Shown: in pieces, positions 1 to 64,000 of the stretch
Numbering within the stretch: position 1 is the first letter of the stretch
Layout of the letters: each line of letters starts with the position of its first letter
From: Fragilariopsis cylindrus CCMP1102
Lineage: Eukaryota; Bacillariophyta; Bacillariophyceae; Bacillariales; Bacillariaceae
Assembly (NCBI GenBank): GCA_900095095.1
Contig: FMBT01000300.1
Span: 434,001 to 498,000, forward strand
DNA: 64,000 bases
Reading direction: 5' to 3'
Position numbers and translations under genes: made by a program
Notes under the pieces: model-generated
The model's input: the letters and a program-made list of their open reading frames with translations, nothing else
What the model was told of the DNA's origin: nothing
Databases searched by the model: none

Positions 1-300
1 CCGCAGCAGCCAGGAGAACAAGGTAGCAGCAGCAACGGTGGCGGCGGCGGAGACGAGGAACAAGATCCTAACGCACCTCCGAACGCAGTTCCTAGCCCAT
101 TCGCATTTTTACAAAAATATTGGTACATTATTTTACCCATGATCATTTTACAGTTCATCACAGGACCGGCGGAGGAGCCAAAGTCGCAGGGACCAGACGG
201 TAATGAAGGTGGTGAACAATCGACCAATAATGCTATCTCTACAGGTGATGGTGATAAAAAGACTGCGCGTCGAGGAAAGCGTAGCAGTAACAAGAAATAG
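1..300 (+). CDS. EMC10: ER membrane protein complex subunit 10, C-terminal end (partial)
   Basis: Open from the first base of the window to TAG at 298-300, giving the last 99 residues of a protein that begins upstream. A Gly/Ser/Asp-rich linker leads into one hydrophobic helix starting FLQKYWYIILPMIILQF and then a basic tail. An aromatic KYW-type motif entering a single C-terminal membrane segment is typical of EMC10, a type I ER membrane subunit of the complex that inserts transmembrane helices into the ER membrane. Only the tail is visible, so the call rests on this helix and its position. A generic single-pass ER protein is the alternative. Confidence 0.6.
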   Translation, partial: PQQPGEQGSSSNGGGGGDEEQDPNAPPNAVPSPFAFLQKYWYIILPMIILQFITGPAEEPKSQGPDGNEGGEQSTNNAISTGDGDKKTARRGKRSSNKK

Positions 301-1326
301 TTAAAATTTATACTACAGTACAAATTGTATCTAGTTGCGACATAAAGAAAACAGGTAGATAAGACTGTGGAAAGAATTTCAGCAGCAGAAAAGCAGAAAA
401 AATTACAACAAAGTTTGACGGATATCTAGGTCGAAATATTCTTAATTTCGTTGATCTCCTTTAATAACTACGATGATTGATTATCCGCCCACATATCAAA
501 TGATTCCTTCATCTTGTTAATATTGTACAATTGTAGATATATCATTTAAATCACTATTATATTTGTATTACTGTTTCAAATCTATGAAGACAATAGCATT
601 TAATTTTGATTAGTACATTATTATTTGTGGTTAGTAACATCAACTTTGGCTTCTACAGGACGATTTTGAGCACCAAAAGGTATCATATATAATACGGTAC
701 TACCTGTATTATGGTTAAGATGATACCTATAGTAGGTTTAGAGCACATTGTTCGATTGTCGATAGATACATCACACTTTTGTTGCCTCATAAATAAACTG
801 AAATCTGCATAGAATGTACTGATTTAGTTCCATTAATTTTTACAACGATACAAGATATATAGAAAAAGATGCTCACCCAGTTTCAAGTCACAGAAGACAA
901 CATATTGAATGCATTGCAGTGCTTATACTCAATACTAATACTACCATAAAGCAGAGCACCATTAATACTGTCATCGTTATACATATTTCTAAAATAATAT
1001 TGTAGTAATGGTAAATATATTATCATTGATATAATATTTAATAGTATGAATAATCGATAAAGATTACAATAATATCCAAGTCCGCATTCTTCCTTTATCT
1101 TTATCTTCTTAATAACAAAATACTCTCGTCAAATAATTCATTGTCCATCATTATCATAATAACACTTTGAAGTACACCACATAAAACACATCAAAACATC
1201 CTAACGTTATTACCGTAACGTTACACGATACCAAGTTCAAAGTTACAAGGAAAGATTATCCCTTTCTGTGATAAGCTTTAATAGGCGAAAGAATAACTCG
1301 TCATTTGAACTGCTGACCATTTAACC
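301..1326. other. Intergenic region, EMC10 to PRP38
   Basis: AT-rich with no open frame worth calling and no recognisable RNA gene. It presumably holds the 3' end of the EMC10 transcript and the PRP38 promoter. Confidence 0.5.
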
Positions 1327-2465
1327 ATGGCGAACGTTACAGATCCTGTTATTCGTTCTTTGCAGGGTTCTGACCCACAGAACCTCATGGAATACATTAC
1401 TCGACAGAAAATTTACGATAGTCGTTTTTGGAAAGAAGAATGTTTTGGATTGACTGCAACAGACGTAATAGAGAGAGCAGCGAAATCTCTATCGTGTGTC
1501 GGTGGAACATTTGGAGGGTAGGAAGACCGACGAAATTTCTATCTCTGACGCTCAAACTTTTACAGCTTCAACCGAGTATTGATATCGTTCAAGCCTTTAT
1601 AGAACAGAACGATTTTAAATATCTCAAAGCACTTGGGTGCTTTTATCTGAGATTGACAGGACGGCCGCAAGAAATATACGAAATGTTAGAACCATTTTAT
1701 GCAGATTATTCAAAACTTAAATATCGTGACGTTAACGAATGGAAATTGATACATATGGATGAGTTCATCGATGAACTATTGACGAAACAATTTTGTTGCG
1801 GAATTGCTATGCCAAGATTACCTGCACGAGTAACACTGCAGGATGCTGGTTATCTCGAAGAGGGGCAACGGTCGACGGCCTTGAACGACAAATTTACTGA
1901 GGCAGGAGGTATAAAAGAATATCTTAAAGTCAAGGTAGACCGAGAAATACAAGAACAAATTATTGGGGGAACAACGATCGGAAATACATCAACTGTAGTC
2001 GATTGTTTTGACAGTGCTGTAGCATTATGGGAGAAACGATATGGAAAGATAAAAATTCCTAGGCGAAATGTGTCACATGGAAGTGTTAATTCCAATACCC
2101 CTACTAGTGAACAAATAATAGAAACTGACCTTAATACTTGTACTGATACAACTAATAATGATGATGATGACTTAAAGAAGGAACTACACACCAAAACTAC
2201 CAATGGAACAAACAAACGAAAAGCCATTGATAACGTAGATGATAATATAGAGGAAAAGAAAAGGAAGAAGAAAAAGAAAGATAAAAAAAATAATAAGTAT
2301 GGTACATTGTTTAAAAGTGACAAATCTGAAGATACTGTCAAGAATTCCAACGACGGCGACGAATCTCAAGAAACGAAAACTACCAAGCCCAACAATGATC
2401 CAGAAAGTGATGAATATTGGAATAGTCTAAGAAGTAAACTGGGTATGAATCCATTGAAAAAATAA
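1327..2465 (+). CDS. PRP38: Pre-mRNA-splicing factor PRP38 (one-base frameshift in the assembly)
   Basis: PRP38 is a U4/U6.U5 tri-snRNP (B-complex) protein needed for spliceosome activation. The N-terminus (MANVTDPVIRSLQG, then KIYDSRFWKEECFGLTA) and the following PTKFLSLTLKLLQLQP and DFKYLKALGCFYLRLTG blocks match the PRP38 domain. The C-terminus is a Lys/Asp/Glu-rich nuclear tail ending in a short conserved EYWNSLRSKLG peptide. The reading frame breaks at 1516-1521: after VGGTFGG a TAG follows, while conserved residues GRPTKF continue in another frame. One extra G in the GGG at 1516-1518 restores continuous homology of the right length, giving about 379 residues. An intron is ruled out because the residues on both sides are family-conserved. 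Probably a consensus error, less likely a pseudogene. Confidence 0.9.
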
Positions 2466-2977
2466 TAATTGTAACTACCGTATTGTAAGTTAGTACAGTA
2501 CTACTTATTTCAATCTTTAAATCTAGAATCATCAATAATTATTCGTCGCAGATAAAGTATATGCCGTATAGAAACACTAACGTGATAACGCGATTGTTTG
2601 CTTCTCGGATTACGGATTACAATACAATTGTTCAATTGAACAGTATCCCCCGATAATGACGTCGTGTATATATCTACCGTAGAAGCGCTTTATTCTGTAT
2701 CGTTGCTTCAGTAGTATGTTTTTATATAGATCTAGCGTGCGCATTCAATAGATGTCTAGTTTTTAATTTAGTATATCATTTAGATTAATTTATTAGACAA
2801 TTTTTTCTACAGTTACATTAATGACGAGAACAGCCTACACATAACATCAGAGATCAAACAGTACGACACAAAAAAAGATCGGTAACAGTGCACAAAATTG
2901 CACCCGACCATGCCGTGACAACCTCAGATGAAACATGCAGCAAACAATTAATTGTTGGAAGTTAATTGAATAAAATC
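2466..2977. other. Convergent intergenic region
   Basis: Spacer between the 3' ends of PRP38 and the cingulin-like gene. AT-rich; I see nothing else in it. Confidence 0.5.
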
Positions 2978-4338
2978 CTATCTGTAACCGTATTTGGAAT
3001 TAGATTCGTAACCGTAACTCATATCCTTTCCACTATGGTTGTAATCATCACACACCATTTCACATTCTTCATATCCATAGTATCCCTTTCCCCTTTACCT
3101 CCCTTGCTACCACCGTAGTAACCACCGTAGCTGTCATCACCGTATCCACTACTGTAGTGACTACCATAGCTGTCTACACCGTAACCGTAGCTGTAATCAT
3201 CACTACCGTAGTATCCCTTTCCTCCTTTACCACCCTTACTACCACCATAGTATCCGCCGTAGCTGTCATCACCGTATCCACTGCTGTAACCATAGCTGTA
3301 ATCATCATCACCGTAGTAACCTTTTCCTCCTTTACCTCCCTTGCTACCACCTTCATAACAGATTTCGTAACATTCAGATCCGCCGTATTTCGAATCGCCG
3401 TAATCACCGTAAATCATATCCTTTCCACCATGCTTGTCACACACAACTTCACATACTTCGTACCCATAGTATCCCGTTCCTCCTTTACTACCTTTACCTC
3501 CTTTACCACCGTAGTAGCCGCCCCATGAGTCAGTTTCGTAGTATCCACCCCATGAGTCTCCACCTTTGGATCCTTTACCACCTTTGGATCCTTTACCACC
3601 GTAGTAGCCGCCCCATGAGTCAGTTTCGTAGTATCCACCCCATGAGTCTCCACCTTTGGATCCTTTACCACCGTAGTAACCGCCCCATGAGTCAGTTTCG
3701 TAGTATCCATCCCATGAGTCTCCACCTTTGGATCCTTTACCACCTTTGGATCCTTTTCCACCGTAGTAACCGCCCCAGCTGTCTACCTCGTAGTCGTAGT
3801 AGCCGCCCCAGCTGTCGCCTCCCTTGGATCCTTTACCACCTTTACTACCTTTGCCTCCCTTGCCACCACTTCCTTCGTGGCAGACTTCGTAACATTCAGG
3901 TCCGTATGATGGGTATGATGGCTTGTATTCAGGCACATTGTGCGATGATGAACCACCGTATTTGGAATCATCGCCGTATCCGTAGTAATCCTTGCCACAT
4001 ACCCATTCACATTCTTCATATCCATAGTAGCCTTTGCCTCCCTTTCCTCCTTTACCTCCCTTGCTACCACCGTAGTAACCACCGTAGCTGTCGTCGCCGT
4101 AACTTCCGTAACTCTCTACATCGTAACCGTATTCGTAACTACCGTAGTAACTACCGTAGTAACCTTTTCCTCCCTTGCCACCTTTACCTCCCTTGCCACC
4201 ACTTCCATCGTGACAGACTTCGTAACATTCAGGTCCATATGAATCGTCTGATTTTAACTTGCGTTCCACCGGTAATTCGGAGGAGAATACAGTAGCCACA
4301 AGGCTAAGCAATAGTACTGATAACGTTAATTTCATCAT
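2978..4338 (-). CDS. Secreted Lys/Gly/Tyr/Trp-rich repeat protein, cingulin/silaffin-like biosilica candidate
   Basis: The start is taken at 4338, where MMKLTLSVLLLSLVATVFSS is a clear signal peptide; the frame stays open upstream to 4563 but without secretory character. A basic ERKLKSDD stretch follows, containing an RKL site of the RXL type cleaved in silica-associated precursors. The rest alternates KGGKGGKGG/KGSKGG lysine clusters (K-x-x-K spacing), GYYG/DSWGGYY aromatic blocks, and cysteine-pair motifs such as ECYEVCH, CEWVC, CEVVC and ECYEIC. This is the layout of diatom cingulins (Y- and W-type) and related silaffins, which are insoluble organic matrix proteins of the frustule. A one-base deletion in the C run at 3090-3093 shifts the last ~35 codons; in the restored frame another YYGYEECE..C block follows and ends at 2978. 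Exact 3D role unknown. Confidence 0.7.
3520..3790 (-). repeat. In-frame tandem repeats of the cingulin-like gene
   Basis: Near-identical units of roughly 60-90 bp encode DSWGGYY/ETDSWGGYYGGKGSKGG. The nucleotide identity between units is very high, which suggests recent unit duplication. Confidence 0.8.
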
Positions 4339-6284
4339 TGTTGGGTCGTACCTGGAAGATTTGCAGTTAATTTTTGAAACGAAAAATAGGTTAGTTAGCG
4401 ACAGGTGAAATAACGAACGGTAAAGTCTTAAACGTCGACGACGACAACAACGACAACAACAACAGATCAATTGTGCATCAATAGTATTAAAGACCGTAGA
4501 CCAAGGACAATGGGGTACGACGAATGGAATAGAATCATCACATTCAAACAATTTCCATGCCATAGCAGGTGTCCTTTACAAGTGCTTGTACTTACTTTGT
4601 TGTCAAATTTTATTGAGATTTTGATTTTATGAATGCAAACAAGGTATGTAAAACAGTTTAAATCGATTGTGTTTTGAAAAAGTGATGTTTCGGAAGAGTG
4701 ATTTGATTTGTCACACACGACCGGCAAAGCAAGAGGCGCCAAAGTAATTCTTTAATTACTATAAAAATTGACATGCGGGTGTAAAGGCAGGCACAAGTCA
4801 TTAATATCATTACATAAGCCATATAACGTCAGACGTTGTGCTTCCTCGATAGTAAAAAAAATCAAACATCAGCGCGAAAATTGAATTAAATTTTAAAGTT
4901 TTTTTGAATTTCGGATTCTTTACGATTCGATTCAAATTTAGCAGCTATTCTAGTACTTCTCACAGAAAAACGAAAGATATACAAGTAGTTTCTTACTTGT
5001 ACTTGTTGATTTGTACTTTATTATTGTTAAGAGTTATTATTTTCTATCAATTGTTAGCATAGCTACAGGTTGGAAAACCAGTAATAGTTATAGAACATCT
5101 CATATAGTCTCAATAGTACTTGTACTGTAGATATATCTGCCTTAGAGTCTGATGGTATATATATATCTTCTTCATCTAATATTATAGTGATTAGTTGTTG
5201 TTATAGTTTACTATAAAACTGGAGCTGAGTTTTATCAGAATGAGAATCAAAATAGACTGCATGATTTTGTTGAAAATTACCTATATGGATTAGCTCAGTA
5301 AACATAACATCCAGTTCTAGAAAGACAAATAATATGGACCTTGCTTGCTTGTGACCAGTGTTGCTGTTGTTACGTGGATGGATTGGTGGACATCCTATGC
5401 TATTCTGCTTGGGTATTATGGATCCTGGTCTCTTTAGATGGTGGTCTATTAGATTCTATCTTCTGATGATTCTGTTTTCATATTATTGGCATCTTGTTGC
5501 TGCTGCCTGTTACTACATGATGATGCAATTAGTTGTTGTATACATGGTATGCTTTGCCTGACAATTTTTTTTTGCCATTTGCCTGTTGACACTTTTTTTT
5601 GCCTACCATCAAAGCTTACACCCAATACAAGTAACCTCATCCAACGCAACATGACAGTAGAATGATAATGGGATCACAGTGTGGTTTGCCTTCCATGGAG
5701 GACTAATCCACCTTACCTTGAAGATGATAGGTCCGGTTCAACCATACGGCTTATTGACTTTGATCTCTCTCTTCTGAATTCAGTAATTTCCCCTCATTAG
5801 TAATGACACTGTTGATGATTCAGATGATGTGTCTATGTACAGTATTCTTCACTTGTTTGACATTTACAAAGCAAACAAAGAAAGGCCGCATGCATGAATG
5901 TCTCAATTGTTCACTCAAGCAACAATCGTGCTGTTAGGAAACAACTGTCATTAATATCTCACTGCTGCTACATTACTATCAACCAGCATGACACATTATC
6001 AGTAATGCTATATATAGCTCTGTTAGCTCTGTTGCCATCACTCAGATCACACTTGAAAGGGATGTTTACTGTCTCTGTATATTTATCTTGAGTAAGCTTG
6101 AATTATTATCATCACCACTTCCCTTTTGGTAGACACAAAAATAGGTTCCAACAGAAGCACAAATAAAGGTAAGAAGAGCTATTGACATCAAATGGATTTT
6201 TGATTAGTTTGGTCATAGAAAAATATTGATATGTGATATACTTTGTTGTTGTTGCTATAATTTTTCTTTTACTGCACTACTATT
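4339..6284. other. Gene-poor region
   Basis: Includes the 5' flank of the cingulin-like gene and about 1.9 kb of AT-rich DNA. The short open frames here are scattered, lack codon regularity and match nothing I recognise. Confidence 0.5.
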
Positions 6285-7282
6285 GGCGCGTTCCAGCTCA
6301 AGGTGGTATTTTGTGGGACACTCGCGACTCAATTTTTGATATGCGCGATAGGCTCGCGACAGGAAAATTCTTTTAAATTATTAAGAGTTGGAATGGAAAA
6401 TTCCTTATTAACACATGAAAATGGGAATGTAATGAATCGAAGCATCATCAATATAGGTCCATTTAGCAAAAGCTTATGAGACGAAATATTTATATTCGTA
6501 CCGTTAAGAGAGGAAAAAAAATTGGGTGTGATTTAGTCATCTGGGGAAAATTCTATCAGGTCATATATGGGTGGCAGGCAGATTTTCGAATCGCCACAAG
6601 AGGTGCATAAGAGAGGAAGATTAAAAATTTAATAATGGACTAATAGATAAAGTGCTAATACAGATGTCTCTATTACTGTTATATTAGTTGATGCGATAAT
6701 TTTTATTGTTATTAGTACATTAAGAGAGGACCCATTATCATCGGGTATGTAGGACGTGTTTTTTTCGAAAATACGAAAATCATGTGTCTCTTGTTACAAG
6801 AGAGATTAAGTAGTTAAATTCAACCATATTCAGTCGAAATTTTTTGTGCTTGTTAAGAGTACCAATATCTATATTTCGCCTCATAAGCGTATGTTAAATA
6901 GACCGATATCCATGGAGGTTCGATTCAGTACATTCCCATTGTCATGTGTTAATAATGAATTTTCCGCCCTATTTACTGCATAGGTGCGCGGTGAATTAAT
7001 TATTTTCAACTTTGTCGGAGTACACCATATGGGGGAAATTCTACACAGATCACTAGCAGGGCGTTCCTGACACTACCTAGACCAGTCGACAATTTGGAAT
7101 GTGTAGAATCGACAGGATTAGGTACTGTAGAAGGTTTGAGGAGCTACCATACAGTTAAAAATCCCCCCGATTGATGGTACTTTCACTGCATAGCGCGTGT
7201 TAAACCAATCCCGCAAACAAGCGTCTGTCCGAAGATTGTCACACAGTAGCGAAAAACGGATCACATCCGCGCGGAACACGCC
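6285..7282. mobile_element. Probable non-autonomous DNA transposon (MITE-like) with terminal and subterminal inverted repeats
   Basis: The ends are GGCGCGTTCC (6285-6294) and GGAACACGCC (7273-7282), a 10-bp inverted pair with one mismatch. They are flanked on both sides by TATT (6281-6284 and 7283-7286), a possible 4-bp target duplication. Inside, 6393-6520 and 6841-6967 form a long imperfect inverted repeat; for example TTATTAACACATGAAAATGG in the left arm pairs with the right arm around 6934-6953. No transposase frame is present. The family is not identifiable by eye. Confidence 0.5.
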
Positions 7283-7286
7283 TATT

Positions 7287-9325
7287 GTGGCTGTAATTAT
7301 TGAGGAGTTTGCAATCTAGTCCTTTCAATTGCCTTTTTGGGAAAGATAGTCTATTGAGCCAAATGCCTGCAGGACTAAGCAGTAACAGAAAATGTGTTCA
7401 GAGAGATCCAGAAGAAGGGTTCAGTTACAATCATTTCCGTTGTGGACAGATGTACACTTTTGCCTGGGAAAAATGTTCAAACTTTTGACAAAAATGAGTG
7501 ACAAAATTTAGTTGTTGCCATGCAAATTTGTTCTCTGTTAAAACTGTAATACCAATAACATACCAACCAGAAAGTGTAAGTAAGTGCTGCTGTACAATAT
7601 GTTAATTATTTGTCCCTGGACAAACAAATTGTTACTTCTAGTTTTTTGACTGTCCCACTAGCATGTTCTGCATCTTTTTTGATGTACAGAACGCCTCCAG
7701 GTTGTCTTAAGGGTTCTCCCATATCATACCAGAATGGAGAACATTTGCTCATCACCATGATGAGTTGAGTATCATTGATAGTTTGGCTGTGGGTTAAATT
7801 GAAAGTTGAGCAAAACCAAAACCAAGCAATAAGAGTATAGTACCAGTCCAACCAAACTTCAAAACATTAAATGGAACATGATGATGGATACTTTTAGTAG
7901 AGGGAATGTTACTTATGGGGATTTGCATAGGTCCAATGCAATGTAACAAACAAAGAGAGTGATAGAAGAACATCCCAACTTTCCAACACCACCAACAACC
8001 AGCCAGTCCCTCAATTAATTCATGGAAAAATAATTGATAATAGACCAACAATTTCACTGTGAAATTTGATCTTGAATCTAAATTGGTTGCTGCTATTGAA
8101 CTGACTGATTCTTGTTCACTAAAGGTAATGGTACTCTATCATATTCATCTGATCAGTAGTAATGGATGTGATCAGTTTTGTTTTTCCATGGTGATGATGA
8201 ATTATTGTACACTTACAAATAAAACTTCCTTTGCATTGCGCTCAAATGAAAATACAGTTATTGAAAGCATTATGGAATTTTCTGTCAACATGACAATGGG
8301 AATTCAATTGACTGTATATTGATCTCTATCTGTATAGAGGTCCATTTAATGCAACAGCAGCACAGTAGGTTGGTGGAGCCACAACAAGGAAAACTGCTAC
8401 CAACCAATCAAGTGGCAGATAAAATAGCTGGTTAAGCTGCATTTAAATCAATAGGCAACAAAGTGTTACTCCTTTACTACTGTATTTTTTAATTCATTCG
8501 CGTATTTTTATCTTATTTTAAAATATGACAGCCATTTTGTTATTGCCTGCCCCCATTCATTGTCACATCACATCGTTGTCCTTATAATATAGGTGCAGCA
8601 ACATCAGTCAGTATCAACCTGGACTGCTTAATCATAGTGTGTTGTTAATTTAATTGAGCAGTTGAGTATTACTGATTCCAACAGAGCAATAACTTCAACA
8701 ACTAAATCTTCTTTTGTCGGTGATGATAGTTTTTTTTTTTTTTTTCCTTCCACATCTCACATACCAAAGTCAATTTGTTGTTGTTGTTGTTCAATGTATC
8801 CAGGTGAATATGCTTGATCATGTAAGGGTCAAGTCAAAGAGACAAAAGCATACAAAATATGCAAACACTAAGCACATTACCATGCTAAACATAAGATTTC
8901 TGAACACATGTTGAATCTCAAGTTGGGGGAATAAGACACGAACTGAGTACACTGAGTGACTAGTGACTGACTAACATAGTACAAGTAGATATGATACCCA
9001 ATAGTGAGCAACTAAGCTCACATTTCTAATGAACACTACTTGCATACAATAGTTTAGGAAGTCTACAGTCTACTATTGGGCCTTAGGTAGCTAGACACGT
9101 TGAGAACATTATCTTTCATTCTGTGGGAAGATAATACATATTTTTGAATAATTTAGTTTCTTTTTGATGTTTCGGTTGAAGATAAGAAAGCAAATCTCCC
9201 AATCTAATAAATTAAAAATAATAAATCAATCATCATCAAATCATCAAATTACAATCAAGACCACAAGCATCTGGGCATCTCATCGTTCATCTTTAGTATT
9301 ACTATGACGTACGACTTCAGAAGTA
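7287..9325. other. Gene-poor region
   Basis: No convincing gene. Several frames of 60-90 codons occur on both strands but show no domain or splice context. It may contain decayed repeat sequence. Confidence 0.4.
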
Positions 9326-10360
9326 ATGTACCAGACCAAAGCTCTACCTATGTTGTTCCATGTCGTCATCTTCGTTTTTGTTCTTCTTTTTATTGGTGAA
9401 GGGAGTTTCATTGATGTGAAAACGGGCGCGAACTCGTTTATATTAACAAACAACTTTCGTCGTCCGTCGTCGTTGTTGCCGGTACAATGGCGAGGATGTC
9501 AAAATCGCGGAATGCAGATCACAAGGGTCCGAATGGTACGTAATATTGACATGGTCGAAGCATTGATATTTCTTGGCACAAATAGTATGTTTTATCCTCC
9601 CGATTATAATAATAATGACAATGACAATGATAATAATCACAATAGAAAAAAGATGTTGTTTTTGCCGGGAGTAGAAAATTTAATCGATGAATGTAAGCGT
9701 GACGAGACAGCAGTTATTGCCATTCTTGATAACAATAATGATGTTATGATTAGTGCGGAGGGCAACAGCAGCAACGACGTTGTTATTTTCAAGGTAAAAA
9801 CATCGTTACCTCCAAATCCAAAAGATTTATGGGAGGCTATTCATTCGATAGTTGTTCAACCGCGGGGGTTTGGCGGCAGTAGTGGCTTTGGCTCAAAAGC
9901 CCCAGATCCAGTTCGTTCTCCTTTGCCATGTCATTGTGTCGTTTTGTGTGATACTATTGATCAATGTAGAGCAGCACGGTATGCTGGTATGCGTGTTTTG
10001 TGTCTGAATGATAACTCAATAGCAGATGGTGTAATGAATTTTGGTGATTACGATGATACTAGTACTGTCCCGAGAAATTTCTGGGAATCTATTACAGTAG
10101 ATGACATCACTACTCCAGGTAGTTTTTGGCTCAATCCTCCCCAGCCCAAAGATGACGAAGGAAATGGTGTGGATGTATTATCTATCATCGAGGAGTACGA
10201 CGTATCCTTTGTACAACAACAACAACAACAACAACAGAATGATATCTTTGATAGTATATCTAGTACCATCCCAACAGACGATGTTATTCCGAAGAATGAC
10301 GACCCGGAAGATAACGATCAGTACTTGAAGGATATATTAATGGATATGGATCTTCTATGA
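9326..10360 (+). CDS. HAD-like hydrolase-fold protein, predicted plastid precursor
   Basis: 344 residues from ATG at 9326, single exon. The N-terminus has a hydrophobic signal (VVIFVFVLLFIGEG) followed by an S-F junction and an Arg/Ser/Asn-rich stretch, which resembles a diatom bipartite plastid presequence. The body contains NIDMVEALIFLG, a region with LIDECKRDETAVIAIL, and CVVLCDTIDQCRAARYAGMR. The last resembles the late HAD motif (VxxDS.xGxxAAxxAGM). The DxDxT nucleophile motif of the N-terminal half is not visible, so catalysis is doubtful. The C-terminus is low complexity (polyQ at about 10215-10236, then acidic). Could equally be a HAD-derived structural protein. Confidence 0.55.
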   Translation: MYQTKALPMLFHVVIFVFVLLFIGEGSFIDVKTGANSFILTNNFRRPSSLLPVQWRGCQNRGMQITRVRMVRNIDMVEALIFLGTNSMFYPPDYNNNDNDNDNNHNRKKMLFLPGVENLIDECKRDETAVIAILDNNNDVMISAEGNSSNDVVIFKVKTSLPPNPKDLWEAIHSIVVQPRGFGGSSGFGSKAPDPVRSPLPCHCVVLCDTIDQCRAARYAGMRVLCLNDNSIADGVMNFGDYDDTSTVPRNFWESITVDDITTPGSFWLNPPQPKDDEGNGVDVLSIIEEYDVSFVQQQQQQQQNDIFDSISSTIPTDDVIPKNDDPEDNDQYLKDILMDMDLL

Positions 10361-10915
10361 TATTATTAAATTTATATTTAGCAGAACAACATGTGTTTTA
10401 CTGCGACACCAGACGGACAGAGACGTTGGCAATACTAGCAGCAATCGAATAATCACAATTACACGTTCAATGCAACAAAAACAAAACATGAAAAGAACAT
10501 AACATAACAAATTAGTCGATTAGAGCGACAGCAAACAACTGAGAGCGATCCGCCACAGCCACCTAGATCATCCGTTTTCTCTAGTTGATAAGTGAACAAA
10601 TAAAAATGTATTAGGTGAATCGGACTGCAGTTATTCAGTGAGTATGATACTGCATGCAAGACAAGCGACGTCATACGTTCTCCCTCCAACTTCAAACTTA
10701 GCACGACGTTTCAAAAGCTTTTCCGGACTATGTTGCTGGAAACATTTTGGCTTTGTACAGATTAAGTTGTCTTGAATGTTTTTTTTCTACGATTTCTACT
10801 TTTTTCTCAAAGCAAATAGTATGAAATTAAGAAACCAAATTGATTAATAGAATAGAAATAATCTAAGAAGATGAATTATATTATATTATATTATATTTAA
10901 AAAACGTACAGTATC
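10361..10915. other. Convergent intergenic region
   Basis: 3' flanks of two convergent genes, with a TATAT-rich stretch near 10874-10898. No further feature seen. Confidence 0.5.
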
Positions 10916-12070
10916 TCAAATCATATTTGAAAATATCAGTTGGGGTGATCCGTATTCAGATTCACGTGCTTCGAATTGATCCCCCTGTCGCGGTGCTTCC
11001 TCCCATGAGATCTTCAGAAGGAACATAACTTGATCGTCATTGTATGCTGTTATATCATTATTTCTATTATTTTTAATTGTATCTGAGGTTAAGAACATAG
11101 CAGATGTAACATCGATATCTAGTACCGTATCGGTTGCCTCCACCAGATGTTGTCCTACTAAAACTCCTTCAGTGACCTCCTTAGGAGCACTATGAAAATC
11201 TTCACCTGTTAACGATTCAACCACCATCACATTATTATTTGGTAGTCGATAAACTTCTATATTGATCGGGAGTAGATCTTCAACGGACAGCTCATCAGTC
11301 TCATCTTCCAAATCACTCTTTGGAAGATGATGGATTCGTAACGTTACTTGAACTTGTTCCTGCTGTTCAGGCCAACGAGAACGATCCGGCAAAGCCTTGA
11401 AAAGATTGTAATTGGCACTTGGTTTTTTCATAGTATCGAATTGAACGATACTCACAATAGTTGGCAATGTTACCTCTTGACCGGGTAACGTAGACTCTTT
11501 ATTGCCACGTTGTATCCACATTTTTTCTTGGTTACCGTACTTCTTTCCCTTATAAGGACCATCTAAATATAAATACGTATCTGCAATAGGGTTGAAACTG
11601 TACGAGTCTGTCATAATAGCAGTAGGAGAAGGTGATCTTGTGGGAGATGGGGTTACATTGGGTGAATCTGTGCGTTGGGCTGTAGGGGGTGGTGTCAAAA
11701 CTGCAAAGGTAGGTTTTGGAGCAACTGTCGGCGAAGGCGTTGTACGAATTGTAGGTTTCATTTTGCTAGGAGCCATAGTAGGCGATTCTGATAAATCATA
11801 TATGGAATCTGAATATAAAACATGTTCCACTTCTTTCTCCAACGTTATTGCTAATATGACCGCAATTAAGATACAAACGAGTAAAATGCATGCTGCAATC
11901 ATCCCCGTGCGTTCATTCCTGCGTTTTCGTCGTTCTCTACGTCTTTCAGATTTGCTAGTAGCGATATTGAGACCTTCAAACTCAATTTTTGATGATTGTG
12001 CAGGTGGTTCGTCGAACGCATCTACTCCGCCAAGTACCGGTTCATCTTCAAATTGATCGCCGTTGGCCAT
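10916..12070 (-). CDS. Type II membrane protein with DNRLRE-like extracellular domain
   Basis: 384 residues, single exon. A ~53-residue acidic-then-basic cytoplasmic N-terminus (SERRRERRKRRNERTG) precedes one membrane helix (MIAACILLVCILIAVILAI). Outside is a Pro/Thr/Ser-rich stalk (repeated TPSPT, PPPT), probably O-glycosylated. The C-terminal half begins FNPIADTYLYLDGPYKGKKY and continues with MWIQRG and IVSIVQFDT, the pattern of DNRLRE-type beta-sandwich domains (ADTY.. G..G.. R..IQFD) found in microbial and diatom cell-surface proteins. Likely a cell-surface or wall-contact protein. Ligand unknown. Confidence 0.7.
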   Translation of the reverse strand: MANGDQFEDEPVLGGVDAFDEPPAQSSKIEFEGLNIATSKSERRRERRKRRNERTGMIAACILLVCILIAVILAITLEKEVEHVLYSDSIYDLSESPTMAPSKMKPTIRTTPSPTVAPKPTFAVLTPPPTAQRTDSPNVTPSPTRSPSPTAIMTDSYSFNPIADTYLYLDGPYKGKKYGNQEKMWIQRGNKESTLPGQEVTLPTIVSIVQFDTMKKPSANYNLFKALPDRSRWPEQQEQVQVTLRIHHLPKSDLEDETDELSVEDLLPINIEVYRLPNNNVMVVESLTGEDFHSAPKEVTEGVLVGQHLVEATDTVLDIDVTSAMFLTSDTIKNNRNNDITAYNDDQVMFLLKISWEEAPRQGDQFEARESEYGSPQLIFSNMI

Positions 12071-12747
12071 GATGATGACTGATGTTGTATTGTTTAATAA
12101 TAATTTTTATTCCACAGACAAGAAAAGAATACAAGCAAATGTCACGAGAAATGGGAATTTGAATGTAGTATAGTAAGACGAAATACGACATTAAAATTGT
12201 TTGACGAGCCATAAGTAATATTACTATAAATTATGACTAATGACCAAAAACTGACTTTGGGGAATGTATGTATCATTCACTGTTACATACATATTCGATA
12301 TAGTAGGACTACCCACTACTAGTACCTACTTGTAGTACCTTCTTTTTACAAAATCGAATACAAATAGAGTAGTAGTAGCAGCAGTATGTATATAGATTAT
12401 GAGGAGCAGTAGACTTGCAACTAATCAATCTCGGGCGTGTGGCAGTTAGAGGTGGGCCCGACGCCACGGTTGTTGTTATGGAAATAATCGTTTGGGCGTT
12501 AACCGGCAATTTACATAGTGAAATACTGCTTTGTTCTATTCTACTATATATAATACGGTACAGTAGTTGAGTATTTAAATTAATTATTATGTTCATTTCA
12601 AATACATAATGATGCATTTTAGTTCATGAGATTTTTACTTTTCTCCGCATTGGAAAGGTAAAAATCACGCCTTCTTGTCGATTCATTCAGTGTTCTGCCG
12701 TTCTTACTATGGCACGCGTATACATCAATATATTCCTCGTATAGTCA
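12071..12747. other. Intergenic region between DNRLRE gene and TyrRS gene
   Basis: Promoter side of the DNRLRE gene and 3' side of TyrRS. Nothing else supported. Confidence 0.5.
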
Positions 12748-15387
12748 TTATTGTTTCTTCTTCTTAGCAAGCTTCTTTTGCGTGGCCTTAAGTGTTTTCG
12801 ATGCCTTGGTCGCTTCACTATCCGCCTTGATGGCTTTAGAAAGCTTCTCCAGTTAGTAACCATGAGCGTCGCGGCGAAAGCCTTAAGATCTCCAGGGTGA
12901 AGAGAATCGCCAGCAAATATAGCTTCCAACTCGGAACGATTCTTGAACACTACATCTCCACCGTTATCAGGGGTACGTGCAATGGTCATCTCACCTGTAC
13001 TGTCAGTTTCCAGACCAAAAGAAAATGCGGAAGCAATGCTGATGGGAGGACAGAATTCAATATTCTTTGGCTCGCAGAATGCTTTCTTCATTTTCGATTT
13101 TCCGTTGACCTGATGAATTAAAAAAATAGAACAGAAACAAGAACGAATAAATAGAATTAGCTCAAAAGCAAGGTAGCCACGAATAAAAAGAAAGAATAAA
13201 CGCATAAAAAAAAAACATTCCTTCATTATTCGTACCTTTGGATCGTCCAATAAATAGTACTCGTCATTGTCTGTCTTATGAGCTTCCAATTCACGTGTCT
13301 GCAGGATCATATTTGGACCCGTGCCTGACGACACTTTAGGTTGAACGAGAGTTGCAAGTTTTTCCTCAAAGAATTCGGTAATCATTTTTGATTCGATCGA
13401 AGCAGCATCAGAATGAATATTGTTACCGTTATCTAATAATGCCACCGAGGTTGGTTCTACGCCAGCAACATCTGCAACCTTCATAAGTCTTGCAATGACC
13501 CAACCGACACAGTCGGAGTCTTTCATGCTTCCCATGACATCATTCAACGCGAAATGACGTCCAGCGTTGATTACACTTATCCAGTAATTAGAAGGATCTG
13601 CCAGAATGGCTTCACTTTGTAAAATAATCTCAACCTTGTCCATTGTTTCGGGGGACAACGCCTTTAGAGAAGTCACAAGTACGGTGTAGTATGCAGTTAT
13701 AGCCTTGGTATCACCATCACAGGCGTTCGTTACTCGAGCACACCAGTCCGATAGCATCAACACACACGGTTGACTTTCTTCCGCTTGACGGAGTAGAGTT
13801 AATACGTCGATAGCCTCTTGCAGTGTAGGAGTCGCAGTAGGTACAGGCGCAAAGACCAAATGACTACCAGCCGAAACCTTCGATAATTCGACTAGATTCA
13901 ATCTTCTTACTTTGGCAACCGTTGGTAGTGTTTCTTTTTTGTACTGCCGAATCTTGCTAAGAAGATCTTTCGCGTTTTCGTCTGTCGCAAAATGTTGTCG
14001 CACTGGCTCAAGCAATTTGTTTAAGGCATCAATCAAACCCCGTTTGAGATTTTCTTCGGATATCCCTCCCGCAAGGAATTTAGCACGAACTGTTTCGAAG
14101 TCTGTGTATGTTGTTCCACCGGCTACAAAGATAGCATCAGGAGGACTGAAAATGATGTTTTCGATGTAATCCAAACACGGATTCTTGATCTTTACTTCTT
14201 TCAACTGCATTGATTCCTTGCCTGCATCTTCTTCATCTGTTGTTGCATTTTTGTCTTTTTCTTCTTCCTTAGTTGGACAGTAAGCACTCATAATTTTTCG
14301 CTCCACATCCTCTGCGGAATCTTCCATGAACACAGCCGAATCAGGATCAGATTTGGACATTTTTTCTTGGCCCGCTTTGAGACCAAACAACATATGATGA
14401 CTTAAGATGATCGGTTTGTTTTTAATTTTCGCGGCTATACAGTAATCACGTGCCAGCATGTTCACCTTGCGTTGATCGACTCCCAATTGACAGATATCAG
14501 CCTTTAAGAAGAAAATATCAGTACATTGCATAATCGGGTATAAGACCTGTGCCGCCGTCAGTTTACCCTCCAATCGGCCCATAATTTGACAGCACTTTTT
14601 GATTCTTGTTACGTTCATTCGTCGAGCAATGTCAAGCATGTTGGGCCAATACTTGTCGGCATGGTTAGTAAATTCTTCCGAACACCACTTGAAAACGACA
14701 TTCGTTAAATCCATCCCGGCTGCTTTCCAAACCTCAAGTAAATATTTTCCGACAGTTTTGATTTTATCTAAGTCACCACCCATTTTGTCATTCATAAGAG
14801 CAAACCAATCTGCGACCCAAAAAATGAAGGTAGAATTCGTACCAGGAAAGGTACATTTGTTGACATTCATAGCCTTAAAGACGCCCTGAGCGATGTGCAT
14901 TCGACCACTTGGTTCAAAACCATCATACAAATTGAAACCAGTTGGATGATCCGATCCACGACCTTTAGCTAAAAGCAAGGCCTTGAGTTCGGGTGGATTT
15001 TGACATTCTTCACCTACAGATATAATTCGGTCGTAATCTTGCTGGAGTGCAGTCGTCCATTCTCGTTGAACTTTTTCTTCCTTTTTCGCCTTATTCTTAT
15101 TCGACGGCGCATCCGCTTTTTTGTTAGATTTCTGTCCGTCTAAACACATTTTACAGTACCATTCAAAAATTCATTGACGTAAGTAGCAGAGAATTATGAG
15201 ATAACACAATAAGTCACAAAATTGTACCGTACGACGAACACATCTTTTTTTTCACTCCTAGTATTATAGTTTATGTTAACTTAGATGCCCAACATAAAAA
15301 CAAAAACAAAAACATACCTCCTGATTTTTCGAGACTCAAATCACCGAGTTTTTCGGTTGGAATTTCATTGCTTTTTTCAGAAGCCAT
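12748..15387 (-). CDS. YARS1: Cytosolic tyrosyl-tRNA synthetase, pseudo-dimeric (double catalytic core)
   Basis: Exons deduced as 15318-15387, 13236-15139 and 12748-13109. The 126-bp second intron is a multiple of three and lacks in-frame stops. The enzyme charges tRNA-Tyr. The first half has the HIGH-like GRMHIAQG, the ADWFALMN and ADICQLGVDQRK blocks and EKMSKSDPDSA (the KMSKS loop). The second half (from about nt 13900 downward) repeats the fold: LSDWCARVTN aligns with VADWFALMND and FALNDVMGSMKDSDC with MNVTRIKKCCQIMG, but HIGH and KMSKS are gone. A covalent pseudo-dimer with one dead site is known from trypanosomatid TyrRS. A one-base loss at 12853-12854 (AA, expected AAA) shifts the end; the restored tail is the lysine-rich EKLSKAIKAD...KKLAKKKKQ ending at TAA 12748-12750. 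Confidence 0.9.
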
Positions 15388-15874
15388 GGTCAACTAACGA
15401 AACGAAGTTTCCTGTTGGATGAGGATGATTTTATAGTTTATTAATTCAATGAATATTGAATGTTGCTGTATTCTACTCCTCTCATTCCCTCTCGGCTTGT
15501 CAAAGACAATACAGAACGGTACAATTATTATGAAACATACCGTTTCACTCATAAAATGATAGATTGAAGATCCGCTGTTTGATTCGCAGGTCAGACGTAT
15601 TCGGGGGAAGTGGGTTATTAATTTTGAATTTGATTATTCATTATGGGGGTATGAGTTTTAAGGTCATTCAGTAAGTCATGTTTTTATTAATTATGTAATA
15701 ATGATAACTCTCCAAACAATTGAAATTATCTCAAGACTAAGTTATCGAAGAACCCAAAAGCAAAGGAAGGAATAGAAGGGAAAGCGGCACTGCTCACATT
15801 TGAACATACAGTACTGGTACCATTGAGTTGTAATAATAGGATATTTGAGATAAATTTACTATTACCAAATATAA
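15388..15874. other. Divergent promoter region, TyrRS and LRR gene
   Basis: 487 bp between two divergent starts. AT-rich; no motif I can assign. Confidence 0.5.
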
Positions 15875-18436
15875 GTGTCTATCATGAATGAATTTGACCC
15901 CTACGCTGGATCTGGGGCGGCAGACGTCGACAACGATATCGAAGAATCTAACAGTAACAGTAACAGTAACAGTAACAGTAACAATAACAATAATAATAAC
16001 GAGGAAGACGTCTTCAATCAACAACAACAACAAGTTTCTTCTGAAGAATCTACTGAAGATGGTGATAATAACGACGACGAGGAATACATCGATGGTGACG
16101 GTGACGGCTACGACGACTACGACACCGAAGATCCCAACAACGACATTCGTATCAACAAAGATGACGACGACGACGATGATGATGATAATGATGATGACTA
16201 CTTATCCGAGGATGATAACGAAAATAATATATATGGATATGGCGACGATGGCGACGACGACGACGATGATGACGACGACGATGATGATGATGAGTATGAT
16301 GATAATAGTTACGATGGGGACGATGCGTACGATGAATACGGTGATGAAGATGTAATGCCCGAAGATTACTACAACGACGAGTATCCGGAGGAACAATACT
16401 ATTATGATGAGGAAGACGAAGATGAACGTCGGAGACGATCACGTCTTCGTCGGGCATGGATTTGTTGTGTTGTATTGCTCTGTTGTTTGCTGGTGTTGAT
16501 TATTTGCGGGGTCGTTTTCTTTCTAACTCGAGAAAAGGAAGAAATTATGACACCAACTCCTCGACCTACAATATCACCCATAGTAATAGAAACCGACGAT
16601 GATTTCTTTTATGATGATGATATTATCTTGGCACCAGGTGTGATTACGACTCCCATGGCACCCTTCAATCGAGATGATTGTGCCATATCGGAAGGAGTTA
16701 ATTATGCGGGAGAATTTCGTAACATTGTTGATCAATGTGAATGTAACGATAAAATAACGGGGATACCTGATGATGTTGTTGAAATGAGAGACTTGATCAT
16801 TGAACGGGTAACACCAAAATTTTACGATGAGAACTATACTATACCACTGGATTCGTGTACTCCCGCCAACATGGCAGCGATATGGTTGTCCACGGGGGAT
16901 AATCGTGATTCGGGAGAACCACGACAAAGATTCGCAATGGCCTTGGCATATTACCAGTTGAAGGGACCTGTATGGGATTATGCTGATGGTTGGTTAGGAC
17001 CGTACAACGAATGTCTTTGGATGGGTCTCCAATGTAACAATCTCGATTCAGTTAACTCTTTGGCGTTGGATACTAATAACTTATTTGGAAAGGTAAGAAT
17101 GAAAAAGAAAAGAAAAGAAAAGAAAAAAATGATAGCAATTAGTTCTGCTTATTTTGCATGATAGTATTATCTGTAAATAATATCGATCCACCAATGATAC
17201 TGTACTCACCTTCTTATTGATTGTTTGATTGATTATGATTACAACTTCGCCGCCGCTATTTCATAAACATTCTCTACACAGTTCCCTTCAGAGCTTGCTG
17301 CACTCAGCGGATTGGCCTCTCTTGCTCTTACACGTACCCACTTAACTGGGACAATCCCCACAGAACTTTTTTCCATGCCCAAATTGAGAGAACTTCGCCT
17401 ATACGCCAACCAGATGACGGGTAGTATTCCAACGGAGGTTGCTTTTGCATCTCGTTTGGAGAGTTTGAGACTGGAAACTAATTTCTTTAGCGGTACGCTC
17501 GTAACGGAATTGGGTCTTGTCAGTACTTTGACTGATCTTAATATTGGTTTTAATAAATTTAGGAAGAGCATTCCCACTGAAATAGGACAGCTGAGAAAAC
17601 TTAAATTCCTTCGTGTCAGTCGAAACGCTCTTTCGGGTCGGCTCCCCTCAGAAATTGGACGCATGGATGCCTTGGAAGTATTAGCCATGACGGATAATCT
17701 TATGTATGGAAGCATCCCCTCATACTATGGATTGTTGTGGAATCTACGTGACTTTCGTATTGCAGGTTCGGGTGTTGGTGGATTTTTACCCACGGAGTTG
17801 GCGCTTATGTCCAATTTGGAACGTTTAGATCTGGGCAATAGTAATTTCCACGGGACCCTTATGACGGAAATGGGACGGCTGACCAATTTGTGTAAGTTAT
17901 TACTGCAGCAAAGAAACTCGTACTGATCCGATGATAGGTTTCTTTTGATTGCTTTATATGGATATTGAATAATTTTTGTAAGATAATCAGTCTATACTCA
18001 CGCTGTCTCTATCATTCGGTTATTCTGTCTTCTTTCTTACGTAACTTTTAAACATATTAATGATCTATCCTATGTATGTATATTATATCTTTTCTGATCT
18101 TAATATCCAACCACTTGTGCAGTCAAGATGAGTCTGAACGATTGTGACTTTAGCGGCCCCTTGCCTTCGGAATTGGGTTACTTATGGAACATGACTCGAT
18201 TGCAAATGAAAAACAATGCCTTTACGGGAACCATCCCTCATGAGTACGGTCGGTTGGATGAACTGGAACAGTTCACGTTAGAGGGTAATAAATTGATTGG
18301 CGAAGTCCCACTCGAGGTTTGCGATTTATTGACAGAGAAACTGGAACAATTCGTCGTGGATTGTCACAACAGACGTAGTGGGATAGGTTTTGACTGTGAG
18401 CCAGGGTGTTGCACTCTATGTCGGGACACATCGTAG
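15875..18436 (+). CDS. Single-pass membrane leucine-rich-repeat protein with polyacidic N-terminus
   Basis: Exons deduced as 15875-17092, 17282-17891 and 18123-18436; phases agree and the splice at 17281 rejoins an LRR (NNLFGK|FPSEL). The protein has about 713 residues. Residues 1-184 are extremely Asp/Glu-rich with Asn and Gln runs. An Arg cluster precedes the membrane helix (WICCVVLLCCLLVLIICGVVFF) at about 193-217. The extracellular part has a cysteine-flanked N-terminal cap (ECLWMGLQCN), then plant-type 24-residue LRRs (LxxLxLxxNxLxGxIPxE), and a C-terminal cysteine cap (CEPGCCTLC). No kinase domain. Diatoms carry many such LRR surface proteins whose functions are mostly unknown. A receptor or adhesion role is inference. 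Confidence 0.8.
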
Positions 18437-18899
18437 AATAACATAACAATACATATCTTTTTGGTTTGTTGCAGAATCACTACTATCATCAATGTTGGAG
18501 AAAGACGTAATTTGATAAACAGTTTAGCTTCATTCAATTGTTTTGGACAAAATTCTCCATGATTAGAATAAAAGAATATACTATGTACACTAACGTTGTT
18601 TCTATATGCGTTTCATATTAAAACAAGAATCATAGATCGATATTGAATATAACCAATATTAATCACAGCTTTTAATAGTTATTAGATAACTTTCTACAAT
18701 TTTAAATTTAGAAAAAATATAGAAAATCTTTTTGAGTCGTGTCAAGAAATTAGCTACGACTGAAGATTCTCAGCCATCAAAAATGGAAAAAAAATAAGCT
18801 TGTTTCTTTATTTTCTTTGAATTGCTCAACAGTAAAAGCATTAAAGTAAATTGACGAAGTATCAACAAAGTCACATCATCTCGGTACTGTAGATCCAAA
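18437..18899. other. Tandem intergenic region
   Basis: 3' flank of the LRR gene and 5' flank of the next gene on the same strand. No feature seen. Confidence 0.5.
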
Positions 18900-20308
18900 A
18901 TGCATCGCCCACCTACTAACTCCCTCTTCTACTTTCTATTATTAGTCCAAAGGACCTTGTCGTGGACACCTATTTATTCCTCATACTTGGTTCATTCACG
19001 GATAATCGCAACGCGATGGCGAATTCCTGATTGTAATACTGCGACACATGTATCGTGTCGATCGTCAAAAACTGACGACAATGATAGCAGCACAGATGGA
19101 ACAGACGCATGGTACGAGAATTTGGATGTGCTGCTTGAGGACGGAGATGATTTATACGAGGGTGATACCGCTGAAGATTGGATTTCAGACGCAGAGAAGT
19201 CAAAGAAACGACGACCAAAAGGAAGCGAACTAATACCTGCCAAAGAAGTTTTGGGTGGGAGTAATAGTGATTCGGACGCCGAATCGTCCAACAAGCAACA
19301 GACTACTAAAAAGAGACCGAGCCCATATACGGAAGAAGAGGAAGAATTAATCACCGCTATGGGTGGTAAGGACAAGAATAGACAAAAAACAGTTTCACGG
19401 GAAATTGGCTTCTTAGGAGATTCGACTCTGCGTGAGATTGGAACGGATTATTCTGTACGTGAACTAGTTTTTTGTTACAGTGTACAGTTCGTTAGCTCTT
19501 GGTGCTTGCCACCGTTCACACACCCCACAACTGTATACGAAATGCTCCATTTCCTTTCGCATACAAATTTAACTTATGCTTATCGTTTACATTTTGTTTC
19601 TCAATTCATTTTGTAATTATCTATACCACAGGTACCCATCTGTTATTTAGCTGATGTATTGGTACAAGTAAGTCTCATAAAATCACGTGTAAATACAATT
19701 TCGTAAACGGCATCCCGTGGCTCGGTCTTCTAACTGTTTGTATTGTGTGGTTAATTTTTGCATGTATGCATTCGTTACTTAACTTGCTTACGTCGTACAG
19801 TGGGGTGTAGATGTACCTATTAACATATACGATCGCCTTGGGGACCTCGTAACTGGGGAACAAGCTTTTGCTCTAGTGGAGGCTGTCAATACCCTGGATG
19901 TTGGACATCTGAACGATCGATATTCAGATCAAAATTTAGTTCAGGTCTGCGATGGGTGGGATATCGAAATCAAAGATGCTTTTGAATTTGCTATGAAGGA
20001 AGGATGGAGCCTTCCATTCGGAGTCCGGACAAATTTAAGAATGGAACAAGAGACGAGTTACTCCGTGTTTTCTCCTCAATGTATAGAGAGGTTGACGATG
20101 ACTAAAAATATGCACGACAAGGTATTCGCAGTAGAAAAGCTGTAACATCGTTTTTTTCTTCGGGGCTCACAGCGACGCTTTCATGTGGTGGAACTCGAAA
20201 AAATAAAGATAAAATGGAAGAAGACATTTGTGAGAAATATTGTCTCTCTCTCTCTGATTAACGTTCTTCTAGATATGGGTGTCTCTCTGGGAAATGCTCA
20301 ATTTTTGA
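18900..20308 (+). CDS. Conserved protein of unknown function, predicted plastid-targeted
   Basis: Exons deduced as 18900-19454, 19632-19667 (only 36 bp), 19801-20121, 20173-20229 and 20273-20308; all joins are phase 0. About 334 residues. The N-terminus is a signal peptide (SLFYFLLLVQRTLSW) followed by a basic, hydroxylated stretch, as in a plastid presequence. A long acidic, low-complexity spacer leads to the conserved core: VPICYLADVLVQWGVDVPI, then GDLVTGEQAFALVEAVNTLD, an acidic helix, and EGWSLPFGVRTNLR. I recognise this as the conserved part but not its function. The last intron is uncertain; without it the frame runs to 20448 through less conserved-looking sequence. Confidence 0.6.
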
Positions 20309-20759
20309 GTCTGCACTTTCCGACTATTCTCAATTGCATGGTTACGTTTGTACCTATTTTGAACTATGAATTGAACAAATACTCTCTACTGCAAAAATCA
20401 ACTGAAGGACCAACTTTAACTAGTGACAAAGTAAATCAGTACTTGTAATATCTCTAATCATGCGGACCTAATTCACGTTACTGTACTTTTCTAGTTTTGT
20501 TAAAATTATTAATTTTAAAGTATAGCTTTTATCTAGCTGGGTCCGGAGGAATCTATGTATGATCTTTCATTTTTTTGTTAATTCAATTTAATCGCGCGGG
20601 ATTGAGTCCATGATCAAATCAACGTGTATTAGTCGCCATTAAAATAGGCAATTCAATAATTTCTAAAAACTACAAACGTAAAAGAAACACAAACAATACC
20701 TGTAGCAACTACTCCTATTAAAGAGTACCAAATTATCAAGATAATTGCTAGAATCAAAA
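20309..20759. other. Tandem intergenic region
   Basis: Upstream flank of RuvBL1. AT-rich; nothing else supported. Confidence 0.5.
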
Positions 20760-22569
<1,810 letters not shown>

Positions 22570-22834
22570 AGTATTAGTATCAATACTATGTTCAATAAGT
22601 AGTAATTGGAGGCTATTCTTTTGATTCCCCCCAAAATGTTTTCTATTTATTTTCTACTGAAAGAATAACGGATATAGAATAAAAAGCCAAATAGCTGTAC
22701 AAAATAATATCTCAATAATTATATGCTAGAGTGCACTAATCGCCTTGTTTAAAAATCAGACATACCATCGCAGATCACAGAGCCCATAAAATTAAATTTA
22801 TGTGATAAGTAGTTAAGAAAGACAGGAGAATGCA

Positions 22835-23785
22835 TCACAGATCGTCTACCATAGTGGTGATTTGAGATGTTCGTTCGCAATGTTGCCAGCGATAAATGTA
22901 TGGGTATGTGTGATACAATTTACAAAGCGCAGCACCAAACATGATTGGAGCCGCTTCGAAGCAATTCAGCAGCCGTAGTTCAATTTTATAATACGATGGA
23001 CGTCCAATAATGTATTGATCAGTAATAAAAAAATCGAATGTAACGATGATGACACAATACAGTGACCATATCAAGCAACAAATAAGGCCATAACCGATTC
23101 GTTTTGTCCACGCTCGTAACGACAAATCGTCTTCCATGTCATCATCGTCGAGTATCGTAACGGGTCTTAGTCGCCGTCGTCGGTTTGACGAAGTGTCGCC
23201 ATTGTTGTTGTTGTTGTTGTTGTCAATTCCTATTATCGCGTCATACCCTCCAGAGCTATCAGCTCCCAGCAATGACAAAGTTCGATCTTGCCATCTCCAC
23301 ATCCACTCATAGCAAGCAAGGACAATTACACTTCCAAAAAGTAGAACGACTGAACAGGTTATAACCAAAATATACCAATTATGTTCCATCAAGTAGTGGA
23401 CTGCCCACAAGAGTCTTGCCGTAACACTAGTATAAACTATCGTATAAGAAGAAACGGTTATAGATAGCTTCACAATCTTGGATACGATACTTGTGTTGTC
23501 GAACGTGGTGAGATTAAAAACAAACTCCAGTAGAAGAACAAATATAGCACGGGCATATCGAAAGAACGATCGGAAACAAGATTGATTGCGGTTGGTGGTA
23601 AAGTCGTTGTTTTCGTCTTCATTTCCCTCTTCGACAATAGGAATTGTTACGTTAGTATCATGAGTAACATTAAATATATTATGCGATTGCTGTGGTATGT
23701 CTCCTAGTAGAGGATCATCAACGACGTCGTTGGTCGTCTCGTGACAAATCGATTGACACGATTCTTCTTGGTCGAGCAAAACCAT
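22835..23785 (-). CDS. Multi-pass membrane protein of unknown function
   Basis: 316 residues, single exon. The soluble acidic N-terminus (~70 residues) is followed by hydrophobic stretches near residues 80-100, 107-128 (ITVSSYTIVYTSVTARLLW), 134-158 (WYILVITCSVVLLFGSVIVLACY) and 237-258 (YGLICCLIWSLYCVIIVTF). The long loop between the third and fourth contains an Asn run and a basic then acidic patch. The architecture resembles membrane parts of some RING-type proteins, but no RING is present. Function not recognised. Its start lies about 560 bp from the divergent MFS transporter. Confidence 0.65.
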   Translation of the reverse strand: MVLLDQEESCQSICHETTNDVVDDPLLGDIPQQSHNIFNVTHDTNVTIPIVEEGNEDENNDFTTNRNQSCFRSFFRYARAIFVLLLEFVFNLTTFDNTSIVSKIVKLSITVSSYTIVYTSVTARLLWAVHYLMEHNWYILVITCSVVLLFGSVIVLACYEWMWRWQDRTLSLLGADSSGGYDAIIGIDNNNNNNNGDTSSNRRRRLRPVTILDDDDMEDDLSLRAWTKRIGYGLICCLIWSLYCVIIVTFDFFITDQYIIGRPSYYKIELRLLNCFEAAPIMFGAALCKLYHTYPYIYRWQHCERTSQITTMVDDL

Positions 23786-24343
23786 AGTCTATAAGTCAGA
23801 AAATGTAAAGGCAGCGAAGTAGATAGAATAGTTGCCGGAGGGTTTACTCGATTGAATTCGATGGCACCTAAAAGAGAAGGTTTACCGGAGAAAAGCAGTT
23901 CCAGTGATTCAATTTCGTATTTCTGAAATGTATTTTGTTACTTTGTCATCATGGTCGCTTGTTCACTTCGATGTACTAAAATTGCTTGCTTTTGTTGGTA
24001 CAAAGTTAGTTTTTAAAAGTTCGAGAGGGTTTCATTCAGTCCAGTCCCGTACGACTGAATTTATAGTTGATTACGTCATCTCTTTAACCGACAATGTCCA
24101 TAATAATGAGCAACTCATTTATTCTCATCATCATTGCACTGTCACAAGAAAATCATCATTCGGTATCTACTGCACATATTATTATCGGACTACTGTAGCA
24201 ATTATTATTAAAGAAGTACACAATGCATCATAATAAAGAATGAAAAATACAGCGACCGCGTGGTGTTTGGAATAAGGAATAGAAAGAAAGAAAGAAAGAA
24301 CTATATACATACTAATAGGTATTTGAAATTTGTTAGCCCTTGG
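23786..24343. other. Divergent promoter region
   Basis: Between the membrane-protein and MFS starts. Contains a short (AAAG)n run at about 24282-24299; nothing else assigned. Confidence 0.5.
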
Positions 24344-26525
24344 ATGAATGACGAAAATATTCGATTGTTGCCGTCCAGGAATTTGACGTCGCTGCGAGAC
24401 TACTCGTCGATACAAATATTTAAAGAAAAAAACGAGAAAGACGACGATACCGAATCAACTTCTGGTTCGTTATCGATGGAATCGAGTGAAGGCTTGAATA
24501 CTGATCAACATGTCGAGGACGATGCAGACTATGATATCATTTTTTCGTCCGACATGGATCGTATAAACGAAGAACGGGGAGACGAGATAGAAAACGATTT
24601 CGAAAACAACGACGTCGTAATCATTGAAATTGAAGATGCTATCAATAAAATTGGTATGGGCATTTTCCAATACCAAATCATATTGGCATGTGGTCTTTGT
24701 TTCGCCTCTGACGCCATGGAAGTATTATTGTTGAGTTTTTTGGGTGTTATATTGAAAAGCATATGGTCTTTATCGGAAGCTGAAGAGAATAGCATTGTAT
24801 CTGTTGTCTTCGCTGGGGCCATGTTGGGTACGCTTGTTCTGAGTCCACTGGGGGATAGGATCGGAAGAAGGCCGGTATTTGCTCTAACTGCCGTCATGAT
24901 TTCTGTCTTTGGCGTCTTGACAGCCTTTTGTACAAACTACCCTCAGATTCTCTTGGCACGTTTCTTTGTTGGGTTCGGTGTTGGCGGATTAACGGTACCA
25001 TACGATGCATTGGGGGAGTTTATGCCAAGCTCCTATCGTGGAAAAAGATTGATATCAATTAGCTTCTTCTGGACCGCTGGTTCGTTATTGGTGCCCTTTT
25101 TCGCTTGGCTGACACTGGGGGGCAATGTCAATGACATAGACGACAACAACAACAATGACGAGAGCGACGAAACATATAATTCTGAGGAAGTTTCCTGGAG
25201 AACCTTCGTCGCGTTGTGTGCGTTGCCTTCTATCGTGTCGACCGTGTTGGGTGTTTTAATGGTCCCCGAGTCTCCAAGATGGATGCTAACACGAGGCAAA
25301 CATGATCAGGCGTTGAGAATTCTACGACAAGCTGCAGCGAAAAATGGAAGAGATCCTTTCCTTGCCTTTCCAGAGAAAACACAACTAGTAGATACAGATT
25401 CGTCTAGATTCACTGGAAGTGATGTAAATGAAGATTCAAGGCAGCAAGAGAGCCATATAAGCGATGACACTAATGGCACCCATACGAACAAAAGTTTTTG
25501 TTATTTGGTGTGCAATCGTGAATGGCGAAAGATGGGCCTTCTATTAGGAGGACAATGGTACGGACAAGCTTTCATGTACTACGGTGCTATAATGGCTGTT
25601 TCAATCGTCTTCTCTGATGTGTCAGCAAATCCCGATGACAATACTACTAATGCTGATGATATCTATAGCGATAATAGCAATGGTCGCAGTTTCGACTTTG
25701 ACTATGGGGCCATTATTATTACTTCTTCTGCAGAAATCGTTGGTTTGATCATTGCCATATTTATGGTCGATCGTCTCGGAAGAGTTCCAACCCAATCTTG
25801 GTTTTATTTTTTGGGGGGATTATGTATTTTGATCCTGGGTCTTCTCGATTTTTATGCTGGAGGAGATTCCATAGTACAGCATAGACTTCGCCGAGCTATA
25901 GAAGACCAAGACCAACAAGAAATAGCAGAAGTGGAGAAACAAATAATCAGCGACTCCATTTAATATTTTTCGCCTTTTTATCGAAAATGTTTATAATGGC
26001 TGCAACCAGCGTCACCTGGTTACACACAGCCGAACTTTTGCCGACAAAAATTCGAGCGACAGGACATGGGCTCGGTAAGTTTTTATTCTTGACTAAAGTA
26101 AAAAATAGAAAACGTCTGTCAATTCGTTTGGATCAGATAATACAATATCATCATTGTATTTGGCTTTAATATTGGAATCCTCTCACCTCCTAGAAATTAT
26201 TCCTATCCACGCTTTCCCTACAGCCAATGCAATGGGCCGGATTGGTGGTATTACATGTCCGTTTATCATATCGAGAGATAATTCGTTACGTACTATTGGT
26301 TTAGTCATGTTCTTTATTGGTATCATGACGTCCATATTTACTTGTTGCTTACCAGAAACAGCAGGTATGGCGTTGGGTAATTTTGATAATTCAGCGACGG
26401 AACAGGAACCCCATCATACAATACCACAAGACGAGGAGATGACAAATATCAATAGTACCTGCATTAGAGACATGAGAGAGGAAGCGAGCGACGTCAATGA
26501 TGTTGCCTCTTCTGAGATTATTTGA
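24344..26525 (+). CDS. Major facilitator superfamily transporter, SV2/sugar-transporter-like (frameshift in the assembly)
   Basis: The start at ATG 24344 is the first in frame. Exon 2 ends at 26074 and exon 3 runs 26224-26525 (join restores GHGLANAMGRIGG). An acidic cytoplasmic N-terminus precedes twelve-helix MFS features: GDRIGRRPVF after helix 2, LARFFVGFGVGG, YRGKR, PESPRWMLTRGK before the central loop, VDRLGRVPTQ, and TAELLPTKIRATGHG. These mark the SV2-like / metabolite:H+ symporter branch; the substrate cannot be told. The frame breaks near 25941-25943: after EVEKQ the reading stops at SDSI, whereas QRLHLIFFAFLSKMFIMAATSVTW continues as helix 9-10 in another frame. One extra A in AAA at 25941-25943 joins them. 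Confidence 0.85.
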
Positions 26526-26935
26526 TCGTTGTAGCTATGACTACATACATTCCCTCTTTCCCCATAAAGTTGAATTATGGGTTACACACGTGTTTAACGG
26601 AGTGATCCTGTCTTCTGTCACAAAGAACTTCTCAGAATAATCACTATCGTGTTATTTCTCTCCTTTGGAAATACAAATGATTGTCTGCGTTGAAATTTGT
26701 TTGAGCCAATACATACGTACGATAATGAATTGCTTCCTACTACATTGTAATGTTTTCTCACTGTTCTTAAAAAAGCCTCAACTTTTGGTGATCAGTCTCA
26801 AAGATTTTTTCCAAGCAAAAAGCTCAGATATTATCAAAAGCAATGATTGTAGAACAGAAGGCCTGAACAAGTGAAGTTATTTGCATCTACAGAATCGGAA
26901 TACAAAGTTGTCACAGTACTTAAAAACAATTTGAC

Positions 26936-26971
<36 letters not shown>

Positions 26972-27953
26972 CATACTATACTATACTATAATACTAGAGT
27001 ACAATTTTCATATTAGTGTACTATCAACTTGCCAGTCCTATTAGAATTAATAGATAATAATTTTTGTTTTTGCATAGTCTTTTGGCGTGGTTAGATCATC
27101 TATTTATCATCATCTCATTTTCTTCTCCTAATAGTATTTAATATAGATAAATGCTTGGCTATTGAGTACAGTCATATGTTGATTAAACCAGAAAGTACTG
27201 CATCTGCTATGCTGGGAGGAAACTCTCATTCTCATATCCTTTCCTCTCACATCAGATCATTTTTTACTGGCACACCTTACTTAGTATAATGATGCTAGCT
27301 ATTCATTTTTTAAATCAAAGTCCATCATTGATCAATTGGTAGATGTTGCATTGGGCAGTTACACCAGCAATGTGTTGTTATTAGTTGGACTAACTATATG
27401 CTGTTAGAATGCTATAGTTAGAGCGTAATTCAAACTATACTAGAACATTGTAGTTGTTCTATTTAAAATTAAAACAATCTGATTTTTTAAATTTGGGGGA
27501 TACGGGAGACGATTTTTTTCGTTTTTTTTTCGCTTGGAATACGCACGAAGCAAAGCAAAACTTTCATACAATATTTCAGTATGTGAAATGACACGAGCAG
27601 TACTATGTGTTTAGCTAGGTCAGCACGCCTGCGTCGTGCACCAACTGCTAACTTTCAATTTTCACACTAACTTGTGTGCAATAAATGCTAGAGATCCGGA
27701 GACAGAGGATCAAAAGGCGCCAATGTCAACGCTATTATAAAGCTTATTCACATTTCACCTTCCTTCATAATATCATCATAGAGTCGTAAATAGTAAATAG
27801 GCATTCGAATCAATCTTTAATCATTGGCATTTAACCCGCACTGAGCTAACCCCCTTCATTATCTTAAAATCATGGAGAGGAAGAGAGAGTACGAAAGGAT
27901 ATGACGTTGTGAACGAAACAACAGGGACAACTTATAATACACAACACTATTCA
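26526..27953. other. Intergenic region with microsatellite
   Basis: About 1.4 kb without a supported gene, containing the C12(TC)n run noted separately. The 3' part carries the kinase 5' flank. Confidence 0.5.
26935..26972. repeat. Poly-C / (CT)n microsatellite
   Basis: Twelve C followed by about thirteen TC units. Confidence 0.9.
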
Positions 27954-29771
27954 ATGATGCAGATGCAATTCCAATATAATTCCGACTATCCGGGCCTTTC
28001 ATCAGCAGCTTCAACTTCGGCGTCTGCTGCTTCTGCGTCTACGCCTTCGACGGTCCCTCAAACAAACGGTCAAGATCCGCAACAATTTCCACCTGCGGAA
28101 CCCATACCATGTGCTCGCATTACAACTCGAGTTTTCCATCCTACCCGGAATCAAGTAGCTACCGTACAAAATGTACTGATACGGACCATGAACAGCGTAC
28201 CGGTAGTTGCAGCGAGAGGAGGGAACAACAACAACAACAATGGCGGTAAAGATAAAAATGACGATGTCGATTCTCTTAGTAGTAATATGTCATCGTCTTC
28301 GTCATCGTCCTCCTCTGACGATGACAGTATGATTCTCGATGACGACGACGATGATGCTGATGGTGCTGACATCAACGGTCGACCTTCCTTGTCCTCACGG
28401 CTACCACAACAATTTCAGAATCAAAATGACGCCGATGAAATCAAACATGCATATTGGATACAACGGACCATTCGAGAGGCGATATACGGCCGGGTTTTAT
28501 TTGCTGTCATACTCAAACGAAGACCTAGGTCTTTGGTACTGAAGGATGGAGCTGAGTGGGAGGTTACACCCGATCATTGTGCCGTCAAAGAAATGTCCTG
28601 GCAACATATACGACGAGATCGGGATAGACTAGCAGAAGATCCAATTAAAGAAGTCTCGTCGATGCAATATTTAAATCGTTGTTGGCGTGAAGAACGTCAA
28701 CAACAAGAACAGCAACCGCAGCAGCAGCAACAACAAGAGAATATCATCAGTAATGATCACGCTGACGTGATCCAATCATTTTCGGCTATGAGAGATACTA
28801 ATATCATGATGCCACTGGATTTATTATCAGACGAGCGGAATTTATACAGTATCATGCCATATTGCGATGGGGGTGAACTATTCGAACGATTAGATCTTAA
28901 TGAACGGTTTTCCGAAACTGAAGCACGGTATTGGATGGATCAAATATTGAATGTAAGTCAAAAGAAAAAGTGAATAGATTTGAAACAAAAGCAAAGATAG
29001 ACTTCTCTTTCCCCCAATCCTGAAAAGAAATAATAACAAAAATTAAATAAATAAATAATTGAAATTATGTCTCTCACCTTGTCGTTCGTAATTCATACAA
29101 TCCATTCTATTCAGGGATTGGAGAACTTGCAAAAAAATGGGATATGTCACCGGGATATGAGTTTGGAAAATCTATTAGTACACAAAGATGGAGCATTGGT
29201 CATTGATATGGGTATGTGTCTACTCGTTCCCTACTGCGAAGAGGATCCGACAAGTCTCGCAGTATCTTTTGATAATATGAAAATGAATGGAGGGCAAAAT
29301 GGAGGGCAACAACAAGGATCGGTAGTCACCGCAGCAAATAATCAACAATCTTTACCGAGCAGAATTTCAGTGTGTTGTGGACTTGGAAGACTTGGACGGC
29401 GTCATCTTATCAGACCGCAGGGAACGTGTGGGAAATGGATATACATGTCACCCGAAATATACCGAAATGAAGAACCATTTGATGGATTCGCTGTAGATAT
29501 GTGGGCTACCGGTGTTATTCTTTTTCTTATGCTTACGGGTTTCCCTCCGTGGGAACGAGCCTGTCAAACTGACGAACGATTCCATTACATGACGGCTGGG
29601 TATCTAGTGCAAATGCTTACCGAGTGGGAAATTGGATTAAGCAGCGACGGAATGGATTTGTTACAACGGATGCTATTTTTAGATCCAAAGGATCGACTTA
29701 GTCTAGATCAGGTTCGTGCTCACCCATGGATGGTCAACGGACGTCGAGAACACCCGTCAGGTCTCAAATAA
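27954..29771 (+). CDS. Serine/threonine protein kinase with DMG in place of DFG
   Basis: Exons deduced as 27954-28952 and 29115-29771 (phase 0), about 551 residues. The open frame extends a little upstream of 27954, but only from a GTG; ATG at 27954 is chosen. Residues 1-145 are disordered (Ser/Ala, Asn, Asp runs). The catalytic domain has a weak glycine loop (EAIYGRV), CAVKEMSW (VAIK Lys), IKEVSSM (helix C Glu), HRDMSLEN, IDMGMC (DMG instead of DFG), a long activation segment with an insert, MSPEIY (APE) and DMWATGVILFLMLTGFPPW. The hinge and C-lobe look CAMK-like. An insert with a Q run separates helix C from the hinge. All catalytic residues (Lys, HRD Asp, DMG Asp) are kept, so activity is likely. 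Substrate unknown. Confidence 0.85.
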
Positions 29772-30262
29772 AAATAGGCTAGGTAGCGATGAAGGGAAGA
29801 CGTAAATTAGTACAAAACCCTCAAGTAGACAGCTATTAAGAGCTACGTTGTAATAATAATTAACGACTAAAAATAAAACTTTTAGTCGTCTTCTAAGTTA
29901 ATAGCAATGTGTTATGATTTAGTCTCAAGAGCGAATTTTCATATCGCAAATCTTACTGGATCTAAAATAAGAGAACGATTTTCGCAATCTTCAAAAAAAA
30001 ATGAACAACTGATTAACATAAAAAAAATATTGTATCTACTATCCACTTCTAGCGTCTAAAGTTCAGCAGTAGCCAGAATAAGGCATCAAATATGTTCCAC
30101 AACTTGTACTGTATTTGAAAATATCTAACAAGGGGAACCAGGTAAATGCACACATATCTTATAATATTCATGATACGTATTCAGATTAAGTACTATACAA
30201 TCAGAACTCATTTTGTTGTAAATTAAAATTACCAAGAATGTACTGTATTTCAGTCTTTTTAT
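29772..30262. other. Convergent intergenic region
   Basis: 3' flanks of the kinase and H-NOX genes, with an ACTTTTAGTCG-like palindromic stretch near 29868-29890 that could form a hairpin in transcripts. Nothing else seen. Confidence 0.4.
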
Positions 30263-31669
30263 CTATATATCTTCCCAGTCGTCGTCAACTTGTGCAATTT
30301 CTTGGCACTGTAGTACAATTCTGATGGGATCGAATGAGCTCGGGATTAAATCATACAATTGTTTCGTCGATGCCGTCTTGAGATCTTCTAGAGAGAAGGA
30401 GTGATATACTTCATTTAATTCTTCGTTCCAAACATCAAACTGGATTTCTAATTCTTGAGCAGTAAGTCTCTCTTGCCACTCGGAGGGAAATTCTTTTATT
30501 TTGGCCTCTTCGATATCAGGGTTGCTGTAAATTCCCTCTTCGAGTGATAATGATTCTTTCTTCGCTACGACAATATTCTTGGATTTGCCTGTAATGGCAT
30601 TGACCACAGAAATAATCGGTGGAATAGATTGAGGAAGTCCATCATCGCCAGGTGGATACTCTCCTGTCTTTGGAATAATCTCTCCAAAATAATGCATGTT
30701 ACGAATTGTTTCTGGATCGAACTTGGCTGGTAAGTCGTTGAGCGAGGGCCACGTACTAGGGTCATCTTCTTCAATAGACCAATGTTCGTAACACCATTCG
30801 TCGTCGGTCTTATTTGACTTCCAGTATTCACATAGAAATATATACTGTTCCTTTGTTAGCGCGTGGTAAAGCTCACAGTCAGGATTATGGAACGATCGTT
30901 TAACGAATTCCTCTGCTCGTAAATTTGCAGCTTGGATACCTCCCTTTTTGAAGACCTTAAGGTACCGTGATTGAGAGCATGTTGAACCTGACGTTGTAAT
31001 ACTGTTTTGGTCATGGTCGTCAAACTGCTCATTCTTTTTTCCTACATCTTTTTTGTTGCGTGATTTCTTCCCTCGTAATCTATATGATAATGTAGGATCA
31101 ACCGTTGTGATACGCCAAGATGTATTTTTGGCCTCGTTCTCATCTTGTAGTTGCAGTTGATCCATATCTATTTCAATATCAAAATAGCATCGAGAAATTT
31201 TTTTGATGACTCCTACCACCAGCGGAACGAGCAAGGACCCGCGGTGTGAGAAATAATGTACCATTATAGCACCTGTTTTTGATTCTTCGTCGTCTTCGCT
31301 CCAGAAAACGGGAGCCACGAAGCCCTTAGGGTAAGACGCCTGTAGATGATCATGGAGGGAATTTAAATTCGATAACCAATCACGGAGATTTGAGCCCAAA
31401 CATTCGAGAACGTTGGAGTATCCATTATCATGTACGTAATCTATAAAATAGTCGCCGAAGGCAAATAGTACGTCATCCACTGAAATCCCCAATACTTCCG
31501 CAGCAGCTACGACAAGTTCAACCGTATCTTTATCTTCGTAATATTTGTACCTCAGAAATCCACCGTCTTCAACCTCACATTTCGCCACTTTTTTGATTGC
31601 AGTCCAAGTTTCTTCGCCAAACTTGCTGATTACGAGGCATTCCGTGCAATCGTTGATCCAACCAAACAT
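30263..31669 (-). CDS. H-NOX (heme NO/O2-binding) protein with C-terminal novel shared domain
   Basis: 468 residues, single exon. Residues 1-175 form an H-NOX (HNOB) domain like the N-terminus of soluble guanylate cyclase beta: MFGWINDCTECLVISKFGEETW, LGISVDDVLFAFGDYF, LGSNLRDWLSNLNSLHDHL, and YFSHR. His106 in SLHDHL is the expected proximal heme ligand, and Tyr139-Ser141-Arg143 form the YxSxR heme-propionate motif, so heme binding is expected. A lysine-rich linker (200-245) and an aromatic Trp-rich region (250-335) follow. Residues ~352-456 are a domain not known to me, ending in SFSLEDLKTASTKQLYDLI...IRIVLQC, that also occurs twice in the divergently transcribed histidine kinase next door. 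No cyclase or other enzyme domain is attached. Whether it prefers NO or O2 cannot be told. Confidence 0.92.
   Translation of the reverse strand: MFGWINDCTECLVISKFGEETWTAIKKVAKCEVEDGGFLRYKYYEDKDTVELVVAAAEVLGISVDDVLFAFGDYFIDYVHDNGYSNVLECLGSNLRDWLSNLNSLHDHLQASYPKGFVAPVFWSEDDEESKTGAIMVHYFSHRGSLLVPLVVGVIKKISRCYFDIEIDMDQLQLQDENEAKNTSWRITTVDPTLSYRLRGKKSRNKKDVGKKNEQFDDHDQNSITTSGSTCSQSRYLKVFKKGGIQAANLRAEEFVKRSFHNPDCELYHALTKEQYIFLCEYWKSNKTDDEWCYEHWSIEEDDPSTWPSLNDLPAKFDPETIRNMHYFGEIIPKTGEYPPGDDGLPQSIPPIISVVNAITGKSKNIVVAKKESLSLEEGIYSNPDIEEAKIKEFPSEWQERLTAQELEIQFDVWNEELNEVYHSFSLEDLKTASTKQLYDLIPSSFDPIRIVLQCQEIAQVDDDWEDI
30302..30616 (-). other. Novel ~105-residue domain, copy in the H-NOX protein
   Basis: Covers residues ~352-456 of the H-NOX protein. 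Shared pattern with the kinase copies: an N-terminal strand with Asn/Lys-Thr/Ser-Lys, L..IY.N, K..F/W, then E-I-x-hydrophobic-x-V-W/L-(D/N), S-[FYI]-S-[LI]-E-D-L-K-x-x-S-T-x-x-L-[YF]-x-L and a terminal [RQK]-[IL]-V-L-Q-C. Confidence 0.8.
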
Positions 31670-33057
31670 CGTCTTGAATTATTTATATCTCCGTGTTGAA
31701 GAGAGACTGATCGCTTTCTATGTGCTTTGTGTTTTGTTGTGGAAAGAACAAGATGTCAGCAGAAGGGATGAAAACGTGAAGCTTTCCGTTAAGAGAGTAC
31801 GCATTGTTAAATAAGAATGATAAGGTATTCATGGTTTTGTTTTTTGCGCAACACCTAAATAACCCGATAAGAATTCTTTAACGCACACACCAAAATCAAT
31901 ATTATAATCGATTGTTATTATGAAGTGATAACAAATTATTTCCTAGTTATACAGTATAAGATATAAATACATACATACATACATACATACATACATACTG
32001 CAAAGTTACGGAAACAATAGTTGTGGTGGTTTATTGAACTACACATGCAGATGATTGCAACAGTCAGAGCTAGTTGCTTATCATGATAATTTATTGCTGA
32101 TATGTGATGTGCGTGCATTAAGAGATGGTAATGCAGTAAACAATAGATTTTTACAGTATTCAACACGAGATTTTTTGTGGATTTCACTTTGCAAGCTTGA
32201 TGGGGTGTGAAAATACAAGAAGCAAGTATGCTGTAGAATGTGGTTTCTTCTATTTGATATGGAATAATTAATGTCAATGGGTGTGCATGTTCTGTTTCTG
32301 TTTCCTCTCTCTCCTAACATGTGATAAGAATTTCAATAGCGGATGTGGCTCCCCCCATTTATTCATGACCATGATTACATATTGCATATACTTTTTATTT
32401 TCTGCAAATGATGTTGATGTTGATGTTGATGATGATTTTGCCGCTTCACTGCCACAGCCCTTTCCTTTCCCAAATTCCCCAAATTCAATAGGCATCAACA
32501 ATCAGCTACCACTTTGCTTTGGCTGCCATTTTGAATATTACTGGCATTGGCATTGGCATGGCATCTCCATATGGTAAGTGCGAGAATGAAGGAGAAGGCA
32601 AGATCATGAGATGAGAAGGAGAAGAATAAACACGAAGGTATGATTGTTGATGATATTGAGTACATTCCATATTACAGTTTACGATGTCAGAGAGTCCCTA
32701 AAAATAGTTAAACATAACAGTCCCGAAGAACATACCGTAATTATCCGTTTTCGTAATCCTAGTGAAGGCGCGATTTATGGCAAATATAATCAGTACAATG
32801 TAGTAACTTTAAGTACCGTAGGACCTACATCAGTAGACTGCGATTACGTCATATATATTCAATATTACGGTAGTGCGATATTTGTGATGAACGATTCTTG
32901 AATTGAAGGATTGCTGAAGACCGACAAGAAAAGAAAACAAAACAAAATGACAACAAATAGTGAACAACAATAACTCACCCGTAACGTCTACTAGCTACAG
33001 TAGCACGAGATACGAGATACTTATTCTGTAATACTGTAATACAGTAGCCAGTACTCA
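31670..33057. promoter_or_regulatory. Divergent intergenic region between H-NOX and histidine kinase genes
   Basis: 1,388 bp separating two starts that face away from each other, so it must hold both promoters. Contains an (ATAC)8 microsatellite at 31967-31998. No open frame here has domain or coding character. Co-regulation of the pair is inference. Confidence 0.4.
31967..31998. repeat. (ATAC)8 microsatellite
   Basis: Eight perfect ATAC units in the divergent promoter region. Confidence 0.9.
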
Positions 33058-36000
33058 ATGTTGAAAGACGAAACGACGGACTTCCTGCGCGATGAGGAAA
33101 AATTAGAATTACCAGCATCAGCAGAAACACAGAATACATCAGTTGGTGACTGTAGATCAAAACGATCAACCGAAAGTAAAACAATCTCTACACGATCATT
33201 GAGCAAATCATCGAGCAAGGTCTCCCTAACTTGTAGTCTGAATCTCGATTCGTTTGCTCTCCGAAATTCTTCCAACGTTTCGTCCCTCGAGCTCGATGAG
33301 TCGACGACCGGTACTCCTTGGATAGATGAAGGGAGAAGTGTTTTATGGGAGGACGCACAAGAACGAGAACAAAAGGAAGAACAAGATCCGGAAAAGCAGA
33401 AGATCATGGCAACCGATTGTAGTAATAATAGTGACATCGCCTCCGTCTCTGCCATCAAGACCACGTTAAGAGTGAGGGTGATCAATCAAATATCCAAATG
33501 TTATAAAGATCTGTTGGTAGAAATTCGGAATGATTCAAATCTATTCGGTGCAATCTACAACAACAAGGGAGTCAAAAAGGCTAACTGTCGAAAATGGTGT
33601 GCCTCGACGACCCAGCTCGTAAAGGCATCGTCACATGAAATTCGATGTGCAGTATGGGATGACATTGTGAACTCACCATGTCATACATACTCGATAGAGG
33701 ATTTGAAACAAACTAGTACCAGACAATTGTATCAGCTCGTTGGCCCGGAAAGTGATCTAATAAAATTGGTCCTGCAATGTGTAGCAAAGACATCCTATCT
33801 ACGATCATCGGAAGTACCGATAGGCAACGGAAATGAATCACCAAGAAAGATCGATGTGGGTACCACCTCCAGATTTAACCATCCACCCCTTTTATCAGGA
33901 AATGGCATCTTCCAGTGTCCATTTTCGGGCATCGCCATCGACGAATCAATCATTCTAGATTTTGTTGAAGATCAAAACAGCAACAAAGAAATGGCTCCTC
34001 CCCGTCCCTCGAATAATATAAGCCAACCCTTTCCCACAAACGACGTAATAAGTGATTATGATGATAACGACAATAGTACGATACGGACTGATTGCACTGA
34101 TACTGTACGTCCTTTGAATGACACACTTTCCATAAAGAGTATGAATACACAAACAACCATGAGAATCAAAATATCGAACAAGTCAACCAAGAGGTATAAG
34201 AATCTAGTTGTCGACATTAAAACTGACTTGTTTCTTTTTGAAAGTGTTTATGAAAACTCGGTCGTCAAAAGCGCTCAAGTTCGGAAATGGAGACCTGATG
34301 TTGTAAGGGATGTGAAGAAAAATATTGCGGAGATACAATGCGTCGTGTTGGATGGTAGTGCAAGTCTAAACGTAGTTCAATCCTATAGTTTGGAAGATCT
34401 GAAAACCATAAGCACTAGCGATCTATTTGAGTTGGCTCAGGGTAACGATCCTGTTCAGCTCGTTCTTCAATGTATCAAAAAGCACTCTTTGTGTGGAGTG
34501 GTCGAAAAGAAACTAACAGGCATCGACCTTCCTAGAGCATCATTGAAACTTCGAAAAGGTTTGCCTCGCGCAACAACTTCAAACTATAAATCAAGAAGTG
34601 AACCATCGATTACAAAGCTTCCAGTTAGTACCAGGAGGTCTGGTCGGCCGAATCATATGAATCTTTCGGGGTTAGCTAATGCATCCTTTGGAAATACAGA
34701 AAATATAAGTAACAGAACAATTTCGCATGTCGATCACAACTCAAATTCGATGGTTGCCACTGATGGGGGAACAACGTCATATGATGATAAATCCCTCACG
34801 AAGCCGTCCGGATCTAGAACGGGAAGCGAGTCATTTTGTTTAGGGAACTACCTCCCGAAGTTCTCTCCGTATAAGATCACTCCTTTGACCAACGGAGAGT
34901 CAAAAAATAAGAATTATCCAAAACAAGATGGCAGCGATACAAAAAGTTGTAGAAATGATCTACCTTCTGTTTCTAATCCTAGCTTTCAACAGAGTAGCGT
35001 ATCGACAGATCCCGCGCTACTTATGCTCCACCTGCTTCAACCTATCCTCTTATCCGCCTCACATAGTGTTCCTCTTCTTGGTGCTGAGAGTGGCAAAAGC
35101 CTTGCACCACGAAGATCTTCTACAAGTGATATCATTTGTAGTACACGCATACAAAAGGATAAAATAAATGAATTTAGAAGACTGTGTGGGTCGAAAGAAG
35201 GGTTACAACAGCAGAGTGGTGAGTCACTTCATAAACTAGAAACAACCTCTAACGTGGGGCCAGCATCATTAGTTGGAACAAAAAATGCTACATCTCAACT
35301 TGGATCAAACAGCCCGACTCCAAGAAGTAGCAAAAAGATAAAAAGTACCTATAAGATAAATCGATTTCTTCAGTTCGGTGCCAGTAGAAAGATGCACTCT
35401 GAGGGACCAACAAATGAATCCAATCCATTTTCATCTACCAAAAGCCCTTCTAATGGAGCTCAAGCCAAAAATCAAATTAACAGCAAGAATAACATTCCTC
35501 CGGTATCAGAAATTAATGTCATTAAGGGTAGCTCAAATCTAGAGCCACCATCGGTAAATGCACCAAATATCTCGCTATCGGGCGACCTTGTGAAGAAAGT
35601 TTTCCCCTACCATATTGTAATTAACGAAGACTTTCGCATTCTTCAAGTTGGGAACAGTCTTTCTATACTAGTGGACGAAGGTGAAATTATTGGAAGATGC
35701 ATCAGTGAGATTTTAATGATAACTGGGCCAATACCTTCATTTGGAAATTGGAATTGGTCCATACTTGACAAAATGAAAGATAAGACAATTTTCCTAGAAG
35801 GTGTTCGTGAAAAATCTTATGACCAGAAAGCTAAAATCAAGGGCACAATCATTGAATTATCAAATGTACCTGAAAGACAGATTTTGCTTGCATTATTTCC
35901 AAACGTAAAAAACTTATCAGAGCTTGAGAGGATGAATTTGTCAATGACAGATCTACCTTTGCATAGCTGTCAACGCGAGGCAGTCCTTCTTGGTGAGCAT

Positions 36001-38049
36001 AGCAAGTCTGAGATCAAATTGACAAATCATCTTGATCACCTACACAGAGAACTAATTGATTCGATGGAGAAACAGATTGAGGATCGTACTAACGAACTAG
36101 CCACTGCAAATATAAATCTGGAAAAAGCTAATGCCCAGCTAGCTATTCAATCAGCCAAACAGCTCCAACATTTTGCCTGCATGAGCCATGAGGTGCGTAA
36201 AGTTTTACAAGTACTTCCGAAGCTGTTGGAGTATGAGGTTACTATTATTATCATTAATTTTTCTCTTTTTCTCCCCTTCACCATTTTTGGTCAGCAATGA
36301 CGAAACTCGACTTACAACCATTCTTCTTCTATGATACCGGTGTATCTCTTTCATTTAATATAAACATTACAGATACGTACTCCATTGAATTGTATTGTTG
36401 GTATGTCATCTTTATTGCTAGAAGACGACGGTCCAAGCATGGATCCAATGCACGCTGACTCCATTCGAATGATTAACACAAGCGGGGAGTTGTTGAGTGC
36501 TGTTGTTGATGATGTTCTTGATTATGCTAAGCTTGAATCAGGCAGTTTCGAAGTGGATATTGGGCTGACCAAACTGCAAGATACTCTTGATAGTGTTTTA
36601 TACTCAATTACACAGAAGATGCAGGAAAAAAATATACGTATTCGGACTCATTTTTCTCCTACAGTGCCATTGTATCTTGAAACAGATTCTCGCCGGCTAC
36701 AACAAGTATTGTTTAATCTGCTCGGAAATGCGGGGAAATTCTCCAAAATAGATAGTGTAATTGACCTGAGTGTAAGTCTGGTGAAGGCCTATAGGGATGA
36801 TGAAAATAATGATACTATTCGATTTTCGGTTAAGGACTATGGAAAAGGAATCGATAAAAAAGATTTTGAAACAATTTTTCAGCCATTTTCTCAAGCAAGT
36901 AAAGAGACACAAAATGTGTACGGAGGTACTGGTCTTGGTTTAAGCATTACATCGAAACTAGTACATCGCCTTGGTGGAAAAATATCTCTTGATTCTGAGC
37001 TTGGCAAGTACGCTGATTTCACAGTCGATTTACCAATGAACGGAAGATATGTCGATATTCAGAAAATTTCAGGTTGCTTGAAAAGCACAACTATTATATT
37101 GATCGAGCCGAAACAGATATATGACTATTCCTTTACGCATTTCCCGATTAGAGAGGAATCCCTACCACTCGGTCCAGCTGTTATCGAGGTTTTTGGTCTT
37201 AACATTATTCGCTGTAACACTTTGAAGGAATTAAACGGTAAAATCTCAGCGAAGAACGATAGTAGACTTCACGAACACTTCACCCTCCTAATGCATGAAA
37301 CTTTGTACGAAGTCTGTTCGTCTGAAAAACTTGACTCGATATTAGGTCAGCCAAAATGCTACTCCTTGATGACGTATGGACAGAATTTCTTGGTGGAAAA
37401 GACGAACGCTTGCCACTTTAAGTCACTAACTGGGCTCTTTCCAGCGACATTACTCGAAGCCATAACGAAACAAAATTCTACACAAAACCAGATGGAAATT
37501 AGTTGCCCAACGAGCTCAAAATTTGCAACAATACTACAGACTCCAGTTACTTCCAACGCCACGAAATTTACCAGCAAAGATGGATTATCGGCACCGCATC
37601 TCACTTCAGAAGGAAAAATGACATCGGCGTCGGCAAAAACAACAACAAAGAATCCTGGAAATATAACCAAGGTGTTACTCGGTAAACTTGATTTGAAAGT
37701 TCTGTACGCAGAAGACAACATCGTCAATCAAAAAGTTCTTGCTCGAGTCTTGAATCGTTATGGTATCACTGACATCACAATTGTGGATAATGGGAAAAAG
37801 GCGGTGGATATTTCTGCGAAAACGAAGTATGATTGCATTCTACTGGATATGCAAATGCCAATTATGGGTGGCATAGAAGCTTGTGAGTTAATAATGGATC
37901 GTGATCCAGACTCAAAAATAGTGTTTGTTACTGCACATGCTTTGGACGAATTTAAAGTCAAGGCCAAATCCGTAGGAGCGATCGGTTTTATTTCAAAACC
38001 TTTTCGAGTCGGGGACATCGATGAAGTTTTAAGAGAAATTTATACGTGA
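33058..38049 (+). CDS. Hybrid histidine kinase with HNOBA (sGC-type PAS) sensor and two novel domains
   Basis: Exons 33058-36192 and 36373-38049 (phase 0), about 1,603 residues. Order: two copies of a novel domain (~136-243 and ~366-474); long Ser/Asn-rich linkers; HNOBA domain from ~842 (VKKVFPYHIVINEDFRILQVG ... DLPLHSCQREAVLLGEH), as in guanylate cyclase; a ~60-residue coiled coil; HisKA with phospho-acceptor His1044 in CMSHEIRTPLNCIVGM, the intron falling right after SHE; HATPase_c with LFNLLGNAGKFS (N box), VKDYGKGID (G1), FQPFSQAS (F) and GGTGLGLSI (G2); a receiver-like region without an obvious Asp (~37080-37480); and a receiver with Glu-Asp (YAEDN), Asp1537 (LLDMQMP), Thr (FVTAHA) and Lys (ISKPF). 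All catalytic motifs are present. The domain set implies a gas-responsive phosphorelay kinase, its H-NOX partner encoded next door. No membrane helix seen, so cytosolic. Confidence 0.93.
33463..33786 (+). other. Novel ~105-residue domain, kinase copy 1
   Basis: From LRVRVINQISKCYKDLLVEI through EIRCAVWDD and YSIEDLKQTSTRQLYQL to IKLVLQC. It aligns over its full length with kinase copy 2 and with the C-terminus of the H-NOX protein. Confidence 0.8.
34153..34479 (+). other. Novel ~105-residue domain, kinase copy 2
   Basis: From MRIKISNKSTKRYKNLVVDI through EIQCVVLDG and YSLEDLKTISTSDLFEL to VQLVLQC. In the SLEDLKT core it is closer to the H-NOX copy than copy 1 is. Confidence 0.8.
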
Positions 38050-38745
38050 TGAAGAGAACCAAGCTATCTACAATACATTTGTATCATCAAGCGACAGTCT
38101 ATTTTCTACAATAGTAACATCTCAGGATTCCTCTATTTCGGCGAGAGCTCGGACATGGGTTACGCTTCTTGTTAGAGCACCCACTATGAACGGAAGCCCG
38201 AATACGGTAGATATCGATAGTAGCAAAGAACAAATTTATTCTGACAAAATAATTCAAAATTTCAAGCCATTTAGTGAAGAACTTTTGTCTGTAAATTACT
38301 GCGACGGTTTTGGGTGCGAACTTGTGCATTATTTTTAGCTTACCTGCACTTCGTCAAATGCAATTTGTTTCTGTCTTGAAGTATTTATTCGGTGCCTTTT
38401 CTCTCTTCAAGAAAAGGAGATGGTACATCATCACGTACCCGTTAACCTTTATCGTGATCATACGCTACAAATATTACAATATAAAAAAGAACTTTTTCAA
38501 ATCACATACATGTATGTGATAAGTGCGGTCAAAAACTTTTCAGAATGTAATTTTTTTTACATTACATTTTTTATTTTATTAAGTGGTACTAGCTAACTTA
38601 GTAGTAGTTATTTCAGATTTACAAATCTGTTACTAGCTTTTTTCTTTTTAAATTACAAATAAATTGATAGTATTCCCCGGCCCAAAGCAATCCGATATCT
38701 ACACAAATTAATATTATTATTATTTCGGGACAATATAATAATAAT
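38050..38745. other. Convergent intergenic region
   Basis: 3' flanks of the histidine kinase and phosphatase genes. Contains an inverted GTAATTTTTTTTACATTAC-type AT-rich stretch near 38548-38567. No gene supported. Confidence 0.45.
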
Positions 38746-40240
38746 TTAGGAAGGTGCCTGTTCGATTAATTTATATGTCTGAAATGTCCGTCGAACAACA
38801 GTACGGACATCCTCTACTCCATGAAGAGTTGTCAGGAATCGTTCTAATTTCAATAGCTCGGTATCATTTCGGTCATCGAACCATGATTCAATTGGTATCC
38901 CATTGTCGACTTGGTACCCAAATGCATGAGGGGAGTTATCGACCAGAACCGACTTCTTCAGGTCTCTTCCTAAGACGTTTAGGTCCTTCAAGAAGTTCCC
39001 TTCCACAGAAAGGCAAGAGTCACGAAACATTCGGTGTTTGATATACTTGTGATCTGGAATAGTAGAATGGAAAGGAATAATCATTAGACATTAATTAAGT
39101 TGTGTGTACTGAGAAGTGATGTGTACCGCACGACAAAGATGAAGAATTCGAAATAAAAAGAAATATATAAATTTCACACAATAACGTCGATCGATCCGAT
39201 CAAACATTCTCTTCCAGTACAAAGTTATTTTAGTTCTTCTTCTTCTTCTTACCTGGATCAATGAGATCGAGCAATGCGTCAGCGTATACTTGCTGGCTTG
39301 CTGTAAATACAATAACCTCAAATTTTTTGCATATCTTTTCCAGAAATTCTGTCAGATGGGGTCTCAAACGAACATACACTTGATATGTCATTCCGTGAAA
39401 TTCCACGGGGAAGGTTAAATCAGCGTTATCACAGGCCTCAACGGTACAATGAACAAGTGTTTCATCTAGATCAAGGACGAGTGAGATAGGTTTCGCATTA
39501 ATATCCTTAGACGGTAAGACAGCCGTTGGACACAATGACTTGACATTTTCGTAGCTTGGTAGCGATTTGATAAATGCGTATGGGTTAAATTCATCCTCTT
39601 CTTCTTCCTCTTCTGATCCCTGTGAGGAACCTTCGTCCGCTTCAACTAAGACAGCATCTTCTGGTTCGTCATCTAATTGATGTGCTAAGTCTACCACTAC
39701 ATCCTCTTCCGTTGGATGGTCATCATCTTCTTCGTCCTCGTGACTTACCGTCTTGTGTTGTGAAGAAGCTGAGGAAAGTTTAGAATCATGGGTTTCGACA
39801 TCTTCTTCTTCTTCACGATCTAATTCTCCTCCTTCCTCGTCGTCTGCACCTGCCAAAAACTTCAGCATGGGACTAAACATAGCATCGACGATCTTAGAAG
39901 CGGTTCCCTGACCACCCCCCTCAACGACTTCTCCTCCTTCCTCACGTATTTCTTCTTGAATGACCAAAGGACGAGCCGGATGCATCGGACTTAATTGTGC
40001 CCGATCAAAAGTGCTGTTAGAAACAGCAGCTCTTGGCGTGGATGGATTCTTCATATCCAATGGGGTTGATGGGAGGCCCATAGTAGTAGTAGTAGTAGTC
40101 TGTTGTGCGCCGCCGCCACCTCCTCCTTGAATACTCGATCGTGGCCGTTTGGCCGATGCTATAGGAGTATTAGGGAGTGCATAGTTATTGTTATTCCGTG
40201 GAGCCCGACTAGGAGTTTCTCCACCCGCTGGGCTAGTCAT
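38746..40240 (-). CDS. FCP1/SCP-like (NLI-interacting factor type) protein phosphatase
   Basis: Exons deduced as 39253-40240 and 38746-39053; the 199-bp intron splits a GAT codon (LIDP|DHKYIKHRMF), giving about 431 residues. ATG at 40240 (MTSPAGG) is chosen over an upstream in-frame ATG whose leader is low-quality. These phosphatases remove phosphate from Ser of the RNA polymerase II C-terminal domain or other nuclear substrates. The catalytic LVLDLDETLVHC holds the DxDxT nucleophile; VRLRPHLTEFLEKICKKFEVIVFTASQ, the FRDSC block, and VLVDNSPHAFGYQVDNGIPIESWFDD complete the domain. The N-terminal ~230 residues are disordered, with Gly, Thr and acidic runs. Family placement is firm; substrate is not shown. 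Confidence 0.92.
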
Positions 40241-41828
40241 TGTGTGATTAATGATTTTAGAGAGAGAGAGAAAGAAAGAGATGGAGTAGTGCGAGTGCGA
40301 ATGTGATCTATCAGCACACTCAATTCGACTGTTTTCTTTTTTTCTTTTGTTATTCAGAAAAATTATAAGAATTAGTCCAAGCAAGAAAGAATGCAATCTG
40401 GAAGAAACGTTCGAAAGCGATAGTATCTCTCCTCCGACTACCTCTTTTCAATGAAAGCTGAGCAAAAAGGAAGATATATGGAAGGCGTGTACAATGTAAC
40501 GTTACTTCAAGTATTTTTTATACTACTACCTAATTGCAATAACACCGTTTAGCTATATGTGTATGGTACAAGGTAGGCCAAATTGATTGACCTAGCTATG
40601 ATGTGTATCGTGTGTCGTGATGGATGAATACCAATCAGATGAGAATTTGCATTTTTGTTCGGTTATAAAGGCGGAGTCAGGCAGGGCACGATGCCGGCGC
40701 GTTATTTGAACACCGTTTGTCCGCAATTGAAAATGAATGACTGTGTACTTCAAGTACTTTGATAATAACAAAAATAAACAATAAATGTTCAAGTCCAATT
40801 GGAATGAATCCATATCTCTATCAGCTATCCATTACAGTACAGTATATGTGTGCATGAAGAATGATCTTTGTGTATTGTACAAAGCAGCCTGTTTTCCCTA
40901 CTGGCATCAATTAGTTAGTCAACCAATACCAAGAAGAAGTCTACGAAGAGGCTCCAAGAAGCCAGCAGCAGCAGTGTTCTTCCTTCTAGCTAGACTTCTT
41001 ATGCCATTGGTTGAGAATAAACCTACTGCTCCTCCTGCTGCTACTGCTGCTACTGCTGCTACTGCTGCTACCATGCCAATGTATTCTCTGTCAGTGTCAA
41101 TTCTTTTACTCCTGTGAACTTGCTACAAACAACAATGCAACGCAATCGCAAGTGAGTGTTATGTTGTGATTGAAAACATTTTTAATGGAACAATGAATGG
41201 TTGACACCAATTAGTTCATTGATCTGCCAATATTTTCACAGCCAGACGAATTCAAATCCAATGCCTTATATGAATTCAGCTCTGTGGTTCAGTCCCAATA
41301 TAGTCAAGACAGGATCATTCATCATTGCTGCCATGCCAGGGTAATGGGGAGGAGTAGAGGAGAGAAGTTTCTGGCTTTGTATATCAATGCTAATGCTTAT
41401 GCTGATGACACTAGCCATAGCCAATCTGATCTAGATTCCCACACCAACACCAACATGTTCGTCTTTGGAAATAACTGTCATATTACTAGTTCAGTACTAG
41501 CTAGTACTAGATTTCGTATTTCACATTACTAGGTCCGACAAACTTGATAAATAATTATGACCCCTGTAAATAATGTCCCCCTTTTACAAGAAGGACTGCC
41601 TTAAAAAACCTAGCGCTTTCACTTTTTTCCAAAAAATATCTTTTATTATTTGTTCTTTAAGCAAAATTAGTATCTTCGATCTTCGATCTTCGCCCTTCGC
41701 TTGCTTATTCTCACTACTAGTATCGTAGTCACAGTAACTTTTACCTTGTACACACACCAAAAATGCCTACCGTACTACTTTGCATCCACGGGCAATAAAC
41801 AGTGTAAAATCTGCTAGTGAGTATCAAC
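40241..41828. other. Gene-poor region
   Basis: 5' flank of the phosphatase gene and about 1.3 kb of sequence without supported genes. A (CTGCTA)n run lies at about 41035-41070. Confidence 0.45.
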
Positions 41829-42746
41829 ATGGCGGCGATGTGGAAAGAACTTAATGGCGTTTAATTTTTACCGGGATGGTTTTGGTCAGTGATTCGATTC
41901 GAATCAGAAAAGGGATCAGAGAGTAAATGTTTACATGATGACCCGACACCATCTTTCATTGATCGTACTGGAGGGCATATAATGTCAGCATCGGACTTTG
42001 TTCCATCAATGACTTTTTATGAGATTAAGGATGTTATTGCTGTTCGGAAGGGACCTCATTGGAAAAATTTACCGTACGGAACAAATATTGGCAAACCATG
42101 TGATAATCCCATGTATAACCAAAGAGAAATCGGTGACATCGAATACAAATCAATATCCTGACTAGAACACGAACACAGGACAACCTGCTAAACTGTCGCA
42201 AATATAAATATATGATCAGATACAAACGAGCCTAACATGATGTAAATTACACGACTCGACTCGTCTACTTTCTTCCCTTATATTATCAAATTAAAGGCAT
42301 CGCATTGGTTATATGGAAATAAGAAACAATGCAAGAAATTGAAAGCAGAGCGTGATAGTATTATGAACAACGACACCAATAATAACGACATGACTGCTTC
42401 TAATGATAGTTTTAACAGCAGTAGTGACGTTGACGAAGGGGTCAACAATACCAACGATTCTACTGCTAATGCTATTGATAGTGATAACCAAGAAAGTTTC
42501 GGCTTCTCTTGATGCTCATGTTGCAGCCAGAAAAATTTGACTGGGCGAAATATCTCACAACGGGAGAAAAATTCTAGGTAAAAGTTTGCCATGAATCTAG
42601 GGAAGTAAGTTGTCTGAAGGAAGGTCTTTGGGAAAATGGAGTACTGGGTGGAGTTGGAGAAAAGCCACGGGGACGACGGGGATCACAAAAGAAAGTTTTC
42701 AAGCTTCTCAATACCAAACAGAGAAGAAATTTGGATGAATTTTAAG
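41829..42746 (+). pseudogene. Possible decayed or spliced hypothetical gene
   Basis: Three coding-like stretches lie in series. ATG 41829 starts MAAMWKELNGV, interrupted by TAA (41862), then continues in frame to 42161 (FIDRTGGHIMSASDF, MTFYEIKDVIAVRKGPHW, LPYGTNIGKPCDNP). A second stretch in the same frame ends at 42512 (SHWLYGNKKQCKKLKAERDS, then Asn/Asp-rich). A third, near 42590-42744, reads CHESREVSCLKEGLWENG and ends FKLLNTKQRRNLDEF. Composition looks protein-like but stops lie between the parts, and I recognise no family. Could be a gene with introns I cannot place, or a degraded copy of a repetitive protein family. Confidence 0.3.
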
Positions 42747-42897
42747 AAGTTGTTACCCAGAGGATGCTAGTTCCTCCTATGAAATTTCCTCTATTATAAC
42801 GATAGTTAGTCACACGTTAAACAAGAATATATTCACGTACGTAGACTTTCTTGGATATCTAAATTGAATTGTTTATACTATCATAAGATATTAGAAG

Positions 42898-42954
42898 GTA
42901 TCGTATCGTATCGTATCGTATCGTATCGTATCGTATCGTATCGTATCGTATCTA
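42898..42954. repeat. (TCGTA)n pentanucleotide microsatellite
   Basis: Ten perfect TCGTA units at 42901-42950 with partial units on both sides. Confidence 0.95.
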
Positions 42955-43217
42955 TCACATCATATCATACCTATGTTATTTCTATGAACAAACACACATT
43001 TTTCCACTTACATCCTTTCACCTTTCGTTGTTTAAGGAAGACAAAAGTCAAAAATGCAACAACTATTTCGCATTCATCGATCATCAATCTATTGTGTTAA
43101 TACTATTTAGATAAAAATTATTCATACTATATTAAAAGTTGAAAGGTATCGCTCGCGTATCTATACCACATATATATTCTTTCAGTAGACAAGCACAGTT
43201 TCTTTCATTGTACCTCC

Positions 43218-45444
43218 TTACTCTGCCGTAATCCGATCATCCAAAACACTTCGTTTTTCGTCGAATTCAGTTCTCTCTTCTTCTTCCGCCTCAACAACTG
43301 CTACAACTTCTGCAAGCAGAGCAAATTTCTTGGGAGAGTCTGTAACCTTAATTTGCTCTGCTTCTTCCTCCACCGATTCTACATGTATTTCTTGTTGTTG
43401 TTGTTCGCCTTCCGTAAGCATCTCTTCTTCTGCTTCATCGATTTTGGTTTCGTCGCATTCCTGACGCAACTCTAGACCAGCGAGATCGTTTTGAAGGACG
43501 CTGGCGACATTCGTGGTCACTTTTGTACACAAGAAAGCATACTTCCACGAGTTTTAATCATGTTAGAGAAATGCTTGCCTTGGTCAGTAATACTGTTCAT
43601 GAGCTGATGGCGTTTTTCGTCGGCCTCGCCGAATGACTGTTCCAACAGTTGCATCATTTCCTCTCTTGCCAGTCTCAAGTGCCTTTCCTGTTGAATAGAT
43701 TCTGACACCATCTTCGCATGAGTTTCCATACAATCGGCCATGATTTCCTCGTTACCAATTGCATCGTCTACGATGATCATTTGCTGCTTGTGAGTGTTCT
43801 GCATCACAGCACTAATGTTTTGGAGTCGCGCTGTTAGATCTTCGACAGTCTCGTTAAGAGAAAGTTGATCGTCCTCGAGCTCCTTAATCCTTTTCGTAGA
43901 TATCACTCTGCCTTCATTCAATTCGTGGGAGCATTCTGCTAGACGAGATGCCAAAGTACTGACTTGAGAAGCTAATAAATGCTCATTTTCCATTCTTTTC
44001 TTCAACTGTGCTTCAAAAATAGCACAGTTAGCTTGAGCGTTGGCCCATTCTAAATGTGTTTCACGATATTTTTCTTCCAACTTTTCTTTTGTGGTAGCCC
44101 ATTCTTCTTCTTTCTGTACCATCGTACAGATTGAATCTGCTAGTTTCTCTCGAGTCAAGGAGAGGGTGGTTTGTAGGGTATCAATTTGAGCCAAGAGATT
44201 TTCTTTTTCCTTATTGAATTCTCCTCTCTCATCCTCAAAGTTGCCTTCTCTTTCGTCTTTTAGGTGTTCATTTTCCGTGATCTCTTCCTCCAACTTAGAA
44301 ATTTTCGTTGCCAAGAACTGTTCCCTTTCATCCTCAAGTCTTTCGGATTCCTTTAATTTTTGCTCTAGTTTTGCAATTTTCGTAGCCAAGAACCGTTCCG
44401 TGTCTGATCGGGTATTGATCTGTGCCTCCAAGGATGTAACGTGATCAACCAAGACTTGGGATGTCTCATGAAGTTTAGTGAGCTCCGTCTCTTTCTCGGC
44501 TACCGTTTCTTCAAGCTCTTGTTGCTTCTTTTCTCCTTCGGTTACAACTTCACTCAATGCGTACTCGTGGAATGTACGGGCCTTCAATAACTTGCCTTCA
44601 AAAATAGCATCTTGTTCAGTCATAATCCGGGCACGTGCACAAGAGAGAGCTGTAATCGAATAATGAGCTGGACCCTTTTCCAATGCCTTAATGTAAATTT
44701 CGCGGTTGGGAGATGATGCAGCTTTAGCCAATGTGAGAGGAACTCGATTTTTTCGGTCAGGAATATCTACAGATTGGGGACAAGCTAACAAAAGTAGATT
44801 AACAGCAACCTCCGAGGCCCCGTTACGAAATGCCAGATGAAGTGGCAACATTCCTTGGTCGTCCTTGGCTTCTGCAGCCTTCGGAAAAGCCGTTAGAAGA
44901 GTTTCAACGACATCTTCCGGGGCCTTAAAAACAATTGCAGCATGAAGAGGTAGTAGACGCCAACGAATACGACCGTCCTTTTCTCTTCTGCAAATAAACG
45001 CCCGTGCTTCTTCTGGACTTTTTTTGGCTCGTGCGATAGTTTCCTTCCAAAGTTTCTTTTGAACTAGAGCGTACAGAACGGTAGGATTCTTGTCGAAATC
45101 TCTGTCCTCGGTCTCATCATCCTTCTCTTTTCTTCGGTATCGTCGGATTTAGATTCAATTTGTGCATCTTCGTCCTTCTCGTTCTCTTTGTTTTCTACAG
45201 ATGGAAGGATTGTGTTTCCTCGGTTGCAGCTTCGGTTCCAGCCTTGGATTGATTATCCTCATTTTCAACTTTAACAGCAAAACTCCTGTCTATAGTACAA
45301 CCCACGATCTTACTACAGATCGTACCGTCATCGTTATTCCCGAGCATAGTTTCCTCTCCCATCTCCTCGGGAGATTTTCGATTTCGATTGACATTACCAT
45401 CTTGCTGGTTCTCGTCTTTAATGTGGATAAGGTTTGTCTAAGAA
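43218..45444 (-). CDS. Ankyrin-type repeat, long coiled-coil protein (three one-base frameshifts in the assembly; 5' exon not found)
   Basis: Read from an apparent acceptor (TTCTTAG) near 45445. The acidic start is followed by LYALVQKKLWKETI, then RIRWRLLPLHAAIVFKAPEDV, and MLPLHLAFRNGASEVAVNLLL, which are ankyrin-like repeats. About 350 residues of Glu/Lys-rich coiled coil and an acidic tail ending EFDEKRSVLDDRITAE follow. The frame breaks at 45204-45208, 45128-45131 (TTTT) and 43521-43524 (TTTT). Each is repaired by one base and the joined peptides read smoothly (e.g. SCVQ|KVTTNVASV). The first exon or start codon was not located. A scaffold role is inference from architecture only. Paralogous to the gene at 49213-50298. 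Confidence 0.7.
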
Positions 45445-46380
45445 GCTAAGAGATATGGGATCTTATTCTTCTTGCTAGTGTACGTTTAATTTGATAGGTA
45501 CTGTAGTAAGAAAATAAGAGATTTATTCTTTGACGTGCAACCAGTTATGTTTTTTCTGATCGATGATTGATTCCATATCAATCCATCGCTTTTTTAAATC
45601 AGCGAGACGAGCGATTTCCGTTAAGGTTAAAAACAAAATACAATGAATCGAATCTAAATTACGTTTTTCCTCCCCCAAATACTTAATTTCCCCAAAGTGT
45701 ACACTATAACGAATATCCCCTCCCCAAATACTCATCATTAATCATACACGTTTTATACGGTTCGTATGCCACTAAATTAAATAAGAGAAAGGAACATTTT
45801 GCAGAGTAACTGTCAAAAAGATAATGGTATGACATCAACCACTCTGGTGGTACTGTTTATTTGAATTAATTAAGTACTACTCAACCATACTAGTGGTTGG
45901 TTGAATATATGATAGTCATTTTCTACTAGACAAAAACTGTCAGCACATAAAATTGCACTGACTGGCTATTTGGAGTGAGTTTTGTGTGCTCTAGTTTTGG
46001 CAATAGTGCTGTAATTTTTGCACCTATAGTCTTGAGTGAGCATCATATAGACTATGTTACTGTAGTAATATTTCCATAGAGCAACCAAATACGATAGACT
46101 TCATTGCAGGACTGATCTTAACTCTAAATGGTTCCTTAATCAAACAAAAATATACTGTTAGAAACAAACATACCATGATAACACTTTTATTTCTGCTATA
46201 TTTATCTCAGTCAGTCATGATACGAGTATACTCAGTGTAGGGTTGACTTTTGATTTTAAATTCTAAACTACGCAAAATAAGAGCGATAGAACTAATAAAA
46301 ATCGTCACTTATTCTTAGGATAAACGCTCATTGGGTGAGGGCATTGGTGCATGCAGCTATCCACTAAGACAGTTAGTTAT
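45445..46380. other. Intergenic region or 5' part of the coiled-coil gene
   Basis: The missing first exon of the coiled-coil gene should lie here. A 71-codon frame at 45523-45738 on the minus strand (MMSIWGG ... WLHVKE) is the only candidate, but I could not join it by splice phase. Confidence 0.35.
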
Positions 46381-47365
46381 CTACGCTACAACGACTTGGT
46401 TGTAATGCTCGCCTAATGCATAGTAATGCAAGTGGTAAGACAATATGATAGGTTCTTTGTCGTCTTCAGCATCCTCATGAATGGCTAAAGGTTTCTTTCC
46501 AGACTGGACAGAATAAACATGAATTGGACGATTCAAAGCAATTCCCAGTGCTCTCAACTCTATATGCCCTCCCCATTCCGCACTACTTCGTACCTTCTCC
46601 ACATATTGTTCAAAGATCGGTATAGCATCGGTGTATTCGCAGAATGGCGCAAATTCGTCTTTTTGCTCTAACAGAGTATCTGCACATAATGCTCCTTTAT
46701 AGTTTTGTTCCAAAATCATTATGTAAGAAAGCCGTGAGAGAACACAAAGTAAGCATACACAATGGGAAAAATATGGGGGATAAAACAGCATAATCGACTA
46801 CTAAAGGCTAACTTACGAATTGCCATAAAATCTTTGCCCGATTGAGCAGCTACGGCACGATACAGACAATGCCCGTCTGCATCTACCTCACTAACTTTAA
46901 GGTTAAGGGGCGTCAAAACTTGTTGTATCTGTTCTAGTTCAATCTTCCTTAAACCTGGACCTGCATTAGCATCTTCTTCTTCGATTTCTTTTTGAAGCTC
47001 TGCCTCCTTTTCCTTTTGCCGGTCTTTTTTCTTTCTGGATTTTTTTATTTTCGTTCCCGTGCTTCCGTCTCCTCGTCGACAACGACTGCTGGTTTATTTT
47101 CATCATCAATAGTAGTAGACGCATTTTCTATACTTGTGGAAACCTCAGAAATGATCATTGATTCCAAACCCAACGCCGCCACATTTTCTTGATGAGATGC
47201 TTCCAGTGCTTTGAGCTTATCGGTAAAATCTTTTTCGACAAGAGCCAGGGCCTCTTTTCCTTTCTTTCCTTTAATACCCTTAGCTTTTTTAATAGCCGAT
47301 CGCTTCTCTCCTTCCAACGATTTCAGCGCCTTTTTATAGGAAGACTCTAACTCTTCTTTCGACAT
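46381..47365 (-). CDS. OTU-family deubiquitinase, OTUD6-like (frameshift in the assembly)
   Basis: Exons deduced as 46817-47365 and 46694-46381; the splice restores MAIR|ALCADTLLEQ and the 122-bp intron ends AAAG. A lysine/glutamate-rich coiled coil (residues 1-150) precedes the OTU core, as in OTUD6 proteins. Cysteine-protease residues: Asp and Cys in VDADGHCLYRAVA and His in LGEHYNQVV; WGGHIELRALG is the second conserved block. The enzyme cleaves ubiquitin from substrates. The coiled-coil part is broken at 47048-47051 (AAAA on the coding strand, expected five): ERK| then continues IKKSRKKKDRQKEKEAELQKEI in another frame. Complete otherwise. Confidence 0.88.
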
Positions 47366-49212
47366 ATCCTTTTATTAAATGATAGCGACTATATTGTTGA
47401 AGTAATGTTGATTTATATTATGATCGTCGTCGATACTTTCACTTGTACTCGTATTTTGTTGTCGTAGCTTTTGTTTCCGGTAAATCTATCTGCTCCGTAC
47501 ATTTTTCAGTCCCATATTAGTATGATGATGTGCTAAATTTGAATCGAATCCCATCAACCCAAGGTAGCACCACACCTCTGCTGTACTACTGTACTGTATG
47601 CGCTGCTATGCAATGTTGGGTGAATACTACTTTTCTTTTGTCTTTTCCTTCATTTTTATTTAATTATATCAGTGCTCTATTAGAAAAGACAAGTTAGATA
47701 TAATGATATTGGTGATTGGACTATGGACTGATCGATAGATTGCTGTTTTCGAAAGAAGGTGCAATTTATATATGAACTTCACTTTTTGATGGGGTGGCAG
47801 CAAAATATGTTATGAGGTATTGACAAGTAGTCAGATCATTCTTGTAATATCCTACACTTTTTTTGTGTTGCTAGAAGTTTTAAGACAGATGCCTGTTAAA
47901 CACTATAAAAAATCACCAAGTTTCACCCAGAACTCTCCGTAATTCATTTCAAATTAACCATCCTATCATCACTTATTATCCACACCTTCCTTATTTCCGT
48001 CAGCACATATCACTAGGTGTGTTGATAAACTATAAAGAGGAAGAGGAAGAGGAAGAGGAAGAGGAAGAAGAAGAAGAAGAAGAAGAAAAGGAAAAAGAAG
48101 AGTTAGAACTAGCTTTGAGATTGATTGGAATAGTGTAAGGTCCTTTATATCATAGTTGAATTATTTGGAGACAAACTTGAGAAAATTATTGTTGTGCTAA
48201 CCAGCAAACAACAGTCACATCATCACAGTGTTGGTATGGCTGTATTTCCTGGTATAATCAATCAATAATTGAACCTTGAATCTGAATTCCTACATTTATG
48301 CAAATTTCAAGCAACAATGTGAAAAAACTAGAAGTAAAAATGCACTGAAAATAGTTCCCAGTAGGAACATTCTTTGGTTCTGATAGTGTCTAATAGTAAA
48401 TTAATCTCTGAACTGTGTATTGATCTCTGAATTCTTCTACATTACGCAACCAATCCTAGTTCAACAACACAGACCAGTGGGTAAAAAAACTGATAGTTCT
48501 GCTTCAAAAAGAGCATTAATAGCTGTAAAACAAAAGCCAAACTAATAGTAATAGGGTTTGATGTGATTGTCAATTTGACCAAAGTATCTTGGGTACTGGG
48601 GAGGAAGTACAGTACCTGTAAGGGATTGAGCATATAAGGAGTCCTGGTAGTGAGGTTTTTGTGGTAAAAAGTTGTGTCACAAACTAAATAGAATGGCATT
48701 ATGACATACGTCGCTTCCTCACAATAATAAATATGTTATGTGAAGTTGACTAACGTATGGTGGAGGAATGGACGAGAGTTGACATGATGTATCAATAATA
48801 CAAATAGGAACAAGAAGTGTTTAGCAAACAGAGTCTCTTCAAGTATTACTGTACCTCAGAATTGCCAGGCTTTGATGTCGCGAGCGAGCGTCCGTCGTAG
48901 TGTGTTGGCGTCTGTACGCACGTGCAACAAATCGAAAATATCAATAATCAATAAATACAATATAAAGCGATAAAAACCTTAAGTACCAAATCGCTAACTA
49001 AGAACGGTACATAGAAAAATCTGTTTTTATCTCTTCTAGCAAGATTTGTGTTGGCTTGGTGTGAAAATTTTAATTAAAAAAATATTAGCATAAACGCGAA
49101 GCACGAAAAGAAGAGAATGCATGTTCGCATTCAATTTTTCTCTTAGCACAGAACGTCTTTCGAGTCGCACTTGTAAGCGTTTGTTAGACGTATAATACTT
49201 AACCATAACACA
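47366..49212. other. Gene-poor region with microsatellite
   Basis: 1.85 kb between divergent genes without a supported coding region; contains the purine repeat at 48035-48100. Confidence 0.45.
48035..48100. repeat. (GAGGAA)n/(GAA)n purine tract
   Basis: An interrupted hexanucleotide then trinucleotide purine run, all purines on the plus strand. Confidence 0.9.
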
Positions 49213-50298
49213 ATGAATAGTATAATATGCTGTAGACCATTCGACGGGAGAGATGACGCCGATGCGTCCAGCTCAAACGGACAGATTCTTGAATGTGATT
49301 ATGACAGCGACCAGTGCACAAAGCTATACAAATTAATTGAAGCTAAACAATGGGAAGAAATTCTTTACTTTTTGGAAAATGGACGATGGTATTTTGACAC
49401 TACTATGTTCACCTCGCTAATTTTCGGAAAAGGACCAGGTAAGTTATTTTGTGCATAAATCGATCAAACGATCGAACGATTGTCCTCAATTTTTCTCCAA
49501 CCCAATATTATGCCGTTTCCCTCTTCTCACCTCTCCTCTCTTGCTCTTCTACTACTAGATCCTCGTTTTATTGAATCTAGGACCTGGGTGACCGCACTCG
49601 ACGAGATGGGTAGTGTTCGTTGGTGTCAGCTACCGCTACACGCGGCAATTACTTTTCAGGCTCCCTTTTCGGTCATTACCAAACTCGTTGAAGCATACCC
49701 TGAAAGTATTCGTTGTGCCGATGATCAAGATATGCTGCCTCTACATTACTCCTTTCGTTTCGCTTCTGAAGACTGTATCATCGCATACTTACTAGAGGAA
49801 TTTCCTCAGGCTATCATTAAGAAGGCATTAAGAGATAGATTGCCTTTGGACATGGCTCAATATAGTTCGAAACCGGAGCGTGGTGTGATTATCGAACGCT
49901 TTGTGGAGATGTCAGTTTTAGATGCTAAAGCGGAATGGGATGATGAACATAAGAAAGCACTTGCTTCAATAAAGAAAAAATCAAACTCATCTCTAACAGA
50001 CGATGTGGTTGGAAATAGAGAAAAAAATCGAGATACAGAAAAGGAACTTGATGAATCAAAGAAAAAGATACAGGAGCTACAAAAGGAACTTGCAGGTGGA
50101 AAGGAAAGAGATGGTAGCAATAATTTATATATTGAAGCAAGAACGGGCCCTCCAAGTACACGGCGTATACAACCTCCCTCTGGTAGTGAGAGGAGTAACC
50201 GAGAAATGAGAGATGGGACAGATCCTGCTGAAGAAAATGTCAGGAAGCTCAAAGGATTCGGTAAAATGTTTGGAAGGCAAAAGAAGCAATTGGCTTGA
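49213..50298 (+). CDS. Ankyrin-type repeat protein with C-terminal coiled coil
   Basis: Exons 49213-49438 and 49559-50298; the splice completes a GAT codon (GKGP|DPRFIES), about 321 residues. The N-terminal CTKLYKLIEAKQWEEIL helix is followed by a VRWCQLPLHAAITFQAPFSV repeat and MLPLHYSFRFASEDCIIAYLL. A Lys/Glu-rich helix and a basic tail follow. The PLHAAI...P..V...L...P pattern is the ankyrin variant that is very common in diatom genomes. The first 150 residues parallel those of the coiled-coil gene at 43218-45444, so the two are paralogues. Function unknown. Confidence 0.8.
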
Positions 50299-50549
50299 TT
50301 GATGATTAACCAGCTCTTTTACTACAAAACGACTGGCCGTTTCAATGACCAATTTTTTATGAACAAGATTGCCTGGCGAAAGGTTAAATTGAATGTGTTT
50401 TTTATATATAGTTATATTATCATTAGATCCCCAATTTTTTATCAAGATATAGTTACCGGACAATTCCTCCCAAGTAGGAATATTCGATGTGAAATATATG
50501 CATACATATACACTGCATTCGTCTAAATTATCATAAGTGAGTGCTATAA

Positions 50550-53074
50550 TTAATCAGTATAGTTCCTGAACGACGCGTCAGCCCTTAGTTTGGTTTGTAG
50601 AAGTTTCCAACGGTTTCCTAGGTCGAAGTCGCTTTTGAAATGATGAGGTTTATTATCTTTGATACTAAGTTTCGGAGATTTTTTCTTCGTTTTTACCATA
50701 ACGTCGATTTCATGTACTCCTATCGGCTGCCGCAAGCGCCTTACTCTCCATTACTTTCCTCCAACGCTTGTTCAAGACTAGCGATCGTTGAGACGTCTTT
50801 AACCTTTTCATTCGCAGCGAGATGCAGTTTCTATTATATTCCTGGAGCTCATCGCGAAGAGTTAATACCTCGTTGCTATGTTTTTCATTCATTCTGAACA
50901 TTTCTTTTTCACATTCATCAACCTTGTCCATGAGCTCCTCAAGTTGATTTCCTGCTACTGAAATATCAGTCTTCGACGTTTGATGATGCATTACAGATCT
51001 CAGGTACTCGTACTTCTCATTGTGTTTTGTTCTCGTCTCTCGCAAGCGCTCCTCCATCTCAATTGCTACCTCAGTACGAATCTGATCTTCTTTGTTGTTT
51101 AATTCATCCAGTAGGAGTATTTTGTCTTTTTCTAGTTTCTCTACACACTCTTGGGCTTCTCGCAAAGACTTTTCCAGCGTTTCGTTTTCTCCGTTATTAG
51201 CACGGTTTGAATTGGACGAAATATTAACCTTTTTTGTTTTCAGAGGATTATGCTTGAGTGCTTTCTTCGGCGAAAGTTTTCTCGCCATACGGGATAGTAT
51301 ATTCTTTGGTTTACTTGCAACGTTAGTAAGAGGATGTTTCTTATCTTCATATCTTGTCTTCTTTCGTCCATTATGGCCATATTCCTCATCAACGAATTGT
51401 TTTCGTTTCATGCTTAATTCTTCCTGATTTATCTCGATTAACTTAGCCTTCCTAGAATACGCTAACACGTGCTGTGTTTCATCAAAATCCTCTACGGATG
51501 GATTGACATTGACCATCATCGCCGTTCGTGCTGCCGATCTGCTAGCAAGAAAATGACCCATGAAAATGTGTGTAAGTTTGCTCTCACGAAATGGCACTAC
51601 AGATGCACTATTGCCTTGCTTTCCATTCTCCTTCATGGTGTTGAGACAGCGCATAAGAGTCATCAAACTATTGTTAATTTTTGTCGATTCCTTTTGGCGT
51701 GCACTACCTACGGCTCCTACTCGTTTCGAACGCTCGCTACCGGCTAAATCAACGATCCAAATAGTTCCAGCTGCTAGTTTAGATCGAACTGTAGCCTCTT
51801 CATCTGTAGAATAACCACTCATAGAATCGATGGAAGTAACTTTATTGTCAGATGCAGCTGGTTGAGCCTGCGGAATAATTTGCATCTGGCAAATAAAATG
51901 AGATCGACTAGAATCTGAATTCAGGTTGTTCGATGAGGTGTGTCGTTTATTATGAGCTAATTTAGTCAACTCGATACCTTCGACGAGGCTATTGATTTTA
52001 TGTTTGGCCAGTCCACGAACAAAAATCTGGCCTCGACATTCTCTAACTTTTAGTGCTGGGAGTGTACTGTTTACATTGTATTTAGATGGTACCGACTTTT
52101 TTGAGGGTATCAAATCGTACACATTCTCGTTGTAGATTTCAAAGAAGCTAATGTATAAATCGAAGGGTGGCGAATGTTTGCAATCGACGTTACCGGAACC
52201 ACAACGTGCAGTTTTAGAGTCAGAAATCGAGTTCTCTCTTTTTCGCTCAAAGAGATCACTGATAGCTCTAGGAATAATACCCCACTTATTCTGATTAGTA
52301 GAGTTCAAATCACCAAGAACTGTATGCGTTTTCCCAGCGTTCGTGATCCCATATGAAAATAGTAACATCGATTCACTAGAGGCACGCATCTTCGATGATG
52401 ATGATGATGATGATGTTGGCTTAAGTGATGCTTGGAACAAATCCTCAATCATTGGTGCAGCAACGGTCGAGTAGACACATTTTTGGGATGTTTCTGCACC
52501 CATGACCCGTTCAAATGTGAACTCTTTTGCGTACACAGAATTGTCTCGAGATGGACGGTTGATGTTCATCTTATACGCATTGGAAACATTAGGCGGGTAT
52601 GTTCGAATAAGTGTTGGGAATTGTGGTCGACTGTTCGAATTATTGCATATAGGATTGATAACTTCGATTGTACTTGTTTCTTTCTCTTCCGTGACATTCT
52701 TGTCGTATGGTTTTAAGGGAGAGGATATTGTTGATGTAGGCCGAATCCGGAGATATACAGCAACCCTTTTGATTGAGCTTTTTTTGGTCTAGCAAATGCA
52801 GTGTTAATCGGAAGAGGTGGTCGATTTGACGGTAGTTGCCCATTAGATCTTGTTGTTGCACAAGGTGGAAGTTTATGTGCCTCAAAACGATCGATACGAT
52901 CTAAATCAGGTACATTTGATAACTCTTTGTCAAAAGTATCCGTAAGATTCTTCTTAAGATTACCGCTGAGTTAAAGTTGAAACCAGGACTGCTGCTTTCT
53001 GATGAACTTCTGATAGAATCTTCTAGTAGCATATTAGCAAGCTGCGCTTCATCTTGCCATAAGGAATCGTCCAT
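50550..53074 (-). CDS. Kinesin motor protein, kinesin-6-like (four one-base frameshifts in the assembly)
   Basis: Start at ATG 53074 (MDDSLWQDEAQLANMLLED). The disordered N-terminus leads to the motor domain: KRVAVYLRIRPTS, P-loop FSYGITNAGKTHT, switch I NLNSDSSRSHF, switch II WIVDLAGSE, then INNSLMTLMRCLN and VPFRESKLTHI. TNAGKT instead of TGSGKT in the P-loop and several loop insertions suggest kinesin-6 (KIF20/23, cytokinesis). A nuclear-type basic linker and a coiled coil follow. The frame breaks at 52963-52964, 52767-52770, 50828-50830 and about 50743-50748; repaired, the C-terminus reads LHLAANEKVKDVSTIASLEQ and ends NRWKLLQTKL...FRNYTD at 50550. The motor itself is intact. Confidence 0.88.
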
Positions 53075-53515
53075 TTTGAGTTACAGAACGTGGCTATAAT
53101 AATAATGATAGTAGTAGTGATAATGATAATGATAATGATAATGATTATGATAATGATAATGATAATGATAATGATATGATGATGGTGGTGGTGATGATGA
53201 TGATTGTATACTGTAGTAGCTAAATAATTCTTTGATCCTGTTTTTAAAATGCGACAGTTCAAGAATTCAAAAAATAGACATAACATTTAAACTGTCTTGA
53301 TTTGGGGGGATTAAAAGGGGGAAAGGATTGTAATAATTAATATTTCACAATATATATAGAGTACGAAGTAGTAACGTTAATATGCCAACGAAACCAACAA
53401 ATTTGAAAATACTATTTGATAATCTTGACAGATTGAAGACTACACACAACGGATTATTCTTAACTTTTTGATTTTGCTGCAGTGCTAAGAAACATTATTC
53501 CACTTTATCATAACG
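53075..53515. other. Divergent promoter region with microsatellite
   Basis: Between the kinesin and methyltransferase starts. Contains an interrupted (GATAAT)n/(GAT)n tract at 53095-53206 close to the kinesin start. Confidence 0.6.
53095..53206. repeat. (GATAAT)n/(GAT)n microsatellite
   Basis: Interrupted hexa- and trinucleotide tract of about 110 bp, immediately upstream of the kinesin start codon. Confidence 0.9.
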
Positions 53516-54736
53516 ATGGGCAAGCGTATCCTTCGGCGCTTACCATGGGCATTTTTGGTCGCAACTCGATTGGCTGATGCGTTTGTTTTTACAATGAGAG
53601 ATCAGCGTACAAACTTTGTGCTTCAAGAGATTGCTTCAAGTACCTCCTCCTCAAGAGGTAGTGGTGTATCGGTTGATAATGTCGTTCAAGGCATATATAG
53701 ATTATTTCCGCCTGAAGGATTAGAACAACGAATTGCATTGAGTCGGAAGGATGGCTACTGGCCTTACATTTCTAAGGGAGAGGACCCACCGAAAGAATTT
53801 GTCTACGGTGAATTCGATATTTATTTGTTGGAGCAATCCTTAAAAAGGGCCCGCGATCTACTGCAAAAGAACGACGAAGATATAATATTTTGTGGTAAGT
53901 AATAACGAAACCAAATTTGTTTTGTAAATGAAGTAATTGATTTTGATTGATAAAAACAGACATACAAACAATTAATCAAATCTACAATTATCTCTATCGC
54001 TAACATCGATTTTTTTTAATATATAGACGCTGGAAGCGGTATAGGTAGATTGGTATTGGCAGCCGCAGCCTTATATCCTAATTGGAAATTGTGCCGAGGT
54101 ATCGAGTTGCTACCAACTATTCATGAGGAATCCATAAATAAATTGGAAGACTGTAGACGACGGATGGTCGATGAAGATATTCCGAGGACATCTAATTCTA
54201 CGACAGACATTGAACTACTGTTTTTACCCTCAGATGACAAACCATTACCATTGGCACCAATAGAAATGGAGTGTGGATCGTTTGAAGACCCATACAGCTC
54301 CTTCTGTGATGCTGATATTTTGTTCTGTTTCTCCAGTTGTTTAAGCAGCCATCTCCGGACCAATCTAGCACGTTCTATCGGACGTCAATCTCGTCCGGGT
54401 ACAATTGTTATTACGACAGAATACCAATTGCCACTAGGTGGTCAGTTAACCGAAGTCCCCGATGATCTAGATTATCCGTGCGGGGAATATGAACTAGAAT
54501 TAGTAGATACAATATCTGGTCCTTGCACGGCTGTCGGTGGAGAATCAACTGTCTATATCCATCGGGTTTTGAAGAGTATTGGTAATGGGGAACGACGAGT
54601 CCAACCACTATTGCCGGTTAGCGAACTTGCTTACCGTGCTATTCAGCACATGGAACAAACTGATACTTCGAAATTTATTGTACAAGTCAGTAACCAGATG
54701 GCGTTCTTAGGATTCCCAGAATCATGGAGGCCATAA
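53516..54736 (+). CDS. Class I SAM-dependent methyltransferase, DOT1-like fold, predicted plastid or secretory precursor
   Basis: Exons 53516-53894 and 54027-54736; the splice completes GAT of motif I (FC|DAGSGIGRLVLAAA), about 362 residues. The N-terminus RILRRLPWAFLVATRLADAFVF looks like a signal peptide with an ADA-F junction close to the ASAFAP-type plastid motif of diatoms. YGEFDIYLLEQSLKRA just upstream of motif I, and CRGIELLP (acidic post-motif with Glu), resemble the arrangement in DOT1-type methyltransferases. A later DADILFCFSSCLS and PGTIVITTEYQLP complete the fold. Substrate not determinable; a histone target is unlikely if plastid import is real. Confidence 0.7.
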
Positions 54737-55029
54737 ATCTGATCGATTATCTCTGCTAGCTATCAATTATCTACTTGGCAATATGATAATAGTAAAATAT
54801 ATACTGATGACTTTTTCAAAGATCAAACACACACAAAAATTCTGAATAAGTACATTGAGCTGGGACGGTTGGATCAAACACGATGTTTGGCAATACTAGT
54901 AAATCATAAAAGTAGACGAATTCAAATAATAGGCTTTCTTAGCTCATCATTATTTTTCTTTTTTATTTATCCACTATTTCCCAACCCGAGTCACATGCCT
55001 TCGTGCTGATTCAATCTTTCTTCTTGTAT

Positions 55030-56914
55030 TTATTGTTGATTTGGCACGACTGTAATTCTATCATCGATTCTAAGAATGGTTATAGCAGCTTCAGTTGCAA
55101 ACCGAAGACTCTTAATCTTGGAGATTGCTGGTTCAACGACACCGGCTGCCAAGCTGTCTCGAATTACACCGTTGACAAGATCGAGTCCGTAGTTCTTTAG
55201 GTTTTCGTCTTCGTTTTCTGGTCGTTGTGATTTGGCATGTATAGATCTTAATTTACTAACCAATTCGGCACCGTCCTGGGCGGCATTGACGGCCAACGTC
55301 TTCGGAATAACCAAAAGAGCCTCCGCGAATGCTTCCACAGCCAATTGCTCTCTAGTATCAATCGTTTTCAGGGCAAATTCTTGTAGGTAAACATTAAGTG
55401 CTGCCTCTACCGCTCCTCCGCCGGGTACTAGGGAATTTGATTCCAACATGCGCTTGACGACACACAACGAGTCATGCAACGAACGATCGATCTCATCCAG
55501 CATATATTCATTGGCACCCCTCAAGACGATAGTTGATGCTCCTGAACCTTGACATCCAAATATCTTAAGGAGTTCGCCATCCCCCACTCGAGTTTCTTGA
55601 ATCGCCCTACACTTACCCAGCGATGATTCATCAAAGGATTCCTCTCCTTCCATATCGGCCATAGTAATAACGACTTGTCCTCCCGTCGCCTTGGCTAGTC
55701 GTTTCAAATCTTCCTTAGGAACACGTCGAGCACAGAAGACTCCTGCTTCAACAAAGTATTTCATACACGTGTCGTCGACCCCCTTGGTGGTTAATACAAC
55801 CTTGGCACCAGTGTCCAAAATCTTTTGAATCTTTTCTTTGGTTAAATCCATTTCTCTTTGTTTGATTCGTTCGATTTCTTTTGGGTCCTTAATTTGAATA
55901 TTAACTCCCATTGCCATACGGTGACGCTGCAAGTTCATGTCAATCATGGCAATTTTCACTTCCGATGTTTCATCATCAGGGTTTCCCAAAAAAGTTGGCA
56001 TACCCTGGGAGGCTCTTGTAGCGTTCAAAACGAAACCTCCCTTCATCAAATAGGATTCCAAGGAGGACTTTCCGTGAACTTTCAAAATGTGGATCGCACT
56101 TAACGGATACACGGTTTTATTTTTTATGCTTCCATTCTTCGAACTAATTTCTTTGGTATGAGCGACTGATTGGACAGCATCGACGGCCAAATGTGCGAAA
56201 AAATCACCTTCCTTACCAATAATTTTCGACGACATGCTAGTTCTGGCTGCCTCCAACAAGTGTTGTGAATCCAATGACGAAACGGGCATTAAAATTTGTT
56301 CCTTAATGTAAGCAATGGCCGCTTTCAGTGCGATCCGATAACCGGCTAAAACAGTAGTGGGATGTAATCCCTGTTTTTGGACCAACTCGCCTAGACCCTT
56401 CTTTAAAAGTTCAGCCGACAACAATACGACCGAAGTTGTTCCATCGCCGACCTCCTTGTCTTGAAGTCGGGCTAGATCGACTAGTAATCGTGCTGCGGGA
56501 TGTTCCACTTCAAGTTGTTCCAGAATAGTTGCACCATCGTTTGTAATAGTCACGTCGCCGATGTCGTCCACCAACATCTTATCTAACCCAACTGGTCCCA
56601 GTGACGACTTCATGATGTTGGCCAGAGCCACAACAGCGGTTACGTTTCCTACCCGAACATCCTCACCTGTTTCTCGAGATCCTTGTATGAACTGAAGAAA
56701 CACAATGACAAAATAAAGAAAAAGAAGAATAAGAAAAAAGTAACGGTGTGTATTGTATGAGATTGATCGTCCGTCGTTTGGTATCATTCGCGTTTGTCGA
56801 TACCGTAATAGACTCTGTATTTGAGCAAATAACAACATTGCTGCACACTGCCGACAACAACTTTGTTTTAAAACTTACAAGACCGCTACCAGCGGAAGCA
56901 TTTGGTGTACTCAT
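55030..56914 (-). CDS. CCT1: T-complex protein 1 subunit alpha (CCT1), cytosolic chaperonin
   Basis: Exons 56879-56914 (12 codons) and 55030-56691; phase 0, giving 565 residues. The eight-subunit CCT ring folds actin, tubulin and other cytosolic proteins with ATP. Motifs: [29 protein letters not shown], the ATP site [55 protein letters not shown] and the alpha-type tail [15 protein letters not shown]. Alpha identity comes from [12 protein letters not shown] and the terminal block. The frame is uninterrupted over 1.66 kb. The first exon was set by the strong donor GTAAGT at 56878 and acceptor TTTCTTCAG. Confidence 0.96.
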
Positions 56915-57305
56915 GTTTAACCTTTAATAATCTACAACGTTATATATCCCCTGTCTTTATCTTCGAGTGGAATTGTAAGCAAACGGAATGTAATAATAGC
57001 AGTACTGTATTCAGTTATTGTAAGTTCGAAGCTCACCAAGGACACAACAACAAAAATGCTAAGAATTTATTGAAAATGCTGATTACCGGTACAACGGAGG
57101 GACCACACGATACGATACTTGGGGGGAGGGGTGATTGTTTAAAAAAAGAAAATAAATTGCTTACGATTTTTAAATTTACGATCCAGTAACAAATTTAATA
57201 TATGATAATAAAATTCATTCTGTAATAAAACAACAAACATATTTACATCTACAATAAGCAGTAGATATATTGATAGTATCATCTCCTTCCTCACTAGTTT
57301 CTAAA
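56915..57305. other. Divergent promoter region
   Basis: 391 bp between CCT1 and the next gene. No feature recognised. Confidence 0.5.
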
Positions 57306-58007
57306 ATGGGCAAAAAAGGACAACTTCTATTCAAAGGCGACAAACGCCCGAAAAAAAAGACTAGCAGGAAGAAACGAAAAAACCTGGAGGGTGAGACTGT
57401 AACAGATGTGGATCCCCAAATACACGAGTCGTCGTTACCGTTACCGTCATCATCATCAGGGAGAATAAAAAATAATGACATAGCTGAATCCGAAACAAAA
57501 AAAGCAGCGGCAGTGGTAGTAGGACCAACAATTAAAGATGGTACTGGTAGGATCACCACATCTGGTACGGTAGTTTCTGGTCAAAATACAAGATTCGAAA
57601 AAGAAATTTCGATCGGTGATGCTATTATAATTACTTTTACCGATAATTATAACCAGAAAAAGGAAGAAATGCGTGTAGTGACAATGCGACTATCAAATAT
57701 ATCATTGAATTTGTCGTCTGCATTTAGTCAAAACGTCAGTTTGCCTCTCAATTTTCGTTACGTACGCAAGCCTCGAAACGTAGAACAAGAACAAAGGAAG
57801 GAACGACAAAAACAAAATGAAGAATTAAAGGAAAAAGAAAAGAGTGCATACGATATATATGGAGATGGGAATACTTTAGTTTATCGTGAAAAAACAGAAA
57901 CAGGATCGTATCGATTGAAGCAACAGCATATATCGTCAACGTCGCAGTCGACACGCGGGGATTTGTTGCATTTGAGAGAGAAGAAGACTAGTGATAAGTA
58001 TTGCTGA
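57306..58007 (+). CDS. Basic protein of unknown function
   Basis: 233 residues from ATG 57306. The start (MGKKGQLLFKGDKRPKKKTSRKKRK) is strongly basic and looks like a nuclear or nucleolar signal. Residues ~85-155 form a probable globular beta-rich domain (DGTGRITTSGTVVSGQNTRF, ISIGDAIIITF, MRVVTMRLSNISLNLSSAF, FRYVRKPR). A Lys/Glu/Gln-rich helix follows, then YDIYGDG and LVYREKTETGSYRLKQ. I do not recognise the family. Regular codon use and a clear start make it a likely real gene. Confidence 0.65.
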   Translation: MGKKGQLLFKGDKRPKKKTSRKKRKNLEGETVTDVDPQIHESSLPLPSSSSGRIKNNDIAESETKKAAAVVVGPTIKDGTGRITTSGTVVSGQNTRFEKEISIGDAIIITFTDNYNQKKEEMRVVTMRLSNISLNLSSAFSQNVSLPLNFRYVRKPRNVEQEQRKERQKQNEELKEKEKSAYDIYGDGNTLVYREKTETGSYRLKQQHISSTSQSTRGDLLHLREKKTSDKYC

Positions 58008-58549
58008 ATCAATCAATCAATCAATTGATATATATATATATAGGTCGGACTACACGTGTATTCTTTCTTCTGCAGGGTGAACTTGCAATGCTACTTTAAT
58101 ATATATAATAAAGGTTATTATTATGATTTAATCGAACTAGTTCGGGTCTTTTTTGTCGTTCCTGCTTTTACTGGTTGCTTGCTTTCTGATGACAACTCGA
58201 ATAAATAGATGATAAAAATCATTTATGGAAATTGAAATATTATGGAAATTTAACAATACCCAGACTACCTCAATTTGATAATATTTATTTGTTGTTGCAC
58301 CTTTCCATTATTATCACCACATTATCGTGAACAAAATACAAGTTGTAATTATAATGTTCCACACATAACAAACAATTTTGTCACATAGTAGTTACTTCAA
58401 CAATTTTGAAAGACTATGTAATAAGTCCTCGACTTTTTTGTTGCTTCATCGCTATCTCCAGTGGAACACAATTTCCTTTTGAATTATTGCTCATTCAATA
58501 AAATACCTTGACGCAGTGAAGTGCCGACACACAATCCCAATACCATATT
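58008..58549. other. Convergent intergenic region
   Basis: 3' flanks of two convergent genes; short (AATC)n and (TA)n runs at 58007-58043. Nothing else seen. Confidence 0.5.
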
Positions 58550-61500
58550 TCACCCCGTTGCTTTAGTCGTAACTTTCTGCTTGCCTTGATTCGTCCCATA
58601 TTTTTTCTTTCTGGGCGTCGTTCCTGTGCTCTTTTTGTCTTTAGATCCATTCCATTTTCCTTCTTCTTTTCTAACTTTCTCAATTGAAAAAGCTGCACCG
58701 AAAGAATCCTCCCCACCAGAATGCCAAGGATTCGAATTATTTCCTTTCTACAGGAGACGTTTACAATCAATCGCAATATGTGTCAGAGACGGCGGTGTTC
58801 ATATGATAAAACCACGACAACGAAAAATTAACAACAACTGCAGTGAGACCTCGAGAACAATATCAACAGAATTTACCTTGTCAACAAGCTTCCCCCAGCG
58901 ATTCCTTTTCCCTTCTTTAACCCTCAGCTCAGCCGGTCCGTGGGCAAATACACATTTATTTTTCTTCTTCATTGGACAAGATATTCCAAGACTGGTATCC
59001 CAGTGGTTGCAAAGTCTAGTTCGAAATTTAGGATCCTCTAAACATCGCTTCGAGGCTGGATCACGTTTCTTGTAAAAGGGTTCGATATGTCTTGACCATT
59101 CGTCCTGAGATCGGCTCCACCCACGGCAATTGAACGCCTTCGCAGCGATACTGCCTTCCCATACAATTATGTCGGCATCCGATTCATTGTCTGTATTATT
59201 AGTTACCGCGTCTGTACTTTCAGAGCTTGTGCCCTCAATTGGATCAATTTTGATCCCTCCAGATGATATCTCGGGTCTTGTTAGGTGCGTTGAATTCATT
59301 TCTGCTGCGGAAGGTAAAGATTTTTTCTCAACTATGACGGATGTCGGTGCGGTAGGGATTTGTTTGGTATCAAATTTTGTCGGAGTAATATCAAACTTTG
59401 GAACCAGTGGGTCGTCATCCGGTAAATTACGCCCGCAAAATGTGTAGCAGTGCATGACCAGAGCTGGAAATTTTATTCCAAAGTATTCACATAGTGCATT
59501 TTGATTTGGAGCAGTAGTTAGACGGAATTCTTCTGGTAGTTCATCAAAATGATGGTGTTTATTTCGAATAAGTCTCAATAGATCTCTAATACAGGAATAA
59601 TCATAAGTCCGAAATTTCTGCACATTATCAATAAGAGCACTGTCAAGCTTTGCTTCCCATGAAGTGCCTATAACATCAAGAGCACTACGTTCAATGGCTA
59701 ACGAGTTGATAGTATTCGACGAGTTTTGAGTTTGAGTTAGGAAATCTGTCTCTAAGCGGTCAGAAAAATCACATAGAAATGCAAGCTTCTTCTGAGAATC
59801 CCAGAAGAATGGATGCTGACAAACTTCTTTCGCCGTAGGACGCAACCTTGGATTTCGATCTAGCATCGAGCGGACCAAATAAAACGCCTCTGTGGAAATT
59901 GTTTTGAGCGGGTCAAGTTTTGGTCGGTTGTGCATGATATTTGCTTCTCTCTCGAACCATTCACCAAATGGGTGGCATCCTGGTATCAAAACTGAATAGA
60001 ATATGCACCCGAGTGAAAAAATATCCACAGATCTACTTGTCCGTGCGCTAGGTTGGAGATCAGCTGGTTGATGCTCCTTCGAATCTGTCGCATTGCTGAC
60101 GCTATCCGTAGATCTAGCAGACGAGTCGGATGTCAAACGGAGTGCCATTACTTCAGGTGCTTGCCATCCCACGCTTCCAGGTCCTACCCCAATTGAGCTT
60201 ACTCCTATTTTACTCCCTCGAAACGAGGACTCGTCGACAAGGCTGGCGCCGATACTACTTTGTCCCATCAATTGCTTGCCAAGTCCCATGTCTGAAATTT
60301 TTGCGTCGTAATAATTATTAGCAAAATTCACAAAGATAGAGTCTTCGTCTTTCCTTTTTTTCTTTCCTCGTTTAGAGATCGCGAGCAAGATATTCTGCAA
60401 ATAAAGTATTGATTTAATAAATAAAGTAATGAATCAGACTTGGTAAAAGACTACAGACAAAACGAGTCTTTGTATGCGAGGAAAATAGTGACACTTACTG
60501 CTGGTTTCATATCTCTATGGACAATTCTAAGGGAATGTAAATGTTTTACTCCTGAAGCAATCTGTAGTAAAATCCTTATAATAGCGTACATGCTATCGCT
60601 TGAGAAGTCACATGTCACCTCTTCCGCATCTGACAACAACGATTTGGTTTGCTGTTGATTGACTCGAAGAATTGCAATCAGTTCATGAAGAGACAAGTCG
60701 CAAAGCTCCAGTGCAAGATAAACAAAATCGCCTCTTACTTCTTTGAGGAAATAACGAACGACATTTGGATCACCGTCACTTTCGATGAGAAGAGAAATTT
60801 CACGATCTGCACTAGCGTGATACGCCTTTAACATTCGTTTTACAGCAACACTTCTTCCTTCTAAGATCCCTTTGTATACAACAGTTCCATGACCTCCATA
60901 TCCAAGAACATCCTCGCTCACTGAAATCACCTCTTGTCGATTTGACTGTTCGAAAGTTTGTTGTTCGCCGTCTAGTTTATCAGCAGTTGAAAGCACGCCG
61001 TTGATCTTATCGTCGCGTTCGACTTTGAGAATAGAATTTTGTCGTTCTCTTTCGTCGTTTAGACGCTTTCGACGACCAAGTTCAAACGAGACAACAAACA
61101 AAAGTGCAATCGTTGGTGGCAGCCATGATCCTAATACACGAAAGAATTTTTGGTAAGAATTTTTGTGGGTTCGATTTTTGGTCCCGTAGAGGTCTCGCGG
61201 TGAAACATAACCATATTCGGGATGGTAGAAACCTCCAAGGTCTTGAGGAGAAACGTAACCGTATTGCGGATGGTGGAACCCTCCGTCATCCTCTTTATGA
61301 AACTTACTAGACATGACAGCAAGACTTGCATCTGACAGCTCATGATGTTGAAACTGACGTTGATGTTTACCAGAAATTAAATGTTCAACATTTCCCAATG
61401 GAGGAAGTGCTTCAGATGATATCTTGTGATCACTAGGGTTCTTAATCAGACAGGAAGGAAATGTTGGCGAGCCTGAAACACATGATTTTTTCGCTGCAAG

Positions 61501-63147
61501 AGTCCCGTGTCTTCCATGGTCGGGATTATGTTGTTGATTGATGAATTGCTGTTGATGCTGGTTATTGCTATTGTCGCTATGTTGAAAATTAGCATTAGGT
61601 CGCCCTGGAAGCTGAGATACTAGTTGTGTTATGTGTTTGGCACCATTGCTACTTGAGGCAGCTGCAGAAGACGTCGACGCTATTACAGTGGCACTGCTAG
61701 TAGCCTTACCTGTAACTGCGCCCATATTACGACGTAAAGGAAGCGCATATAGCTGACCGTTGGACATTGCGCCCACAATCGGTGTGTCATCCAAAGATAC
61801 AATATCTGACTGACGTTCCATCTCTTTTGTGATATCATCTAAACTAGCATCAGGGTCAGGAACTTCTGGTATTATATCTACACCCATAACCGAACCGGTT
61901 ACCGCATCCATAGCAAAGACTATAGGTGAATCAAAGGATTCATCAGCAACCCATGTAAGTTTGTTGTCATCATCAAAATCCCGCAAAGCAACGTTTCCAT
62001 TTGGTGTTGCTATCAAAGCCGATGCGTCCTCGAATTTTGCTGCAGCTGTTGAGGATAAGGATGAAGTGGTGTCGGAGGTAGGCAGACCAAGTCGAGGATA
62101 AATCATATAATTTTGCTCCGATTTTGAAAAATCATCATCTTCACCATCGCTATCATCATCGGAATCCCTTCTAGGGGAACTATTAGGTCGTATTACTTGT
62201 TTTGATTTCCAAGCTTCATTTCCCATCATTCCATTCATATCTGCTACACTCATAATCTCAGCAACAGAGAATTTGGCATCTACCATTCCTGTCCTCGCAT
62301 CTTGGACCGTTATAAAATTATCAACTCTACCGATCCATACAACGTTCCGATCATCCAGGGTAGGCAGAGAGGATGCACTCCTTTCGTCTTCATCCTGCGT
62401 GTTTTTGACAACACGAAGAATTTGCCCCGTCTCCCCGTCCAAAGCGGCTGCAGAAGATTGTCGAGAACCAACAAAAAATCGTCCATCGTCCAAAAAAGGA
62501 GCCCTCGCCACAAGCTCCTTCACGGAAGTCGAAGTAGTTACATCATTTGTAGTAGTATAAACAGTACCGTCCACTGAAGGAACCGCTGTATAGCTTGCCA
62601 AAGATGCGGACTTAGTGGTAGTAGTGGTAGATACCAATGGCCTTAGAATATAGCTAGCCTCCTCTGAAAGGGTTTTCGACGAGGTGGGCGGTTTCATATA
62701 CGAAGAAGACGATGACGACGAAGCAGCAGTCTTCTCGGATTGTTTCCACAAGATCTGACCTGTTTCTTTGGAAATTCCAGCAACCGTTCCATCGACTGCT
62801 ACGACAACAATGATCTCTGGTGGTGCCAATGCTCTTCCACTTCCCCCTTCACCGCCACTATCTTCGTCCTCTTGATCAAATGCTGCGTCTTTGTTATTTT
62901 TTTCGGAGAAGATCAAAGGGTCATCATCATCATCATCATCATCATCACCATCGAAGTCATCTAAATTCACTATATTGTCTTCCGATGCTGATGCTGATGC
63001 TGATGCTGATGTTGCTGCTACTGATGCGCCAATCTGTGACGATATCGCACAGCAGGCTAGACATACCAATAATAATGTAGGCAGTAATAGTCTACCCCTT
63101 TTCTTTCGGAAATGCGCCGAGTCAACGATTTCTTCGCTGCTTTTCAT
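58550..63147 (-). CDS. IRE1: IRE1-type ER stress sensor kinase/RNase with C-terminal CCCH zinc-finger tail
   Basis: Exons deduced as 60499-63147, 58877-60394 and 58550-58747 (all phase 0), about 1,454 residues. Signal peptide (LLLPTLLLVCLACCAIS), a luminal beta-propeller with PQQ-like blades (VVVAVDGTVAGISKETGQILWK, ALDGETGQILR), Asp/Ser/Asn runs, two HPQ/EYGYVSPQDL repeats, then a membrane helix (PPTIALLFVVSFEL). The kinase has GYGGHGTVV, VAVKRM, HRDMKPANILL (exon junction), SDMGLGK (DMG, as in plant IRE1) and GWQAPEV. The KEN RNase follows with KFRTYDYSCIRDLLRLIRNKHHHFDELP, retaining the catalytic Tyr, Arg-Asn-Lys and His set. After ~100 residues of acidic linker comes a CCCH finger (C-x10-C-x7-C-x3-H, about 58940-59025) and a basic tail. 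No frameshift in the whole gene. Confidence 0.93.
58940..59030 (-). other. CCCH zinc finger of the IRE1 protein
   Basis: FRTRLCNHWDTSLGISC, then PMKKKNKC and VFAHGPAELRVKEGKRNRWG: cysteines spaced 10 and 7 apart and a His three residues after the last, flanked by basic residues as in RNA-binding CCCH proteins. Confidence 0.8.
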
Positions 63148-64000
63148 TCTCTCCTATCCGTTCTTATCTTTTCCCTCCTCTCTTCTATTCCTTATATTTT
63201 ATTTTGCCGTGTATTCATTATTCATTGTGTCGAATTGTCTCATCCGATTTGTTGCTGTTTTACTTGGTAAAGTAATGTTAATAATGATGTTTGTTACGGT
63301 GGTATGTTTAATGTTTAATGTACAATTGATATTTTCAATGGGTGTGTATGCATTTTCAATTATTTTTTCAACAGCTCTATTAAAATATAAAACGAATGAA
63401 TGATTACGACTGTATGTGATGATGGCGTTTTGTAACGTTACAATTCTGAAACGTGGGACTTCTATTTTATGGCATTACTACTACTACTATACTGTAGCTG
63501 CAACAAGCTAGGTAGTAGATCTCAAAAATAGGCATGACACTAAATGTTATCACTAAATGATATCATAACACAGTTTAGGTCAAGTGATTTTCTATTAGAT
63601 AGCTAAACTCAACCCCCTGCACAGAGCCTACCTGAGGGAATAAATCTTGCCAGCTGAAATTGCTGAATGTAGAAGAAGAGTAGTTACAAAATAAAATAAA
63701 TTGTGTGACATCATGGTATAATGCAAGATAGAAATGAAGACTAACAACACATCATGATCAATAGCAAGATATAAGAAATAAATACTAACAACAACATCCT
63801 CTTGCAATCATGAATGTAATTATCATTTGATGATTCTGATCAATCATGAGCCAGACAGTTGGAGTAGGACTGAGTACACACTTGTTTGGTGGTCTAGTTC
63901 TACTGCAATGAAACTGATGGTAGTGATAGAAATAATCTCTACTCTTAATTCAGACCTACTTTGTGTAAGATCTCTAAAATAGATTATATATCACCTACAA
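63148..64000. other. IRE1 upstream region, no gene seen
   Basis: The 5' flank of IRE1 and about 600 bp of AT-rich DNA up to the window end. A T-rich pyrimidine leader lies just upstream of the IRE1 start. Confidence 0.45.

Follow-up and report, generated by a model that had tools for sequence, protein, structure and literature searches.

Can the gas sensor of a soluble guanylate cyclase (sGC) be divided between two neighbouring genes and be coupled to a histidine kinase in a diatom? This question is raised by a locus of Fragilariopsis cylindrus in the window (the whole stretch of 64,000 nucleotides that was analysed), where an H-NOX gene on the minus strand and an HNOBA histidine kinase gene on the plus strand are divergent neighbours with 1388 bp between their starts (Table 1). 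The same gene pair was found on contig C30, which is 99.9% identical over 9.9 kb and probably represents the other haplotype. The H-NOX copy on C30 carries a 2-nt insertion that shifts the frame, which reflects either a mistake in the assembly or a defective allele; on contig C80 both genes of the pair are intact.

Table 1. Features of the H-NOX/HNOBA kinase locus (positions in the window)
Feature	Position	Strand	Evidence
H-NOX gene, single exon, 468 aa	30263..31669	-	ORF; HNOB match; in-frame stop upstream at 31679
Shared domain, H-NOX copy, aa 353-455	30305..30613	-	sequence comparison
H-NOX (HNOB) domain, aa 3-170	31160..31663	-	Pfam, alignment
YFSHR (YxSxR), residues 139-143	31241-31255	-	alignment, motif position
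His106 codon	31352-31354	-	alignment, motif position
Divergent intergenic region, 1388 bp	31670..33057	no strand	ORF ends
Kinase gene exon 1, ATG 33058	33058..36192	+	in-frame stop upstream at 33037
First kinase copy of the shared domain, aa 139-241	33472..33780	+	sequence comparison
Second kinase copy of the shared domain, aa 370-472	34165..34473	+	sequence comparison
HNOBA (PAS-like domain plus signalling helix), approximately aa 848-1010	35599..36087	+	Pfam
Coiled coil from aa 993; C265-kinase homology starts there	36034..36183	+	sequence comparison
Kinase intron, 180 bp, GTGCGTAAAG...AACATTACAG (GT-AG)	36193..36372	+	HisKA score after splicing
Kinase exon 2: remaining HisKA, HATPase, receiver	36373..38049	+	Pfam profiles, motifs
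HATPase	36685-37038	+	Pfam
Receiver with Asp1537	37699-38031	+	Pfam, motif

An earlier note on this DNA had described an H-NOX domain with His106 and YxSxR in the minus-strand protein and an HNOBA-coiled coil-HisKA-HATPase-receiver layout in the plus-strand protein, and had proposed profile searches for HNOB and HNOBA. Both searches gave significant matches, and the described positions, profiles and motifs were found. The HNOB profile of Pfam matched residues 3-170 of the minus-strand protein with E=8.5e-36 and 123.8 bits (cut-off 25.5 bits), and in the alignment His106 and YxSxR correspond to those of human and Manduca sGC beta1 and of Nostoc H-NOX, with P120 conserved as well. The H-NOX domain is followed by about 150 aa without relatives and by a C-terminal domain that is shared with the kinase. 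Having the profile match, the proximal histidine and YxSxR, the protein is assigned to the H-NOX/HNOB family and is predicted to bind haem and NO.

The kinase gene has two exons and encodes 1603 aa. HNOBA was matched on exon 1 in two stretches (E=2.1e-21; 3.1e-21 on the spliced segment), HATPase with 5.8e-25 on exon 2 and 5.4e-25 on the spliced segment, and the receiver on exon 2 with E=1e-24. The intron interrupts the H-box (SHE|IRTPLN), and joining the exons improved the HisKA E-value from 1.2e-4, below the cut-off, to 3.1e-14, which supports the two-exon gene model. The catalytic motifs SHEIRTPLN, NLLGNAGKFS, DYGKGID, GGTGLGL and DMQMP are intact, and with its H, N and G boxes and the receiver Asp the protein is, by motifs and profile matches alike, a hybrid histidine kinase. 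The genome also encodes an HPt protein.

A domain of about 105 residues, which the earlier note had missed, occurs once at the C-terminus of the H-NOX protein and twice at the N-terminus of the kinase. Identity is 33-36% between the two genes and 33-41% among all copies. Chance likeness was ruled out: the pair scores of 168/146/209 compare with maxima of 47/56/52 in 1000 shuffles per comparison, and the genome-wide searches gave E=2.3e-13 and 1.2e-10 with the H-NOX copy and 4.0e-14 with kinase copy 1. These two genome searches detected the domain in no further gene (next E 1.7), nor was it found in the exons of the one-chain cyclase described below or in a related hybrid kinase of the same genome (C265). 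It had no credible match among known Pfam families (best E 0.019, below cut-off), a profile comparison with PDB sequences yielded nothing credible (best E 2.8), and no relatives of the domain or of the diatom H-NOX were confirmed among viral contigs. Third codon positions are conserved least, indicating that constraint at the protein level was kept despite divergence. The shared domain, a new finding here, is indirect evidence for an interaction of the two proteins, which it probably tethers; its predicted structure was poor (mean pLDDT 53.6, too low to interpret), so that the docking role is suggested by co-occurrence rather than by a structure.

According to the earlier note, the alga splits the sGC sensor over two genes and replaces the cyclase by a kinase. 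This holds for the pair, which has two genes and a kinase output and is itself not a soluble guanylate cyclase, but not for the organism: a one-chain H-NOX-HNOBA-cyclase-phosphodiesterase gene (sGC-PDE) lies on another contig (C628), so the cyclase was not replaced there. Animal sGC and the alga's own sGC-PDE resemble the pair in their PAS-helix layout and join its H-NOX and HNOBA parts in trees. They differ in being one chain, which ends in a cyclase in animals and adds a PDE to the cyclase in the alga, whereas the diatom pair has two chains and a kinase at the end. In the trees, the H-NOX and HNOBA parts of the pair cluster first with the genome's own sGC-PDE (100/98 and 100/97) and next with animal sGC (100/99 and 100/97), in a sampling with few eukaryotes and long diatom branches, where two fast rows might be drawn together and where the bootstrap of the H-NOX tree had not settled.

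Bacterial precedent, cited by the earlier note as H-NOX beside a kinase, is closer than stated there, since in some cyanobacteria the gene that directly follows H-NOX encodes a histidine kinase with HNOBA, including direct HNOBA-HisKA-HATPase kinases. A scan with Nostoc H-NOX gave 10 loci; a pattern scan of prokaryote genomes for HNOBA confirmed nothing. The Nostoc H-NOX is Alr2278, and the PAS structure of the Nostoc kinase is 2p04. Of 27 distinct HNOBA stretches from cyanobacteria, 23 have H-NOX directly upstream; nine of the 27 come from loci chosen by H-NOX, and among the other 18 the number is 14. The diatom pair has the same adjacency of separate H-NOX and HNOBA kinase genes. However, the cyanobacterial genes share a strand and their two domains are 75-296 nt apart, while the diatom genes are divergent; their H-NOX frames have about 190-250 aa compared to 468 aa; the shared domain is absent from all 917 ORFs of these loci; and in the H-NOX tree their proteins form a clade of their own, to which the diatom protein does not belong. 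In the proteobacterial H-NOX/HnoK systems of Shewanella and Caulobacter, H-NOX is likewise described as acting in trans on the kinase next to it; the diatom kinase has HNOBA and the shared domain.

Such an operon could have been acquired by the alga and inverted later. The arrangement of some cyanobacteria would fit this, as would the HNOBA tree, in which the eukaryotic rows adjoin two cyanobacterial rows (87/93). Yet the sensor parts of the pair fall with eukaryotic sGC and not inside the cyanobacterial rows, the shared domain is missing from the ORFs of the cyanobacterial loci, and the kinase module is matched far better by a resident kinase: its identity with the C265 kinase is 44% over 653 aa, starting at aa 993, compared to 31-33% over about 300 aa with six cyanobacterial HNOBA kinases, and the two diatom kinases pair up in the tree of the kinase core (96/93). 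The C265 kinase has the same module from coiled coil through receiver, but another N-terminus of its own, two receivers, no Pfam match to HNOBA and no shared domain. We therefore regard acquisition of the operon as highly improbable, and from the eukaryotic grouping and the likeness to the resident kinase the design seems to have been invented anew out of eukaryotic parts. Much earlier, the sensor parts of sGC may nevertheless have come from cyanobacteria, according to PMC1435932.

How the pair arose may be read from its domain order. H-NOX-linker-domain on one side and domain-domain-linker-HNOBA-kinase on the other resemble one chain cut in a three-domain array. In a scenario whose chances we consider evenly balanced, a one-chain sGC-type receptor would have been cut inside a repeated linker domain and its HNOBA half fused to a histidine kinase already resident in the genome; as a docking module private to the two halves, the linker domain would now reunite them, giving NO control of a phosphorelay beside the cGMP branch on another gene. 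The same resemblance is compatible with proteins that are neighbours by descent and no longer cooperate after such a break, with the shared domain a mere linker remnant and H-NOX working alone or with another partner. This is unlikely, because the domain copies kept their protein-level constraint while diverging, neither gene is broken on C80, and HNOBA otherwise partners H-NOX in cyanobacteria, also outside the loci selected by H-NOX.

We favour, with a probability of roughly two in three, a two-chain gas receptor that the algal lineage assembled from eukaryotic components. This reading builds on the domains, residues, gene model, shared domain, sGC grouping and kinase origin read from the sequence, from which we infer haem and NO binding, docking, the direction of regulation and the downstream relay. 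The H-NOX protein would bind haem through His106, with a pocket favouring NO over O2, and would dock on the kinase via the shared domain (one sensor copy, two kinase copies) and via a second contact between H-NOX and HNOBA, as known from sGC. Binding of NO would break the Fe-His bond and shift H-NOX on the PAS domain of HNOBA; through the signalling helix this change would reach the HisKA dimer instead of a cyclase. Autophosphorylation of His1044 would thereby be altered, and with it transfer to Asp1537, a separate HPt protein and response regulators.

The choice of ligand is suggested by the distal pocket. The distal position is the non-polar L150 in the diatom H-NOX, aligning with V in its own sGC-PDE, M in Nostoc and I, the distal residue, in human beta1. 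The alignment has no distal tyrosine in the diatom protein, making O2, which the earlier note had allowed as an input, unlikely; O2-sensing H-NOX has such a residue, Tyr140 of Thermoanaerobacter, according to PMC1435932. Alternatively, the pair might sense CO or redox state. No NO synthase match was obtained in the diatom genome, but nitrate reductase or neighbours can likewise supply NO. CYG11 of Chlamydomonas responds to CO and not to NO, as stated in PMC8728061, so predicting the ligand from sequence is fallible, and for bacterial H-NOX proteins activation by oxidation is reported in PMC12329717. Against this, the distal pocket is non-polar as in NO-specific sGC, and we consider CO or redox sensing improbable.

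The pair is a candidate NO receptor with a phosphorelay output rather than cGMP, in a cell that also has a one-chain sGC-PDE. As sensor and output of an sGC-type receptor are separate here, the signal from H-NOX to HNOBA could be studied in trans. The pair also suggests the convergent assembly of one receptor design in bacteria and algae.

The earlier note had placed an H-NOX domain on a minus-strand gene and HNOBA, HisKA, HATPase and receiver domains on its plus-strand neighbour, and the Pfam profile searches it proposed bore this out. The H-NOX protein matches HNOB (E=8.5e-36) and carries His106 and the YxSxR motif (residues 139-143) at the positions given in the note. The spliced kinase segment matches HNOBA (3.1e-21), HisKA (3.1e-14) and HATPase (5.4e-25), and the receiver of the same gene was found at 1e-24. 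Both genes have an in-frame stop upstream of the start, and the gene starts of this divergent pair lie 1388 bp apart. A copy of the pair on contig C30 (15.5 kb) is 99.9% identical and is probably the other haplotype. Its H-NOX gene goes out of frame near codon 26 through a 2-nt insertion, which reflects either an assembly error or a broken allele. The pair is flanked by a protein kinase domain fragment, which stops some 490 bp short of the H-NOX gene's 3′ end, and by an NLI-interacting-factor-like phosphatase downstream of the kinase gene.

Coordinates of the gene pair, its surroundings and related loci
Feature	Location	Strand	Details
H-NOX gene	window 30263-31669	-	468 aa
HNOBA kinase gene	window 33058-38049	+	two exons; 1603 aa
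Kinase intron	window 36193-36372		GT-AG ends; interrupts H-box
QCPFSG motif	window ~33910-33935	+	between shared-domain copies 1 and 2
Protein kinase fragment	window 29067-29771	+	Pkinase E=2.2e-23
Phosphatase	window 39230-40396	-	NIF E=1.8e-24
2-nt insertion in C30 copy	L012 2409-2410 (window 31593)		
sGC-PDE	L011 (C628:51001-60000), about 3968-8583	+	
C265 kinase	L092, 58-4944	-	1628 aa
Shared domain, H-NOX protein	aa 353-455		
Shared domain, kinase copy 1	aa 139-241		33% identity to H-NOX copy
Shared domain, kinase copy 2	aa 370-472		36% identity to H-NOX copy

When searching the assembly (67.9 Mb, 818 contigs), HNOB was matched three times: in the window, in the C30 copy and on contig C628. 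On C628 the H-NOX exon continues into the beginning of HNOBA. The exon after it completes HNOBA and opens a guanylate cyclase domain; the end of that domain and PDEase_I are encoded further on, by another exon. This exon series has the layout of a one-chain soluble guanylate cyclase with a phosphodiesterase (sGC-PDE). By its domains, sGC-PDE is a second haem gas sensor, one whose single chain both makes and degrades cGMP. HNOBA gave seven matches at E<=0.1, four of which are the two HNOBA halves, once in the kinase gene of the pair and once in its C30 counterpart; the others are C628 and two weak matches below the cut-off, on C182 and C379, that cover only the helix preceding a cyclase. Silicon transporters were matched 27 times in the assembly, some matches being haplotype duplicates or separate exons of the same gene; their presence marks the source as a siliceous alga and almost surely a diatom.

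The sensor parts of the pair group with those of eukaryotes. In the H-NOX tree (29 rows), whose bootstrap had not settled (0.986), the pair joined its own sGC-PDE (100/98) and then animal sGC beta1 (100/99), separate from the 25 cyanobacterial rows. Likewise, in the tree of HNOBA (31 rows) the pair joined sGC-PDE (100/97) and then animal sGC (100/97), with two cyanobacterial rows next to the eukaryotic ones (87/93). For both trees near-identical rows and short fragments were removed and other eukaryotes were represented by PDB sequences only; long branches were flagged for the sGC-PDE H-NOX and for the HNOBA of the pair, respectively. The H-NOX of the pair shares 53% identity with that of sGC-PDE, 39% with either of two animal sequences and 32% with Nostoc. 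For its HNOBA the figures are 36% with sGC-PDE and 26-28% with three animal sequences.

The kinase module (aa 993 onward) is 44% identical over 653 aa (498 bits) to a kinase on contig C265 of the same genome, and this likeness spans the HATPase-receiver interval too. Against six cyanobacterial HNOBA kinases it showed 31-33% identity over about 300 aa (135-151 bits); when all cyanobacterial ORFs covered by the analysis were compared with the pair's kinase, the best reached 171 bits, with HNOBA within the aligned stretch. The two diatom kinases were joined at 96/93 in a kinase-core tree of 19 rows, two of them diatom, in which long branches, including the pair's kinase, were flagged. Fusion of sGC-type sensor parts to a resident kinase is the simplest account of how the pair arose. 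The C265 kinase, the closest relative found in the genome, is a hybrid that bears two receivers; its long N-terminus has no Pfam match.

Ten cyanobacterial loci matched the Nostoc H-NOX, and HNOBA was present in all nine genomes examined out of the ten carrying them. In a sample of 292 genomes from the phylum, HNOBA was matched at E<=1e-3 in 39 (32 of these over the cut-off). Many matches were restricted to the C-terminal helix; by inspection of the matches, the PAS part was reached in 17 of the 292. After removal of near-identical ones, 27 distinct HNOBA stretches remained in the loci cut out, nine from loci chosen for H-NOX and 18 seen with only ~1.5 kb of flank. H-NOX lay directly upstream on the same strand in 23 of the 27 (14 of the 18 not chosen for H-NOX), at a domain spacing of 75-296 nt. 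No H-NOX gene was seen within the ~1.5 kb flank of the HNOBA stretches L070, L057, L059 and L060. Six HNOBA proteins were scanned with Pfam: four are HNOBA-HisKA-HATPase kinases of 482-560 aa, the fifth is a hybrid kinase truncated where the locus stops, and the sixth a GGDEF protein; beyond these, one full hybrid HNOBA kinase of 1325 aa was found. Since some cyanobacterial H-NOX genes adjoin HNOBA kinases, the split design as such is already known in bacteria, where Iyer et al. reportedly described it in 2003.

The proteins of the pair also share a domain of ~105 residues, whose two copies in the kinase are 41% alike. Genome searches with two of the three copies, which could miss weak or intron-split ones, returned only the pair and its C30 copies (next match E=1.7). 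Alignment scores against the sGC-PDE exons and C265 were no higher than the shuffled-sequence range, and the domain profile had no match among 917 ORFs of the cyanobacterial loci. The 155 aa preceding the domain in the H-NOX protein returned only themselves from the genome. Agreement between copies was 0.48-0.58, 0.53-0.61 and 0.23-0.36 at the first, second and third codon positions; the third is least alike, so constraint is at the protein level and the duplication an old one. The order of parts in the pair is that of one chain cut within a three-domain array. The shared domain, for which the AlphaFold model was poor, may dock the H-NOX protein and the kinase to each other. CPF-G motifs occur in linkers of both receptors, as QCPFSG in the kinase and as TCPFTG, ECPFVG and ECPFGG after H-NOX in sGC-PDE; haem can be bound by Cys-Pro pairs.

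In the known mechanism, the coiled coil is the part that straightens. Bacterial H-NOX acts in trans on a partner kinase, whose autophosphorylation it inhibits when it has NO bound (PMC12329717), and Shewanella HnoX/HnoK are tabulated as such partners (PMC8846402). The pair holds every element that would be needed for combining coiled-coil straightening with trans control of the kinase by NO-bound H-NOX. No segment of the kinase is a strong transmembrane candidate, the highest hydropathy over 19 residues being 1.42, so the predicted complex is likely soluble. HPt was matched on two contigs, each time by a single short hit (E about 1e-4) that clears the cut-off, and the genome search gave no match to NO synthase.

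Among the papers listed in a search of chiefly non-subscription journals, none describes a eukaryotic H-NOX/HNOBA histidine kinase pair in its title or abstract opening; diatom guanylate cyclases responding to mating cues have been reported (PMC5485032). The observation of the gene pair is confirmed and extended, and its earlier interpretation is partly supported: an sGC sensor split over two genes, with a kinase replacing the cyclase, holds for the pair but not for the organism, in which C628 keeps a one-chain cyclase. With sGC-PDE and the HNOBA kinase both in its genome, the alga therefore has two branches, one through cGMP and one through a kinase.
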